Positions 1 to 52,787 of a stretch of 52,787 nt of DNA are shown here, in pieces. Location: contig CANJRV010000007.1 in assembly GCA_947476825.1 (NCBI GenBank), positions 1 through 52,787 of the forward strand. The letters are read 5' to 3'. The stretch's first letter is position 1. Every line of letters starts with the position of its first letter. The DNA comes from Bacteroidota bacterium (lineage in GTDB: Bacteria; Bacteroidota; Bacteroidia; Chitinophagales; Chitinophagaceae). The notes below the pieces were generated by a model. The model had not been told where the DNA came from and did no database searches. It was given only the letters and a program-made list of their open reading frames with translations. The position numbers were made by a program, and so were the translations under genes.

Positions 1-2496
1 ATTAAAAATTTCGCACAAAAACCATGGAATGAAAAGCCAAGTACCATTACTCCTTATGATAGTACGCAACGAAAAACATGGCATTATATCGGATACAATG
101 TGCATGATTTTGCATTCTCTGCAGACCCATCTTATCGACTTGGTGAAACCGAATGGAATGGTGTAAAATGCATTTGCATCGTCACTGAACCTCATGCATC
201 CAAATGGCAAAACACACCAAATTATATTGCTAAAATAATTCAAACTTTCTCAACTGATTTTGGACAATATGAATATCCAAAAATTGTTGCTGCAGATGCG
301 AATGATGGCATGGAGTATCCAATGATAACGATGGATGGCGGTGCTGATCCTGATAATAGAGGTTTGCTTGTTCATGAAATAGGTCACAATTGGTTTTATG
401 GTATGATAGGTAATAATGAGACCTATAGAGCTGCATTGGATGAAGGCTTTACGCAGTTTTTGACTGCATGGGGTTTGGCAAAAATAGATGGTGATACCAT
501 GATAGAAACACCAGATCAAAATAAATACAAACGTCATCATAGAGATGTCAAATTAGTGATGGATAGAAATATTTATCCTCGCTATATTGGAGATGCGATG
601 CGTGGCGAAGATAAAATGTTGAACACCCATTCGAATGATTTTCATAGTGCATTGGGACATGAAAATGGCTATAGTAATGTTTACCACAAAACAGCAACCA
701 TGCTATATAATTTGCAATATGTATTAGGCGATACCTTATTTTTAAATGCGATGAAACACTATGTTTCCAAATGGAAAATAGCACATCCTTATTTTGAAGA
801 TTTTCGACAAAGCATCATCGAATACACGCACCAAGACTTGAATTATTTCTTTGACCAATGGCTTGAAACGACCAAGACCATTGATTATGGCATTCGTTCT
901 ATCAAAAAAACAAAGGTGAAAGATGAATTCAATATTACGTTTAAACGCTATGGTCAAATGCAAATGCCCATTGATTTTACTGTCACTGCAAAAGATAAAA
1001 AAACCTATAACTACACCATTCCAAATAATTATTTTATCAAAAATTCTGCTTCCACAAAATTAGCAAAATGGTATGGTTGGGATATACTTAACCCAACTTA
1101 TACTGCAAAAGTGATGATACCATCTGGTGTAAAATTCGTTCAAATAGATCCGACATATAGACTAGCCGATGTGAACATGTTGAACAATTACAAAATAGCA
1201 GGTTTGCATATCAAACCTAAATCAGCCATTATAAGATGGGAAAGCTATATCAATAATCCACTGAGTTGGAAAAAATACAATGCCTTTGTTCGCCCTGATA
1301 TTTGGTGGAATAATATTGACGGTATAAAATTAGGTATGCATGTAGATGGCACCTATATGAACTTTATGCGTAATTTATATTGCACGGTTTGGTTCAATAC
1401 GCGTCTACTTTCTGACGAAAAATACAAACCGTATGAAGGTCAAAGTTGGTATGCGAACACATCGCCAATTGATTATACTTTACGATATGATTCGCCTTTG
1501 AAAAATATCAACAAAAAAATCAACATCGGTATAGACTCTCGTTTGCTGGAAGGCTATTCGAGACATTCAATTTATTCTTTGTATAAATTGAGTAATACAA
1601 GTTCCTTCAAAATAGAAGCTATATCATCTTCACGAGTTGGAAAAGGTGCAAACTATTATTTGTTTACACCAAATGAATGGAGTTCCTATACTCATGCTGG
1701 TTCGCTCAATACGCAAACGAATTCTTATCTCCAATTGCAATGGAACAAACGCGTCAATTACTATAGAGGAAATGGCAAATTCAATATTACATTGCGCTCG
1801 CCATTGACGTATAATTATGCTTTTTTACAAGGCGAAACAGTTCACCAAATTACTTGGAAAAAACTGGATGCTAGGGCGCGTGCATTTGTTCGTTTGGGTA
1901 TGGGTAATGACATTCCAAAAGAAAGTACTTTATCTCTACAAGGAGCGAATCCAGAAGAATTGATGGAAAATAAATTCACCAGGTCACAAGGTGTTTTACC
2001 TTTGGATTGGGGCGGCTATTCGACAGACAATTTTTCACATATCCAAATGGGTGGCGGACTCAATTTAAGAGGATATACTGGTTATTATGCGATTGAAGAA
2101 GACGAAAAAAATAATGTCTACCTCAACTACAAAGGTCGCAGTGGCGCATCCATCAACATGGAACTTGACTTCGATAGATTGGTAAATATTCATCCAAAAA
2201 AAGTTAGAGATTATGTCCATTTTGATACTTACTTATTTGGAGATGCAGGTGTGATAAGTAGAAGTCTTTTGAATTATACAAACATCCCAACATTAGATCC
2301 TATAAAGCAATGGAGTAAAGTTCGAATAGATGCTGGAGTTGGTGTTGCACTCACTATCAAGAAACTTGGACCACTTGAAAAATTCACTCCATTTGTGATT
2401 CGATTTGACATGCCATTATTTTTAAGTTCACCGCCATATGCCAAACCAGATTATATTGCCTGGAGATGGGTTGTAGGGGTTAATAGAGCTTTTTGA
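1..2496 (+). CDS. M1 family metallopeptidase with C-terminal outer-membrane beta-barrel-like domain (5' partial; frame open to window start)
   Basis: HEIGHNW...NETYRAALDEGF zinc-binding HExxH-E signature; C-terminal half rich in alternating beta-strand segments ending ...WVVGVNRAF with terminal Phe; reading frame continues upstream of the ATG at 100 to base 1 (IKNFAQKPWNEKP...). Confidence 0.85.
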   Translation: MKNFAQKPWNEKPSTITPYDSTQRKTWHYIGYNVHDFAFSADPSYRLGETEWNGVKCICIVTEPHASKWQNTPNYIAKIIQTFSTDFGQYEYPKIVAADANDGMEYPMITMDGGADPDNRGLLVHEIGHNWFYGMIGNNETYRAALDEGFTQFLTAWGLAKIDGDTMIETPDQNKYKRHHRDVKLVMDRNIYPRYIGDAMRGEDKMLNTHSNDFHSALGHENGYSNVYHKTATMLYNLQYVLGDTLFLNAMKHYVSKWKIAHPYFEDFRQSIIEYTHQDLNYFFDQWLETTKTIDYGIRSIKKTKVKDEFNITFKRYGQMQMPIDFTVTAKDKKTYNYTIPNNYFIKNSASTKLAKWYGWDILNPTYTAKVMIPSGVKFVQIDPTYRLADVNMLNNYKIAGLHIKPKSAIIRWESYINNPLSWKKYNAFVRPDIWWNNIDGIKLGMHVDGTYMNFMRNLYCTVWFNTRLLSDEKYKPYEGQSWYANTSPIDYTLRYDSPLKNINKKINIGIDSRLLEGYSRHSIYSLYKLSNTSSFKIEAISSSRVGKGANYYLFTPNEWSSYTHAGSLNTQTNSYLQLQWNKRVNYYRGNGKFNITLRSPLTYNYAFLQGETVHQITWKKLDARARAFVRLGMGNDIPKESTLSLQGANPEELMENKFTRSQGVLPLDWGGYSTDNFSHIQMGGGLNLRGYTGYYAIEEDEKNNVYLNYKGRSGASINMELDFDRLVNIHPKKVRDYVHFDTYLFGDAGVISRSLLNYTNIPTLDPIKQWSKVRIDAGVGVALTIKKLGPLEKFTPFVIRFDMPLFLSSPPYAKPDYIAWRWVVGVNRAF

Positions 2497-2709
2497 TGGG
2501 AATGAAGAGAGTTTTTATTAGAACAAGTATGCTCCGCAGCATTGTTGCAATTTGGATTTATAAAATTGAATTGATAGGTTTGTGAGAAGCTAAAAAAATT
2601 ATGACACTCAAACTCTCGTCTTGCCTAATAAATAGGGCTAGGTGCTGAAAGATTGTATCGGCAATAAATAAGTTAGCTGCAAGCATTCAAATTCTGTAAA
2701 AATTGACAA

Positions 2710-3813
2710 ATGGATAGAATTTACATCATAGGAAACGGCTTTGATTGTGCACATCAATTACCGACGCGTTACATAGACTTTATTACTTGGTACATCGCAG
2801 ATTGTTTTCGTGTTGCGAATGAACAAAAGGATTTTGATAATGTGCATTTCAATATTATAAAAAGAACTGATTCCCCCTTCAATTTAGGCGGTGAAAAGAA
2901 TTTGAAGGATTTTGAAAAATTTAGAACCGATATAAAGCGTGTTTAAGATAATAAATATTCTCCCTTATACAGCCCTGGCCTAAAAATTTTCGAATGGACA
3001 ATAAAATCAGATTTTTTAAAAAAAATAATAGATAATTGCTCAGATTGCGGTTGGGTTGATATTGAAAAAGAGTTTTACTCTGCTTTGAAGCTGACCTCAG
3101 GAGTCACAAAAGTAGTTAAGATGTCTCCCAGTGAATCAATCGAAAGTCTTAACGATTGTTTTGAACTTTTGAAAATTAAGTTAATCGAATACTTGAAAAC
3201 TATAGACTGTAAAAAGATTAACTACGGTATACAAAATCTGTTGAACTTAAATAGCCTTTCTAATAAAGAAATAAAAGAACCAAGAACTTTTTTAATCATT
3301 AATTTTAATTATACTAATACAATCGAAAAGTATTTGAATTTTGAATGGCCAGAAGATGGAATAGGGCTTAAATATGAATTATTGCACATTCATGGAAAAG
3401 TATCTGAAGAAAAAAAGTATCCTATAATCTTTGGATATGGTGATGAGACTGATAAGTACTTTTCCCTACTTGAAGAATTAGATAATCATCAATTTGTAAA
3501 GTACTTCAAATCGGATGGATATGGTCTAAGTCCTAATTATAGAATTGTCAGTAAGTTTATTGACACAACAGAATATGAAGTTCATGTTTTGGGTCATTCA
3601 TGTGGTAGTTCAGATAGGGTTTTATTAAAGGCTATATTTGATAACCCAAGATGTATGGAAATTAAAATATTCCATCACAAGAGAGAAGATTTTACAACAG
3701 ACTTCATTGAAATTTATCGCAACATAAGTCGATGTTTTTCTGTTGACAATAGACATGCTTTTAAAGGAAAAACAATCAACTATATTGAGCGAAATCATTT
3801 ACCACAATATTAA
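2710..3813 (+). pseudogene. AbiH-like abortive infection protein interrupted by in-frame TAA (2944-2946)
   Basis: N-terminal YIIGNGFDCAHQLPTRYIDF and C-terminal FLIINFNYTNTIEKYL / LLHIHGKV / HVLGHSCGSSDRVLL are AbiH-family motifs; the two ORFs (2710-2946, 3085-3813) are in the same frame and the intervening sequence is open apart from one TAA. Confidence 0.75.
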
Positions 3814-4008
3814 GTAATAGCCTGCACCTAAGATGCGGTAATTGCGCAATGACGGATTTAGTAACTATTCAATCATCTTTTCTTTAATTTTCTTTTGGTT
3901 GTTTATCCATACTTCCTATCTTTACTTCTGCCACAACGCAAGCCTCCAACCATTGGCAAAAATCCTGAATAAGAATCCTAAAATGAATGAATTAAAAACT
4001 ATGTTTCT

Positions 4009-4278
4009 ATGATAAAAAATGAACCGAAATATTTAGAATGGATTGAAAGAAACGGAGTTGGCAAAAATGATCTAGTTGCTTCTTCAACCAAATCATATAT
4101 TTCATACTTGAATACTGTTTCTAAATTAATTGGTGAAGACATATCAGAAAAAAATCTTTATCATGAAACCTGTGTAATTGAAATAGCTAACAAACTGAAA
4201 GGAATGAAAAGTCAAAAGTCAATTTCAAATTACAAGTCTGCCTTGAGACAATATGCTGAAATGGTACAAAACGGATAA
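4009..4278 (+). CDS. Small hypothetical protein resembling a core-binding (SAM-like) N-terminal domain without a catalytic partner
   Basis: 89-aa ORF; pattern YLEWIERNG...SSTKSYISYLNTVSKL...SNYKSALRQYAEMV resembles core-binding-type helical domains. Confidence 0.35.
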   Translation: MIKNEPKYLEWIERNGVGKNDLVASSTKSYISYLNTVSKLIGEDISEKNLYHETCVIEIANKLKGMKSQKSISNYKSALRQYAEMVQNG

Positions 4279-4666
4279 CTGAACAAAGCCAGTTACCTAC
4301 TATCAATTCCCTATAACAATTTTACACATCACACTTCGTAAGTTTCTAAAAGACTTTGGTTCATCAAATTATTACGCACTTTCAAAAAAGAGGAACCTTT
4401 ACTCCTCACATTAAAATAAATATTTTTCCATTTTCATCATCTCATTTTATATTCAATTGCTTCTTTATTCTTTATTTTTTTAGTCAGGCAACCTTTGCGG
4501 TTTGACTTTTACAATTTTGACCTAATTTTTGAAATTTAAAGCCACATAAATAATTAAAATTTAAAATCAGTTTTAAGCATAGATTCTCTTTACTCTCAAA
4601 GTAGCAATTTCGGAACTTACAAACCAAATAAAATTAATAAGGTTTAGTTCTATATTTTATACAATC

Positions 4667-5386
4667 TTAGCGAACACATTGGAATGGCAAATGAGTAGAA
4701 TTTGCATCCTCTGGTGTAATATAAAAATAATTACTAGTTTTAAGAAATATAATCCTTTGACTAGGTGTATTTTCTAGCCTCGTTTTTGTCCATAAATATG
4801 AAGTAATTATTGATCTTCCATTCAATTCAATATAGTTTTCTACTTCATCTGCAGTTGGCAATCTCCAATCTGTATGTCCATTTTCAACCAACAGCCTACA
4901 ATATTCTACTGCTTCAAAGTACACCATTGTTGTGGGTGAAATATTTGAGAATTCCGTAATGCCAGAATTGATTGGTGTTATAGCTCCTGCACTTGCTGCG
5001 TATAATGCATACGGTACACTCATCATTTGTTGAGTACCAAGGTTAATGTAATTATTGCTAGCATTGGTATCAATTTCCACTTCTAAAAACTTAGTATGCA
5101 AAGCCCAATTTATACTTGCAAAACTATTAATAGTTGGAATGCCATTAGCAATTGTCAGCGTTACCATTCCTAGTGGAGAAGTCGTTACAGCTTGTGTTTC
5201 TTGGTATTCAATAGGTCCAGTAATGATGCTATCTCTAAAACTAAAACGCATAACAATAGGCTTATTGACAAGTAGGTTTCCTACATTGTTTCGCAATATA
5301 GATTGATAAGAAATACCTTGTGGCACTTGAGCAATTAGTATGCTTGTGAAACTTATAAAGAACAGGCAGGAGAAAAGTGTTTTCAT
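4667..5386 (-). CDS. Secreted protein with Bacteroidota N-terminal beta domain and DUF1566/Lcl-like C-terminal region
   Basis: Signal peptide MKTLFSCLFFISFTSILIAQ; VPQGISYQSILRN...GTQQMMSVPYALYAASAG; C-terminal EYCRLLVENGHTDWRLPTADEV. Confidence 0.65.
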   Translation of the reverse strand: MKTLFSCLFFISFTSILIAQVPQGISYQSILRNNVGNLLVNKPIVMRFSFRDSIITGPIEYQETQAVTTSPLGMVTLTIANGIPTINSFASINWALHTKFLEVEIDTNASNNYINLGTQQMMSVPYALYAASAGAITPINSGITEFSNISPTTMVYFEAVEYCRLLVENGHTDWRLPTADEVENYIELNGRSIITSYLWTKTRLENTPSQRIIFLKTSNYFYITPEDANSTHLPFQCVR

Positions 5387-5533
5387 AAAAAAATATTTTA
5401 TTCAACAAATGTAATATAAGCAGCTTGGTAATTTATGAAAATATATTCGTCACCAGTATCCAACATCCATACTTTTAAAACCTTTGATCCCAATACTATT
5501 TGGCGAACTCATCCGTGTAACTTATATTTGAGT

Positions 5534-5842
5534 ATGAATATTGAAGAAACCAAAATTGGACAAATTCAGGAGCTCTGTAAATCTAACAGAGTAAAAACTT
5601 TATTTGCATTTGGATCAGTTTTACGAGATGACTTCAATGAATTATCTGATGTTGATTTAGTGGTCGACATTGACGAAAAAGACCCGTTTAAATATACAGA
5701 CTTGTATTTCCATATAAAATCAAAGCTTGAAGAAATTCTTAAAAGGCAGGTTGATTTATTGGAAGAAAGGGCAATAAAAAATAGAATATTTAGGCAGCAA
5801 TTTGAAAACACTAAGGTGGAAATTTATGGATATAAGAATTAA
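5534..5842 (+). CDS. mntA: MntA-type nucleotidyltransferase antitoxin (start chosen at internal ATG)
   Basis: GSVLRDDFNELSDVD = GSX10DXD motif; small NTase; overlaps the downstream HepT-like ORF. Confidence 0.8.
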   Translation: MNIEETKIGQIQELCKSNRVKTLFAFGSVLRDDFNELSDVDLVVDIDEKDPFKYTDLYFHIKSKLEEILKRQVDLLEERAIKNRIFRQQFENTKVEIYGYKN

Positions 5843-6164
5843 TTCTTGGTTAGTTGATATACTACAGTGTATAGAGGAGATATTTGTTTTTCTTGGAGAA
5901 AAAAGAGATTTTAATGCATATCTCACAGACATTAAAACAAAGAAGGCAGTAGAGCGAAATTTGGAAATAATTGGAGAAGCCGTCAGTCGCATTTTGAATG
6001 TTGATAGCGATTTTAATCTTAATAATGCAAAAAATATTATTGGAACAAGAAATCGAATTATTCATAGCTATGACAACATTTCGGATGAAATAATATGGGC
6101 AATTGTTTGTCGTGAGTTACCTGATTTAAAAATCCAAGTTGAACAATTATTAAATGAAGCGTAA
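5826..6164 (+). CDS. hepT: HepT-like (DUF86) ribonuclease toxin
   Basis: RNRIIHSY = RX4HXY motif; start codon overlaps the mntA 3' end by 17 nt. Confidence 0.8.
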   Translation: MDIRINSWLVDILQCIEEIFVFLGEKRDFNAYLTDIKTKKAVERNLEIIGEAVSRILNVDSDFNLNNAKNIIGTRNRIIHSYDNISDEIIWAIVCRELPDLKIQVEQLLNEA

Positions 6165-6317
6165 AGAATTGGCTTCGACCAAACCTTTAGCTTTAGATAC
6201 TCTTAGCTTGTTTTTCAAAATCGTATACGCATCAAAATGCTCTACAATTTGCAGGACTATTTGTTCTGAAACTGGAATATTAGCCTGAATAAATTGTTTC
6301 AATTCTACTTTATGCAT
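6150..6317 (-). pseudogene. Possible 5' remnant of a Crp/Fnr-type regulator
   Basis: 55-aa frame MHKVELKQFIQANIPVSEQIVLQIVEHFDAYTILKNKLRVSKAKGLVEANSLRFI resembles the N-terminus of Crp/Fnr proteins and then stops inside the hepT 3' end. Confidence 0.3.
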
Positions 6318-6381
6318 GGTATTTCTTTTTCCAATTTTTATCTAATATTGCGAATCTTTAATATGAATTTTATTATAAAAA

Positions 6382-6954
6382 TTACACCCTCAACATCCCG
6401 CGAAATCCTCGTCCTGCATAATAGGACTCGGCACCATTATGGTAAATAAAAATGGTACCGTATCGATAATCGGCGAAAATTGCGCCACCTAGTTTTCTGA
6501 TTGCAGCAGGTGTGTTTATCCAACTGAAAGTCTTGGTATCAAACTTCCCAAGTTGCTGCAACTCTCGATATTGTTCTTCTCCTAATATTTCAATACCCAT
6601 ACTTTCAGCAGCATGGATTGCACTATCCTTCGGCTTATTTTCTTTTCTTGAAGCCAATGCTTCGGCATCATAACAAAAACTTCGGCGACCACTAGGACTT
6701 TCAGCAGCACAATCATAAAAAATATATTCACCAGTTTTTTTATCCATTCCAACCACATCTGGTTCGCCACCAGTTCTTTCCATTTCAGACAAAGACCATT
6801 GTTTTTCATCATTGCCTTTACTGCAAATACGCTCTTCCACTTCGGACCATTTGATACCTTTATGCCTAGGCATATTTTTTTCAAAACGAGTTTTTAGCGT
6901 ACTCAATAATTCGGCTAATTGTGCTGTGCTTAATTTATTTTTAGTTGCTTTCAT
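6382..6954 (-). CDS. DUF4256 family protein
   Basis: 190-aa ORF with GGEPDVVG...YDCAAESPSGRRSFCYD...FADYRYGTIFIYHNGAESYYAGRGFRG. Confidence 0.8.
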   Translation of the reverse strand: MKATKNKLSTAQLAELLSTLKTRFEKNMPRHKGIKWSEVEERICSKGNDEKQWSLSEMERTGGEPDVVGMDKKTGEYIFYDCAAESPSGRRSFCYDAEALASRKENKPKDSAIHAAESMGIEILGEEQYRELQQLGKFDTKTFSWINTPAAIRKLGGAIFADYRYGTIFIYHNGAESYYAGRGFRGMLRV

Positions 6955-7300
6955 TTTTAGTTCATTTTCTTTTTAAAGTTATTATTATTTTTTAAGAATA
7001 TTTTTCAAGTTGGTTAAACTAATATGCATGTCAAGAATAGAATCGAATAATAACAAATGCGAATAATTTGACATTCTATTTTCATGGTGTAAAAAATTTA
7101 TCCTCATTCCATTTCGCAGGATTATTTATGACATAATTAGAAATGTTTTGATACGCTTGTTCATCACGAATTATATTTTCGTAATAATTGCGTTACCATA
7201 ATTTTCCATCAAACCTTTGCCATCCGAATGTTTTAACCCCACGAATGTATTCAACAGTTGTTTTAGATTTAAATGCGTCCATCATATCACCGATTGTTTT

Positions 7301-7327
7301 CGTAGGGGCAACCCTTGTGGTTGCCCC
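7301..7327 (+). repeat. REP-like palindrome copy A inside RAYT gene
   Basis: cgtaggggcaacccttgtggttgcccc; inverted copy at 7511-7537. Confidence 0.75.
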
Positions 7328-7510
7328 ATCATTTTGGGCAACCACAGAAATTCCCCCGACAATTTGCAATACCCTATGAAAATGATTTGGCATTACAATG
7401 TATTCGTGCAATTCAATATTTTGAAATCGTGTGATTAATGCCACCCATTCTGTTTCAATCATTTTCCCTGCATCATTTAATATCATGTCCTTATTTTCAA
7501 TTTTGCCAAA

Positions 7511-7537
7511 GGGCAACCACAAGGGATTGCCCCTACG
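7511..7537 (-). repeat. REP-like palindrome copy B inside RAYT gene
   Basis: Reverse complement cgtaggggcaatcccttgtggttgccc, nearly identical to copy A. Confidence 0.75.
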
Positions 7538-7724
7538 CTCGCAACATATTGTTATGAAATATAAACCTGCCCGCGAATAATCATATCCTCTCAAACGGAT
7601 TGACCTACGATGATGAATGTTGGGATTGAAGGGCATTTTTTATTTGGTTACAAATTTCGAGACTGTATTTTTTTTATTTGAGAAATAACGAAGGAATTAG
7701 GCTGACTACAATTTTAATTTCCAA

Positions 7725-7757
7725 GGCTAGCAAAGGTTTGTAACCTGTGCTCACAAA
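7725..7757 (+). repeat. REP-like element, copy 1
   Basis: ggctagcaaaggtttgtaacctgtgctcacaaa; related copy at 8259-8291; core GGTTtgtAACC is palindromic. Confidence 0.6.
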
Positions 7758-7759
7758 TT

Positions 7760-8094
7760 TTATTTAGCTCTCATTTTATTTCCTTTTGCCCCATGGGTAA
7801 CTTCTGCAAGTCCTAGTGCCTCCATCAATGGTGGTATATACATACCGAAGCGTCCACGTAATCCTTTTTTAAGTCCGTACCAACCGCCAACAGGATTATT
7901 TTCTGAACGCCCCATGCTTCTACTGTGCCTTCCTTTGCTGGCTTTTGTTCGTCAGCACTTCCTAGATCTATCCAATCTCCGTGATCTTTCAGCATTTTAT
8001 GTAAATCAGCTAGACAGTCGATATTGTAATGCAGAACTGTTTTACCAACCGTACATACTAAAATATCTTTCCCATCTTTTTGGTCAATATGCAT
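7760..8094 (-). pseudogene. Conserved hypothetical protein with 1-nt frameshift at a G run
   Basis: Frame 1 MHIDQKDGKD...GTVEAWG; adding one G to the GGGG run restores RSENNPVGGWYGLKKGLRGRFGMYIPPLMEALGLAEVTHGAKGNKMRAK to a stop at 7760. Confidence 0.6.
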
Positions 8095-8258
8095 GGTGTA
8101 TTAACTAGACAATGGTGGTGTTTTTAGAGACATTGGTTTTTCTTTTGTTCCTATTTTAAAACTCATAGAATTGATTTTATTTTTATGAAAGGTTATGCTT
8201 TTATGCAAATTAGTTTTTTTCGTCACACCACTTCCTTTTCTTTAATGACTAAAGATTA

Positions 8259-8291
8259 GGGCTAGTGAGGGTTTGCAACCAATGCTTACAG
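8259..8291 (+). repeat. REP-like element, copy 2
   Basis: gggctagtgagggtttgcaaccaatgcttacag; same layout as 7725-7757. Confidence 0.55.
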
Positions 8292-8588
8292 AGCGTCTCC
8301 CAAAAATACCCCGCTTAGCTATCCTAACAAAACTAGCAAAAAGGAGTCGGTAGTCATTCTGCATTTCAAGATATTAAAGATTTTATAATACCCAAATATA
8401 TGACTAGAAATAAGTGGTACATATTTTTTCTTATTTTATGAAATTGCTATTCGATAATTTACTTTATTTCACACAATCCTACATGCTTGTGCTTAAAATA
8501 AATCTTACAAAATATTTTTACTTCCCAATGTAGAATGGAATATTCCGATACGATGATACATAACGAAACCAATCTATTTTACCTGCAT

Positions 8589-9893
8589 TTACTTCACTAA
8601 TTCACCTGTAAGTTTTTTCAGCGTTGTCTCGGAAACCTTCAAATTATAACGTGCATTCACAAGTCTTGTAACGGCTGCTTCATAACTGTTCTGACTTTCT
8701 TTAATTTCAAGATAATTACCTAAACCAAGTTTTAGACGTTCAGTTGTAATATGCAGACTCTGATCAGCTAGTTTGATATTTTCTTCTTCCAAATCTACCA
8801 GTTCTTTATCACCTTGCCAGCGCATAAACGCCATGTCGGCATTAGAAAATAAATGCAGTTTCGTATAAGTTTCATTCAAAGATGAATTTTGAAGTTGAAT
8901 AGATGCAACCTTTAATTGTGTTCGGGTAAGAGATCCATTAAATATATTCCATGAAGCAGACAATCCTGCATTAAATCCGAGATTACGATTGAGCAATATG
9001 AGTCCTGCGCCGTTTTCAGATCTTCCAAAAAGATAATTCGAATTGATGGTAACAGTTGGTAATGTTTGTGACTTAATAATTTTGATATTCTGTTTGGAAA
9101 CAAGGATATTTTTCCTTGCGAAAAGAATAGAATTATTATCCCTGTCTATCTTTTCTTTTATACTTTCCATCGACTGAATATCATCAAATACAAAAGAAGA
9201 ATCGACAGAAAAACGTATACTTGATTCGGCTTTTGCCAAAACCAGTAATTGACTTTTATATTCATTCAGTGTATTCCTTTGTGAAATCAAGTTTGACTTC
9301 TGCGCATTGAAATCCAATTTGGCTTGTAACAATTCAACATTTGATCCGGATCCAACTTTGATTCTTGTTTCAGCAACCTTAATTCGTTCATCCGACACAG
9401 CCATACTTGCCTGTATCCCCTTTATCAACTGGTTTTGTTTTACAATCTGGTAATAAAGTAAGGTCACATTTTCAATTGTGTTTTCAAGTTGTATTTTAAA
9501 ATTTAATTCACCTTGCTGCTCTAAAAGATTCAATCGTTCCTTTGTCGCAAACATTTTAAAACCATCAAAAATAGTCCAGGCGAGGTAGGCACCTGTAGAG
9601 AGGTTATTTGAATGCACATTATTTTTATCAACCCCTGTTCCACTGGAAAATTCTTGGTGTGTATTGTTGTTGGCAATATTTCCACTTGCGACAATGTCCA
9701 TCTTCGGTAGAAATCCTGCATTGCCATAATTATTTTGCATGATAGAAATTGTTGCATTATTTTTTGCTACCAATAAATCGAAATTATTTTTCAAAGTCAA
9801 CTCCACCATTTCTCTGTAAGATATTATTTCTCCGTTCTGCGCGAAAACAGAAAATGGCATGAGAAACAATATAAAAAACATCTTCTTAAGCAT
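8589..9893 (-). CDS. TolC family outer membrane efflux protein
   Basis: Signal peptide; repeated TolC coiled-coil pattern; last gene of MFP-RND-OMF operon. Confidence 0.9.
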   Translation of the reverse strand: MLKKMFFILFLMPFSVFAQNGEIISYREMVELTLKNNFDLLVAKNNATISIMQNNYGNAGFLPKMDIVASGNIANNNTHQEFSSGTGVDKNNVHSNNLSTGAYLAWTIFDGFKMFATKERLNLLEQQGELNFKIQLENTIENVTLLYYQIVKQNQLIKGIQASMAVSDERIKVAETRIKVGSGSNVELLQAKLDFNAQKSNLISQRNTLNEYKSQLLVLAKAESSIRFSVDSSFVFDDIQSMESIKEKIDRDNNSILFARKNILVSKQNIKIIKSQTLPTVTINSNYLFGRSENGAGLILLNRNLGFNAGLSASWNIFNGSLTRTQLKVASIQLQNSSLNETYTKLHLFSNADMAFMRWQGDKELVDLEEENIKLADQSLHITTERLKLGLGNYLEIKESQNSYEAAVTRLVNARYNLKVSETTLKKLTGELVK

Positions 9894-12800
9894 GAGATTT
9901 ATGTTTTGATAAGTAACTGTAAATAGCAGGTATTACAAACAAGGTAAGTATGAGTGAAAATAAAACGCCACCTACAATTACTATCCCCATTCCCATCCGG
10001 CTTTTAGCGCCAGCACCAAATGCTAGTGCAATTGGCAATGCACCTAAAGCAGTAGCAATACTCGTCATCAATATCGGGCGTAAACGTGCCGCAGCAGCTT
10101 CCTGTATCGCTTCCTTGGCGGACTTGCCTTGTTCCTTTAATTGGTTTGCAAATTCAACAATTAAAATGCCATTTTTGGTAACTAATCCGATGAGCATGAT
10201 GATACCGATCTCACTGAAAATATTTAAGGTCTGGTTGAAATACCATAAGGACAAGATGGCTCCTGCCAATGCCAATGGAACAGTAAGCATGATGATAAAC
10301 GGATCAATAAAACTTTCAAACTGTGCAGCAAGAACAAGATAAATGATGAGCATTGCCAACAAGAAGGCAAAAAGAATATTGGACGAACTCTCCGAAAAAT
10401 CACGTGAAGAACCTGTAAGCGCTGTAGTGAAACTATCATCTAAAATCTTAGTGGCAATCTTATTCATTTCATCAATTCCATCACCAACGGTTTTGCCTGG
10501 AGCTAATCCAGCAGAAACAGTCGCAGATTGATATCGGTTGTAATGATAAAGCTGAGGAGGTGAACTTTCTTCCGTCAGTTTTACGATATTATCAAGCTGT
10601 ATAAGTTCGCCCTTTGCATTGCGCAAGTACAACGATTTGATATCCATTACCTCATCTCGATTCTGACGACTAAACTGTCCAATAACTTGGTATTGTTTCC
10701 CGTTCATGTTGAAATAATTTAAACGCTGCCCGCTCAATGCCAGTTGCAATGTTTGAGCAATATCTTCAACGGAGATGCCGAGGTTATTTGCTTTGTCACG
10801 ATCGATAGTAATATTGATTTCTGGCTTATTAAATTTCAGATTGCAATCAACACCTTGGAAGACCGGACTTTTATTTGCTGCGTCTAAAAACAAAGGCAAT
10901 TTCTCTTTTAGTTTTTCGAAATTTTGGGCCTGCAAAACAAACTGTACTGGCAGTCCACCACGACCTCCACTCGTGGCAGAGATGGTTTGTTCTTGTATTA
11001 CGAATAATTTTCCTTGCGGAAAATTTTTAGCATTCTTTGAGATGTAATCTGCTATTTGTTGCTGGCTTCGTTTTCGCTTATTGCTTTCAACCAAGGCGAG
11101 TCTAACAAAACCTGTATTGACAGCTCCTGATCCAGAAAATCCCGGTGCTGTGACAGTAAGACTCACTCTTTTTTCAGGAATCGAATCATTAATAAATTGA
11201 GAAACATCGTCAACAAATTTATCCGTATAATCAAATGATGAACCTTCGGGAGCTGTAATTGAAAGACGCATCCAGTTACGGTCTTCTAATGGTGACAATT
11301 CATTTTTCAAAGTTTTTCCTAAACCAAATATCAATAAAATAGCACCAAGTAAAATGACCAATGCCAACCATCTATTTTGAAGAAACGATAATAAAGAATT
11401 GCTATAACTATTGGTCATGTTTTCAAAGAAAGGTTCAGTAGCTGTGTAAAATCGACTCTTCTTAGGGTTTTTCTTTACCATGCGTGCGTTCAACATGGGA
11501 GTCAGCGTAAGCGAAACAAATGCAGAGATTAAAACAGCTCCTGCAATCACCACCCCAAATTCGCGAAACAATCTTCCAACAAATCCTTCTAAAAAAATAA
11601 CTGGCATAAAAACAGCAGCCAATGTGATGGAGGTAGAAATGACTGCAAAGTAAATTTCCTTAGACCCTTTGTGTGCAGCTTCCATCGGACTGAGACCGCC
11701 TTCAATTTTTTTATAAATATTTTCCGTTACCACGATACCATCATCAACCACAAGACCAGTTGCAAGAACTATTGCGAGCAGGGTTAAAACATTCACCGAA
11801 TATCCCATGATATACATAATGAAAAATGCCCCAATCAAAGAAACTGGAATATCGATCAATGGGCGGAATGCAATGAGCCAATCTCGGAAGAATAAATAAA
11901 TTATTATAATTACAAGAAATATAGCGATACCTAAGGTTTCCATTACTTCTGTGACAGACTTCTTAATAAAGACCGTATTATCCAGTGCAATTTCTGCATG
12001 AAAATCTTTTGGTAGATCCTTTTTTATTTGCTCGAGCCGTCTGTAAAATTCATTGGAAATTTCCACATAATTAGCACCTGGTTGTGGCACTATACCAAGT
12101 CCAATCATTGGCGTGCCAGATTGTTTTAAAATGGTCTCTTCATTTTCAGGTCCTAAAGACGCAGTACCAAGTTCTTCAAAACGGATGACTTGATCGCCAA
12201 CAGTTTTGATAATCAGGTTATTAAAATCGTCTACCGTTTTTAATTTTCCTACAGTCTTCAAGGTAAGCTCTGTTGCGTTGCCTGCAATTTTACCTGTCGG
12301 TAATTCAATATTCTCTCTGTCCAAAGCCGCTTTTATATCCTGCGGTGTGAGACCAAGTGAGGACAGTTTTACAGGATCAATCCAGAGCCGCATGGCATAT
12401 CTTTTTTGCCCCCATATTTGAATCGTACTAACGCCAGGAATAGTTTGCAAGCGTTCGGCAAGTACATTTTCAGCAAAGTCACTAACCTCTAATTGTGATC
12501 TTGAATCAGATTGCAGGGTTAGCGAAAGGATGGCATCTGAGTTTGCGTCTGATTTTGTAACAGTTGGCAATCCATCAATATCCTGGGGTAATTGCTTGAC
12601 TGCCTGAGAAACTTTATCACGTACATCATTTGCAGCAGCTTCCAAGTTTGAGTTTAGATTAAATTCAACCGTAATAACACTTGAACCTTGGTTGCTCGAT
12701 GAAGAAATAGTACGAACACCTTCGATTCCATTGATTGCCTTTTCCAATGGTTCTGTGATTTGAGATTCTATCACATCTGCATTGGCCCCTCCATAATTTG

Positions 12801-12945
12801 TTCGGACGGTTATTACAGGCGGGTCTATGGAAGGATATTCACGCACACCGAGGAATGTAAATCCAATAGCACCAAACAAGATAATAATCAAGTTCATGAC
12901 GATGGCAAGTACTGGCCTGTTAATGCTTATTGAAGATATATTCAT
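9886..12945 (-). CDS. RND (HAE1/AcrB-type) efflux transporter permease
   Basis: 1019 aa; NRPVLAIVMNLIIILFGAIGF, GLVVDDGIVVTENIYKKIEGG, GLVTKNGILIVEFANQL. Confidence 0.95.
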   Translation of the reverse strand: MNISSISINRPVLAIVMNLIIILFGAIGFTFLGVREYPSIDPPVITVRTNYGGANADVIESQITEPLEKAINGIEGVRTISSSSNQGSSVITVEFNLNSNLEAAANDVRDKVSQAVKQLPQDIDGLPTVTKSDANSDAILSLTLQSDSRSQLEVSDFAENVLAERLQTIPGVSTIQIWGQKRYAMRLWIDPVKLSSLGLTPQDIKAALDRENIELPTGKIAGNATELTLKTVGKLKTVDDFNNLIIKTVGDQVIRFEELGTASLGPENEETILKQSGTPMIGLGIVPQPGANYVEISNEFYRRLEQIKKDLPKDFHAEIALDNTVFIKKSVTEVMETLGIAIFLVIIIIYLFFRDWLIAFRPLIDIPVSLIGAFFIMYIMGYSVNVLTLLAIVLATGLVVDDGIVVTENIYKKIEGGLSPMEAAHKGSKEIYFAVISTSITLAAVFMPVIFLEGFVGRLFREFGVVIAGAVLISAFVSLTLTPMLNARMVKKNPKKSRFYTATEPFFENMTNSYSNSLLSFLQNRWLALVILLGAILLIFGLGKTLKNELSPLEDRNWMRLSITAPEGSSFDYTDKFVDDVSQFINDSIPEKRVSLTVTAPGFSGSGAVNTGFVRLALVESNKRKRSQQQIADYISKNAKNFPQGKLFVIQEQTISATSGGRGGLPVQFVLQAQNFEKLKEKLPLFLDAANKSPVFQGVDCNLKFNKPEINITIDRDKANNLGISVEDIAQTLQLALSGQRLNYFNMNGKQYQVIGQFSRQNRDEVMDIKSLYLRNAKGELIQLDNIVKLTEESSPPQLYHYNRYQSATVSAGLAPGKTVGDGIDEMNKIATKILDDSFTTALTGSSRDFSESSSNILFAFLLAMLIIYLVLAAQFESFIDPFIIMLTVPLALAGAILSLWYFNQTLNIFSEIGIIMLIGLVTKNGILIVEFANQLKEQGKSAKEAIQEAAAARLRPILMTSIATALGALPIALAFGAGAKSRMGMGIVIVGGVLFSLILTLFVIPAIYSYLSKHKSHA

Positions 12946-12957
12946 ACAAGTAGAAGG

Positions 12958-14019
12958 CTAATTATTTATTTTAATGATCTTTATTTTAGCATCTGGTTTC
13001 AACGTCATTATACCAGTTGTTATCACAGTGTCGCCCTCCGATAATCCACTGGTAATTTCAATTAGTTTATCTGTTCTTGTTCCTGTTTCCACTTGAACGG
13101 ACTTGGCCTTTCCGTCTTTACTTATAAATACTTTTTTGCCCTTTAATTCTGGAATCACAGCTTCTGTAGGAATCATAAGCGAAGCAAGTTGTTTACTCGC
13201 GACCAACTCTACCTTTGCAAATGAGCCTGGATACACTTTTGTAGAAGGATTGCTGAACACGGCACGAATAGAGAAGTTACGAGTTTGCTGGTCTATCATG
13301 GGTTCGATGGCATAGACTTTAGCGGTAAATTCCTGTGCTTGGTTTTCAACATGAAAATGCACGAGATCACCAAGCGCTACAATTGCAGCGTACTTTTCTG
13401 GAACTGTAAAATCAATTTTAAGCTGACCGGTTTGTTGAATTGTTGCAATCACACTTGCGTTTGTTACGTAACTTCCTTGGCTTACTTGTCGTAATCCTAT
13501 TTTGCCACTGAACGGAGCATAAATCTCGGTCTTAGCAATCTGTGCTTTTATGTAATCTATGTCAGCGGATATGGTTAAGGTCTGATTGGCAGTTCCATCA
13601 TATTCTTCTTGGCTTACGCCTTGAATATCCAGCATCCCTTTTAGTCGATCTTTTTTTTGAGAAACTAATTCTAATTCAAGATTTGCCTTTTTCAATTGAG
13701 CTTGTAAATCGATATCGTTTATTTTGGCCAGTAGTTCTCCTTTTCTTGCATAGCTTCCTTCCTTAAACCTAATGGAAACAAGTTTTCCAGAGACTTCGGG
13801 TCTTAGTTCAACAACCTCATTTGCCATAACCGTACCGGAAGAAAATATTTTATTTTCCAGTAACTGAGCATGTACAACGAAACCTGTAACATTAGCAACC
13901 TGGTCTTTTGATAAGCCTTTTTTTGTAGGATTTTCATTGTCCGGTTTCAATAAAACCAACTTAATTACTACAATAATAATGATGATAGATAGAATAATAA
14001 TGATGGATTTAGGCTTCAT
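12958..14019 (-). CDS. RND efflux periplasmic adaptor (membrane fusion protein)
   Basis: N-terminal TM; VELRPEVSGKLVSIRFKEGSYARKGELLAKINDIDL biotinyl-lipoyl-like motif. Confidence 0.92.
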   Translation of the reverse strand: MKPKSIIIILSIIIIIVVIKLVLLKPDNENPTKKGLSKDQVANVTGFVVHAQLLENKIFSSGTVMANEVVELRPEVSGKLVSIRFKEGSYARKGELLAKINDIDLQAQLKKANLELELVSQKKDRLKGMLDIQGVSQEEYDGTANQTLTISADIDYIKAQIAKTEIYAPFSGKIGLRQVSQGSYVTNASVIATIQQTGQLKIDFTVPEKYAAIVALGDLVHFHVENQAQEFTAKVYAIEPMIDQQTRNFSIRAVFSNPSTKVYPGSFAKVELVASKQLASLMIPTEAVIPELKGKKVFISKDGKAKSVQVETGTRTDKLIEITSGLSEGDTVITTGIMTLKPDAKIKIIKINN

Positions 14020-14320
14020 GCTTTTTGCTCTCCTTTTTGTTATTAATGCAGATACTTTGCGAAGGTAAGGCTTCGAGATTCCGTGGGCACTGAAATATTT
14101 TTGTAAAATTATTTTGGTCTAGTTCTTGAGAACGCCTTTATTTAGCAGTTCGTGATTGTAAATTATTTCTTTCATTGTAGAAAATCATGAATACATGATT
14201 CAAAAAAATCTACCTGCGAAGAATAATTTGCTGATTTATTTTCCTAGTATAAAAAAATTATCTTCATACCATTTCACTGTATGGTTCATATGGAATGGGA
14301 TGTTTTAGAGAAATAAACCG

Positions 14321-15040
14321 CTACCAACCACTTGCTAACACCTCTGATATATGCGCCATTTTGATATTTACATTTTCATGTTTTACATAACTGTCTAAAT
14401 GCATCAAGCAAGAAATATCGGTAGAAATAATATGTGTTGCACCTTGCTCAATGGCACTGTTGACTTTGGTTTTAGCCATGCCGATGGAAATAGGTTCGTA
14501 TTTTACAGCAAAGGTGCCACCAAAACCACAACAAGTTTCGCATTCCTTCATTTCACGCAATTCAAGACCTTTCACTTGTTGTAATAAAGTACGAGGTGCT
14601 TGTTTAATGCCACACTCTCTCAACGCACCACAAGCATCATGATAAGTGGCTATTGCTTTAAAAGACGCGCCTAAATTTTTTATCTTAATCACTTCAACTA
14701 AAAATTCACTTAATTCAAAACTTCGCTTGCGGATAGTTCTTGCGCTGTTATGGCTGCTGCTATTGTCAAATAATTCTTCAAAACTACCTCTGATAAAACC
14801 TATACAAGAACCCGAAGGTGATACGATGATGTCATTGCTTGAAAAATCGTGTAAAAATTTTTCACTAACTGCTTTTGCTTCTGCAATATATCCTGCATTA
14901 TAGGCTGGTTGCCCGCAGCAAGTTTGATTTGGATTATAGGAAACTGTACAGCCAACTTTTTCTAAAATCTTCATCGTATTAACGGCTATTTCCGGATAGA
15001 GTTGATCTACAAAACAAGGAATAAATAATTGTACTTTCAT
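14321..15040 (-). CDS. (Fe-S)-binding protein, LutA/YkgE-like (CCG cysteine-rich domains)
   Basis: CFVDQLYPEIAVNTMKILEKVGCTVSYNPNQTCCGQPAYN; ETCCGFGGTFAVKY. Confidence 0.88.
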   Translation of the reverse strand: MKVQLFIPCFVDQLYPEIAVNTMKILEKVGCTVSYNPNQTCCGQPAYNAGYIAEAKAVSEKFLHDFSSNDIIVSPSGSCIGFIRGSFEELFDNSSSHNSARTIRKRSFELSEFLVEVIKIKNLGASFKAIATYHDACGALRECGIKQAPRTLLQQVKGLELREMKECETCCGFGGTFAVKYEPISIGMAKTKVNSAIEQGATHIISTDISCLMHLDSYVKHENVNIKMAHISEVLASGW

Positions 15041-15054
15041 GGCTTTTGTTTTCC

Positions 15055-15543
15055 TTACGATTTCATGATTTGATATTTCAAGTCTATCATTTTTAATGCA
15101 GCGACTGCAGCTTCTTCACCCTTATGACCATGCTTACCGCCTAGTCTCTCTTTCGCTTGCTCCTCATTATTTACTGTCAATATTCCAAAAATGATTGGGC
15201 TATCTAATTCTGTATTTAAATGAGAAATACCTTGTGTAACACTATCACAAACATAATCAAAATGCGGTGTCTCCCCTTTTATCACACAACCTAATGCAAT
15301 ATAGGCATCCGCTTTTATATACTTGTAATGTTGTTTTATGGCATACGGAATTTCTACACAACCTGGCACTTTTATTTCAGTAATATTGACCTGTGTAAAA
15401 TTTTCAAATATCTTCTTTGCACCATTTCTCAATTCCGAAATGATTGGTTCGTTCCATTCTGTATAAATAAGAACAACCTGCGAAATAGGAATTTGCAGGT
15501 TGTCAGTAGCAATTAAATGCGAATTATTTTGTAAATTGTTCAT
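15055..15543 (-). CDS. ribH: 6,7-dimethyl-8-ribityllumazine synthase
   Basis: VPGCVEIPYAIKQ; ALGCVIKGETPHFDYVCDSVTQGI; FGILTVNNEEQAKERLGGKHGHKGEEAAVAAL. Confidence 0.95.
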   Translation of the reverse strand: MNNLQNNSHLIATDNLQIPISQVVLIYTEWNEPIISELRNGAKKIFENFTQVNITEIKVPGCVEIPYAIKQHYKYIKADAYIALGCVIKGETPHFDYVCDSVTQGISHLNTELDSPIIFGILTVNNEEQAKERLGGKHGHKGEEAAVAALKMIDLKYQIMKS

Positions 15544-15546
15544 GTA

Positions 15547-16266
15547 CTATGGGTTATAATCACCTAATCGAGCTAGGCTTTTGTCCATTTCACGAGCTTG
15601 GTTACTTTGTGGAAATTGATCTTTTATTTGATGATATAATTTAATCGCTTCCGTTGGGTTATTTTTCAATTCATAAGCCATACCTGCACGTTGCATGTAA
15701 ATTGGAGATAGTAACAAATTATCTTTATCATTAGAAGCATCTAAATAAGCTTTTATCGCATCATCTGTTTTTCCTAATTCCATATAAGCATCACCCAAAT
15801 TACCTTTAGCCATTGCAGCGATCAAAGTACCTTTCCCGTCAAAATCATTTAATTGTTTAACGGCATCTTCAAATTTTCCTTTCTTCAATAAGCAAACTCC
15901 TGCATAATAGTGAGCCATATTTCCTGCTGGCGTACCGCTGTATTTTTTAGCAATAGAAAGGAATCCATCATATTGTCCATCTCCATTTAATGCTTTATCA
16001 ACCGAGTCTATATTAAAATAAGTTTGTGCACGAAAGATAGCATCATTCGATTTTTGCATTTGTGGTCCTTTGTAAAATTTCGTGTAAGCAAAAATACCAA
16101 CAACCAATGCTAAGACGCCAATCAAAATATTATTGATTATTTTGTTGTTATTTTGGTACCAATGTTCGACGCCTTTTAAACGGTCTTCTGCCGAAGGAAT
16201 GGATAAATCTTCTTGTACCGTGGTGGTATTTTGTCGCGGAGCGGTATATAAATCTTGTTTAGCCAT
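15547..16266 (-). CDS. Membrane-anchored tetratricopeptide repeat protein (YfgM-like)
   Basis: Single N-terminal TM followed by TPR-like repeats. Confidence 0.75.
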   Translation of the reverse strand: MAKQDLYTAPRQNTTTVQEDLSIPSAEDRLKGVEHWYQNNNKIINNILIGVLALVVGIFAYTKFYKGPQMQKSNDAIFRAQTYFNIDSVDKALNGDGQYDGFLSIAKKYSGTPAGNMAHYYAGVCLLKKGKFEDAVKQLNDFDGKGTLIAAMAKGNLGDAYMELGKTDDAIKAYLDASNDKDNLLLSPIYMQRAGMAYELKNNPTEAIKLYHQIKDQFPQSNQAREMDKSLARLGDYNP

Positions 16267-16462
16267 TTTGCTTTTTTAAAATGATTTTTTTTATAGGTGG
16301 GCAAAAGTAAACAAAAAGTTTAATTTTTTGGTATGCATGTATTATTATTTCAGAAATGAGGAAGATGGACAAAAAAAAGGGAGAGGCTAGCCCAGCGGAT
16401 TTACTATTTAAATAACGGCAAACTAATGATGTAAGGAAATGGATGATCCTTATATGCTTTGT

Positions 16463-16543
16463 ATTGCGGCAACGATTGTAGTGAAAATCCTTTTTGCTGG
16501 CTCTGCAGCAAAAAGATTGTAGCGAAAAGCGTGTATGCCGCCC
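16463..16543 (+). repeat. Approximately 80-nt imperfect palindromic repeat, family B copy 1
   Basis: attgcggcaacgattgtagtgaaaatcctttttgctggctctgcagcaaaaagattgtagcgaaaagcgtgtatgccgccc; also at 31005-31087 (inverted) and 36694-36774. Confidence 0.85.
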
Positions 16544-16641
16544 AAAAAATTCTTACAATAAATTTAGTTTCACCTAAAAAAGAAGACAAATAAAGAAATT
16601 CTGAAACATTCGACTATTTTTACCTCTACAATAAAAATTCT

Positions 16642-17631
16642 ATGAACAGAAGGAAATTTGTCAAAATAATTGGAGCCGTTACACCAGCTTTGGTCATGCC
16701 TATGGCTAGTTTCGGAGAAGGTGGTGCATCCAATTTTCCTATAGTTATTACTACTTGGGATCAAAATAAAAAGGCGAATCAAGCAGCTTGGAAAGTATTA
16801 AAATCAAGCGGTTCTGCATTAGACGCGGTGCATCAAGGTGTGATGGTTCCAGAAGCCGACCCTAATGACCAAAGCGTTGGATTGGGCGGACTACCAGACC
16901 GAGACGGCATAGTAACTTTAGATGCTTGCATGATGGACCATGCTGGCAATATAGGCGCTGTGATGGGTATGGAAAATATTATTCATGCAAGCAGTGTAGC
17001 AAGATTGGTAATGGAAAAGACGCCGCATGTTCAATTGGTTGGGGATGGTGCATTGCAATTTGCCTTGGAAAATGGATTCAAAAAAGAAAATTTATTGACA
17101 GAAAATTCCAAAAAAGCTTGGAAAAAATGGCTAGAAACGGCGAAGTATAACCCAATGACTACTATTGAAGATTTAGAAAAAAGGATACATAAAAACCATG
17201 ACACCATAGGAATGATTGCCATCGACCAGCAACAAAACCTAAGTGGTGCTTGCTCTACAAGTGGCATGGCGTATAAGTTACATGGACGTGTAGGCGACTC
17301 CCCTATTATTGGTGCTGGTTTGTATGTAGACAATGAAATTGGAGCTGCAACTGCGACAGGGGTTGGTGAAGAAGTGGTTCGAATTTGTGGAAGTCATACC
17401 ATAGTAGAAGCAATGCGCTACGGAAAAAGTCCAGAAGAGGCTTGTAAATTAGCGTTGATGAGATTGGTAAGCATGAAAGGAGAAAGCTATGCAAAAAATG
17501 TACAGATTGGTTTTATCGCCCTCAATAAAAAAGGTGAATATGGCTGTTATTCTTTATTGCCAAATTTTACCATGGCTATTGTAGACCCTAATGGAGAAAA
17601 AGTAATTCATGCTCCTTCCTTATTTTCTTAG
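16642..17631 (+). CDS. N(4)-(beta-N-acetylglucosaminyl)-L-asparaginase / glycosylasparaginase family
   Basis: Tat-like MNRRKF signal; HDTIGMIAID...GACSTSGMAYKLHGRVGDSPIIGAGLYVDNEIGAATATGVGE. Confidence 0.88.
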   Translation: MNRRKFVKIIGAVTPALVMPMASFGEGGASNFPIVITTWDQNKKANQAAWKVLKSSGSALDAVHQGVMVPEADPNDQSVGLGGLPDRDGIVTLDACMMDHAGNIGAVMGMENIIHASSVARLVMEKTPHVQLVGDGALQFALENGFKKENLLTENSKKAWKKWLETAKYNPMTTIEDLEKRIHKNHDTIGMIAIDQQQNLSGACSTSGMAYKLHGRVGDSPIIGAGLYVDNEIGAATATGVGEEVVRICGSHTIVEAMRYGKSPEEACKLALMRLVSMKGESYAKNVQIGFIALNKKGEYGCYSLLPNFTMAIVDPNGEKVIHAPSLFS

Positions 17632-17637
17632 AAAAAA

Positions 17638-18381
17638 ATGGATAAAGCTTTTACATTAGAAATCGCAGTATTTAGTCTGCAAGGTGCATTGGATGCGGCA
17701 TTGGCAGGTGCAGACCGACTCGAACTTTGCGAAAACGCCCATGACGGAGGAACTACTCCTTCTTATGGTTTTTTAAAAACAGCAAAACAATTAATCAGCA
17801 TTCCTATTTTCCCTATCATACGCCCAAGAGGTGGTTCATTTGTTTATTCAGTTGCAGAATTCGATATAATGAAAGAGGATATTCTGGTTTGCAAAGAGTT
17901 CGGTTATGGCGGCGTTGTAATTGGATTATTAAATAAAGATGGAGAAATTGATATCCATCGAACACAAGAATTAGTGCGATTAGCAGGTAATATGGAAGTA
18001 ACTTTTCATCGTGCATTTGATCGTTGTGCACAACCACAAAAAGCGTTAGAACAATTGATAGATTGTGGTTGTAAACGAATTCTTACCAGTGGACAATATC
18101 CTTCTGTTGTGCAGGGAATGGACTTATTAAAGGCTCTCATCGAACAGGCGAAAGATCGCATTATCATTATGCCTGGTAGTGGCGTAAATAGCAGCAATAT
18201 TGCATTATTGGCTAAGCATACGCAAGCGAAAGAATTTCATACCGCAGCTAGACAGGCCGTCACACATTCTGCAGAATATTCACCATCCAGCATGAACGAA
18301 AGTTTATCGTATGTGGGAGTTAATCAAGCAGAAATTGTGGCAATCAAAAATTTATTGACAATTTTTTTGCGTAAGCTGTAG
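17638..18381 (+). CDS. cutC: Copper homeostasis protein CutC
   Basis: ADRLELCENAHDGGTTPSYG; IIRPRGGSFVYS; VTFHRAFDRC; ILTSGQ; IMPGSGVN. Confidence 0.92.
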   Translation: MDKAFTLEIAVFSLQGALDAALAGADRLELCENAHDGGTTPSYGFLKTAKQLISIPIFPIIRPRGGSFVYSVAEFDIMKEDILVCKEFGYGGVVIGLLNKDGEIDIHRTQELVRLAGNMEVTFHRAFDRCAQPQKALEQLIDCGCKRILTSGQYPSVVQGMDLLKALIEQAKDRIIIMPGSGVNSSNIALLAKHTQAKEFHTAARQAVTHSAEYSPSSMNESLSYVGVNQAEIVAIKNLLTIFLRKL

Positions 18382-18387
18382 AAACGA

Positions 18388-18615
18388 TTACTCTTCATAC
18401 CGCTTCATTTCTCTATCATAAAACTCAACAGCTAAAGCAACTAAGTCTGTCAATTCCGTTTTCAATTCCGCTTCACTAATATCATCTACCTCTTCTAAAA
18501 GTTCTAAATCATCATCTTTCAAATTGATTACAAATCTTGGATAATCTAAATGAACAATGAAAATATCTTCTGGGAAATCTGTATTGTCGCCTATTAAAAA
18601 TTTTGGTAGTGTCAT
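18388..18615 (-). CDS. Small acidic conserved hypothetical protein
   Basis: 75-aa ORF, convergent with cutC. Confidence 0.55.
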   Translation of the reverse strand: MTLPKFLIGDNTDFPEDIFIVHLDYPRFVINLKDDDLELLEEVDDISEAELKTELTDLVALAVEFYDREMKRYEE

Positions 18616-18691
18616 AGTAAGGGTATTATTTTTTTTGTAATGTTTTTTTTAGACAGCAAGTATACAAACAAATTGGATAAGGACGGAATAA

Positions 18692-18856
18692 AGCAGACTT
18701 CGTGCCTCAGTCGCTTCATCCTCAGTCGCCATAAAACGATGCTCTTACAAAAAGTAGATATCGTATTTGGAAGACTAGATTTTCCAACCAATATTTCTTA
18801 AACGAAAAACGCCATAAAGAAAAAAAAATCTTTATGGCGCATCTGCTATTTCGGGG
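18692..18856 (-). repeat. tRNA-downstream hairpin repeat, family C copy 1
   Basis: gcagacttcgtgcctcagtcgc ... aacgaaaaacgccataaaga-8A-tctttatggcgcatctgctatttcgg; 11-bp perfect stem 18810-18820/18829-18839. Confidence 0.75.
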
Positions 18857-18904
18857 ATATAGCAGAATTCAATATATAGTAGATTCCTTTTACATTCCTT
18901 TTGT

Positions 18905-19031
18905 TTCAGTCGCTATACCACGATATAGCGATGCGCTTAAATAAAGTAGATGTCGTGCCTCCATCACTTTATTTCATAAACGAAAAACGCCCTAAATTAA
19001 TGAATCAATTTAGGGCGCATCTGCTATATCG
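18905..19031 (-). repeat. tRNA-downstream hairpin repeat, family C copy 2 (includes likely terminator of tRNA-Cys)
   Basis: cagtcgctataccacgatatagcgatgcg...gtagatgtcgtgcctc...aaacgaaaaacgccctaaatt-8nt-aatttagggcgcatctgctatatcgg; 11-bp stem 18988-18998/19007-19017. Confidence 0.75.
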
Positions 19032-19032
19032 G

Positions 19033-19103
19033 AGGTCTCGACCGGATTCGAACCGGTGTAGAAGCTTTTGCAGAGCTTTGCCTAGCCACTCGGCTACAAG
19101 ACC
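19033..19103 (-). tRNA. tRNA-Cys(GCA)
   Basis: Reverse complement GGTCTTGTAGCCGAGTGGCTAGGCAAAGCTCTGCAAAAGCTTCTACACCGGTTCGAATCCGGTCGAGACCT folds as cloverleaf; anticodon loop CTGCAAA. Confidence 0.95.
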
Positions 19104-19169
19104 AATAGGGTGCGAATATATTACTTATTTTAGAAATAGCAAATTTGATTAAGTTTGTAAAAAAAATAT

Positions 19170-20045
19170 ATGCCTACCATTGCCGAATCCGAATTAATAA
19201 TTACGACAGAAGGAAGAGTATATCATATAAACCTAAAGCCTGAAGACCTTGCTAATACTGTCATCACAGTTGGAGACCCAAATAGAGTGAAAGAGGTTTC
19301 CAAATACTTCGATCATATAGAATTTAAAACAGAGCATCGCGAATTTGTAACCCATACAGGTAGAATTGGAAAAAAAAGATTGACAGTGCTTTCTAGTGGT
19401 ATAGGTCCAGATAATATTGACATAGTGATGAATGAACTAGATGCATTGGTCAATATCGATTTTGAAACAAGAACAATTAAAGAACAACATACTGCTTTAC
19501 AAATCATTCGCCTTGGCACTTCTGGGAGCTTGCAAGAAGATATTCAAGTTGACAGTTTAGTTGCTTCCAGTCATGGCATCGGTTTAGATAATGTGTTGCA
19601 TTTTTACCTATTAGAAAATTCTACACATGAAAGCAAAATGCAAGAGGCATTTACAAAACATGTGCAATTAGACAATAAAAATATTATTCCTTATGTCGTT
19701 AAAGGCTCTACGAAGTTATTGCATCATTTCACGGAAGGTTATCGCCATGGCATAACGGTTACCTGTCCAGGTTTTTATGCGCCACAAGGCCGTGTAGTCC
19801 GCGCTGGTCTTCAATTTCCAGAGTTAGTAAATAATTTATCGAGCTTCCAATTTGATAGTCATCGAATCACGAATTTTGAAATGGAGACTTCTGCCATTTT
19901 TGGTTTAGGAAAAATATTTGGACATCATTGCTTGTCAATTAATACCATAGTTGCCAATAGAATTCAAAAAACTTTCTCTAAAGATAGTGCAAAAAGTATA
20001 GAGCAAATGATACAAAAAAGCTTGGCAATTATTGAGGGGATATAG
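19170..20045 (+). CDS. Nucleoside phosphorylase (uridine phosphorylase-like)
   Basis: VITVGDPNRVKEVSKYFD; SSGIGPDNIDIVMNELD; IIRLGTSGSLQ; TNFEMETSAIFGLG. Confidence 0.88.
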   Translation: MPTIAESELIITTEGRVYHINLKPEDLANTVITVGDPNRVKEVSKYFDHIEFKTEHREFVTHTGRIGKKRLTVLSSGIGPDNIDIVMNELDALVNIDFETRTIKEQHTALQIIRLGTSGSLQEDIQVDSLVASSHGIGLDNVLHFYLLENSTHESKMQEAFTKHVQLDNKNIIPYVVKGSTKLLHHFTEGYRHGITVTCPGFYAPQGRVVRAGLQFPELVNNLSSFQFDSHRITNFEMETSAIFGLGKIFGHHCLSINTIVANRIQKTFSKDSAKSIEQMIQKSLAIIEGI

Positions 20046-20098
20046 ATGTGTCACGTCAACTGAAATATTGGACAGCAATCAAATAAGGAAACATGAAA

Positions 20099-20605
20099 TT
20101 AAACCAACATGTCCGAATGCAAGGCTGGAACTCTACTCACCTTTAGCTCATCCGCACAAGTCAATAATAATTCTGTGCAAGACAAGTGTAATATTGGATG
20201 CTTTGTAAATGCCGCTATTTCTTGTAAAGGCATCAATACAAATTTACGTTTATGCATTTCTGGATGTGGAATAAATAATTTTTTCTCCACATGTATTTCA
20301 TCATTAAAATAAAGAATATCAATATCAATATTTCTTGGTTCCCATTTCTGATGTCTAATTCGTCCTAAATCTTTTTCAATTTGGAGAAAAGCTACTAATA
20401 CGTCCATCGCCATTAATTCCGTTTTAATAAATAGAACTTGATTGAGGAATGAAGCCTGCTGCGTATTACCCCATGCAGCAGTTTCGTAAACACTAGATTT
20501 TTGTACAATAAAACCAACCTTTTTTTCAATAAGTGCACAAGTTTTGGCAAGGAACTCTTCCCTTTTTCCTTGATTGCCTCCTATAATAACATACATACCG
20601 TTCAT
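20099..20605 (-). CDS. folK: 2-amino-4-hydroxy-6-hydroxymethyldihydropteridine diphosphokinase
   Basis: MYVIIGGNQGKREEFL; SSVYETAAWGNTQQASFLNQV; EKDLGRIRHQKWEPRNIDIDILYF; IPHPEMHKRKFVLMPLQEI; start placed at internal ATG of the longer ORF. Confidence 0.92.
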   Translation of the reverse strand: MNGMYVIIGGNQGKREEFLAKTCALIEKKVGFIVQKSSVYETAAWGNTQQASFLNQVLFIKTELMAMDVLVAFLQIEKDLGRIRHQKWEPRNIDIDILYFNDEIHVEKKLFIPHPEMHKRKFVLMPLQEIAAFTKHPILHLSCTELLLTCADELKVSRVPALHSDMLV

Positions 20606-20666
20606 ACCAATTAAATGTCGTTTGTTGTGTTGCTTTATTACATTTGCGCAAATATCAAGAAAAACA

Positions 20667-22415
20667 ATGAGACAATTTTTTAAATTTTTATTTGCTAGTT
20701 TATGTGCCATTATTCTGTTTAATCTAATCCTATTTATTATTGTTTTAGGTGTAGCTGCAGGTAGTTCTTCGAGTAAAGATAAAGTGGTAGAAAAAAATTC
20801 CGTTTTACTCATTGATTTGAATGAACCAATTATGGAACAAGGCAAAGAGAATACCTTGGCTATTCTCTCCAACCAATCCAGTACTACAATTGGTTTAAAT
20901 GATGTTTTACTCTCCATAGAAAATGCAAAAACCGATACTAAAATCAATGGCATATATGTCAAAATGGGAATTTGTCCAAATGGCTGGGCGAGTATGCAAG
21001 AGCTACGATTGGCTTTAATTGATTTTCAAAAAACAAATAAATTTGTGATTGCGTATGGCGAAGTTGCTGACCACAAATCTTACTATGTAGCAAGCGCTTG
21101 TAAAAAAGTTTATTTGAACCCGGCTGGTGGCATGGATTACAAAGGATTGGCAATTAATGGCATGTTTTACAAAGGCACTTTAGACAAACTTGATATTAAA
21201 ACAGAAGCTTTTCATTGTGGTCAATTTAAAGGTGCTTACGAACCTTATAAATTAGAAAAGTATAGCGATCCAAATCGATATCAATTGGGCGTTTTATTGG
21301 GCGATTTTTATGCTGAATTTTTACGTGGAGTTTCTGAAAAAACTGGGACAGATACCACTACTCTAGCCGCGATGGCACGCAATGGCTCCGTTCGTTTTCC
21401 GAAAGATGCATTAGATGCAAAATTAGTAGACGGTCTTTTATTTTCTGATTCTGTCGAAAATATTGTTAAACAAAAAATAAATTTGAAAGCCAAGGACAAA
21501 ATCAATTTTATTTCCCCTGATGAGTATGCGGCATCGATTCCTAGCACTTCCAAATCAAAAGATAAAATTGCAATTTTATACGCAGATGGCACCATTTATG
21601 ATGGAGAAGGTGATGAAGATATCCATTCAAAAGATTATATAAAAGTGATTCGCAAATTGGCGAACGATGAATCTATCAAAGCAGTTGTGCTTCGTATCAA
21701 TTCACCTGGCGGAAGCGCGATGGCAAGTGAAATAATCTATCATGAATTAGTGGAATTAAAAAAGAAAAAACCTATCGTGGTAAGTATGAGTAACTATGCG
21801 GCTAGCGGTGGTTATTACATTGCATGCGCAGCTGATAGCATTTTTGCTGATCAAAATACATTAACTGGTTCTATTGGCGTAGTGGGTGTAATGTTCAATA
21901 TTGGGGACATGCTAAAAAATAAATTAGGTGTAACTACAGATGTTGTAAAAACAGGTACTTTCGCTGATTTTCCAAACATGTCTCGCCCGATGACAGACTT
22001 GGAAAGAACCTGGATTCAAAGTTATTTAGACAGTACGTATATTCAGTTTAAATCCCGTGTAGCTTTAGCCCGTAAAATGACAATGGCACAAGTAGAAGAT
22101 CTAGCGCAAGGGCATGTGTATAGTGGCGTGAGTGCAAAAAAAATAAACTTAATCGATGATTTTGGCAATATGACAAGAGCTTTACAAAGCGCTTCTGCAT
22201 TGGCTAAATTAAGCAGCTATAAAACAGTAGAGTATCCAAAACAAGTCGACAAATTAGAAGAAATTATTTCTAAATTGACAGGACAAAAAAGAGAAGAAGC
22301 TGTTGTAAAAAAAGTACTTGGAGAAGATTATGTGGTATATAAAGAAATTCAAAAATTGCGATCGCAACAAAATCAATTGCAAACCATTATGTCGATGCAA
22401 TTTGACATTAAGTAG
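20667..22415 (+). CDS. sppA: Signal peptide peptidase SppA, 67K type
   Basis: RINSPGGSAMASEIIYHEL; SNYAASGGYYIACAAD; TLTGSIGVVGVM; start placed at internal ATG (MRQFFKFLF). Confidence 0.93.
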   Translation: MRQFFKFLFASLCAIILFNLILFIIVLGVAAGSSSSKDKVVEKNSVLLIDLNEPIMEQGKENTLAILSNQSSTTIGLNDVLLSIENAKTDTKINGIYVKMGICPNGWASMQELRLALIDFQKTNKFVIAYGEVADHKSYYVASACKKVYLNPAGGMDYKGLAINGMFYKGTLDKLDIKTEAFHCGQFKGAYEPYKLEKYSDPNRYQLGVLLGDFYAEFLRGVSEKTGTDTTTLAAMARNGSVRFPKDALDAKLVDGLLFSDSVENIVKQKINLKAKDKINFISPDEYAASIPSTSKSKDKIAILYADGTIYDGEGDEDIHSKDYIKVIRKLANDESIKAVVLRINSPGGSAMASEIIYHELVELKKKKPIVVSMSNYAASGGYYIACAADSIFADQNTLTGSIGVVGVMFNIGDMLKNKLGVTTDVVKTGTFADFPNMSRPMTDLERTWIQSYLDSTYIQFKSRVALARKMTMAQVEDLAQGHVYSGVSAKKINLIDDFGNMTRALQSASALAKLSSYKTVEYPKQVDKLEEIISKLTGQKREEAVVKKVLGEDYVVYKEIQKLRSQQNQLQTIMSMQFDIK

Positions 22416-22863
22416 TACGGTGTTTATATATCATTCCGATATGCGGAATATGATCTTCTAAATACAATTCACCTACTGTTTGAAAACCAAGATTAGTATA
22501 AAATTTTTCTAAGTAGGCTTGCGCACTTATTTTTAATGGAAATGTAAATTCAGTTGTGCAAATCCTGATTGCTTTTTCCATCAATGCTATTCCGTATTGC
22601 TTACCTCGATGCGAAGATTTAGTTAGCACTCTGCCAATAGAACAATAGCCGGTATATGAAATTCCTTCAGGTAAAATTCTACAATAAGCAACGAGTTGAT
22701 TTTCTTCAAAACCTAGTAAATGCAAGGCTTGCAAGTCCTTCCCATCACAATCTTGATACAAGCAATTTTGTTCCATAATAAACACTTCCAAACGAAGAGA
22801 AATAATTTGGTATAATAATTCGGTGTTCAATTCCGCGAAAGTATAAGCTTTAAATTGTATCAT
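22408..22863 (-). CDS. GNAT family N-acetyltransferase, ElaA-like
   Basis: LYQIISLRLEVFIMEQNCLYQDCDGKDLQALHLLG; SIGRVLTKSSHRGKQYGIALM. Confidence 0.88.
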   Translation of the reverse strand: MIQFKAYTFAELNTELLYQIISLRLEVFIMEQNCLYQDCDGKDLQALHLLGFEENQLVAYCRILPEGISYTGYCSIGRVLTKSSHRGKQYGIALMEKAIRICTTEFTFPLKISAQAYLEKFYTNLGFQTVGELYLEDHIPHIGMIYKHRTT

Positions 22864-23685
22864 TTAATTAGTCTTGATAAATAAAGGAAGTGAATAATTT
22901 TGTTGTAAAATAGAACCCATTTTTGTAACCGCATCTACTCCATTTGCGGATATCTCAAACGTATTTTCATTAACATATAAGTCGATATGTTTTAGCATCA
23001 CAGCTTCGTCCATTTCTTGTGCATGATTTTTTACAAATTGACTAAGTAAAGGATAGCTTTTTCTAGAATAAGAAATGCTTGAATGTATTAAAAAATTAAT
23101 TTGGCTTTGCATTTCTTCTGACAAATTTCTGCGAATAGCAATACCTCCGAGTGGAATCGGCAATTCCGTTTTTTGTTCCCAATACTCTCCAAGATCTAAC
23201 AATTGAATCAGTCCTTTATCCTGATAAGTAAATCTATTTTCATGAATGATAACACCAGCCTGGAATTCGCCTTGGAGCACCTTGTTTTCTATGTCAGAAA
23301 ATGGTAACGCTATTCTGTTTTGGCTTTCTGGAAAAGCAAAACTCAATAAAAAGTTTGCGGTGGTATGAATGCCCGGAATAGCAATAGACAAGTTAGAAAT
23401 CTCTTGAATTGGGAAATTCTCTTTTGCAATCAATAAAGGACCAACACCGTTGCCTAATGCGCTACCACTGCGAAGCATGATATAATTATCCAAAACAGAA
23501 AAATAGTTGGCATAGCTCATTTTAACCATATCCAGCTTGCCTTGTTGCGCCAATTTATTTAAAGTTTCTACGTCTTCGAATATAAATTCAAAAGACATCC
23601 CATCTGTATCTATTAAGCTATGATACATCGCATCAAAAATAAAAGTATCATTAGGGCAAGGTGAAATACCAACTGTAAATTTCAT
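22864..23685 (-). CDS. mqnD: 1,4-dihydroxy-6-naphthoate synthase
   Basis: GISPCPNDTFIFDAMYH; EDVETLNKLAQQGKLDMVKMSYANY; adjacent futalosine hydrolase. Confidence 0.92.
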   Translation of the reverse strand: MKFTVGISPCPNDTFIFDAMYHSLIDTDGMSFEFIFEDVETLNKLAQQGKLDMVKMSYANYFSVLDNYIMLRSGSALGNGVGPLLIAKENFPIQEISNLSIAIPGIHTTANFLLSFAFPESQNRIALPFSDIENKVLQGEFQAGVIIHENRFTYQDKGLIQLLDLGEYWEQKTELPIPLGGIAIRRNLSEEMQSQINFLIHSSISYSRKSYPLLSQFVKNHAQEMDEAVMLKHIDLYVNENTFEISANGVDAVTKMGSILQQNYSLPLFIKTN

Positions 23686-23688
23686 GGC

Positions 23689-24324
23689 TTAAGAAATAGA
23701 TTGAATAAAGGAAAGGACTTCTTTTTGACAATTTGCAATTGCTTGTTGTATCTGCCAATTCGTTTTGTTACGAGGTTCAACATAATTGGAAATCCCTCTA
23801 CATTGCACGAAATTAATTTTTTCTTGCAAACAAATATAATGCAATGCGGCGCCTTCCATAGATTCAATTTGCGCCTTAAATTTTTCTTGTCGAAGCTGAA
23901 TTGTTTGCGCAGAACCAGCCGCTAAAGCAACTGTCAGCGCTCTTACTTTTTTGAGCCGATTGAAAAATGGATATTGCATTGGATTTTCCAGCATCATACT
24001 TTTAAAAGGAAATGCATCCGCTTCTTGCAATTCCAAATCCAATAAGTCTAGTAATTGATTATGGTCTTCCGCTCCCGTATCACCTAATATTTCTTGCTTC
24101 ACAAATACCACCTCGCCCAATTGCAGCGCCTTCGAATAACTCCCTGCAATACCTATTTGAATAATTAAATTTGGTTTGCTGTTTGCAAGCTTTGCTAGAT
24201 GATAAGCAGATGCCAAAAGCCCTACTCCATGAATAAATGTCTCTATCTTATGCTTTGACGAATTGCATTTTTTGGCGATACCAATCAATTCAAATTCTGT
24301 AGCAGCTACTATAGCAATATTCAT
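23689..24324 (-). CDS. mqnB: Futalosine hydrolase
   Basis: MNIAIVAATEFELIGI; QIGIAGSYS; IESMEGAALHYICLQE; operon with mqnD. Confidence 0.9.
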   Translation of the reverse strand: MNIAIVAATEFELIGIAKKCNSSKHKIETFIHGVGLLASAYHLAKLANSKPNLIIQIGIAGSYSKALQLGEVVFVKQEILGDTGAEDHNQLLDLLDLELQEADAFPFKSMMLENPMQYPFFNRLKKVRALTVALAAGSAQTIQLRQEKFKAQIESMEGAALHYICLQEKINFVQCRGISNYVEPRNKTNWQIQQAIANCQKEVLSFIQSIS

Positions 24325-24498
24325 TTGGCAAAAATGCTAAAAATAACAGCAGCTACCAAATATTAGATGTTACCTAAATCTCTACATTTTAATTCAAAAA
24401 AAATGAGATAAAAGATAACAACCTTATTTAAATTTCGACATTACTACCTATTTGATTAAAATAGTTTTAATTTTAGGCTTTAAATACTTAAAACAATC

Positions 24499-25524
24499 AT
24501 GATTAAGAAACTAATGAAAGTAAAAGTCAATCTATTTCAACTTCTTGTAATACTATGCACAACAGGCTTTATCGTATTTATTACTACTTCTTATTCTTAC
24601 TCAAACAATTCAGATTCGTTCGCCAACGAAACATATACTAATGCAGAAAGCCATTGTACCCCTTCTATAAAACGAATGAAAGATTTCAAATATGTCAAGC
24701 CAATTCTTTTTGTAGATAACAATTGTGAAGGCATTCAATTTGCTGGTTTAAAAAGTGAACTGTCGGAAATGATAGATCGCTATGCGCGAAAAAGTGAAAT
24801 CAATATTGCATCCATCTATTTAAAAGATTTTCAAAGCAATGATTATTTGAGTATCAACGAAACACAAACCTATGTACCAGCTTCTCTCATGAAAGTGGCA
24901 CTCTTAATATCGATATTGAAAATGAGTGAATCCACACCTGGCTTTTTGGACAAACAAATAACTTTTAAAATCCCTTACAATAGTGCTAAAACCCAAAACA
25001 TTATTACTAAAACAATTCAATTAGGTAGCACGTATACTGTTAAAGAATTAATGACTTACATGATTAAATATTCCGACAACAATGCAACCAACTTAGTGGC
25101 TTCTTCTATTGAAGAAGGTTTGTTGGAAAAAGTATTTTCCGATTTTGGATTAAAAGCACCAAATAGCAAAAATAAAGACATAAACATTACATGTGCTGAA
25201 TATTCTTGTTTTATGCGTGCCTTATATAATGGCGCCTATTTAACAAAAGAACATTCTGAATACGCTTTAGAACTATTGATCACTTCTGATTTCGAAAATG
25301 GTCTTCGTAAACCGATTCCAAAAGAATATAAAATTGCCAGTAAATTTGGAGAAAGTGGCAACCAAACAGAAAAACAATTACATGAATCTGGCATTATCTA
25401 TTTAGACAATAAGGCTTATTTACTTACAGTAATGACGAAAGGAGCTTCAGCAGAAACTTTAGCCAAAGTGATCAGTAGCATCTCTGAAAAAGTTTTTACA
25501 GAAATGAATGGAAAACCTATGTAA
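24499..25524 (+). CDS. Serine hydrolase, class A beta-lactamase-like (beta-lactamase2 superfamily)
   Basis: SLMK (SxxK), YSDN, KFGESG motifs in correct order. Confidence 0.75.
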   Translation: MIKKLMKVKVNLFQLLVILCTTGFIVFITTSYSYSNNSDSFANETYTNAESHCTPSIKRMKDFKYVKPILFVDNNCEGIQFAGLKSELSEMIDRYARKSEINIASIYLKDFQSNDYLSINETQTYVPASLMKVALLISILKMSESTPGFLDKQITFKIPYNSAKTQNIITKTIQLGSTYTVKELMTYMIKYSDNNATNLVASSIEEGLLEKVFSDFGLKAPNSKNKDINITCAEYSCFMRALYNGAYLTKEHSEYALELLITSDFENGLRKPIPKEYKIASKFGESGNQTEKQLHESGIIYLDNKAYLLTVMTKGASAETLAKVISSISEKVFTEMNGKPM

Positions 25525-25721
25525 TTAGGAGTGACTCGTAAAATGGCGGAGTACCTGCTCATTTAATATCGAAAAACCCTAAAGCCTTTGTTGAAAAATC
25601 AATTAGTATTCGATAAGCAAATAGGCTAATTGGACATTTATTACCAATCTTCATTTTATCCTTCGAATGCATTGCACCAATTATCAATTTCCCCAATTAT
25701 CTTTGCAAAAAAAATAACAGA

Positions 25722-26141
25722 ATGGTTCATGTAACTCGTGTAGAACATTTTAATGCAGCGCATAAATTGTGGAATGAAAAATGGTCGGCAGAAAAAAATA
25801 AAGAAGTGTTTGGCAAATGTGCTAATGAAAATTATCATGGCCACAATTACGAATTGCATGTAACCGTAAAAGGGAATATGCATGAAGATACAGGTTTTGT
25901 TATTAATGCAAAAGAGCTTGGTGAAATCATGAAAGTGCATGTAGTAGACATAGTAGACCATTGCAACCTCAATATGGACGTACCTTTCATGAAGGGTAAG
26001 TTTACATCAGCCGAAAATTTCGCTGTGGCTATTTGGAATTTATTAGAAGCTGAAATTCAAAAACATGGTGCACAAATACATTGCGTAAAATTAATTGAAA
26101 CCCAAAGAATTTACGTTGAGTATTTTGGAGATAACGGATAA
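25722..26141 (+). CDS. 6-pyruvoyltetrahydropterin/6-carboxytetrahydropterin synthase family
   Basis: EHFNAAHKLWNEKW...CANENYHGHNYELHVTVKG...DHCNLNMDVPF; PTPS/QueD family. Confidence 0.9.
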   Translation: MVHVTRVEHFNAAHKLWNEKWSAEKNKEVFGKCANENYHGHNYELHVTVKGNMHEDTGFVINAKELGEIMKVHVVDIVDHCNLNMDVPFMKGKFTSAENFAVAIWNLLEAEIQKHGAQIHCVKLIETQRIYVEYFGDNG

Positions 26142-26151
26142 ATAAAAAAAA

Positions 26152-26748
26152 ATGTCATATAAAAAAATTGAACAATTTGATGAACAGGCTTTAGAAAAAT
26201 TGTCTGCTAATTATAAAAATATTTTAGAGTCGATTGGCGAAGATTCTAGTCGTGAGGGTTTAGAGAATACACCAATGCGTGTAGCAAAAGCCAATTTATT
26301 TTTGACACAAGGCTACCAAATGAATGCATTGGAAATTCTCAATTCTGCAAAATTCAAAGAAAGCTATAGCGAAATGGTAATCGTTAAAGATATTGAATTG
26401 TATTCCATGTGCGAGCACCACATGTTGCCCTTCTTCGGTAAAGCACATATAGCCTATATTCCAAATGGCTATATTACAGGTTTGAGTAAACTAGCGCGTG
26501 TGGTTGATTGCTATGCACGTCGATTGCAAGTTCAAGAGCGCATGACACATCAGATATTAGATGCTGTAAAAGATGCATTAACCCCCTTGGGCGTAGCGGT
26601 TGTAATAGAAGCCAAACATCTTTGTATGATGATGCGTGGTGTTCAAAAACAAAATTCATCCACCACTACTTCTGCTTTCAGTGGTGAGTTCGAAAACGAT
26701 AAAACACGTTCTGAATTTTTACGATTAATCAGTGCAGATTTACATTAG
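26152..26748 (+). CDS. folE: GTP cyclohydrolase I
   Basis: [83 protein letters not shown]. Confidence 0.96.
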
Positions 26749-26781
26749 TACATTCTGACTTTATATTAAACAAATTGAACT

Positions 26782-27240
26782 ATGATAAATATTTCAGACC
26801 GCGACACTTTACGTACAATTTTGCACAAACTCAGTCCAAGTGCAAACGCATTATGGGGTAAAATGTCGCCACAACATGCCATCGAACACTTAACCATGAG
26901 TATCCAAGTTTCTGCCGGTAAAAAAATGGTAGAACAAGCCACTACGCGTGAAGAAGGCGAGAAGATCAAAAGCAAATTAATTTTTAGCGACATGGCAATT
27001 CCGCAGGGTATTATTAGCCCATTGGTTGGAGAGGGTTTGGCTGAATTGAAATACAATTCCTTACAAGAAGCATTGAATCAATTAGAATTGGAATTAAACA
27101 ACTTTGAAAATTACTATACAAAAAATCCTGATGCCATGCATGTACAACCACGTATGGGATTATTGAATCACGATGAATGGATGACAATGCACAACAAACA
27201 TTTTACCCATCATTTGAAACAATTTGGCTTAGATACCTAA
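26782..27240 (+). CDS. DinB/DUF1569-like protein
   Basis: ALWGKMSPQHAIEHLTMSIQVSAGK; NHDEWMTMHNKHFTHHLKQFGL. Confidence 0.6.
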   Translation: MINISDRDTLRTILHKLSPSANALWGKMSPQHAIEHLTMSIQVSAGKKMVEQATTREEGEKIKSKLIFSDMAIPQGIISPLVGEGLAELKYNSLQEALNQLELELNNFENYYTKNPDAMHVQPRMGLLNHDEWMTMHNKHFTHHLKQFGLDT

Positions 27241-27252
27241 TTCAATTCCTCT

Positions 27253-28269
27253 GTGCTTTCAAAGATTAAGCACTTACCTCTTAAAATCTTTAAGAATTCA
27301 ATTTTTACCTTACAGAAATTACCAGTGACTAAACAATTTTTCTTAAGACTCCTTATTTCCACTTTATGTGTTATTGTAGGAGCTACCTTCATTTTTTCAG
27401 CCATTTCTAAGATACCAACCTTAGAGCAATTTGGTTGGACAATTGTAGAAACTACTTTTCTCCAGTGGACTGCAGCTGAATGGTCTGCAAGAATTCTCAT
27501 TGGTTTAGAGCTGTTTTTAGGCTTACTTTTTATTGCACACTTTCGTATTCGCAAATTGGCGATTCCAATATCTTTATTTTTACTCAGTGTATTTAGTATT
27601 TACTTATTACTTGTCATACGACGGTATGGAAGTGATGGCAACTGCGGCTGTTTCGGCGATGTGATTAAAATGACACCATTAGAATCTGTGATCAAAAACA
27701 TAGTATTAATTGTACTTATCTTTATCATTCAATGGGCATCTTCTTACGAATGGAACCATAAATTTGGCAATTGGATGATTGCTTGCTTATTCTTACTCTG
27801 TCTCGCTACTCCAATTTACCTTAGCCCGCCAGAGAGCATTTATATCAGTGAAAAAGAAAAAGAAATTAATCAACCTATACCACTAAGTCTATTGTATATC
27901 TCTAGCAACAATGTCAAGCCCGCAACAGAACTACGAAAAGGAAAGCATATCATTGCCTTCATGAGCCTTACCTGTGGCTTTTGTCGAAAGGCAGCGAAAC
28001 GAATGCGTATCATGAAAGAGAAGCATCCTGAATTGCCTTTTTATATTATATTAAATGGAGATAAAGAGAACCTGCAAGATTTTTTACAGGACACCAAAGC
28101 CACAAATATTGAACACTCTCTTTTTAATGGGGTTGTACAATTTACAATGTTGAATAGAGGAACTGCATTACCTACTATCAAGTGGGTAAAGGACACAACG
28201 CTTCTGAAAGAGTCGAATTATGTTACTCTGGATGAAAACGAAATTTTAAAGTGGATAAAAAAACAATAG
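27253..28269 (+). CDS. DoxX/MauE-like integral membrane protein with C-terminal thioredoxin-like domain
   Basis: N-terminal TM helices with FIFSAISKI and SDGNCGCFGD; C-terminal MSLTCGFCRKAAKRM CxxC. Confidence 0.7.
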   Translation: MLSKIKHLPLKIFKNSIFTLQKLPVTKQFFLRLLISTLCVIVGATFIFSAISKIPTLEQFGWTIVETTFLQWTAAEWSARILIGLELFLGLLFIAHFRIRKLAIPISLFLLSVFSIYLLLVIRRYGSDGNCGCFGDVIKMTPLESVIKNIVLIVLIFIIQWASSYEWNHKFGNWMIACLFLLCLATPIYLSPPESIYISEKEKEINQPIPLSLLYISSNNVKPATELRKGKHIIAFMSLTCGFCRKAAKRMRIMKEKHPELPFYIILNGDKENLQDFLQDTKATNIEHSLFNGVVQFTMLNRGTALPTIKWVKDTTLLKESNYVTLDENEILKWIKKQ

Positions 28270-28320
28270 ACAACGAAATTGTTTATTGTATCTTACGAAC
28301 ATTATTCCCACCTTTGCCAC

Positions 28321-29091
28321 ATGAATTTGAATTTAAAACGCCCAATAGCCTGTGTAGATTTAGAAACTACAGGTATAAGCATTACACAAGATCGAATTAT
28401 TGAGATTTCCATCATCAAAATTTTTCCAGATGGCACCCAAGAAATCAAAACAAGATACATAAATCCGCAAATGCCAATACCTGCTGAAGCAACTGCTGTG
28501 CATGGCATTTCAGATAGTGATGTTGCCAATGAACCTACTTTTAAAGAGTTAGCAAATGGCATCAAACAATTTTTAGAAAATTGCGATTTATGTGGATTCA
28601 ATTCAAATCGTTTTGACTTCCCTATTCTAACGGAAGAATTTTTAAGAGTCGGCATGGAAGTGAATTTTAGAGACAAGCATTTAGTAGATGTACAACAAAT
28701 ATTTTTCAAAAAAGAACCACGAAATTTAACAGCAGCCTATAAATTTTATTGCGAAAAAGAATTACAAAATGCACATAGCGCAGAAGCAGATGCACTGGCT
28801 ACTTTTGAAATATTATTAGCACAATTGGATAGATACACTGACTTACAAAACGACGTAGAATCATTGGGTAATTTCTCAAAAGGAGAAGATTTTATGGATT
28901 ATTCTCGTAGAGTAAAAATCGTGCAAGGCAAGCCAGTATTTAATTTCGGAAAGTACAAAGACAAAGCAGTTTCAGAGGTTTTACAAAAAGAACCACAATA
29001 TTACGATTGGATCATGAAGGGAGATTTTGCGTTAGATACTAAAAATGTCATCTCGAAATTATTTCACGAAACCATGTTAAAAAAGGTGTAA
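28321..29091 (+). CDS. DEDDh 3'-5' exonuclease (DNA pol III epsilon-like)
   Basis: CVDLETTGISITQDRIIEISI; FNSNRFDFPIL; HSAEADALATFEIL; start placed at internal ATG. Confidence 0.9.
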   Translation: MNLNLKRPIACVDLETTGISITQDRIIEISIIKIFPDGTQEIKTRYINPQMPIPAEATAVHGISDSDVANEPTFKELANGIKQFLENCDLCGFNSNRFDFPILTEEFLRVGMEVNFRDKHLVDVQQIFFKKEPRNLTAAYKFYCEKELQNAHSAEADALATFEILLAQLDRYTDLQNDVESLGNFSKGEDFMDYSRRVKIVQGKPVFNFGKYKDKAVSEVLQKEPQYYDWIMKGDFALDTKNVISKLFHETMLKKV

Positions 29092-29164
29092 AAACAGGCC
29101 ATTTTCATTTTCATTTTGTTTTTCTAAACTCTATCTGTTAATTTTCACCTCTAATCCATTTTTT

Positions 29165-29869
29165 TTGAGCAAAATAGTCATTATTCCTACTTACAACGAG
29201 ATCGAAAATATCGAAAGAATCATTCGAGCCGTATTTGCATTGAAGGAATCATTTGATGTATTAATTGTAGATGATGGTTCACCAGACGGAACCGCTGCGC
29301 AAGTAAAAAAAATGCAATTAGAATTTCCAACACAATTATTTATGTTGGAACGAAAAGGCAAATTAGGACTTGGGACTGCTTATATTACTGGGTTTAAGTG
29401 GAGCATTGAAAAAAAATACGATTACATTTTTGAGATGGATGCCGATTTTTCCCATAATCCAAATGACCTTCCTCGATTGTATGAAGCTGTGCAAAACAAT
29501 TCATGTGATGTTAGTGTTGGCTCTCGATATACGAAGGGAGGCAAAGTTGAAAATTGGCCAATGAATAGAATTTTCATTTCTTACGGCGCATCTGTTTATG
29601 TTCGTTTAATAACATGGATGCATGTGAAAGATTGCACTGCTGGTTTTGTCTGCTATAAACGCAATGTACTTGAATCCATCAATTTAGATGAAATACAATT
29701 CATCGGTTACGCCTTTCAAATCGAAATGAAATATCGTGTATGGAAAAAAGGATTTAAAATAAAAGAAGTGCCTATCACCTTTGTAGACCGTAAAGAAGGT
29801 AATTCAAAAATGTCCAAAGGCATCGTAAAAGAAGCCATTTTAGGCGTTTGGAAAATGAAATTTTCTTAA
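29165..29869 (+). CDS. Polyprenol monophosphomannose synthase (GT2, DPM1-like); TTG start
   Basis: IIPTYNEIENIERII; LIVDDGSPDGTA; EMDADFSHNP; SRYTKGGKVENWP; VPITFVDRKEGNSKMSKGI. Confidence 0.9.
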   Translation: MSKIVIIPTYNEIENIERIIRAVFALKESFDVLIVDDGSPDGTAAQVKKMQLEFPTQLFMLERKGKLGLGTAYITGFKWSIEKKYDYIFEMDADFSHNPNDLPRLYEAVQNNSCDVSVGSRYTKGGKVENWPMNRIFISYGASVYVRLITWMHVKDCTAGFVCYKRNVLESINLDEIQFIGYAFQIEMKYRVWKKGFKIKEVPITFVDRKEGNSKMSKGIVKEAILGVWKMKFS

Positions 29870-29873
29870 GTGA

Positions 29874-30881
29874 TTACGAAATCATTTCAAGCGCTTTTTC
29901 TACCATGTTTTTCGAACCAATAAAAATCGGTACTCGTTGATGTAATTCCGTTGGCATGATGTCCAATATTGGTTGACTACCTGTAGACCCAATACCACCA
30001 GCCATTTCAACGATATAACTCATTGGATTACATTCATACAACAACCTCAATTTACCCGAAGCATTACTCGAATCTGCAGGATAAAGGAATATTCCACCTT
30101 TAATTATCGTGCGATGTAAATCTGCTACCATACTGCCAATATAACGATGCGAATAAGGTCGTTTAGTTTCCTTGTCATTCTCCATACAATAGGCAAGATA
30201 GCTTTGTAATTTAGGATCTAATTTATTGGTATTACCTTGATTTACTGAATATATTTTTCCATCCACCGGACATTTGATATCCTTATGCGACAAACAAAAT
30301 TCGCCAATACTAGGTTCTAATGTAAAACCATTCACACCCAATTGGGTAGCATAAACCATCATCGTACTAGAGCCATAAATAACATATCCTGCTGCCATGG
30401 TTTTATTTCCCTTTTGCAAAAAATCTTCTCGCGTACAAGGCGTCCCCAATGGGGTTACTCTTTTATAAATACAAAATATAGTTCCAATAGAAGCATTCAC
30501 ATCAATATTAGACGAACCATCTAATGGATCAAACATGACCACATATTTCGACTGCAAAGAATGTTCATCATCAAATACAATGATATCATCATTTTCTTCA
30601 GATGCAATACCCGCGCAATCCGCACTGTTTCTTAGTACATTGATAAGAACCTCATTGGCAAAAATGTCTAGTTTCATTTGTTCTTCACCTTGCACATTCA
30701 CTGCGCCATGTGCACCCAAAATATCTACTAGCCCAGCTTTATTTACTTGCTTATTAATCAGTTTACAAGCCAAACTAATGTCACGCAATAAAATAGAAAG
30801 CTCCCCAGTTGATTGTGAAAATTGTCGAGATTGATAAATAGTAAATTCATCAATGGTCATTAAATGTCTATTTGGATTCAT
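29874..30881 (-). CDS. fbp: Fructose-1,6-bisphosphatase class 1
   Basis: FDPLDGSSNIDVNASIGTIFCIYKR; GGIFLYPAD; RLLYECNPMSYIVEMAGG. Confidence 0.95.
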   Translation of the reverse strand: MNPNRHLMTIDEFTIYQSRQFSQSTGELSILLRDISLACKLINKQVNKAGLVDILGAHGAVNVQGEEQMKLDIFANEVLINVLRNSADCAGIASEENDDIIVFDDEHSLQSKYVVMFDPLDGSSNIDVNASIGTIFCIYKRVTPLGTPCTREDFLQKGNKTMAAGYVIYGSSTMMVYATQLGVNGFTLEPSIGEFCLSHKDIKCPVDGKIYSVNQGNTNKLDPKLQSYLAYCMENDKETKRPYSHRYIGSMVADLHRTIIKGGIFLYPADSSNASGKLRLLYECNPMSYIVEMAGGIGSTGSQPILDIMPTELHQRVPIFIGSKNMVEKALEMIS

Positions 30882-31004
30882 GCCGCAAATGTATAAAAGG
30901 ATTTTATGTTCTTTACATTTCTGAAAAATAAAAATCGTTTGCAATTAATCTTAAGAAATCAGTTGATGATTCAGGCAAAACTAAATATCTCCTGAGAAAT
31001 ATTT

Positions 31005-31087
31005 GGGCGGCACCCACGCTTTACGCTCCAATCTTTTTTGCTTCAGAGCAAGCAAAAAAGGATTTCCGCTGCAATCGTTGCCGCAAT
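31005..31087 (-). repeat. Approximately 80-nt imperfect palindromic repeat, family B copy 2 (inverted)
   Basis: gggcggcacccacgctttacgctccaatcttttttgcttcagagcaagcaaaaaaggatttccgctgcaatcgttgccgcaat. Confidence 0.85.
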
Positions 31088-31209
31088 ACACCTGCACCTA
31101 AAGACATAAGATGTCATTAGAAAATTAGTTTAGCTATAATTCACTGCATCTTTTGAACAAATAATCTACTTTTGATTTTTCGAATAATAAGACATAACCA
31201 TAATAATTT

Positions 31210-31746
31210 TTGTACATGCAACCAGAACAACTTCGCTACCCAATCGGACATTGTAATTACCCAACAGAATATACCGCAGACATGTTGCGTAATAGGTTGT
31301 TGGAAATAGAAACTTTTCCGAAAAGATTAGAATTGGCGGTACAACATTTAGACGAATATCAATTGCAAACTGCCTATCGCCCTGAAGGTTGGACAGTCAA
31401 TCAAGTGATCCATCATTGTGCAGACAGTCACATGAATGCAGTGTTACGAATCAAAATGGCATTGACAGAAGACAACCCAAGCATCAAGCCATATCAAGAA
31501 GCATTATGGGCTGAAACAGCCGACTATCAACTGCCTTACAACAATTCAATCACGTTGTTATTTTGCATTCATGAAAAATTAATTCGCATTTTACGAAGCT
31601 TAAATGAAGAAGAATTAAATCGAACGTATTATCACTCACAATACGAAAGGAGCTTTAGTATCAAAGACGTGATTTGCTTATATGCATGGCATGGCAATCA
31701 CCATTTAGCGCATATTACTTCCTTAAAAAATCGAATGAATTGGTAA
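31210..31746 (+). CDS. YfiT/DinB family bacillithiol transferase-like protein
   Basis: RYPIGHCNYP; YRPEGWTVNQVIHHCADSHMNA; AWHGNHHLAHI metal-binding His pattern. Confidence 0.85.
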   Translation: MYMQPEQLRYPIGHCNYPTEYTADMLRNRLLEIETFPKRLELAVQHLDEYQLQTAYRPEGWTVNQVIHHCADSHMNAVLRIKMALTEDNPSIKPYQEALWAETADYQLPYNNSITLLFCIHEKLIRILRSLNEEELNRTYYHSQYERSFSIKDVICLYAWHGNHHLAHITSLKNRMNW

Positions 31747-31769
31747 TCAGAAAAGATTATTTTTACCAG

Positions 31770-32120
31770 ATGAAAATAAAAATACTTGCTTTGTCCTTGC
31801 TTTTATTTGGTGCTTGTAATAATCGAAAAGTCACACAAGTTCATGTGACCAATAACAATTCCTTTCCGATTTCCTTTATCATTAAAGCAAATAATAGTAC
31901 CCAAACATTTTCTGGTATAAAACCAAAGACGGAGATGACGGGCGAATTTGATTGGACCAATATTCAAAAAGAAGATGGGCAATGGTTTTTGTTTGTTGAA
32001 AATGAAAATACACATGGCAGAGATTCATTCGCGCACGGTTATTTTACAAAAGGAGAATTAAGCAATTACCTCGATGCGATTAGTGAAGGAAGTCAATTGA
32101 AAGTAAAGGTGAGTGAGTAA
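31770..32120 (+). CDS. Putative small lipoprotein, unknown function
   Basis: MKIKILALSLLLFGAC lipobox. Confidence 0.6.
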   Translation: MKIKILALSLLLFGACNNRKVTQVHVTNNNSFPISFIIKANNSTQTFSGIKPKTEMTGEFDWTNIQKEDGQWFLFVENENTHGRDSFAHGYFTKGELSNYLDAISEGSQLKVKVSE

Positions 32121-32221
32121 TGGAGAATAGAGGAGGAAAACCTTAAGGTTTTGATGATTAAATTCACTTTCAGTTGCATATGTCAACATTAGAAATTTTA
32201 ACAAATAATCAAATTCAAATA

Positions 32222-32252
32222 TTTGGTCTCAATTACTAAATAATTACTTTTG
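32222..32252 (+). promoter_or_regulatory. Bacteroidota-type promoter (TTTG-N19-TAnnTTTG)
   Basis: TTTG at 32222-32225, 19-nt spacer, TACTTTTG at 32245-32252, 57 nt before ATG 32310. Confidence 0.5.
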
Positions 32253-32309
32253 ATGATTAAATTATCAAACCCCTTTCTACCGAACTTTCTATAAAAAAAA
32301 ATTCATCGT

Positions 32310-33137
32310 ATGCTAAAAAATGTTTTTATTATCGCTAGCCTCCTATTCACTTCCTTATGGACTTTCGCACAGACAGATACTATTTTTACCAATGCAGAAA
32401 AAATTGCATGCAGTGTAAAAGAAGTAAGTCAAGACGCCATTAAATTTGTTTACCCTGGTGAGGAAATGATCAATACAGTTTATAAAAATACAGTTCAAAA
32501 AATTGTGTTTAAATCTGGAAGAACACAAACTTTTGCTGAAGCCACCAATTTTAAAACAGTGAAAGGTGCAGAAGATTATGAAAATGTAAGTTTGACTTCG
32601 GTACAGAATGAAGTGAATGGACTTTTTAAATTAGGGGATGTAAGTGCGAAAGCAAAGGGCACTACAACCTTAGCAAGTATGGAAAAAGTAAAAGAACGTG
32701 CCTACAAAAAATTAAAAATTGTAGCTGCTATGATGGGTGCAAATATTATTTACTTGACACAAAATACAACAACAGGCAATCAACAAGGAAGCAAATACCA
32801 AGCAGGAAATTCTACAGAAACAAATCTTGCGGGAGTAGCCTATTCCAATCAATTACCAAGTTATGAAACCTTCAATAATTTAATCGGCACAAGGTCACAA
32901 TTTGAATGTGTAGAGATATTTAAAATGTCGCAAAGAGAACCTGATATGGATCAAAAAGATGTAAAAAAGAGTGTCCACATTTCAAAAATGTATAATGAAA
33001 GTGGGTTAATTATGGTAGATGCTGATATCGATGGTGTTAACTTCTCTACATTTCGTGTGATTCAATTTTATCCAAATGAATTTACATTAATGTATAAAGA
33101 TGGGGAGAGGATTTTTAATTACATCGTTCGATTGTAA
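32310..33137 (+). CDS. Secreted hypothetical protein
   Basis: Signal peptide MLKNVFIIASLLFTSLWTFAQ; intact 275-aa ORF. Confidence 0.6.
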   Translation: MLKNVFIIASLLFTSLWTFAQTDTIFTNAEKIACSVKEVSQDAIKFVYPGEEMINTVYKNTVQKIVFKSGRTQTFAEATNFKTVKGAEDYENVSLTSVQNEVNGLFKLGDVSAKAKGTTTLASMEKVKERAYKKLKIVAAMMGANIIYLTQNTTTGNQQGSKYQAGNSTETNLAGVAYSNQLPSYETFNNLIGTRSQFECVEIFKMSQREPDMDQKDVKKSVHISKMYNESGLIMVDADIDGVNFSTFRVIQFYPNEFTLMYKDGERIFNYIVRL

Positions 33138-33206
33138 TCAAGAATTACCCTATCAGATAAACCGCTATTTGATCATAAGATTTCTTTAATAAAAATATTT
33201 TTCTTT

Positions 33207-33749
33207 ATGGCGCATGAAATAACCAAGATGGAAATTGGATTAAGCAAAAACAAAATAATTAAACAATTGTTTGTTTCCATTTGTTTTATAGTCATTGGCA
33301 TTTGGTTATTGATAAAACCTCCAGTTATCAGTAATCCATATTTTGGTAACCCTACTGTTATCTTTTGCGGAGGAATTGCCTCAATTATATTATTCAGCAT
33401 TTTTGCTATTATGTATATCCAAAAGCTCAGAAGCTCTGCACTTGGATTAATCATTGACAAGCAAGGCATTACAGATAATTCAAGCGCGCTTTCTGTTGGA
33501 CTTATCGCATGGTCTGATATTGAAAACATTTCTGTGATGGAAATGTATAGACAAAAATTAATCATGATAAAAGTAAATAAACCAGAAGAATATATCGCAA
33601 GACAAGCCAATAGCATGAAAAGAAAGATGATGGAAATGAATTACAAAACGTATCACACGCCGATAAGTATAACATCCAATATTTTGCAAATCAAATTCGA
33701 CGAACTACTGCATAAGCTAACATCGGATTTAGAAAAGAGCAGAGCTTAA
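33207..33749 (+). CDS. STM3941-like membrane protein
   Basis: Two TM segments then GLIIDKQGITDNSSALSVGLIAWSDIENISV. Confidence 0.65.
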   Translation: MAHEITKMEIGLSKNKIIKQLFVSICFIVIGIWLLIKPPVISNPYFGNPTVIFCGGIASIILFSIFAIMYIQKLRSSALGLIIDKQGITDNSSALSVGLIAWSDIENISVMEMYRQKLIMIKVNKPEEYIARQANSMKRKMMEMNYKTYHTPISITSNILQIKFDELLHKLTSDLEKSRA

Positions 33750-33788
33750 TGAATTTGGATACACAAAACATTTCATCTTACATACACC

Positions 33789-34532
33789 TTGAAATCATTC
33801 AACATTAAATTAGCCTGCTTCTTTGCTACATGCAGTGTTGTTTGTCTATTCATTTTCACTTCATATAACAATGCGGATGATGAAAGATTCATCACCAAAA
33901 TCATTGACCCAAAATCAGGCAATGTAGAATTCTACTTGAAAGACAATCAAGGTCAATTTATTCATAATTTTAGCAACTTAAAAACGTATGTAGAGGGTCA
34001 ACAAAAAACCTTGTTATTCGCCATGAACGGTGGCATGTATCAAAAAGATTTTTCACCACAAGGACTCTATATTGAAAACCAAAAACTAATTAAAAAAATA
34101 GATCATGCCAATGGTGGTGGAAATTTTTATTTAAAACCAAATGGCATTTTTTATTTGACCATGAATCATGAAGCTAAAATTTGCAAAACAGAAAATTTCA
34201 AAAACGATAAACACATAAAATACGCCACACAATCAGGACCTATGCTGGTAATAAATGGACAAATACATCCAGCGTTTATCAAAGGTTCTAGCAATGTAAA
34301 CATCAGAAATGGTGTGGGCATTTTACCAAACCATCAGATTATTTTCGCCATGTCAAAAAAGGAAATAAACTTTTATGACTTTGCAGAATTTTTCAAAAGT
34401 TTAGGTTGCCAACAAGCTTTATATCTTGATGGCTTTGTTTCGAGAACTTATTTACCAGAAAAAAAATGGATACAAGAAGATGGAAATTTTGGAGTTATGA
34501 TTGGCTGGACAAAAGCAAAAAATGGGAAATAA
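33789..34532 (+). CDS. Phosphodiester glycosidase family protein (DUF2233/NAGPA-like); TTG start
   Basis: FAMNGGMYQKDFSPQGLYIENQ; ATQSGPMLVINGQ; LYLDGFVSRTY. Confidence 0.85.
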   Translation: MKSFNIKLACFFATCSVVCLFIFTSYNNADDERFITKIIDPKSGNVEFYLKDNQGQFIHNFSNLKTYVEGQQKTLLFAMNGGMYQKDFSPQGLYIENQKLIKKIDHANGGGNFYLKPNGIFYLTMNHEAKICKTENFKNDKHIKYATQSGPMLVINGQIHPAFIKGSSNVNIRNGVGILPNHQIIFAMSKKEINFYDFAEFFKSLGCQQALYLDGFVSRTYLPEKKWIQEDGNFGVMIGWTKAKNGK

Positions 34533-34604
34533 TAAATTCAGAATACTGGCTTCCCTTTGCATGCAAATCGGTGTATTTAAATTGGAGATTCTAATGATGA
34601 ACTA

Positions 34605-34790
34605 GCAAATGGCCTTGGATAGTTTGGCGTAAAAAAATGGAGAGATCGGCGAACAAATCGTCCCTATTTGAGCAACCGACGTTAGGAGGATTGTGAGTTT
34701 GGACGATTTGCGTCGAGCACGAACATTTTTTAGCTAAACTATCCACAGCCTTGACCTTTTGGTTCTTTTGTGTCAAGACAAAAGAACAAA
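34605..34790 (-). repeat. Structured dispersed-type element with nested inverted repeats
   Basis: Outer arms 34611-34639/34724-34750 (ggccttggatagttt / aaactatccacagcc), inner arms 34654-34663/34701-34710 (caaatcgtcc/ggacgatttg), hairpin 34763-34786 (ttcttttgt-gtcaag-acaaaagaa). Confidence 0.7.
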
Positions 34791-34907
34791 ACATTATTAG
34801 TATCAACAATTTCATATTCGTCCAAGTAGAAGAAAACTGAAACGTAGTTTTTGACAAAAAAAATGCTAATGGCAATTTACTTCTAAGCTATTACCTTTGC
34901 GCCCTTT

Positions 34908-36500
34908 ATGAAATATACTCAAGAGATAGAAAAACGCAAAACCTTTGCTATCATTTCGCATCCCGATGCAGGAAAAACAACCTTAACCGAAAAATTTTTA
35001 CTATTTGGTGGAGCCATTCAAACCGCTGGTGCCGTAAAATCAAATAAAATAAAAAAACATGCTACTTCCGATTTCATGGAAATTGAAAGACAACGTGGAA
35101 TCTCCGTTGCCACTTCAGTAATGAGTTTTGAATATAAAGACAAACTAATTAATTTATTGGATACGCCCGGCCACAAAGACTTTGCGGAAGATACGTATAG
35201 AACCTTGACAGCTGTCGATAGCGTTGTATTAGTGATAGACTGTGTGAAAGGCGTTGAAACACAAACCGAAAAATTAATGGAAGTCTGTCGAATGAGAGAC
35301 ACCCCAGTTATTATTTTTATCAATAAAATGGATCGTGATGGAAGAAACCCATTTGATTTATTAGAAGAAGTAGAAAAAAAACTAAACATCAAAACCCAAC
35401 CACTTTCATGGCCTATCAACATGGGTAGAGATTTTAAAGGCGTTTATAATATCCACAATAAAAGCTTACTGACATTTGGCGCGCACCAAAAAGCAACTGA
35501 TGAAGACATGATTGCCCTACCCGATTTGAGTACAGAGAAGTTGGTAGACATTATCGGTGAAAAAGACGCAGCTTCTCTAAGAGAGGATATGGAATTAATC
35601 AATGGTGTATATACTTCCTTTGATACAGAAGCTTATTTAAAAGGAGAATTAGCACCAGTATTTTTTGGAAGTGCGGTTAATAATTTCGGCATCAAAGATT
35701 TGCTTGATACATTCATAGAAATCGCGCCTTCGCCAAAACCACGAATGACGGATAAGCGAGAAGTGAAGGCAGATGAAGAAAAATTTACAGGCTTTGTATT
35801 TAAAATCCATGCGAATATCGATCCACGTCATCGCGACCGGGTTGCATTTTTAAGAATTTGCTCTGGTAAATTTGAACGCAATACCTTTTATCACCATGTT
35901 CGGTCTGATAAAAAAGTTCGTTTTAGCAATCCGTATACTTTTTTAGCCAGAGAAAAAAATGTGATAGACGATGCTTTTCCAGGCGATGTGGTAGGCTTGT
36001 TTGATACTGGAACTTTCAAAATTGGTGACACCATAACCCAAGGCGAAGAAATAAATTACGTTGGTATTCCGAGTTTTTCACCGGAAATATTTAAGGAGCT
36101 CGTGAACAATGATCCAATGAAAACGAAACAAATGGAGAAAGGTATTCGTCAATTAACGGATGAAGGTGTAGCGCAATTATTTACACAACATGGAGGCAAT
36201 AGAAAAATTATTGGTTGTGTAGGTGATTTGCAATTTGAAGTGATTCAATATCGTTTGTTACAAGAATATGGCGCTGCTTGTAGCTTCAGAACTTTGCCAT
36301 TTTTCAAAGCCTGTTGGATACAAGGTGAACGCCAAAAAGTAGATGATTTTATTCGATTCAAACAAGCCAATATTGTAGAAGACAAAGAAGGTCATTTGGT
36401 TTATCTTGCAGAAAGTGAATGGTATTTAAATACAGAAAGAACAAATAATCCTGGGATTAAATTTTACATCACCAATGATTTTGAACATGAGTTGGCGTAA
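34908..36500 (+). CDS. prfC: Peptide chain release factor 3
   Basis: [65 protein letters not shown]. Confidence 0.96.
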
Positions 36501-36693
36501 GCTTGCTTAAAGAGTCCTACTATCCTTCAATACATTTCCATTCTTGCAGTGTGTGCTGCTAAGGTAATCTTGCAGCTGAGTAAAATTTTTGTGAGGCAAA
36601 ATGCGATTGCAATTGTTCAATGTGCCTGTGGTGGGCATACTTTAGAGAAGAATTAAAAATGATATTCAAAAAGTGAACTTTCATTGCCGGTGC

Positions 36694-36774
36694 ATTGCGG
36701 CAACGATTGTAGTGAAAATCCTTTTTGCTTGCTCTGAAGCAAAAAGATTGGAGCGAAAAGCGTGTGTGCCGCCC
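36694..36774 (+). repeat. Approximately 80-nt imperfect palindromic repeat, family B copy 3
   Basis: attgcggcaacgattgtagtgaaaatcctttttgcttgctctgaagcaaaaagattggagcgaaaagcgtgtgtgccgccc. Confidence 0.85.
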
Positions 36775-36792
36775 AAAATATTTTTTTATTAT

Positions 36793-37107
36793 TTAATCCG
36801 AAACCTTATCGCGCAAAACACTCAACACAAAATCTATTGCCGAATTAAAAATGGACGAACTAGAAACTTGCGTTTGTTCCATTGCTTTTTCAGTAAAAAC
36901 GGAAGAAGTATCTACAGATGTATTCAATGAAGGCAAGGCAATGTGCAGTGTTACTAAAAGTATAAATACAGAAACAAATGAAACAGTCAATTTTTTTAAC
37001 AATGCCAAGCGATTGTTCATATACGCAATTACGGCAAGGGCTACTAACATGATTAAGATAATCCACATACCATTTATCATAAACCAACTATTCTGAATGT
37101 AGTGCAT
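36793..37107 (-). CDS. Hypothetical membrane protein
   Basis: 104-aa ORF with two predicted TM segments. Confidence 0.45.
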   Translation of the reverse strand: MHYIQNSWFMINGMWIILIMLVALAVIAYMNNRLALLKKLTVSFVSVFILLVTLHIALPSLNTSVDTSSVFTEKAMEQTQVSSSSIFNSAIDFVLSVLRDKVSD

Positions 37108-37208
37108 GATGTTTCAATTTTGATTTCCAAATATAAGGGTTATTTAAAAAGTTTAGCAAACTTTCTAGATTATTTATTCAAAATGAGTATATTTTTGTGA
37201 ACGTATCC

Positions 37209-37538
37209 ATGAAAAAAATCTACATCCTGCTTTTTATTATCCTTTGCAACCTACAATTATTTGGCGGTAGCGATGAGCAGAAGTTATTTTCTATGTTTCC
37301 AATTCCTTTACACGTAAGCAAACTTACCATCAAATTAAATAATTTCAATTCAGGAATTGCCCGAATAGAATTGCGCAATTTAATAGGCAAGAAACTAATA
37401 GACAAGCCATTTCCAGCTGGTTCTGACGAAGTCTATTTTGAAGAAATGGACGCTTACCCAAATGGTGTTTATGTTGTTATTGCAAAAGACGGCAATGGCA
37501 AAATTTTAGAAACATCCAAACTTATCATTAATAAATAA
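37209..37538 (+). CDS. Secreted protein consisting of signal peptide plus a T9SS CTD-like domain
   Basis: MKKIYILLFIILCNLQLFG signal; LTIKLNNFNSGIARIELRNLIGKKLIDKPFPAG...YPNGVYVVIAKDGNGKILETSKLIINK resembles T9SS type A sorting domains. Confidence 0.6.
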   Translation: MKKIYILLFIILCNLQLFGGSDEQKLFSMFPIPLHVSKLTIKLNNFNSGIARIELRNLIGKKLIDKPFPAGSDEVYFEEMDAYPNGVYVVIAKDGNGKILETSKLIINK

Positions 37539-37543
37539 AATAC

Positions 37544-38287
37544 ATGCGTTCAACGAAATCGCTCATCTACGGCAGAAACCCCGTGTTAGAAGCATTGCAA
37601 AATAAAAAACCTCTAGACAGAATATTGATGCACCATACCATCAGTGGCGACAATATTGGTGATATTATCCGTCTAGCTAAAGAGGCCAATACCCCTATAG
37701 TGCGTGTACCTATGGAAAAGTTGAATGCCATGGTAAGAGGTGTTCATCAAGGTATCATTGCCTATGGTGCTATTGTTGACTACACCCCTTTACAAGATGT
37801 CATTTCTCACTTGTACGACCAAGGCAAAACGCCATTACTCCTTTTGCTCGATGGCATTACAGATGTTAGAAATACTGGTGCAATTATTCGCAGTGCAGTA
37901 TGTTGCGGTGTGGATGCCATTCTTTTTACAGAAAAAAATTCAGCACCATTACATGAAGACATGGTCAAGACTTCCGCTGGCGCCATGATGCAAATTACAT
38001 TTTGTAGAGAACGCAATATTTCAACTGTGTTGGATACCTTAAAATTAAATGGCATTAAAATATTTTCAACCGATTTACAAGCCAAAACTTCTTTATTAGA
38101 CATTGATTTCAAAACCCCGTGCTGCATCGTTTTAGGTGCTGAAGAAAAAGGAATTTCAAGGTCTACACAAGAACAATGTGATGAAACTTTTTGCATTCCG
38201 ATGGTTGGTGATTTTGATAGCCTGAATGTTTCTGTAGCCGCTGGCATCATTTGTTTTGAAGCCATGAAACAAAAAATGAAAGCCTAA
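37544..38287 (+). CDS. rlmB: 23S rRNA (guanosine(2251)-2'-O)-methyltransferase RlmB (SpoU family)
   Basis: IYGRNPVLEAL; LLDGITDVRNTGAIIRSAVCCGVDAILF; VLGAEEKGISRSTQEQCDETFCIPMVGDFDSLNVSVAAGI. Confidence 0.93.
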   Translation: MRSTKSLIYGRNPVLEALQNKKPLDRILMHHTISGDNIGDIIRLAKEANTPIVRVPMEKLNAMVRGVHQGIIAYGAIVDYTPLQDVISHLYDQGKTPLLLLLDGITDVRNTGAIIRSAVCCGVDAILFTEKNSAPLHEDMVKTSAGAMMQITFCRERNISTVLDTLKLNGIKIFSTDLQAKTSLLDIDFKTPCCIVLGAEEKGISRSTQEQCDETFCIPMVGDFDSLNVSVAAGIICFEAMKQKMKA

Positions 38288-38303
38288 TTTTATTTCACCC
38301 TAT

Positions 38304-38334
38304 TTTGTAATTTCATCTTTAACCAGCATCTTTG
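38304..38334 (+). promoter_or_regulatory. Bacteroidota-type promoter candidate
   Basis: TTTG (38304-38307)-N19-CATCTTTG (38327-38334), one mismatch to TAnnTTTG, just before ATG 38339. Confidence 0.4.
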
Positions 38335-38338
38335 TGAC

Positions 38339-38638
38339 ATGCAAAAAGATCATTTTTTCTTAGGCTTTTTATTGGGAATAATGGTTCCAATGATTGGCAT
38401 ATTCTTTTTTTATTTATTCAAATTCATGCCAGATAATTTATCTTTTACTGATTTTTTATTTTTAATAAAATCCAATCAGTACATGATTCCAAAAATTATT
38501 TCACTAGGTCTTTTGGCAACTATTCCTTTGATTACTTTTTACAAAAACAGGAAATTACATACTACCTTAAAAGGAATTTTTGTAGCCATCATGCTGTATG
38601 GTATCGTTGCTGTATTGTATAAATTCAATATGCTATAA
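38339..38638 (+). CDS. Small membrane protein upstream of lpxB
   Basis: 99-aa ORF with three predicted TM helices; stop overlaps lpxB start. Confidence 0.6.
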
Positions 38639-39762
38639 TGAAATTTTTTATCATTGCAGGAGAAGCAAGTGGCGATTTGCATGGCAGCAATTTAGTGATT
38701 GAATTATTGAAGCAAAACCCTCATGCAACATGTGTAGGATGGGGAGGCGACAAGATGAAAGCAGCGGGCGTTGACATTCTCAAGCCCATCACAGAGCTTG
38801 CATTCATGGGCTTTGTAGAAGTATTAATGAATCTTACTTCCATTCTTAAAAACTTTAAAACTTGCAAAGAGCAAATCACAAATTTCCAACCTGATGTAGT
38901 GATTTTGATAGATTATCCGGGCTTTAATTTACGTATGGCAACTTGGGCAAAAAAACAAGGATACAAAACAGCGTATTATATTTCACCTACCATTTGGGCG
39001 TGGAAAGAAAATAGAGTGCATTCCATAAAAAAGTATGTAGACCGAATGATTTGCATTTTACCGTTTGAAAAAGCCTTTTACGCAAAATGGAATTACACTG
39101 TCGATTACGTAGGAAATCCAACGGCTGAAGTCATTGCAAAAGAAAAATTAATCCCCTCATCTATTCAAGAAAAAAAAATAATTGCATTATTGCCTGGTAG
39201 TCGCAAACAAGAAATCAACAAAATGTTGCCAATTATGCTAGAGGCCATTCGCGCCTATCCAGACTATAAAATCATTATTGCACAAGCCCCAAATATACAA
39301 AAAGAAGTATATGCGTCTTTCCTTCAAAATGATGCTGTAAGCTTATTACAGCACAAAACGTATGACATTCTCAAAGTTGCTTCCCTTGCATTAGTTACTT
39401 CTGGTACTGCTACCTTAGAAACCGCATTATTTGGTGTACCACAAGTGGTATGTTATATCGCGAATCCAATATCTTATGCGATAGCAAAGCAATTTGTAAA
39501 AGTGAAATACATATCACTTATCAATTTGATATTGAATAAGGAAAGCGTAAAAGAATTGATACAAGCTGATTTGACCGTTGAAGCACTGCAACAAGAAATC
39601 AATTTATTGATTCATGACGAAAAACGGAAAACGAATTTGGCGAATGATTATAAAGCATTAGAAAGCGTTTTACATGAAGGTAATGCCAGCGAAAATGTAG
39701 CGAAAATAATATATAGGTTAGCCTTTGATAAATCTAACCAACAAAACAATCAAGGCAATTAA
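38638..39762 (+). CDS. lpxB: Lipid-A-disaccharide synthase
   Basis: [81 protein letters not shown]. Confidence 0.95.
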
Positions 39763-39891
39763 AAACATCATAATTGAAATTCGATTCATACCATGCATCA
39801 GTTTGATATTGGTATTGTTAGGTGCATCTTTATCCTTTTTTTTAATGTACAAATAAGTTAGTATTTGACTCCACATGCTTGGTTGTTTCAT
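39718..39891 (-). CDS. 57-aa membrane protein (DUF6728-like), below the supplied ORF-track cutoff
   Basis: [57 protein letters not shown]; single C-terminal TM. Confidence 0.65.
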
Positions 39892-39983
39892 GCATCAAAT
39901 TTACTTCCATTATTTTAAATATGTAAACTATATTTGCCCCCTACTCCAGTTTGATATTCATTATTGACATTCAAATTAAAAAC

Positions 39984-40056
<73 letters not shown>

Positions 40057-40062
40057 CGGAAC

Positions 40063-40136
40063 AGAAAGAGAAAGAAAAAGAGAATGAGAATGAAGTACAA
40101 AATTCTTTCTCTTTCTCCTACTCTTTCTCTTTTTTA
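40063..40136 (+). terminator. Long purine/pyrimidine hairpin, likely terminator of tRNA-Ala
   Basis: agaaagagaaagaaaaagagaatgagaatgaa ... attctttctctttctcctactctttctctttttta. Confidence 0.6.
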
Positions 40137-40210
40137 TTTCAATCAAATTTAGTGTTCTAAAATTGAAAAATAATCATTCGAAAGATTCGACTTTGCAATG
40201 ATGCTTCCAC

Positions 40211-40313
40211 CCGAACAGCAGATCCGCCATAAAGATTTTCCTCTTTATGGCGTTTTTCATTAGCGTATTGCTATTTCTTGGTATGGCAACAGAGGCTCGA
40301 AGTCTGCTATACC
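40211..40313 (+). repeat. tRNA-downstream hairpin repeat, family C copy 3
   Basis: cagcagatccgccataaaga-6nt-tctttatggcgtttttcattagcgtattgctatttcttggtatggcaacagaggctcgaagtctgct; 11-bp stem 40225-40235/40242-40252. Confidence 0.75.
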
Positions 40314-40430
40314 ACTTAACACTCATTTCCCCTCTTTATGACGTTATTGTGTTCATGAAATAAAGGAATGTAGGCATGAAATCTACATTATTTTGACATA
40401 TCGCTATATCGATATTGGTTGATAAAAGCC
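40314..40430 (+). repeat. tRNA-downstream hairpin repeat, family C copy 4 (degraded)
   Basis: ctctttatgacgttattgtgttcatgaaataaaggaatgtaggcatgaaatctacattattttgacatatcgctatatcg aligns with the reverse complement of copy 2. Confidence 0.55.
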
Positions 40431-40458
40431 AATTGCTTTTTGTAGAAAATATTACAAT

Positions 40459-40788
40459 ATGCCACTCCCGTTTTGTGTTTACATTCTATTCAGCGAAAAA
40501 GATTAATTCTTATACATTGGCTTTACTACTAATATTCAAAATCGTTTGCTAAACCATAATTCTGGAGGTACAAAAAGCACTTCACCCAAAAGACCATTGG
40601 AATTAATTTTCTACGAGTATTATCTATTTGAAAAAGATGCCCGGAATAGAGAAATGTATTTTATAACCACCTCAGGTAAAAAGGCAATCAAATATATGTT
40701 GATTGGAACACTAGAAAAAATGGGGTATACCGGAAAGAAAATTGAGATGGGTTTTATAATCGCCAATACACCACAAGCATTTTATTGA
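40459..40788 (+). pseudogene. GIY-YIG endonuclease-like protein interrupted by in-frame TAA (40504-40506)
   Basis: In-frame PFCVYILFSEKD*FLYIGFTTNIQNRLLNHNSGGTKSTSPKRPLELIFYEYYLFEKDARNREMYF. Confidence 0.75.
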
Positions 40789-40809
40789 ATAGCTTTATTT
40801 TTAGCTGAC

Positions 40810-40838
40810 GAATTGCTATATCGTAGTATAGTAATACA
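40810..40838 (+). repeat. Family C partial copy (palindromic module)
   Basis: ttgctatatcgtagtatagtaa matches tcgctatatcgtggtatagcga (reverse complement of the copy 2 module). Confidence 0.45.
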
Positions 40839-40919
40839 TCTTTTACCAATTATTTCATTAAAAAAAAAGTATTATTCATTTTATAAATAATACTTTAAGA
40901 ATGCCATTAAGAAAAAAAA

Positions 40920-41372
40920 TTATTTTTTAGCAGCCTCTGCTTTCGCTTTCTCATCAGTTGCCCACTTTAGATTGCCTATTCCATATTTATAACTTGGATT
41001 AATGGAAATTGATTTTTTACCAGCTTCTATTGCCTCATCATATTTTTGCAATAGAATTAGTCCAGAACATTTATTACTGTAGGCTATGTAGGAATTTGGA
41101 TTAATTGCAATGGCAGCATCACATAAATCGACGCATTTCTGATAATCTTTTTGATTATAAGCTTCTAAAGAAGCATTAATTAATGCGCTAACCTTCGGAT
41201 CTTGAACTGTTTGAACTGGCGCGGTAGAGTTTTGTGTATCGCCACTTCCAGAATTCTTTTTTGACATGACAAAAAATATCAAAACAGGAATAAGTAATAT
41301 AGCCAGCCACATAATTAATTGTTTCGACTTTGGATTTTCTTTTTCTACGATTTCTGTTTTATTTGTTTCCAT
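40920..41372 (-). CDS. Membrane-anchored TPR protein
   Basis: N-terminal TM and TPR repeats (YNQKDYQKCVDLCDAAIAINPNSYIAYSNKC). Confidence 0.7.
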   Translation of the reverse strand: METNKTEIVEKENPKSKQLIMWLAILLIPVLIFFVMSKKNSGSGDTQNSTAPVQTVQDPKVSALINASLEAYNQKDYQKCVDLCDAAIAINPNSYIAYSNKCSGLILLQKYDEAIEAGKKSISINPSYKYGIGNLKWATDEKAKAEAAKK

Positions 41373-41556
41373 TTTAATACTATTTAAGATTTTGCTCGGC
41401 AAATTTAAATAAATTTGTCTAAAAAAAAATTATTGTACTTGACAATCTATATTCAATACTTTTTTTAATATTGCAAATTCTATTTTAAACTGGCTCGTGC
41501 ACATTTTGCAATTCAGTTCAAAGGGCTTATCATTGTAAGAATATTAAATTATTATC

Positions 41557-42276
41557 ATGAAAATAGCTGTAATAGTTCCAGCGTATAATGAAGAAAATGC
41601 AATCGCTTCAGTAGTTAGCGATATTAACAATTATGCAAAATCAACTGCACTAAATATCACAGTCATCGTAGTAAACGATTGTTCAACAGACAATACAAAA
41701 AATATAATTGCCAAATTAAAATGTGTAGCATTGAATCTTCCTATAAATCTTGGTATTGGTGGCGCTGTTCAAACTGGTTATAAATACGCCTATGAAAACA
41801 ACTTTGATTACGCCATACAAATTGATGGTGATGGGCAACATCCGGCATCCGAAATCTCTAAATTGTTAGCTGCTGCGGTTCATGAGGGTTTTGATGTAGT
41901 GATTGGCTCTAGATTTATTGCCAAAGAGGGTTTCCAATCTTCTGCGATTCGACGATTTGGAATTCAATATTTCAAATGGCTAAACCGTTTTCTAGTCAAT
42001 ATTATTATTCACGATTGCACCTCTGGCTATCGATTAATCAATAGAAAAGCTTTAAAAATAGTGAAGAACTATTACCCAGATGAGTATCCTGAGCCAGAAT
42101 CCATTATTGTGTATTCTTTGAACCGTTTAAAAATAAAAGAAGTTCCGGTTATTATGAAGGAAAGGCAGGGAGGGGTTTCGTCTATCGGCACTTTCTCTTC
42201 TTTCTATTACATGCTAAAAGTAACATTAGCAATATTATTTACTTTCTTGCGAATAAAATTTAAAAAAGGAAATTAA
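41557..42276 (+). CDS. Glycosyltransferase family 2
   Basis: VIVPAYNEENAIASVV; VVNDCSTDNT; NLGIGGAVQTGYKYA; QIDGDGQHP. Confidence 0.93.
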   Translation: MKIAVIVPAYNEENAIASVVSDINNYAKSTALNITVIVVNDCSTDNTKNIIAKLKCVALNLPINLGIGGAVQTGYKYAYENNFDYAIQIDGDGQHPASEISKLLAAAVHEGFDVVIGSRFIAKEGFQSSAIRRFGIQYFKWLNRFLVNIIIHDCTSGYRLINRKALKIVKNYYPDEYPEPESIIVYSLNRLKIKEVPVIMKERQGGVSSIGTFSSFYYMLKVTLAILFTFLRIKFKKGN

Positions 42277-42305
42277 AATTATTTATATTCATCAAAATTA
42301 GTTTC

Positions 42306-42653
42306 ATGGAAAAAATACAAATTATTACAATCGGATTAAGCTTACTCTTTCTTATTTTCGTTGTACGACTTATTATTACAGGAAAACTTCGAGAAGAATA
42401 TTCTATCGTCTGGATTATTTCTACTACAATTTTAGTTGTATTCTCTTTTTGGAGAAAAGGGTTAGATGTGGTTTCTCATATTATGGGAATTTATTCTCCA
42501 CCGAATCTAGTATTTACTGTTGCCATTTTTATGATTTTTATATATTTGCTACATTTAAGTCTAATTGTATCCAAATTACAATCACAAAACAAACAAATGG
42601 GGCAAGAATTTGCTCTATTAAAACAAAAGCTAGAGAAAAATAAAGATGAATGA
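42306..42653 (+). CDS. DUF2304 domain membrane protein
   Basis: Three TM helices, REEYSIVWIISTTILVVFSFW; adjacent to GT2 as is typical of DUF2304. Confidence 0.8.
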   Translation: MEKIQIITIGLSLLFLIFVVRLIITGKLREEYSIVWIISTTILVVFSFWRKGLDVVSHIMGIYSPPNLVFTVAIFMIFIYLLHLSLIVSKLQSQNKQMGQEFALLKQKLEKNKDE

Positions 42654-43056
42654 TTTTTCATTACGACAGGAAGCTCAAGTTTATGGAAAATACTTTTTAC
42701 ATAAGTTGCCTAATGAGCAGACCATAGAAATATACGCACAAACAAATCCACATAAAACATCTTCTGCCAGCTCGAATGACCAAAAAATAATTCATTTTGC
42801 ACTTCATCATCCATGGAGTATTGGCTTTCTAGATGCCGCACAAGCCCTTGTAAAATCAGATTCCGAATTGAGAAAAAGACTCTATTTTATGTTCGCCATT
42901 TTGGAATCTAGACCAGAATATTGCTCTTTATTTTTACCAACAAAAAGAAATTGGCTATACTTATTTTTCATCTTTTATAGTGGTGCTAGGAGCGTTTTCA
43001 AAGCATTTTTTGGTATCCTTCTATTAAAAATAATTACACGACATGGAAATTCTTGA
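42646..43056 (+). CDS. Unknown 136-aa protein, possible small partner of GMC oxidoreductase
   Basis: Start overlaps DUF2304 gene; stop overlaps oxidoreductase start; C-terminal hydrophobic helices. Confidence 0.6.
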   Translation: MNDFSLRQEAQVYGKYFLHKLPNEQTIEIYAQTNPHKTSSASSNDQKIIHFALHHPWSIGFLDAAQALVKSDSELRKRLYFMFAILESRPEYCSLFLPTKRNWLYLFFIFYSGARSVFKAFFGILLLKIITRHGNS

Positions 43057-44656
43057 TTATGTAGTAATAGGCTCTGGATGTACGGGTGCAATGGCGGCAC
43101 AAACACTTGTTGAATCAGGTGTTCATGTTACTTTACTAGATGCAGGTGCAGATGAAAGCAAGTACTCTTCAATTATCCCAGACAAGGATTATTTGAGCAT
43201 TCGTGAAACAGAACAAGAACAGCATCGCTATTTAATTGGCGATAAGGGAGAAGGAATTGCATGGGGCGGCATTAAAACAGGCGAGCATCTTACTCCAGCT
43301 CGCAAACATATTTTAAAATGGGTGGAGAATTTATTACCAATTGAATCTAACACATTTTTCCCAATGGAAAGCCTCGCTTATGGCGGCCTGGGGTGCGCTT
43401 GGGGTTTAGGTTGTTGTCAATTTTCAGATGTAGAGTTAAATGCAGTTGGATTAAATAAATTTGACATGCAAAATGCCTATAATATCGTTGCAAATCGCAT
43501 TGGTATTTGCGGTGCTCAGGATGATGCATCTCCCTATACTATTGGAGAACTAAAGGATTTCCAATCCGCTCCAGCTATGGATAGGAATCATCGCCTTTTG
43601 TATCAAAATTATCAAAAGAAACAAAAAACATTTGCAAAAAATGGCTTTTACATGGGAAGACCTGGATTAGCATTGCTTACTCAAGCTCAAGATAATAGAA
43701 AAGCATATGCCTATAAAGACATGGATTTTTATTCTGACAATGACGAAAGTGCATACCGACCTTGGATAACCATTAACAGACTTAAAAAAGAAAATAATTT
43801 CCAATATATCAATGGATTACTGATCCTCAAATTCAAAGAACAGACAGACCATATAGATATACATGCCTTAGAAATAGAAACCAATACAATCAAAATATTT
43901 CATTGTAAAAAATTAATTCTTGCACCTGGCGTGTTAGGCAGTGCTCGCATCGTTCTGCGTTCATTTGAAGAACAACATAAAACCCTTCCCATTTTAACGA
44001 ACGCCTATTCTTATATTCCATGTTTACAACCTGCCATGTTTGGCAAAGAAGCAGAGAAAAACAAATTAGGGTTTGCCCAACTATCGATATTTCATAATGA
44101 AAATGGAAACAATATGGATGTGGCGATGGGTTCTATTTATAGCTACCAATCCTTAATGTTATTCCGTATAATAAAAGAAGCCCCATTAAATTTTGCGGAT
44201 GCTCGTATTATTATGCGTTATTTAATGTCAGGAATTTTAATTATGGGCTTGCACCACCCTGAAACTAAAAGTGCCACAAAATATGTAGAATTAATACACG
44301 ATGCTAATTCTATAACAGGAGACAAATTGAAAATTAATTATGTGCTTGACGATATTGAAAAAAATAAAATATCCGCACGCGAAAAAAAATTCAAATCTCA
44401 TTTAAGAGCATTAGGTGCTTATGCGATTAAAAGTATTAATCCAGGTTCTGGTTCAAGCATTCATTATGCAGGGTCTTTGCCAATGGAAACATCTGGAAAT
44501 TTATTCACTACACTCCCAAATGGCAAATTAGCTGGCACCAAAAATGTATTCATTGCAGATGGATCTGGCTTCAATTATTTACCTGCTAAAAGTCTTACAT
44601 GGTCCCTTATGGCGAATGCTCATTTAACCGCACTAAACTCCCTCAAAAATGAATAA
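43043..44656 (+). CDS. GMC-type FAD-dependent oxidoreductase
   Basis: VIGSGCTGAMAAQTLVESGVHVTLLDAG; LAPGVLGSARIVLRS; HYAGSLPM...NVFIADGSGFNYLPAKSLTWSLMANAH. Confidence 0.85.
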   Translation: MEILDYVVIGSGCTGAMAAQTLVESGVHVTLLDAGADESKYSSIIPDKDYLSIRETEQEQHRYLIGDKGEGIAWGGIKTGEHLTPARKHILKWVENLLPIESNTFFPMESLAYGGLGCAWGLGCCQFSDVELNAVGLNKFDMQNAYNIVANRIGICGAQDDASPYTIGELKDFQSAPAMDRNHRLLYQNYQKKQKTFAKNGFYMGRPGLALLTQAQDNRKAYAYKDMDFYSDNDESAYRPWITINRLKKENNFQYINGLLILKFKEQTDHIDIHALEIETNTIKIFHCKKLILAPGVLGSARIVLRSFEEQHKTLPILTNAYSYIPCLQPAMFGKEAEKNKLGFAQLSIFHNENGNNMDVAMGSIYSYQSLMLFRIIKEAPLNFADARIIMRYLMSGILIMGLHHPETKSATKYVELIHDANSITGDKLKINYVLDDIEKNKISAREKKFKSHLRALGAYAIKSINPGSGSSIHYAGSLPMETSGNLFTTLPNGKLAGTKNVFIADGSGFNYLPAKSLTWSLMANAHLTALNSLKNE

Positions 44657-45512
44657 AACAATAATCATTACTGGTGCAGGAGGTTTTATCGGAGCATGCT
44701 TAGTAAATCATTTTCTATCTTCGGGTTGGAAAGTAAAAGCCCTTGTGCATCGACTGCCAACCACTGGTCTACCGCATGTTGAATATATTGCTTACAACAT
44801 GATGCAAATACCAGATGAAAGTATCTTTCAAGAAGTGGATGCCCTTGTTCATTGTGCTTATGTAAGATTTGAAAAAAATAAGAACGCAGATGAAATCAAT
44901 TTTAATGGAACAAAAACCTTGATAGATCAATGCAGAAAGTGGCGAATTAAAATGATTTTTTTATCTTCTCTTTCTGCTCATAAAAATGCTCTATCCCATT
45001 ACGGAAGAAGTAAATTACAATGCGAACAACTATTTGATTTAGGTGAGGAAGTGGTTCTTAATACAGGTTTAGTAATAGGTAAGAACGGTTTATTTGGCGA
45101 AATGTTAAACCGTATGAACCATTCCCGTTTCTTCCCTTTGCTTGATGGAGGAAAACAAAAGGTACAATCCATTTTCATGGAAGATTTATTCTCTATTCTT
45201 GATGCGATTCTAGCTAGAAACTTATCTGGCAAATATTGTATTGCAGAACCAAAACCAATTACTTTAAAAGAATTTTATTCCGAACTTGCAAATCAATTAC
45301 ATAAAAAAATTACATTTGTTTCTATTCCTTTACAATGGATGTATGTGGTGTGCAAATTAGTGGAGAAATTGCATATCCCATTCCCAGTAACTACTGACAA
45401 TCTGTTGGGATTAAAACAAATGACTACATTTGAAACCAAAGAAGACCTATTGAATTTAGGAATAACTATTAAAAATTATAAAGAGAGTTTTCAATCATTA
45501 TTAAAATATTAA
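44649..45512 (+). CDS. NAD-dependent epimerase/dehydratase (extended SDR)
   Basis: IITGAGGFIGACLVNHFL; YGRSKLQCEQL. Confidence 0.9.
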   Translation: MNKTIIITGAGGFIGACLVNHFLSSGWKVKALVHRLPTTGLPHVEYIAYNMMQIPDESIFQEVDALVHCAYVRFEKNKNADEINFNGTKTLIDQCRKWRIKMIFLSSLSAHKNALSHYGRSKLQCEQLFDLGEEVVLNTGLVIGKNGLFGEMLNRMNHSRFFPLLDGGKQKVQSIFMEDLFSILDAILARNLSGKYCIAEPKPITLKEFYSELANQLHKKITFVSIPLQWMYVVCKLVEKLHIPFPVTTDNLLGLKQMTTFETKEDLLNLGITIKNYKESFQSLLKY

Positions 45513-45515
45513 ACG

Positions 45516-46318
45516 ATGTCATTATTTATAAAAATTAGAGATTTTTTGAAAGAACCGAGGCTTGCTGGAGTAGATCCAGATAGCGATGAAATGCTTGTTG
45601 TTCATAGCAAAATATTATATGAAAAACCAATGATGCGGGAAGTTTTTGAGAAATTTTATGATACTTGTATTGCATTGGATAATCAATATTTTGGCGATAG
45701 CAAAGGACAACGAATAGAAATTGGTGCTGGCGTAAGTTTTTTCAAAAAAAAATATCCTGAAATTATTTCTACAGATATTAAACATGCCGATAATCTGGAT
45801 ATGGTAGTTGATGCGCAAAATATGCCTTTTGAGAATAATAGTATACGAGCAATTTATGGTATCAATTGTTTCCACCATTTACCAAACCCTAACCTTTTTT
45901 TTAAAGAATTAGAACGCACTCTAGATAAAGGTTGCGGTGTGTTTTAATTGACCCTTATTATGGTTTTACAGCTAGTCGATTTTATAAAAAAATATTTAAT
46001 TCCGAAGTATTTGATATGGATCAAAAAGAATGGGCGAATGAATCACTTGGATTTATGAATGGAGCTAATCAAGCACTTTCCTATATTGTATTTCAACGAG
46101 ATAAAAAAAAATGGGAAAGCATGTATCCTAACTTAGAAATTGTACTGCAAAAACCTCTAAATAATTACTTGCAGTATTTGTTCGCTGGCGGATTAAATTT
46201 CAGACAATTACTTCCTTCCTTTTTTTCTCCAATAATTAAATTCTTTGAATTTATTTTTATTCCAATTCGTTCTATTTTTGCCTTGCATCATATTATTGTG
46301 ATTCGCAAAAAAAAATGA
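45516..46318 (+). pseudogene. Class I SAM-dependent methyltransferase with frameshift near 45935 (real or sequencing error)
   Basis: Frame 1 IEIGAGVSFFKKKYPEIISTDI...NCFHHLPNPNLFFKELERTLDKG; continues in another frame as CVLIDPYYGFTASRFYKKIF. Confidence 0.75.
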
Positions 46319-46523
46319 ATTGAAATTTAATCCCATAATTAGGCGAATATTCTGCATAGCTTATAATTCTGCTATTTATTCAAAGCTGAAGTCCAATTTG
46401 ATGGATAGGTATAGATTTATGGAAATACAATATTGAAGATCACAAAGAATACAATTTGAAGGGGAAGGTGTAAATTACACCGATTCAATATGCATCCTTA
46501 AATAACATCCGTATCCATTACAC

Positions 46524-48005
46524 ATGCGCAAAATTTTAGTTTCGGCACTTTTATTGACTCTTATTTCATTCACGTATTTTGAAACGAGACAACAATTATT
46601 ACATGAACAATTAGAATTATTTGGAGATTTTTTCACCGAATTAGATAAAAATTATGTGGACACTGTAGATATACAGCATTTAATGAAAGCCACTATGAAA
46701 AAAACAGTTGCTGAATTAGATTCCTATTCTGGTTATTATGATAAAATAGAGAATGACAAAAGAAATAATGATTGGAAAGGAATTCTATTTGCAGGGATTG
46801 GATCAAGTATCAATCCATCAGATAGTGGTGCGACCATTGCATACCCATATACCGATATGCCTGCAATGAAAGCGGGATTACGTACAGGTGATTTGATTCT
46901 AGAAATAAATAAAAAAAACGTACAGCATTTGGTTTTCGATTCTATTATTAAACAACTGAAAGGTCTTGAAGGCGATAGTTTGCAACTCACCATCAAAAGA
47001 CCATATGTAAACCAAAAGTTGAATTTCAATATTGTTAGGCAAACAATTATTCAAAACACAGTTCCACTTTATTTCCTAGAAAATGATAGTACAGGCTATA
47101 TTCAATTAAGCCAATTTTTACGCAGTACTTCTAAACAATTTAAGAAAATATTTACCGAGTTAAAATCAAAAGGTATGAAACGATTAATTCTTGATCTAAG
47201 AGGTAATATTGGTGGCTTGGTAGATGAATGCACCTCTACCATAAGTACATTCTTACCACTGAACTCTTTAGTTTGTAGTTTAAAAATGAAAGATAGTACG
47301 CAAAATTATGCTTATAGAACAACAGAAGTCCCTATTGATACGGTGATGCCTATCATCACATTGATAGACAAAAAAACTATTTCTTCTGGGGAAATTTTCT
47401 CCGGCTGTTTGCAGGATCAAAAAAGGGCGATTCTTGTTGGCGAAACAACATTTGGCAAAGGACTTGTGCAAACAACGCATATTCTAAAAAATGGATCTTG
47501 TTTATATATTACTTCTGCGCATTATTATACGCCATCTGGAAAATACATTGGTAAAAAAGGAGTTGATCCAGATATTAAGTGCAATACAAAAGATAGCATT
47601 CCTAATCTTGTTCAGGCAATTATCCAATCGCAAATTATTGTACATTATTGTATCCAATATAGAAGTTTGCAATCTGAAAATTACCCTACAGACAAGAATA
47701 GTTTTTATAGTTCTTTTAATTCCTTTTATGCATCTAAATTAAATTCCATTCATTTGCCGGAAGAAGATTATTTACCAAAACTTTCTACATATAAGGCAAC
47801 AGAAAATCTAAAAAAAGAAATTACATCCTACAAAAAGCAATTACCTCTCAGATTCAAAAACGAAATTCAAATAGAATTAAAAAAGGAACTTCTCAAACAA
47901 AATTACCATTATACGGAAGCAGGAAAACTCCACTTTGAACATTCCGCTGTTTATTCTTTTCTAGAGAAAAAGGGTTGGGTCAACACAAAATTGAAATTTA
48001 AATAA
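46524..48005 (+). CDS. S41 family (C-terminal processing) peptidase with PDZ domain
   Basis: PDZ MKAGLRTGDLILEINKKNV; LDLRGNIGGLVDECTS; KKTISSGEIFSG; TFGKGLVQ. Confidence 0.9.
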   Translation: MRKILVSALLLTLISFTYFETRQQLLHEQLELFGDFFTELDKNYVDTVDIQHLMKATMKKTVAELDSYSGYYDKIENDKRNNDWKGILFAGIGSSINPSDSGATIAYPYTDMPAMKAGLRTGDLILEINKKNVQHLVFDSIIKQLKGLEGDSLQLTIKRPYVNQKLNFNIVRQTIIQNTVPLYFLENDSTGYIQLSQFLRSTSKQFKKIFTELKSKGMKRLILDLRGNIGGLVDECTSTISTFLPLNSLVCSLKMKDSTQNYAYRTTEVPIDTVMPIITLIDKKTISSGEIFSGCLQDQKRAILVGETTFGKGLVQTTHILKNGSCLYITSAHYYTPSGKYIGKKGVDPDIKCNTKDSIPNLVQAIIQSQIIVHYCIQYRSLQSENYPTDKNSFYSSFNSFYASKLNSIHLPEEDYLPKLSTYKATENLKKEITSYKKQLPLRFKNEIQIELKKELLKQNYHYTEAGKLHFEHSAVYSFLEKKGWVNTKLKFK

Positions 48006-48210
48006 GAACAACTTTCCATTTAACATCTTCAGCAAACACGATAAAATTCACGATAGAATAATGACAAGGCAAATTATTATTCTGCAAAATGGTCCATAAT
48101 AATCAATTGCTGATTACAATTTTCCGCTGCAATTTCAGTCAACATAATTAAATTGAGCCTAATTATAGTGAACTCAAAAGCCACATTGCATAGTTGATAA
48201 TTCGGATTAA

Positions 48211-50604
48211 CTATTTAAATGCCTTTGCACCTTCATAAGAAGCATGTAAATTATTTTTGAGCAGTTGATTATTCGGATTAACTTTCAATCCTTTCTCACC
48301 AGCCTCAATTGCTTTATCCCATTCAGACAACATATTATAAGAAGCGCAAATATTATTATAAGCCGCATCATTAGGCCCTTTTTGGAGTATTTTCTCGGCT
48401 ACTTCAATACACTGTCTATATTGCTTCATATTAAAATACTCCAAACTTAAATCTATTAAATTGTCTACTGTTGGATTTTGTTGCATTAAATTTTGAAGTT
48501 TTGTCCCTTTACTCTTTCTATTAAAAGCATCCGTTAAGTTATTTTTTGCTAGCTGATTATTTGGATCTATTTGTGTAGCTTTTTGTCCAGCAATAATTGC
48601 TGCATCATAATTGCCAAGGATATTATTAGCGGAACAGATATTATTATAGGCTTCAGCAAAATTAGGTTTAATCTGAAGGGCTTTTTCACAAGCTGTAATA
48701 CACTTTTCAAATTCATTCTGATTATAATAGATTAAACTTAAATCTAAATATTTTTCAGCAGTAGGTGCTTTCAAAATCTCATCCTCTTGCATATCCGTTT
48801 CACTTTTTCTTAATCTACTTGCCACCAAAAATCTAGTTGCTTCTGCGTCACCTGGTACTATTTCCAATGTCTTTTGTGCAAGTTCTCCCAACTTATCCCA
48901 TTGTTTTGTATTCTGATAAATTGAACACAATAAACTTCTGGAGTATATATAACCAGGCATTATTTCCAGACTTCTTTTTAATAAATTGATGGCTTCAGCA
49001 GTTTGTGAGTGATTATTCAGAAATTTAGCATAATGATAATAAGGCGTAGGAAAGGTAGGTCCAATTTCAAGAGCCTTTTTAAAGTGAAATTCTGCTTTCA
49101 CATCATCATGCAAAAATGCTTTAACAATCCCCAAATTTGTGTTAACTGCCCAATACCAAGGCTTCATATTGTAGGACATTGTAAAATACTTTTCTGCCTC
49201 CTTGTAATTATTTGCTCTTAAAAAAGTAAGTCCATAATTCATTAATCCTCTAGAATTTTTAGGACTTTTTATAGTAACATCTTGCCACAAAGTAGAGTCA
49301 GATTTCCATACTTCATTTCGTTGGATAGTCCCATAAGCATATCCACATAAAACTAATAAAACAACTAGCATTAAACCGCGCTCATACTGCTTAATTTCCA
49401 CAATATTTTTCATTAAATCTTCAATTAGTATACAAAGAGACCAACAGACACTAATGACCAAACCTACATAAGGATAGAAAATACGATGATCATTTAATAC
49501 TTCCGTAAGTGGAATAATACTAGAAGTAGGAATTAGTGCAATAAAAAACCAAAGTATACCAAAAGAAACTGGTCTCCATTTAGAGGTTTGGGATGTCTTG
49601 TAGGCAATAAAAAGCATCGCAAGTATAAACGCGCTCCCAACCAAAAGTCGAATATCCCAAGGGCTTTCCAACAGCGCCCAATCCGTATCAGCGCTTAATT
49701 CTAGAGGCAAAAATAAAGTGATAAAATAATGAAGAATGACGAAAGGTTGCGTCATCAGGTATTGCCATCTTGAAATATCACCGACATAAAAAGTGTCTGG
49801 CTTCATTTTCTCTGTGATGGCGTAGATGATACCACAAAAAACAAATGCAGGAATAATCGATTTAAGGATGGGGAATATCAAATGTCTATTTTCCTTTTTA
49901 AAAAAGGAAGGAATACTCAGTTGATATTCAAATAGTAGAACATAAAAGAAGAATAATGGCGCAAACATCACAGCAGTTGGTTTCGCTAATCCGCCTATTG
50001 CTATGGGCAATAAATACAAGTAAGTCTTTTTGGATAATGGCGAATATTGATATAATACAAAACTTAGAATTACAAAAAAAGTAGATTGCAAATCTGAACG
50101 CGCGATGATATAATTAATCGTTTCTGCATTAGCAGGATGTAATAGATACCAAGCAACGGCAAAAGCAGCAACATAAAAATTCCATTTACCCGGGTAGGAT
50201 AAATTAAAAATTTTTGACATAAAGTAAAACATCAATATTCCTTGTAGTAGAAAAAGAATAAATGAGGAAAGATGAAAATAAAATAAATTAAATCCATTTC
50301 CCATCCAGTAATCTAATGCAAGTGAACTACTAACGATTGGTCGGTACTGCTGATTAATCGGAATTGTACTAAAAGTTGTAGCATCTTTAAAAAAGAGCGG
50401 AATATTATTTATACTCTGAATAAACAAATTATTTTCTATGGTATGAGAATCATCAAAGTGAAATGCATTCTGGAAGTGATTTCGATAGGTAAATGTTACA
50501 CTACAAATAAGTAAAATAAAAAAAATAGGGGTTCTCCATTTCAATAAAGTATTATGCATCTGCTCAGTCATATAAATTAATTTAATTGAGCGTAAATGTA
50601 ACAT
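48211..50604 (-). CDS. TMTC/GT-C-like multipass membrane protein with C-terminal TPR repeats
   Basis: Multiple TM helices; HPANAETINYIIARSDLQSTFFVILSF; C-terminal TPRs. Confidence 0.75.
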   Translation of the reverse strand: MLHLRSIKLIYMTEQMHNTLLKWRTPIFFILLICSVTFTYRNHFQNAFHFDDSHTIENNLFIQSINNIPLFFKDATTFSTIPINQQYRPIVSSSLALDYWMGNGFNLFYFHLSSFILFLLQGILMFYFMSKIFNLSYPGKWNFYVAAFAVAWYLLHPANAETINYIIARSDLQSTFFVILSFVLYQYSPLSKKTYLYLLPIAIGGLAKPTAVMFAPLFFFYVLLFEYQLSIPSFFKKENRHLIFPILKSIIPAFVFCGIIYAITEKMKPDTFYVGDISRWQYLMTQPFVILHYFITLFLPLELSADTDWALLESPWDIRLLVGSAFILAMLFIAYKTSQTSKWRPVSFGILWFFIALIPTSSIIPLTEVLNDHRIFYPYVGLVISVCWSLCILIEDLMKNIVEIKQYERGLMLVVLLVLCGYAYGTIQRNEVWKSDSTLWQDVTIKSPKNSRGLMNYGLTFLRANNYKEAEKYFTMSYNMKPWYWAVNTNLGIVKAFLHDDVKAEFHFKKALEIGPTFPTPYYHYAKFLNNHSQTAEAINLLKRSLEIMPGYIYSRSLLCSIYQNTKQWDKLGELAQKTLEIVPGDAEATRFLVASRLRKSETDMQEDEILKAPTAEKYLDLSLIYYNQNEFEKCITACEKALQIKPNFAEAYNNICSANNILGNYDAAIIAGQKATQIDPNNQLAKNNLTDAFNRKSKGTKLQNLMQQNPTVDNLIDLSLEYFNMKQYRQCIEVAEKILQKGPNDAAYNNICASYNMLSEWDKAIEAGEKGLKVNPNNQLLKNNLHASYEGAKAFK

Positions 50605-50753
50605 ATTAGTCCATAAAACAAAAATCCGAATCCACTAATGATAGGACTTTCATTATAAATTATTACAAAAATTCACATCTCAAAATTGCAATGAACTTAC
50701 ATAATAGGCTCTGTGAACATTTAATGTATCTGAAAATTCTATATTAACCTTTT

Positions 50754-52787
50754 CTACTTAAATGCCTTTGCACCTTCATAAGAAGCATGTAAATTATTTT
50801 TTAGTAATTGATTATTTGGATTAATTTTCAATCCTTTTTCACCAGCCTCTATCGCCTTATCCCATTCAGACAACATATTATGTGCAGCGCAAATATTATT
50901 ATAGGCCGCATCACTAGGTCCTTTTTGAAGTATTTTCTCTGCCACATCAATACACTGTCTATATTGCTTCATATTAAAATACGCCAAACTTAAACTTAAA
51001 TAATTATCTATAGATGGGGTTTGTTGTATTGCATAAAGCAGTCTAGTTATCTTATCCTTTCTATCAAAAGCATCAGCTAAGTTATTTTTTGCTAATTGAT
51101 TTTTAGGATCTATTTGTGTAGCTTTTTGACCAACAATGATTGCTGCATCATAATTACCAAGCATATTATTTGCAGAACAAATATTGTTATAAGCCTCCGG
51201 ATAATTAGGTTTAATTTGAATGGCTTTTTCGCAAGCTGAAATGCACTTTTCAAATTCGTTCTGATTATAATAGATTAAGCTTAAATCTAAATATTTTTCT
51301 GCGGTAGGCGCTTTCATGATCTCATCTTCTTTTATATCCGTCTCGCTTTTTCTTAATCTACTAGCTTCCAAAAATTTAGTTGCTTCTGGATCACCTGGCA
51401 CAATTTCCAATGTCTTTTGTGCAAGTTCTTCCAACTTATCCCATTGTTTTGTATTTTGATAAATTGAACACAATAAACTTCTAGAGTAAATATATCCAGG
51501 CATTATTTCCAAACTTCTTTTTAATAAATTAATGGCTTCAGCGGTGTGTGAGCGACTATTCAGGAATTTAGCATAATGATAATATGGCGTTGGGAAGGTA
51601 GGCCCAATTTCAATAGACTTTTTAAAGTAAAATTCAGCATTCACATCATCGTGCAAAAATGCTTTAACAACACCCATATTCGTGTTAATTGCCCAATACT
51701 GAGACCTCATGTTGTAGGACATTGTAAAATACTTTTCCGCCTCCTTGTAGTTATTTGCTCTCAAAAAAGTAAGTCCATAATTCATTAATCCTCTAGAATT
51801 TTTAGGGCTTTTTATAGTAACATCTTGCCACAAAGTAGATTCAGATTTCCATATTAGATTTCGTTGTGTAGTACCATAGGCATATCCACATAAAATGACG
51901 AGAATCAATACAAAAACCGAACGCTCATACTGTTTAATTTCTGCAATATTTTTCGTCAGATTTTCAAACAGAATACAAAGAGCCCAACACACGCTAATGA
52001 CCACCCCCACATAAGGATAGAAAATACGATGATCATTTAATACTTCCGAAAGTGGAATAATACTAGAAGTCGGAATTAGTGCAATAAAAAACCAGAGTAT
52101 CCCAAAAGAGACTGGCCTCCATTTAGCTATTTTGGAGGTTTTGAAAGCAATAAAAACCATAGCAAATACAAATGCGCTCCCTACCAAAAGTCTAATATCC
52201 CAAGGGCTTTCCAAGAGAGTCCAATCCGTATCAGCACTTAGTTCGAGAGGCAAAAATAAAGTAATAAAATAATGAAGAATAACAAAGGGTTGTGTCATCA
52301 GGTATTGCCATCTTGAAATATCTCCTACATAAAAAGTGTCTGGCTTCATTTTCTCTGTGATGGCATAAATGATAACACAAAAAATAAACGCAGGTATAAT
52401 TGACTTAAGAATGGGCAATATTAATTGTTTATTTTCCTTTTTAAATAAGTCTGGAATACTCAGTTGATATTCAAATAATAGAACATAAAAGAAGAATAAT
52501 GGCGCAAACATTACAGAAGTAGGTTTCGCTAATCCGCCTACTGCTATGGGCAATAAATATATGTAAGTCTTTTTACAAAATGGCGAATATTGATATAATA
52601 CAAACCCAAGAATAACAAAAAAAGTAGATTGCAAATCTGAACGCGCGATGATATAATTAATCGTTTCTGCATTTGCAGGATGTAATAAATACCAAGCAAC
52701 GGCAATAGCAGCCACGTAAAAATTCCACTTGCTGGGATAGGCTAAATTAAAAATTTTTGCCATGAAGTAAAACATCAATATTCCTTG
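50754..52787 (-). CDS. TMTC/GT-C-like TPR membrane protein, tandem paralog (5' partial at window end)
   Basis: Collinear and highly similar to 48211-50604; frame still open at the window end. Confidence 0.75.
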   Translation of the reverse strand, partial: QGILMFYFMAKIFNLAYPSKWNFYVAAIAVAWYLLHPANAETINYIIARSDLQSTFFVILGFVLYQYSPFCKKTYIYLLPIAVGGLAKPTSVMFAPLFFFYVLLFEYQLSIPDLFKKENKQLILPILKSIIPAFIFCVIIYAITEKMKPDTFYVGDISRWQYLMTQPFVILHYFITLFLPLELSADTDWTLLESPWDIRLLVGSAFVFAMVFIAFKTSKIAKWRPVSFGILWFFIALIPTSSIIPLSEVLNDHRIFYPYVGVVISVCWALCILFENLTKNIAEIKQYERSVFVLILVILCGYAYGTTQRNLIWKSESTLWQDVTIKSPKNSRGLMNYGLTFLRANNYKEAEKYFTMSYNMRSQYWAINTNMGVVKAFLHDDVNAEFYFKKSIEIGPTFPTPYYHYAKFLNSRSHTAEAINLLKRSLEIMPGYIYSRSLLCSIYQNTKQWDKLEELAQKTLEIVPGDPEATKFLEASRLRKSETDIKEDEIMKAPTAEKYLDLSLIYYNQNEFEKCISACEKAIQIKPNYPEAYNNICSANNMLGNYDAAIIVGQKATQIDPKNQLAKNNLADAFDRKDKITRLLYAIQQTPSIDNYLSLSLAYFNMKQYRQCIDVAEKILQKGPSDAAYNNICAAHNMLSEWDKAIEAGEKGLKINPNNQLLKNNLHASYEGAKAFK

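Follow-up and report, generated by a model that had tools for sequence, protein, structure and literature searches.

Two tandem hairpin units behind tRNA-Cys in a Bacteroidota genome: probable remnants of a tRNA-end mobile element linked to a GIY-YIG nuclease

The short array of hairpins that follows tRNA-Cys in the stretch of DNA analysed here (52,787 nucleotides, the window) consists of two units that are probably decayed, tandem, ORF-less copies of a mobile element that resides at the 3' ends of tRNA and tmRNA genes and provides the terminator of the host tRNA. A mobile element with a GIY-YIG nuclease fits the evidence better than a stable host RNA does. A full-length element would consist of the tRNA 3' end, a first hairpin (P1), a second hairpin (P2) and a gene for a GIY-YIG protein of ~100 amino acids, with a second tRNA 3' end at the distal border of some sites.

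The array behind tRNA-Cys

Since tRNA-Cys lies on the minus strand (19103..19031), the array is 3' of it and is to be read on that strand, which is also the strand of the T-tract TTTTTCGTTT. The two hairpin units that a first-pass annotation had placed downstream of the tRNA are present: a 63-nt repeat (18792-18854 and 18970-19032) recurs with 81% identity at a spacing of 178 nt, and both unit stems are terminator-like on the minus strand, in the form GCGCC..GGCG TTTTTCG, where shuffled sequence gives 0.5 expected. The array ends at ~18681 (Table 1).

In each unit, P1 is a long bulged stem that encloses a textbook intrinsic terminator, and P2 is a hairpin whose inner stem has 4 bp and which bears a single bulged T. 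The P1 of unit 1 has the form and the position of the family's P1, beginning at the base right after the CTCC of tRNA-Cys; unit 2 has a P1 of the same form, pushed away from the tRNA by unit 1. Both P2 hairpins have the bulged T and the GANN..NNTC inner stem. The core of the first P1 scores as a terminator adjoining tRNA-Cys, which supports the suggestion that one of the hairpins terminates that transcript. It had also been suggested that the flanking modules go beyond what a terminator needs, and they do: P2, the non-terminator module, is the better conserved part.

Other details of that description needed revision. The stem interiors are not completely different, as ATAAAGA and CTAAATT have TAAA in common; what stands is that three of the seven pairs have changed and that all three changes are compensated. 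One of the proposed shared modules, GCAGACTTCGTGCCTC, is only loosely matched, its second copy being GTAGATGTCGTGCCTC, and another, TCGCTATA..TATAGCGA, is intact solely at 18910-18931. Taken together, the shared modules are parts of one hairpin, GC/GT-GANN-loop-NNTC-T-GC/AC with its bulged T, which both units contain (18973-18940 and 18720-18687, minus strand).

No GIY-YIG ORF follows P2 at tRNA-Cys. Because the ORF is missing here, and because ORF-less copies also exist elsewhere, the two units are filed as ORF-less derivatives rather than as full elements. No copy of the tRNA 3' end is detectable distal to the array, and the ancestral tRNA-Cys terminator is not recognisable past it. (A tRNA-Cys 3' relic in or after the array, TTGAATTCTGCTATATCCCC, was suspected by eye and dropped when the shuffle test proved not significant.) The units have no match among Rfam families at the gathering score. 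They resemble Flavo-1 RNA (RF01705), a structured, repeat-like element of Bacteroidota, in kind, and differ from it in sequence and structure. Three Flavo-1 RNAs lie in the window, at 16464-16540 (+), 31008-31086 (-) and 36695-36771 (+), and their sequences are unrelated to the hairpin units.

Table 1. Features of the two loci of the element family in the window
Feature	Position	Strand	Basis or remark
tRNA-Cys(GCA); the hairpin array is bordered on the left by its 3' end ..GAGACCTCC	19031..19103	-	ARAGORN, Rfam
Unit 1, P1 + P2, 178 bp, ORF-less	18853..19030	-	repeat spacing 178, fold
P1 of unit 1; outer arms GATATAGC-A-GATGCGC (19030-19015) and GCGCATC-GCTATATC (18936-18922), bulged A	18922..19030	-	
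Intrinsic terminator of unit 1, GCGCCCTAAATT..AATTTAGGGCG TTTTTCG	18981..19018	-	present terminator adjoining tRNA-Cys
P2 hairpin of unit 1, AATAAAGT-GATG-GAGGCACGA-CATC-T-ACTTTATT	18940..18973	-	fold; model score 42.8 bits
Probable degenerate second P2-like arms of unit 1, GGTATAGC ... TCT-GCTATATCC	18855..18919	-	suggested by sequence
Unit 2, P1 + P2, about 172 bp, ORF-less	18681..18852	-	repeat, fold
Intrinsic terminator of unit 2, GCGCCATAAAGA..TCTTTATGGCG TTTTTCG	18804..18840	-	terminator scan
P2 hairpin of unit 2, GATGAAGC-GACT-GAGGCACGA-AGTC-T-GCTTTATT	18687..18720	-	fold; model score 40.6 bits
tRNA-Ala(GGC), at which the family's other locus in the window lies	39984..40057	+	ARAGORN
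Possible remnant of a tRNA 3' end, decayed (GATTCGACTTTGCAATGATGCTTCCACCC), ahead of the element at tRNA-Ala	40184..40212	+	analogy with tRNA-Val of G001 and with L156/L163/L154; shuffle test not significant
P1 (terminator at 40226-40257) and two P2 hairpins (40280-40313, 40358-40394), all in decayed form	40213..40394	+	DNA search, fold
Pseudogene of the family's GIY-YIG nuclease, interrupted by one in-frame TAA	40462..40788	+	57-60% identity to the intact Daejeonella ORF

Covariation, tRNA association and the nuclease gene

Compensatory change is strong in P2. In a set of 14 P2 sequences, 97.6% of the cells are paired; shuffling lowers this to 74.5% and sliding to 36-44% (the slid control flatters the set, since the sequences were hand-picked from foldable copies). 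In 40 cells both sides are altered. A covariance model of P2 run over 395 Bacteroidia genomes found 22 matches of at least 33 bits. Fifteen of these lie within 340 nt downstream of a tRNA or tmRNA gene on the same strand, against an expectation that simple arithmetic puts at about 0.2% (45 tRNAs x 340 nt, divided by the two strands of about 4 Mb); with the training sequences left out, the proportion is 7 of 12. In the window's own genome there are exactly two matches, the two hairpins behind tRNA-Cys; some of those in other genomes are away from tRNAs. The first-pass annotation had proposed just such a search, and had been prepared to give up its reading if there were no enrichment near tRNAs or if only the terminator were conserved. 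P2 is the more conserved module and is strongly enriched 3' of tRNA and tmRNA genes. Chance is excluded as the origin of the units by the covariation across genomes together with the model matches.

These results bear directly on the proposal that ordinary tRNA-Cys terminators were duplicated in tandem and that the palindromes flanking them are accidental. Both P1 cores do score as terminators, and a terminator follows most tRNAs in the window's genome. The 25 other tRNAs examined there, however, end in unrelated terminators and lack P2; conservation is higher in P2 than in the terminator, and P2 turns up in different families with changes that compensate each other; and the linkage to a GIY-YIG gene is left unexplained. 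We therefore consider the proposal very unlikely: as a full account it is refuted by the covariation of P2 and the model matches, and it holds for the P1 core only. A family of tRNA terminators used throughout the host was also considered and rejected, the other tRNAs of the genome carrying unrelated ones.

The link to a nuclease comes from the relatives of the units. A DNA search of the window's genome found the family elsewhere only 3' of tRNA-Ala, other matches being short (E 0.01-0.6). That copy, the third in the window, is more decayed than the tRNA-Cys units. When 84,980 genomes were scanned for exact occurrences of the P2 core GATGGAGGCACGACATCTGC, one further real copy emerged, in another genus, Daejeonella; P2 lies there immediately after tmRNA, and an intact GIY-YIG gene of 108 amino acids comes next. 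(Exact matches in Methanothrix, Archaeoglobus and Streptomyces, with no tRNA nearby, were judged to be chance.) A search of 295 Bacteroidia genomes with this nuclease (E<=1e-30) added, apart from the copy in the window, 10 homologues from 9 genomes; with the Daejeonella query this makes 11 outside the window's genus. The domain is PF01541 (E about 1e-15), and the catalytic residues Y10, Y21, R31 and E67 are invariant in family members, the window's copy being broken. Plasmids and viral contigs searched contained no match to the family.

All 11 homologues have the P1-P2 layout upstream, at a tRNA or tmRNA 3' end or at a relic of one, in the order tRNA/tmRNA end, P1, P2, ORF, with a nuclease of ~100 amino acids. 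The left border is the 3' end itself, the relic ..TCCACC or, once, a contig start at ..CTCCACC; the hosts are tRNA-Gln, -Ala, -Asn (twice) and tmRNA. P1 has the form (T)GAAGC-A-GA-terminator-TC-GCTTC(A). P2, in one to three copies, is TGAAGC-GANN-loop-NNTC-T-GCTTCA, decayed or not evident at one locus (L156). Elsewhere, ORF-less copies stand behind tRNA-Lys, -Arg and -Ser. At four of 19 loci the 3' end of the tRNA appears once more after the element, namely at tRNA-Lys (L171, 16 nt identical), tRNA-Ser (L188), tmRNA (L156) and tRNA-Val (L106, in the sister species G001); at the other 15, tRNA-Cys among them, no such copy is detectable. The outer 3' arm of P1 shows greater complementarity to the 3' end of the tRNA at its locus than to the corresponding ends at other loci (permutation p = 5e-5), as in GTGGAGC against GCTCCAC.

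P1 and P2 could alternatively act as RNA, as a cis-regulatory or small RNA leader that controls the GIY-YIG gene or tRNA processing and that spread by recombination only. The paired bases are strongly conserved, P1 and P2 would be transcribed because they lie between the tRNA and the ORF, and base pairing is possible between P1 and the 3' end of the tRNA. Against this, a single motif placed on opposite strands (bulged A in P1, bulged T in P2) suits recognition as DNA better than as RNA, ORF-less copies persist beside tRNAs, and the occupied sites differ among congeners. We consider an RNA leader unlikely.

A further alternative is a repeat of the REP/BIME type moved by a RAYT (a Y1 HUH transposase), in which the GIY-YIG gene would merely travel along. 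It is somewhat harder to credit. Like the REP, BIME and REPtron sequences (PMC3733652), the element pairs two inverted, imperfect palindromes, each with a bulged base, and it occurs as gene-less copies and in subfamilies with compensatory changes; P1 and P2 are inverted bulged hairpins much as REP/iREP pairs are, and there are RAYT-like genes in the window's genome. One genome (G475) has, in addition, 25 dispersed P1-type hairpins (L203, L212-L220), and none of those read has a tRNA immediately upstream. The family is not exclusively tRNA-bound. The element differs from REPs and REPtrons, however, in having no adjoining RAYT, a tRNA-end site in place of dispersed ones, and a terminator within P1, and the GTAG/CGTC tag was not seen at its hairpins (in the aligned P2 set, and by eye in P1 and P2). 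P1-P2, moreover, is carried by all 11 GIY-YIG homologues, and the RAYT-like genes checked in the window's genome are flanked by other palindromes. Those read there number four (L037, L038, L040, L041), and their flanking palindromes are of at least three types. The dispersal in G475 indicates that a P1-type motif can behave like a REP.

Occupied and empty sites in related genomes

Comparison with congeners identifies sites with and without the element. In five of them (G003, G005, G006, G009, G012) the tRNA-Cys site keeps its neighbour gene and lacks the units; the tRNA is followed by a plain terminator of unrelated sequence. The units at tRNA-Cys are therefore lineage-specific insertions. The sister species G001, represented by a MAG labelled Chitinophaga pinensis, has both loci of the window and two nearly identical further copies. 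One of these, an element of 165 bp behind tRNA-Val, separates the tRNA from its old terminator; in the window's genome that terminator comes immediately after tRNA-Val. The far border of the element is marked by a degenerate 3' end of tRNA-Val (CCGTGCTTCCACC; 0/100 and 1/300 in shuffles). The GIY-YIG genes of this subfamily are broken both in the window's genome and in G001, so these copies look like fossils.

At the same tRNA-Val, where G001 has its 165-bp element, the window's genome has an island of ~9.8 kb with a serine recombinase, and the hairpins might on that account be decayed att sites left by larger serine or tyrosine recombinase islands at tRNA genes. We rate this as highly improbable. 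In the flanks that were read, what comes after the P1-P2 units is either a GIY-YIG gene or nothing, the tRNA-Val end of the island is without P1 or P2, and P1-P2 is conserved as a unit across families. The island itself (C18:15146-25099, L019/L020, at tRNA-Val(tac)) contains a large serine recombinase, an AbiEi/AbiEii toxin-antitoxin pair and a TOTE-type primase-helicase, and the tRNA 3' end is duplicated together with the terminator at its far end.

Proposed mechanism, known systems and other tRNA-end elements

How a tRNA-end element of this kind might move can be outlined from its architecture. The GIY-YIG protein may cut at the tRNA 3' end and so cause insertion of the element, repair or strand transfer then placing it in a way that leaves the 3' end of the tRNA complete. 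P1, a bulged-A stem with an intrinsic terminator in its loop, would stop the tRNA transcript; because the terminator lies inside P1, an inserted copy would replace that of the host tRNA and be neutral for the tRNA. P2 is the same bulged stem reversed, with a bulged T. That one bulged motif occurs on opposite strands suggests DNA recognition: P1 and P2 may be the DNA hairpins that the nuclease recognises and that mark the ends of the element, and one protein could recognise both. ORF-less copies may have been moved in trans or made by deletion, and tandem units, as at tRNA-Cys, could result from repeated insertion at one tRNA.

Several known systems share parts of this scheme. Free-standing GIY-YIG homing endonuclease genes (with an I-TevI-like domain; SegA-E of the T-even phages) also encode a small nuclease with conserved Tyr/Tyr/Arg/Glu, and a site-restricted selfish spread is plausible. 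The element differs in its target, the tRNA or tmRNA 3' end, in its two bulged hairpins, its own terminator, its ORF-less derivatives and its lack of an intron, and in residing in bacterial chromosomes, with no relative in the viral contigs searched. Integrative islands that target tRNAs (by integrases; tycheposons) likewise insert at the tRNA 3' end, leave the gene intact and can produce a second tRNA 3' end; the element, in contrast, is 0.1-0.6 kb long, lacks an integrase and has a GIY-YIG gene or none. A literature search for GIY-YIG proteins with tRNA, tmRNA or repeats, of open-access scope, found no description of such an element, and the GIY-YIG superfamily survey (PMC1564403), searched for mentions of tRNA and Bacteroid, yielded none of the combination. 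The family is accordingly called undescribed, provisionally, because preprints and subscription journals lay mostly outside the search.

A bolder proposal, possible but doubtful in our view, is that these sequences constitute a separate class of prokaryotic element, in which a GIY-YIG nuclease would recognise paired, opposite, bulged DNA hairpins and insert at tRNA and tmRNA 3' ends, the pairing of the P1 arm with the 3' end of the target tRNA serving as guide and the built-in terminator making insertion harmless. If the mobile-element interpretation is true, a very small GIY-YIG-based element joins the known tRNA-targeting ones, and many odd hairpins and terminators behind Bacteroidota tRNA genes are domesticated element parts. 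It would also offer a hypothesis for the harmless spread of a tiny nuclease gene through essential genes, the terminator being replaced and the tRNA end left intact. The match of the P1 arm to its own tRNA 3' end makes the choice of target directly testable.

Two further kinds of sequence behind tRNA genes came to light. A second GIY-YIG type lies behind tRNA-Pro, -Asp and -Val, each time with a terminator (L113 in G001, C26; L133 and L134 in G003; L083/L126 and L075 in G009). A duplicated tRNA 3' fragment of 15-27 nt is clear for tRNA-Pro and -Asp in G001 and G003, and G001 has three tandem copies, spaced by 378 and 430 nt. In the window's genome, about four tandem units of ~128 bp lie 3' of tRNA-Val(gac) (L022:10034-10681, C21), each with CAGAGCG..terminator and the tRNA's own 3' end (..CCATCCAC); they are perhaps another family of tRNA-end elements.
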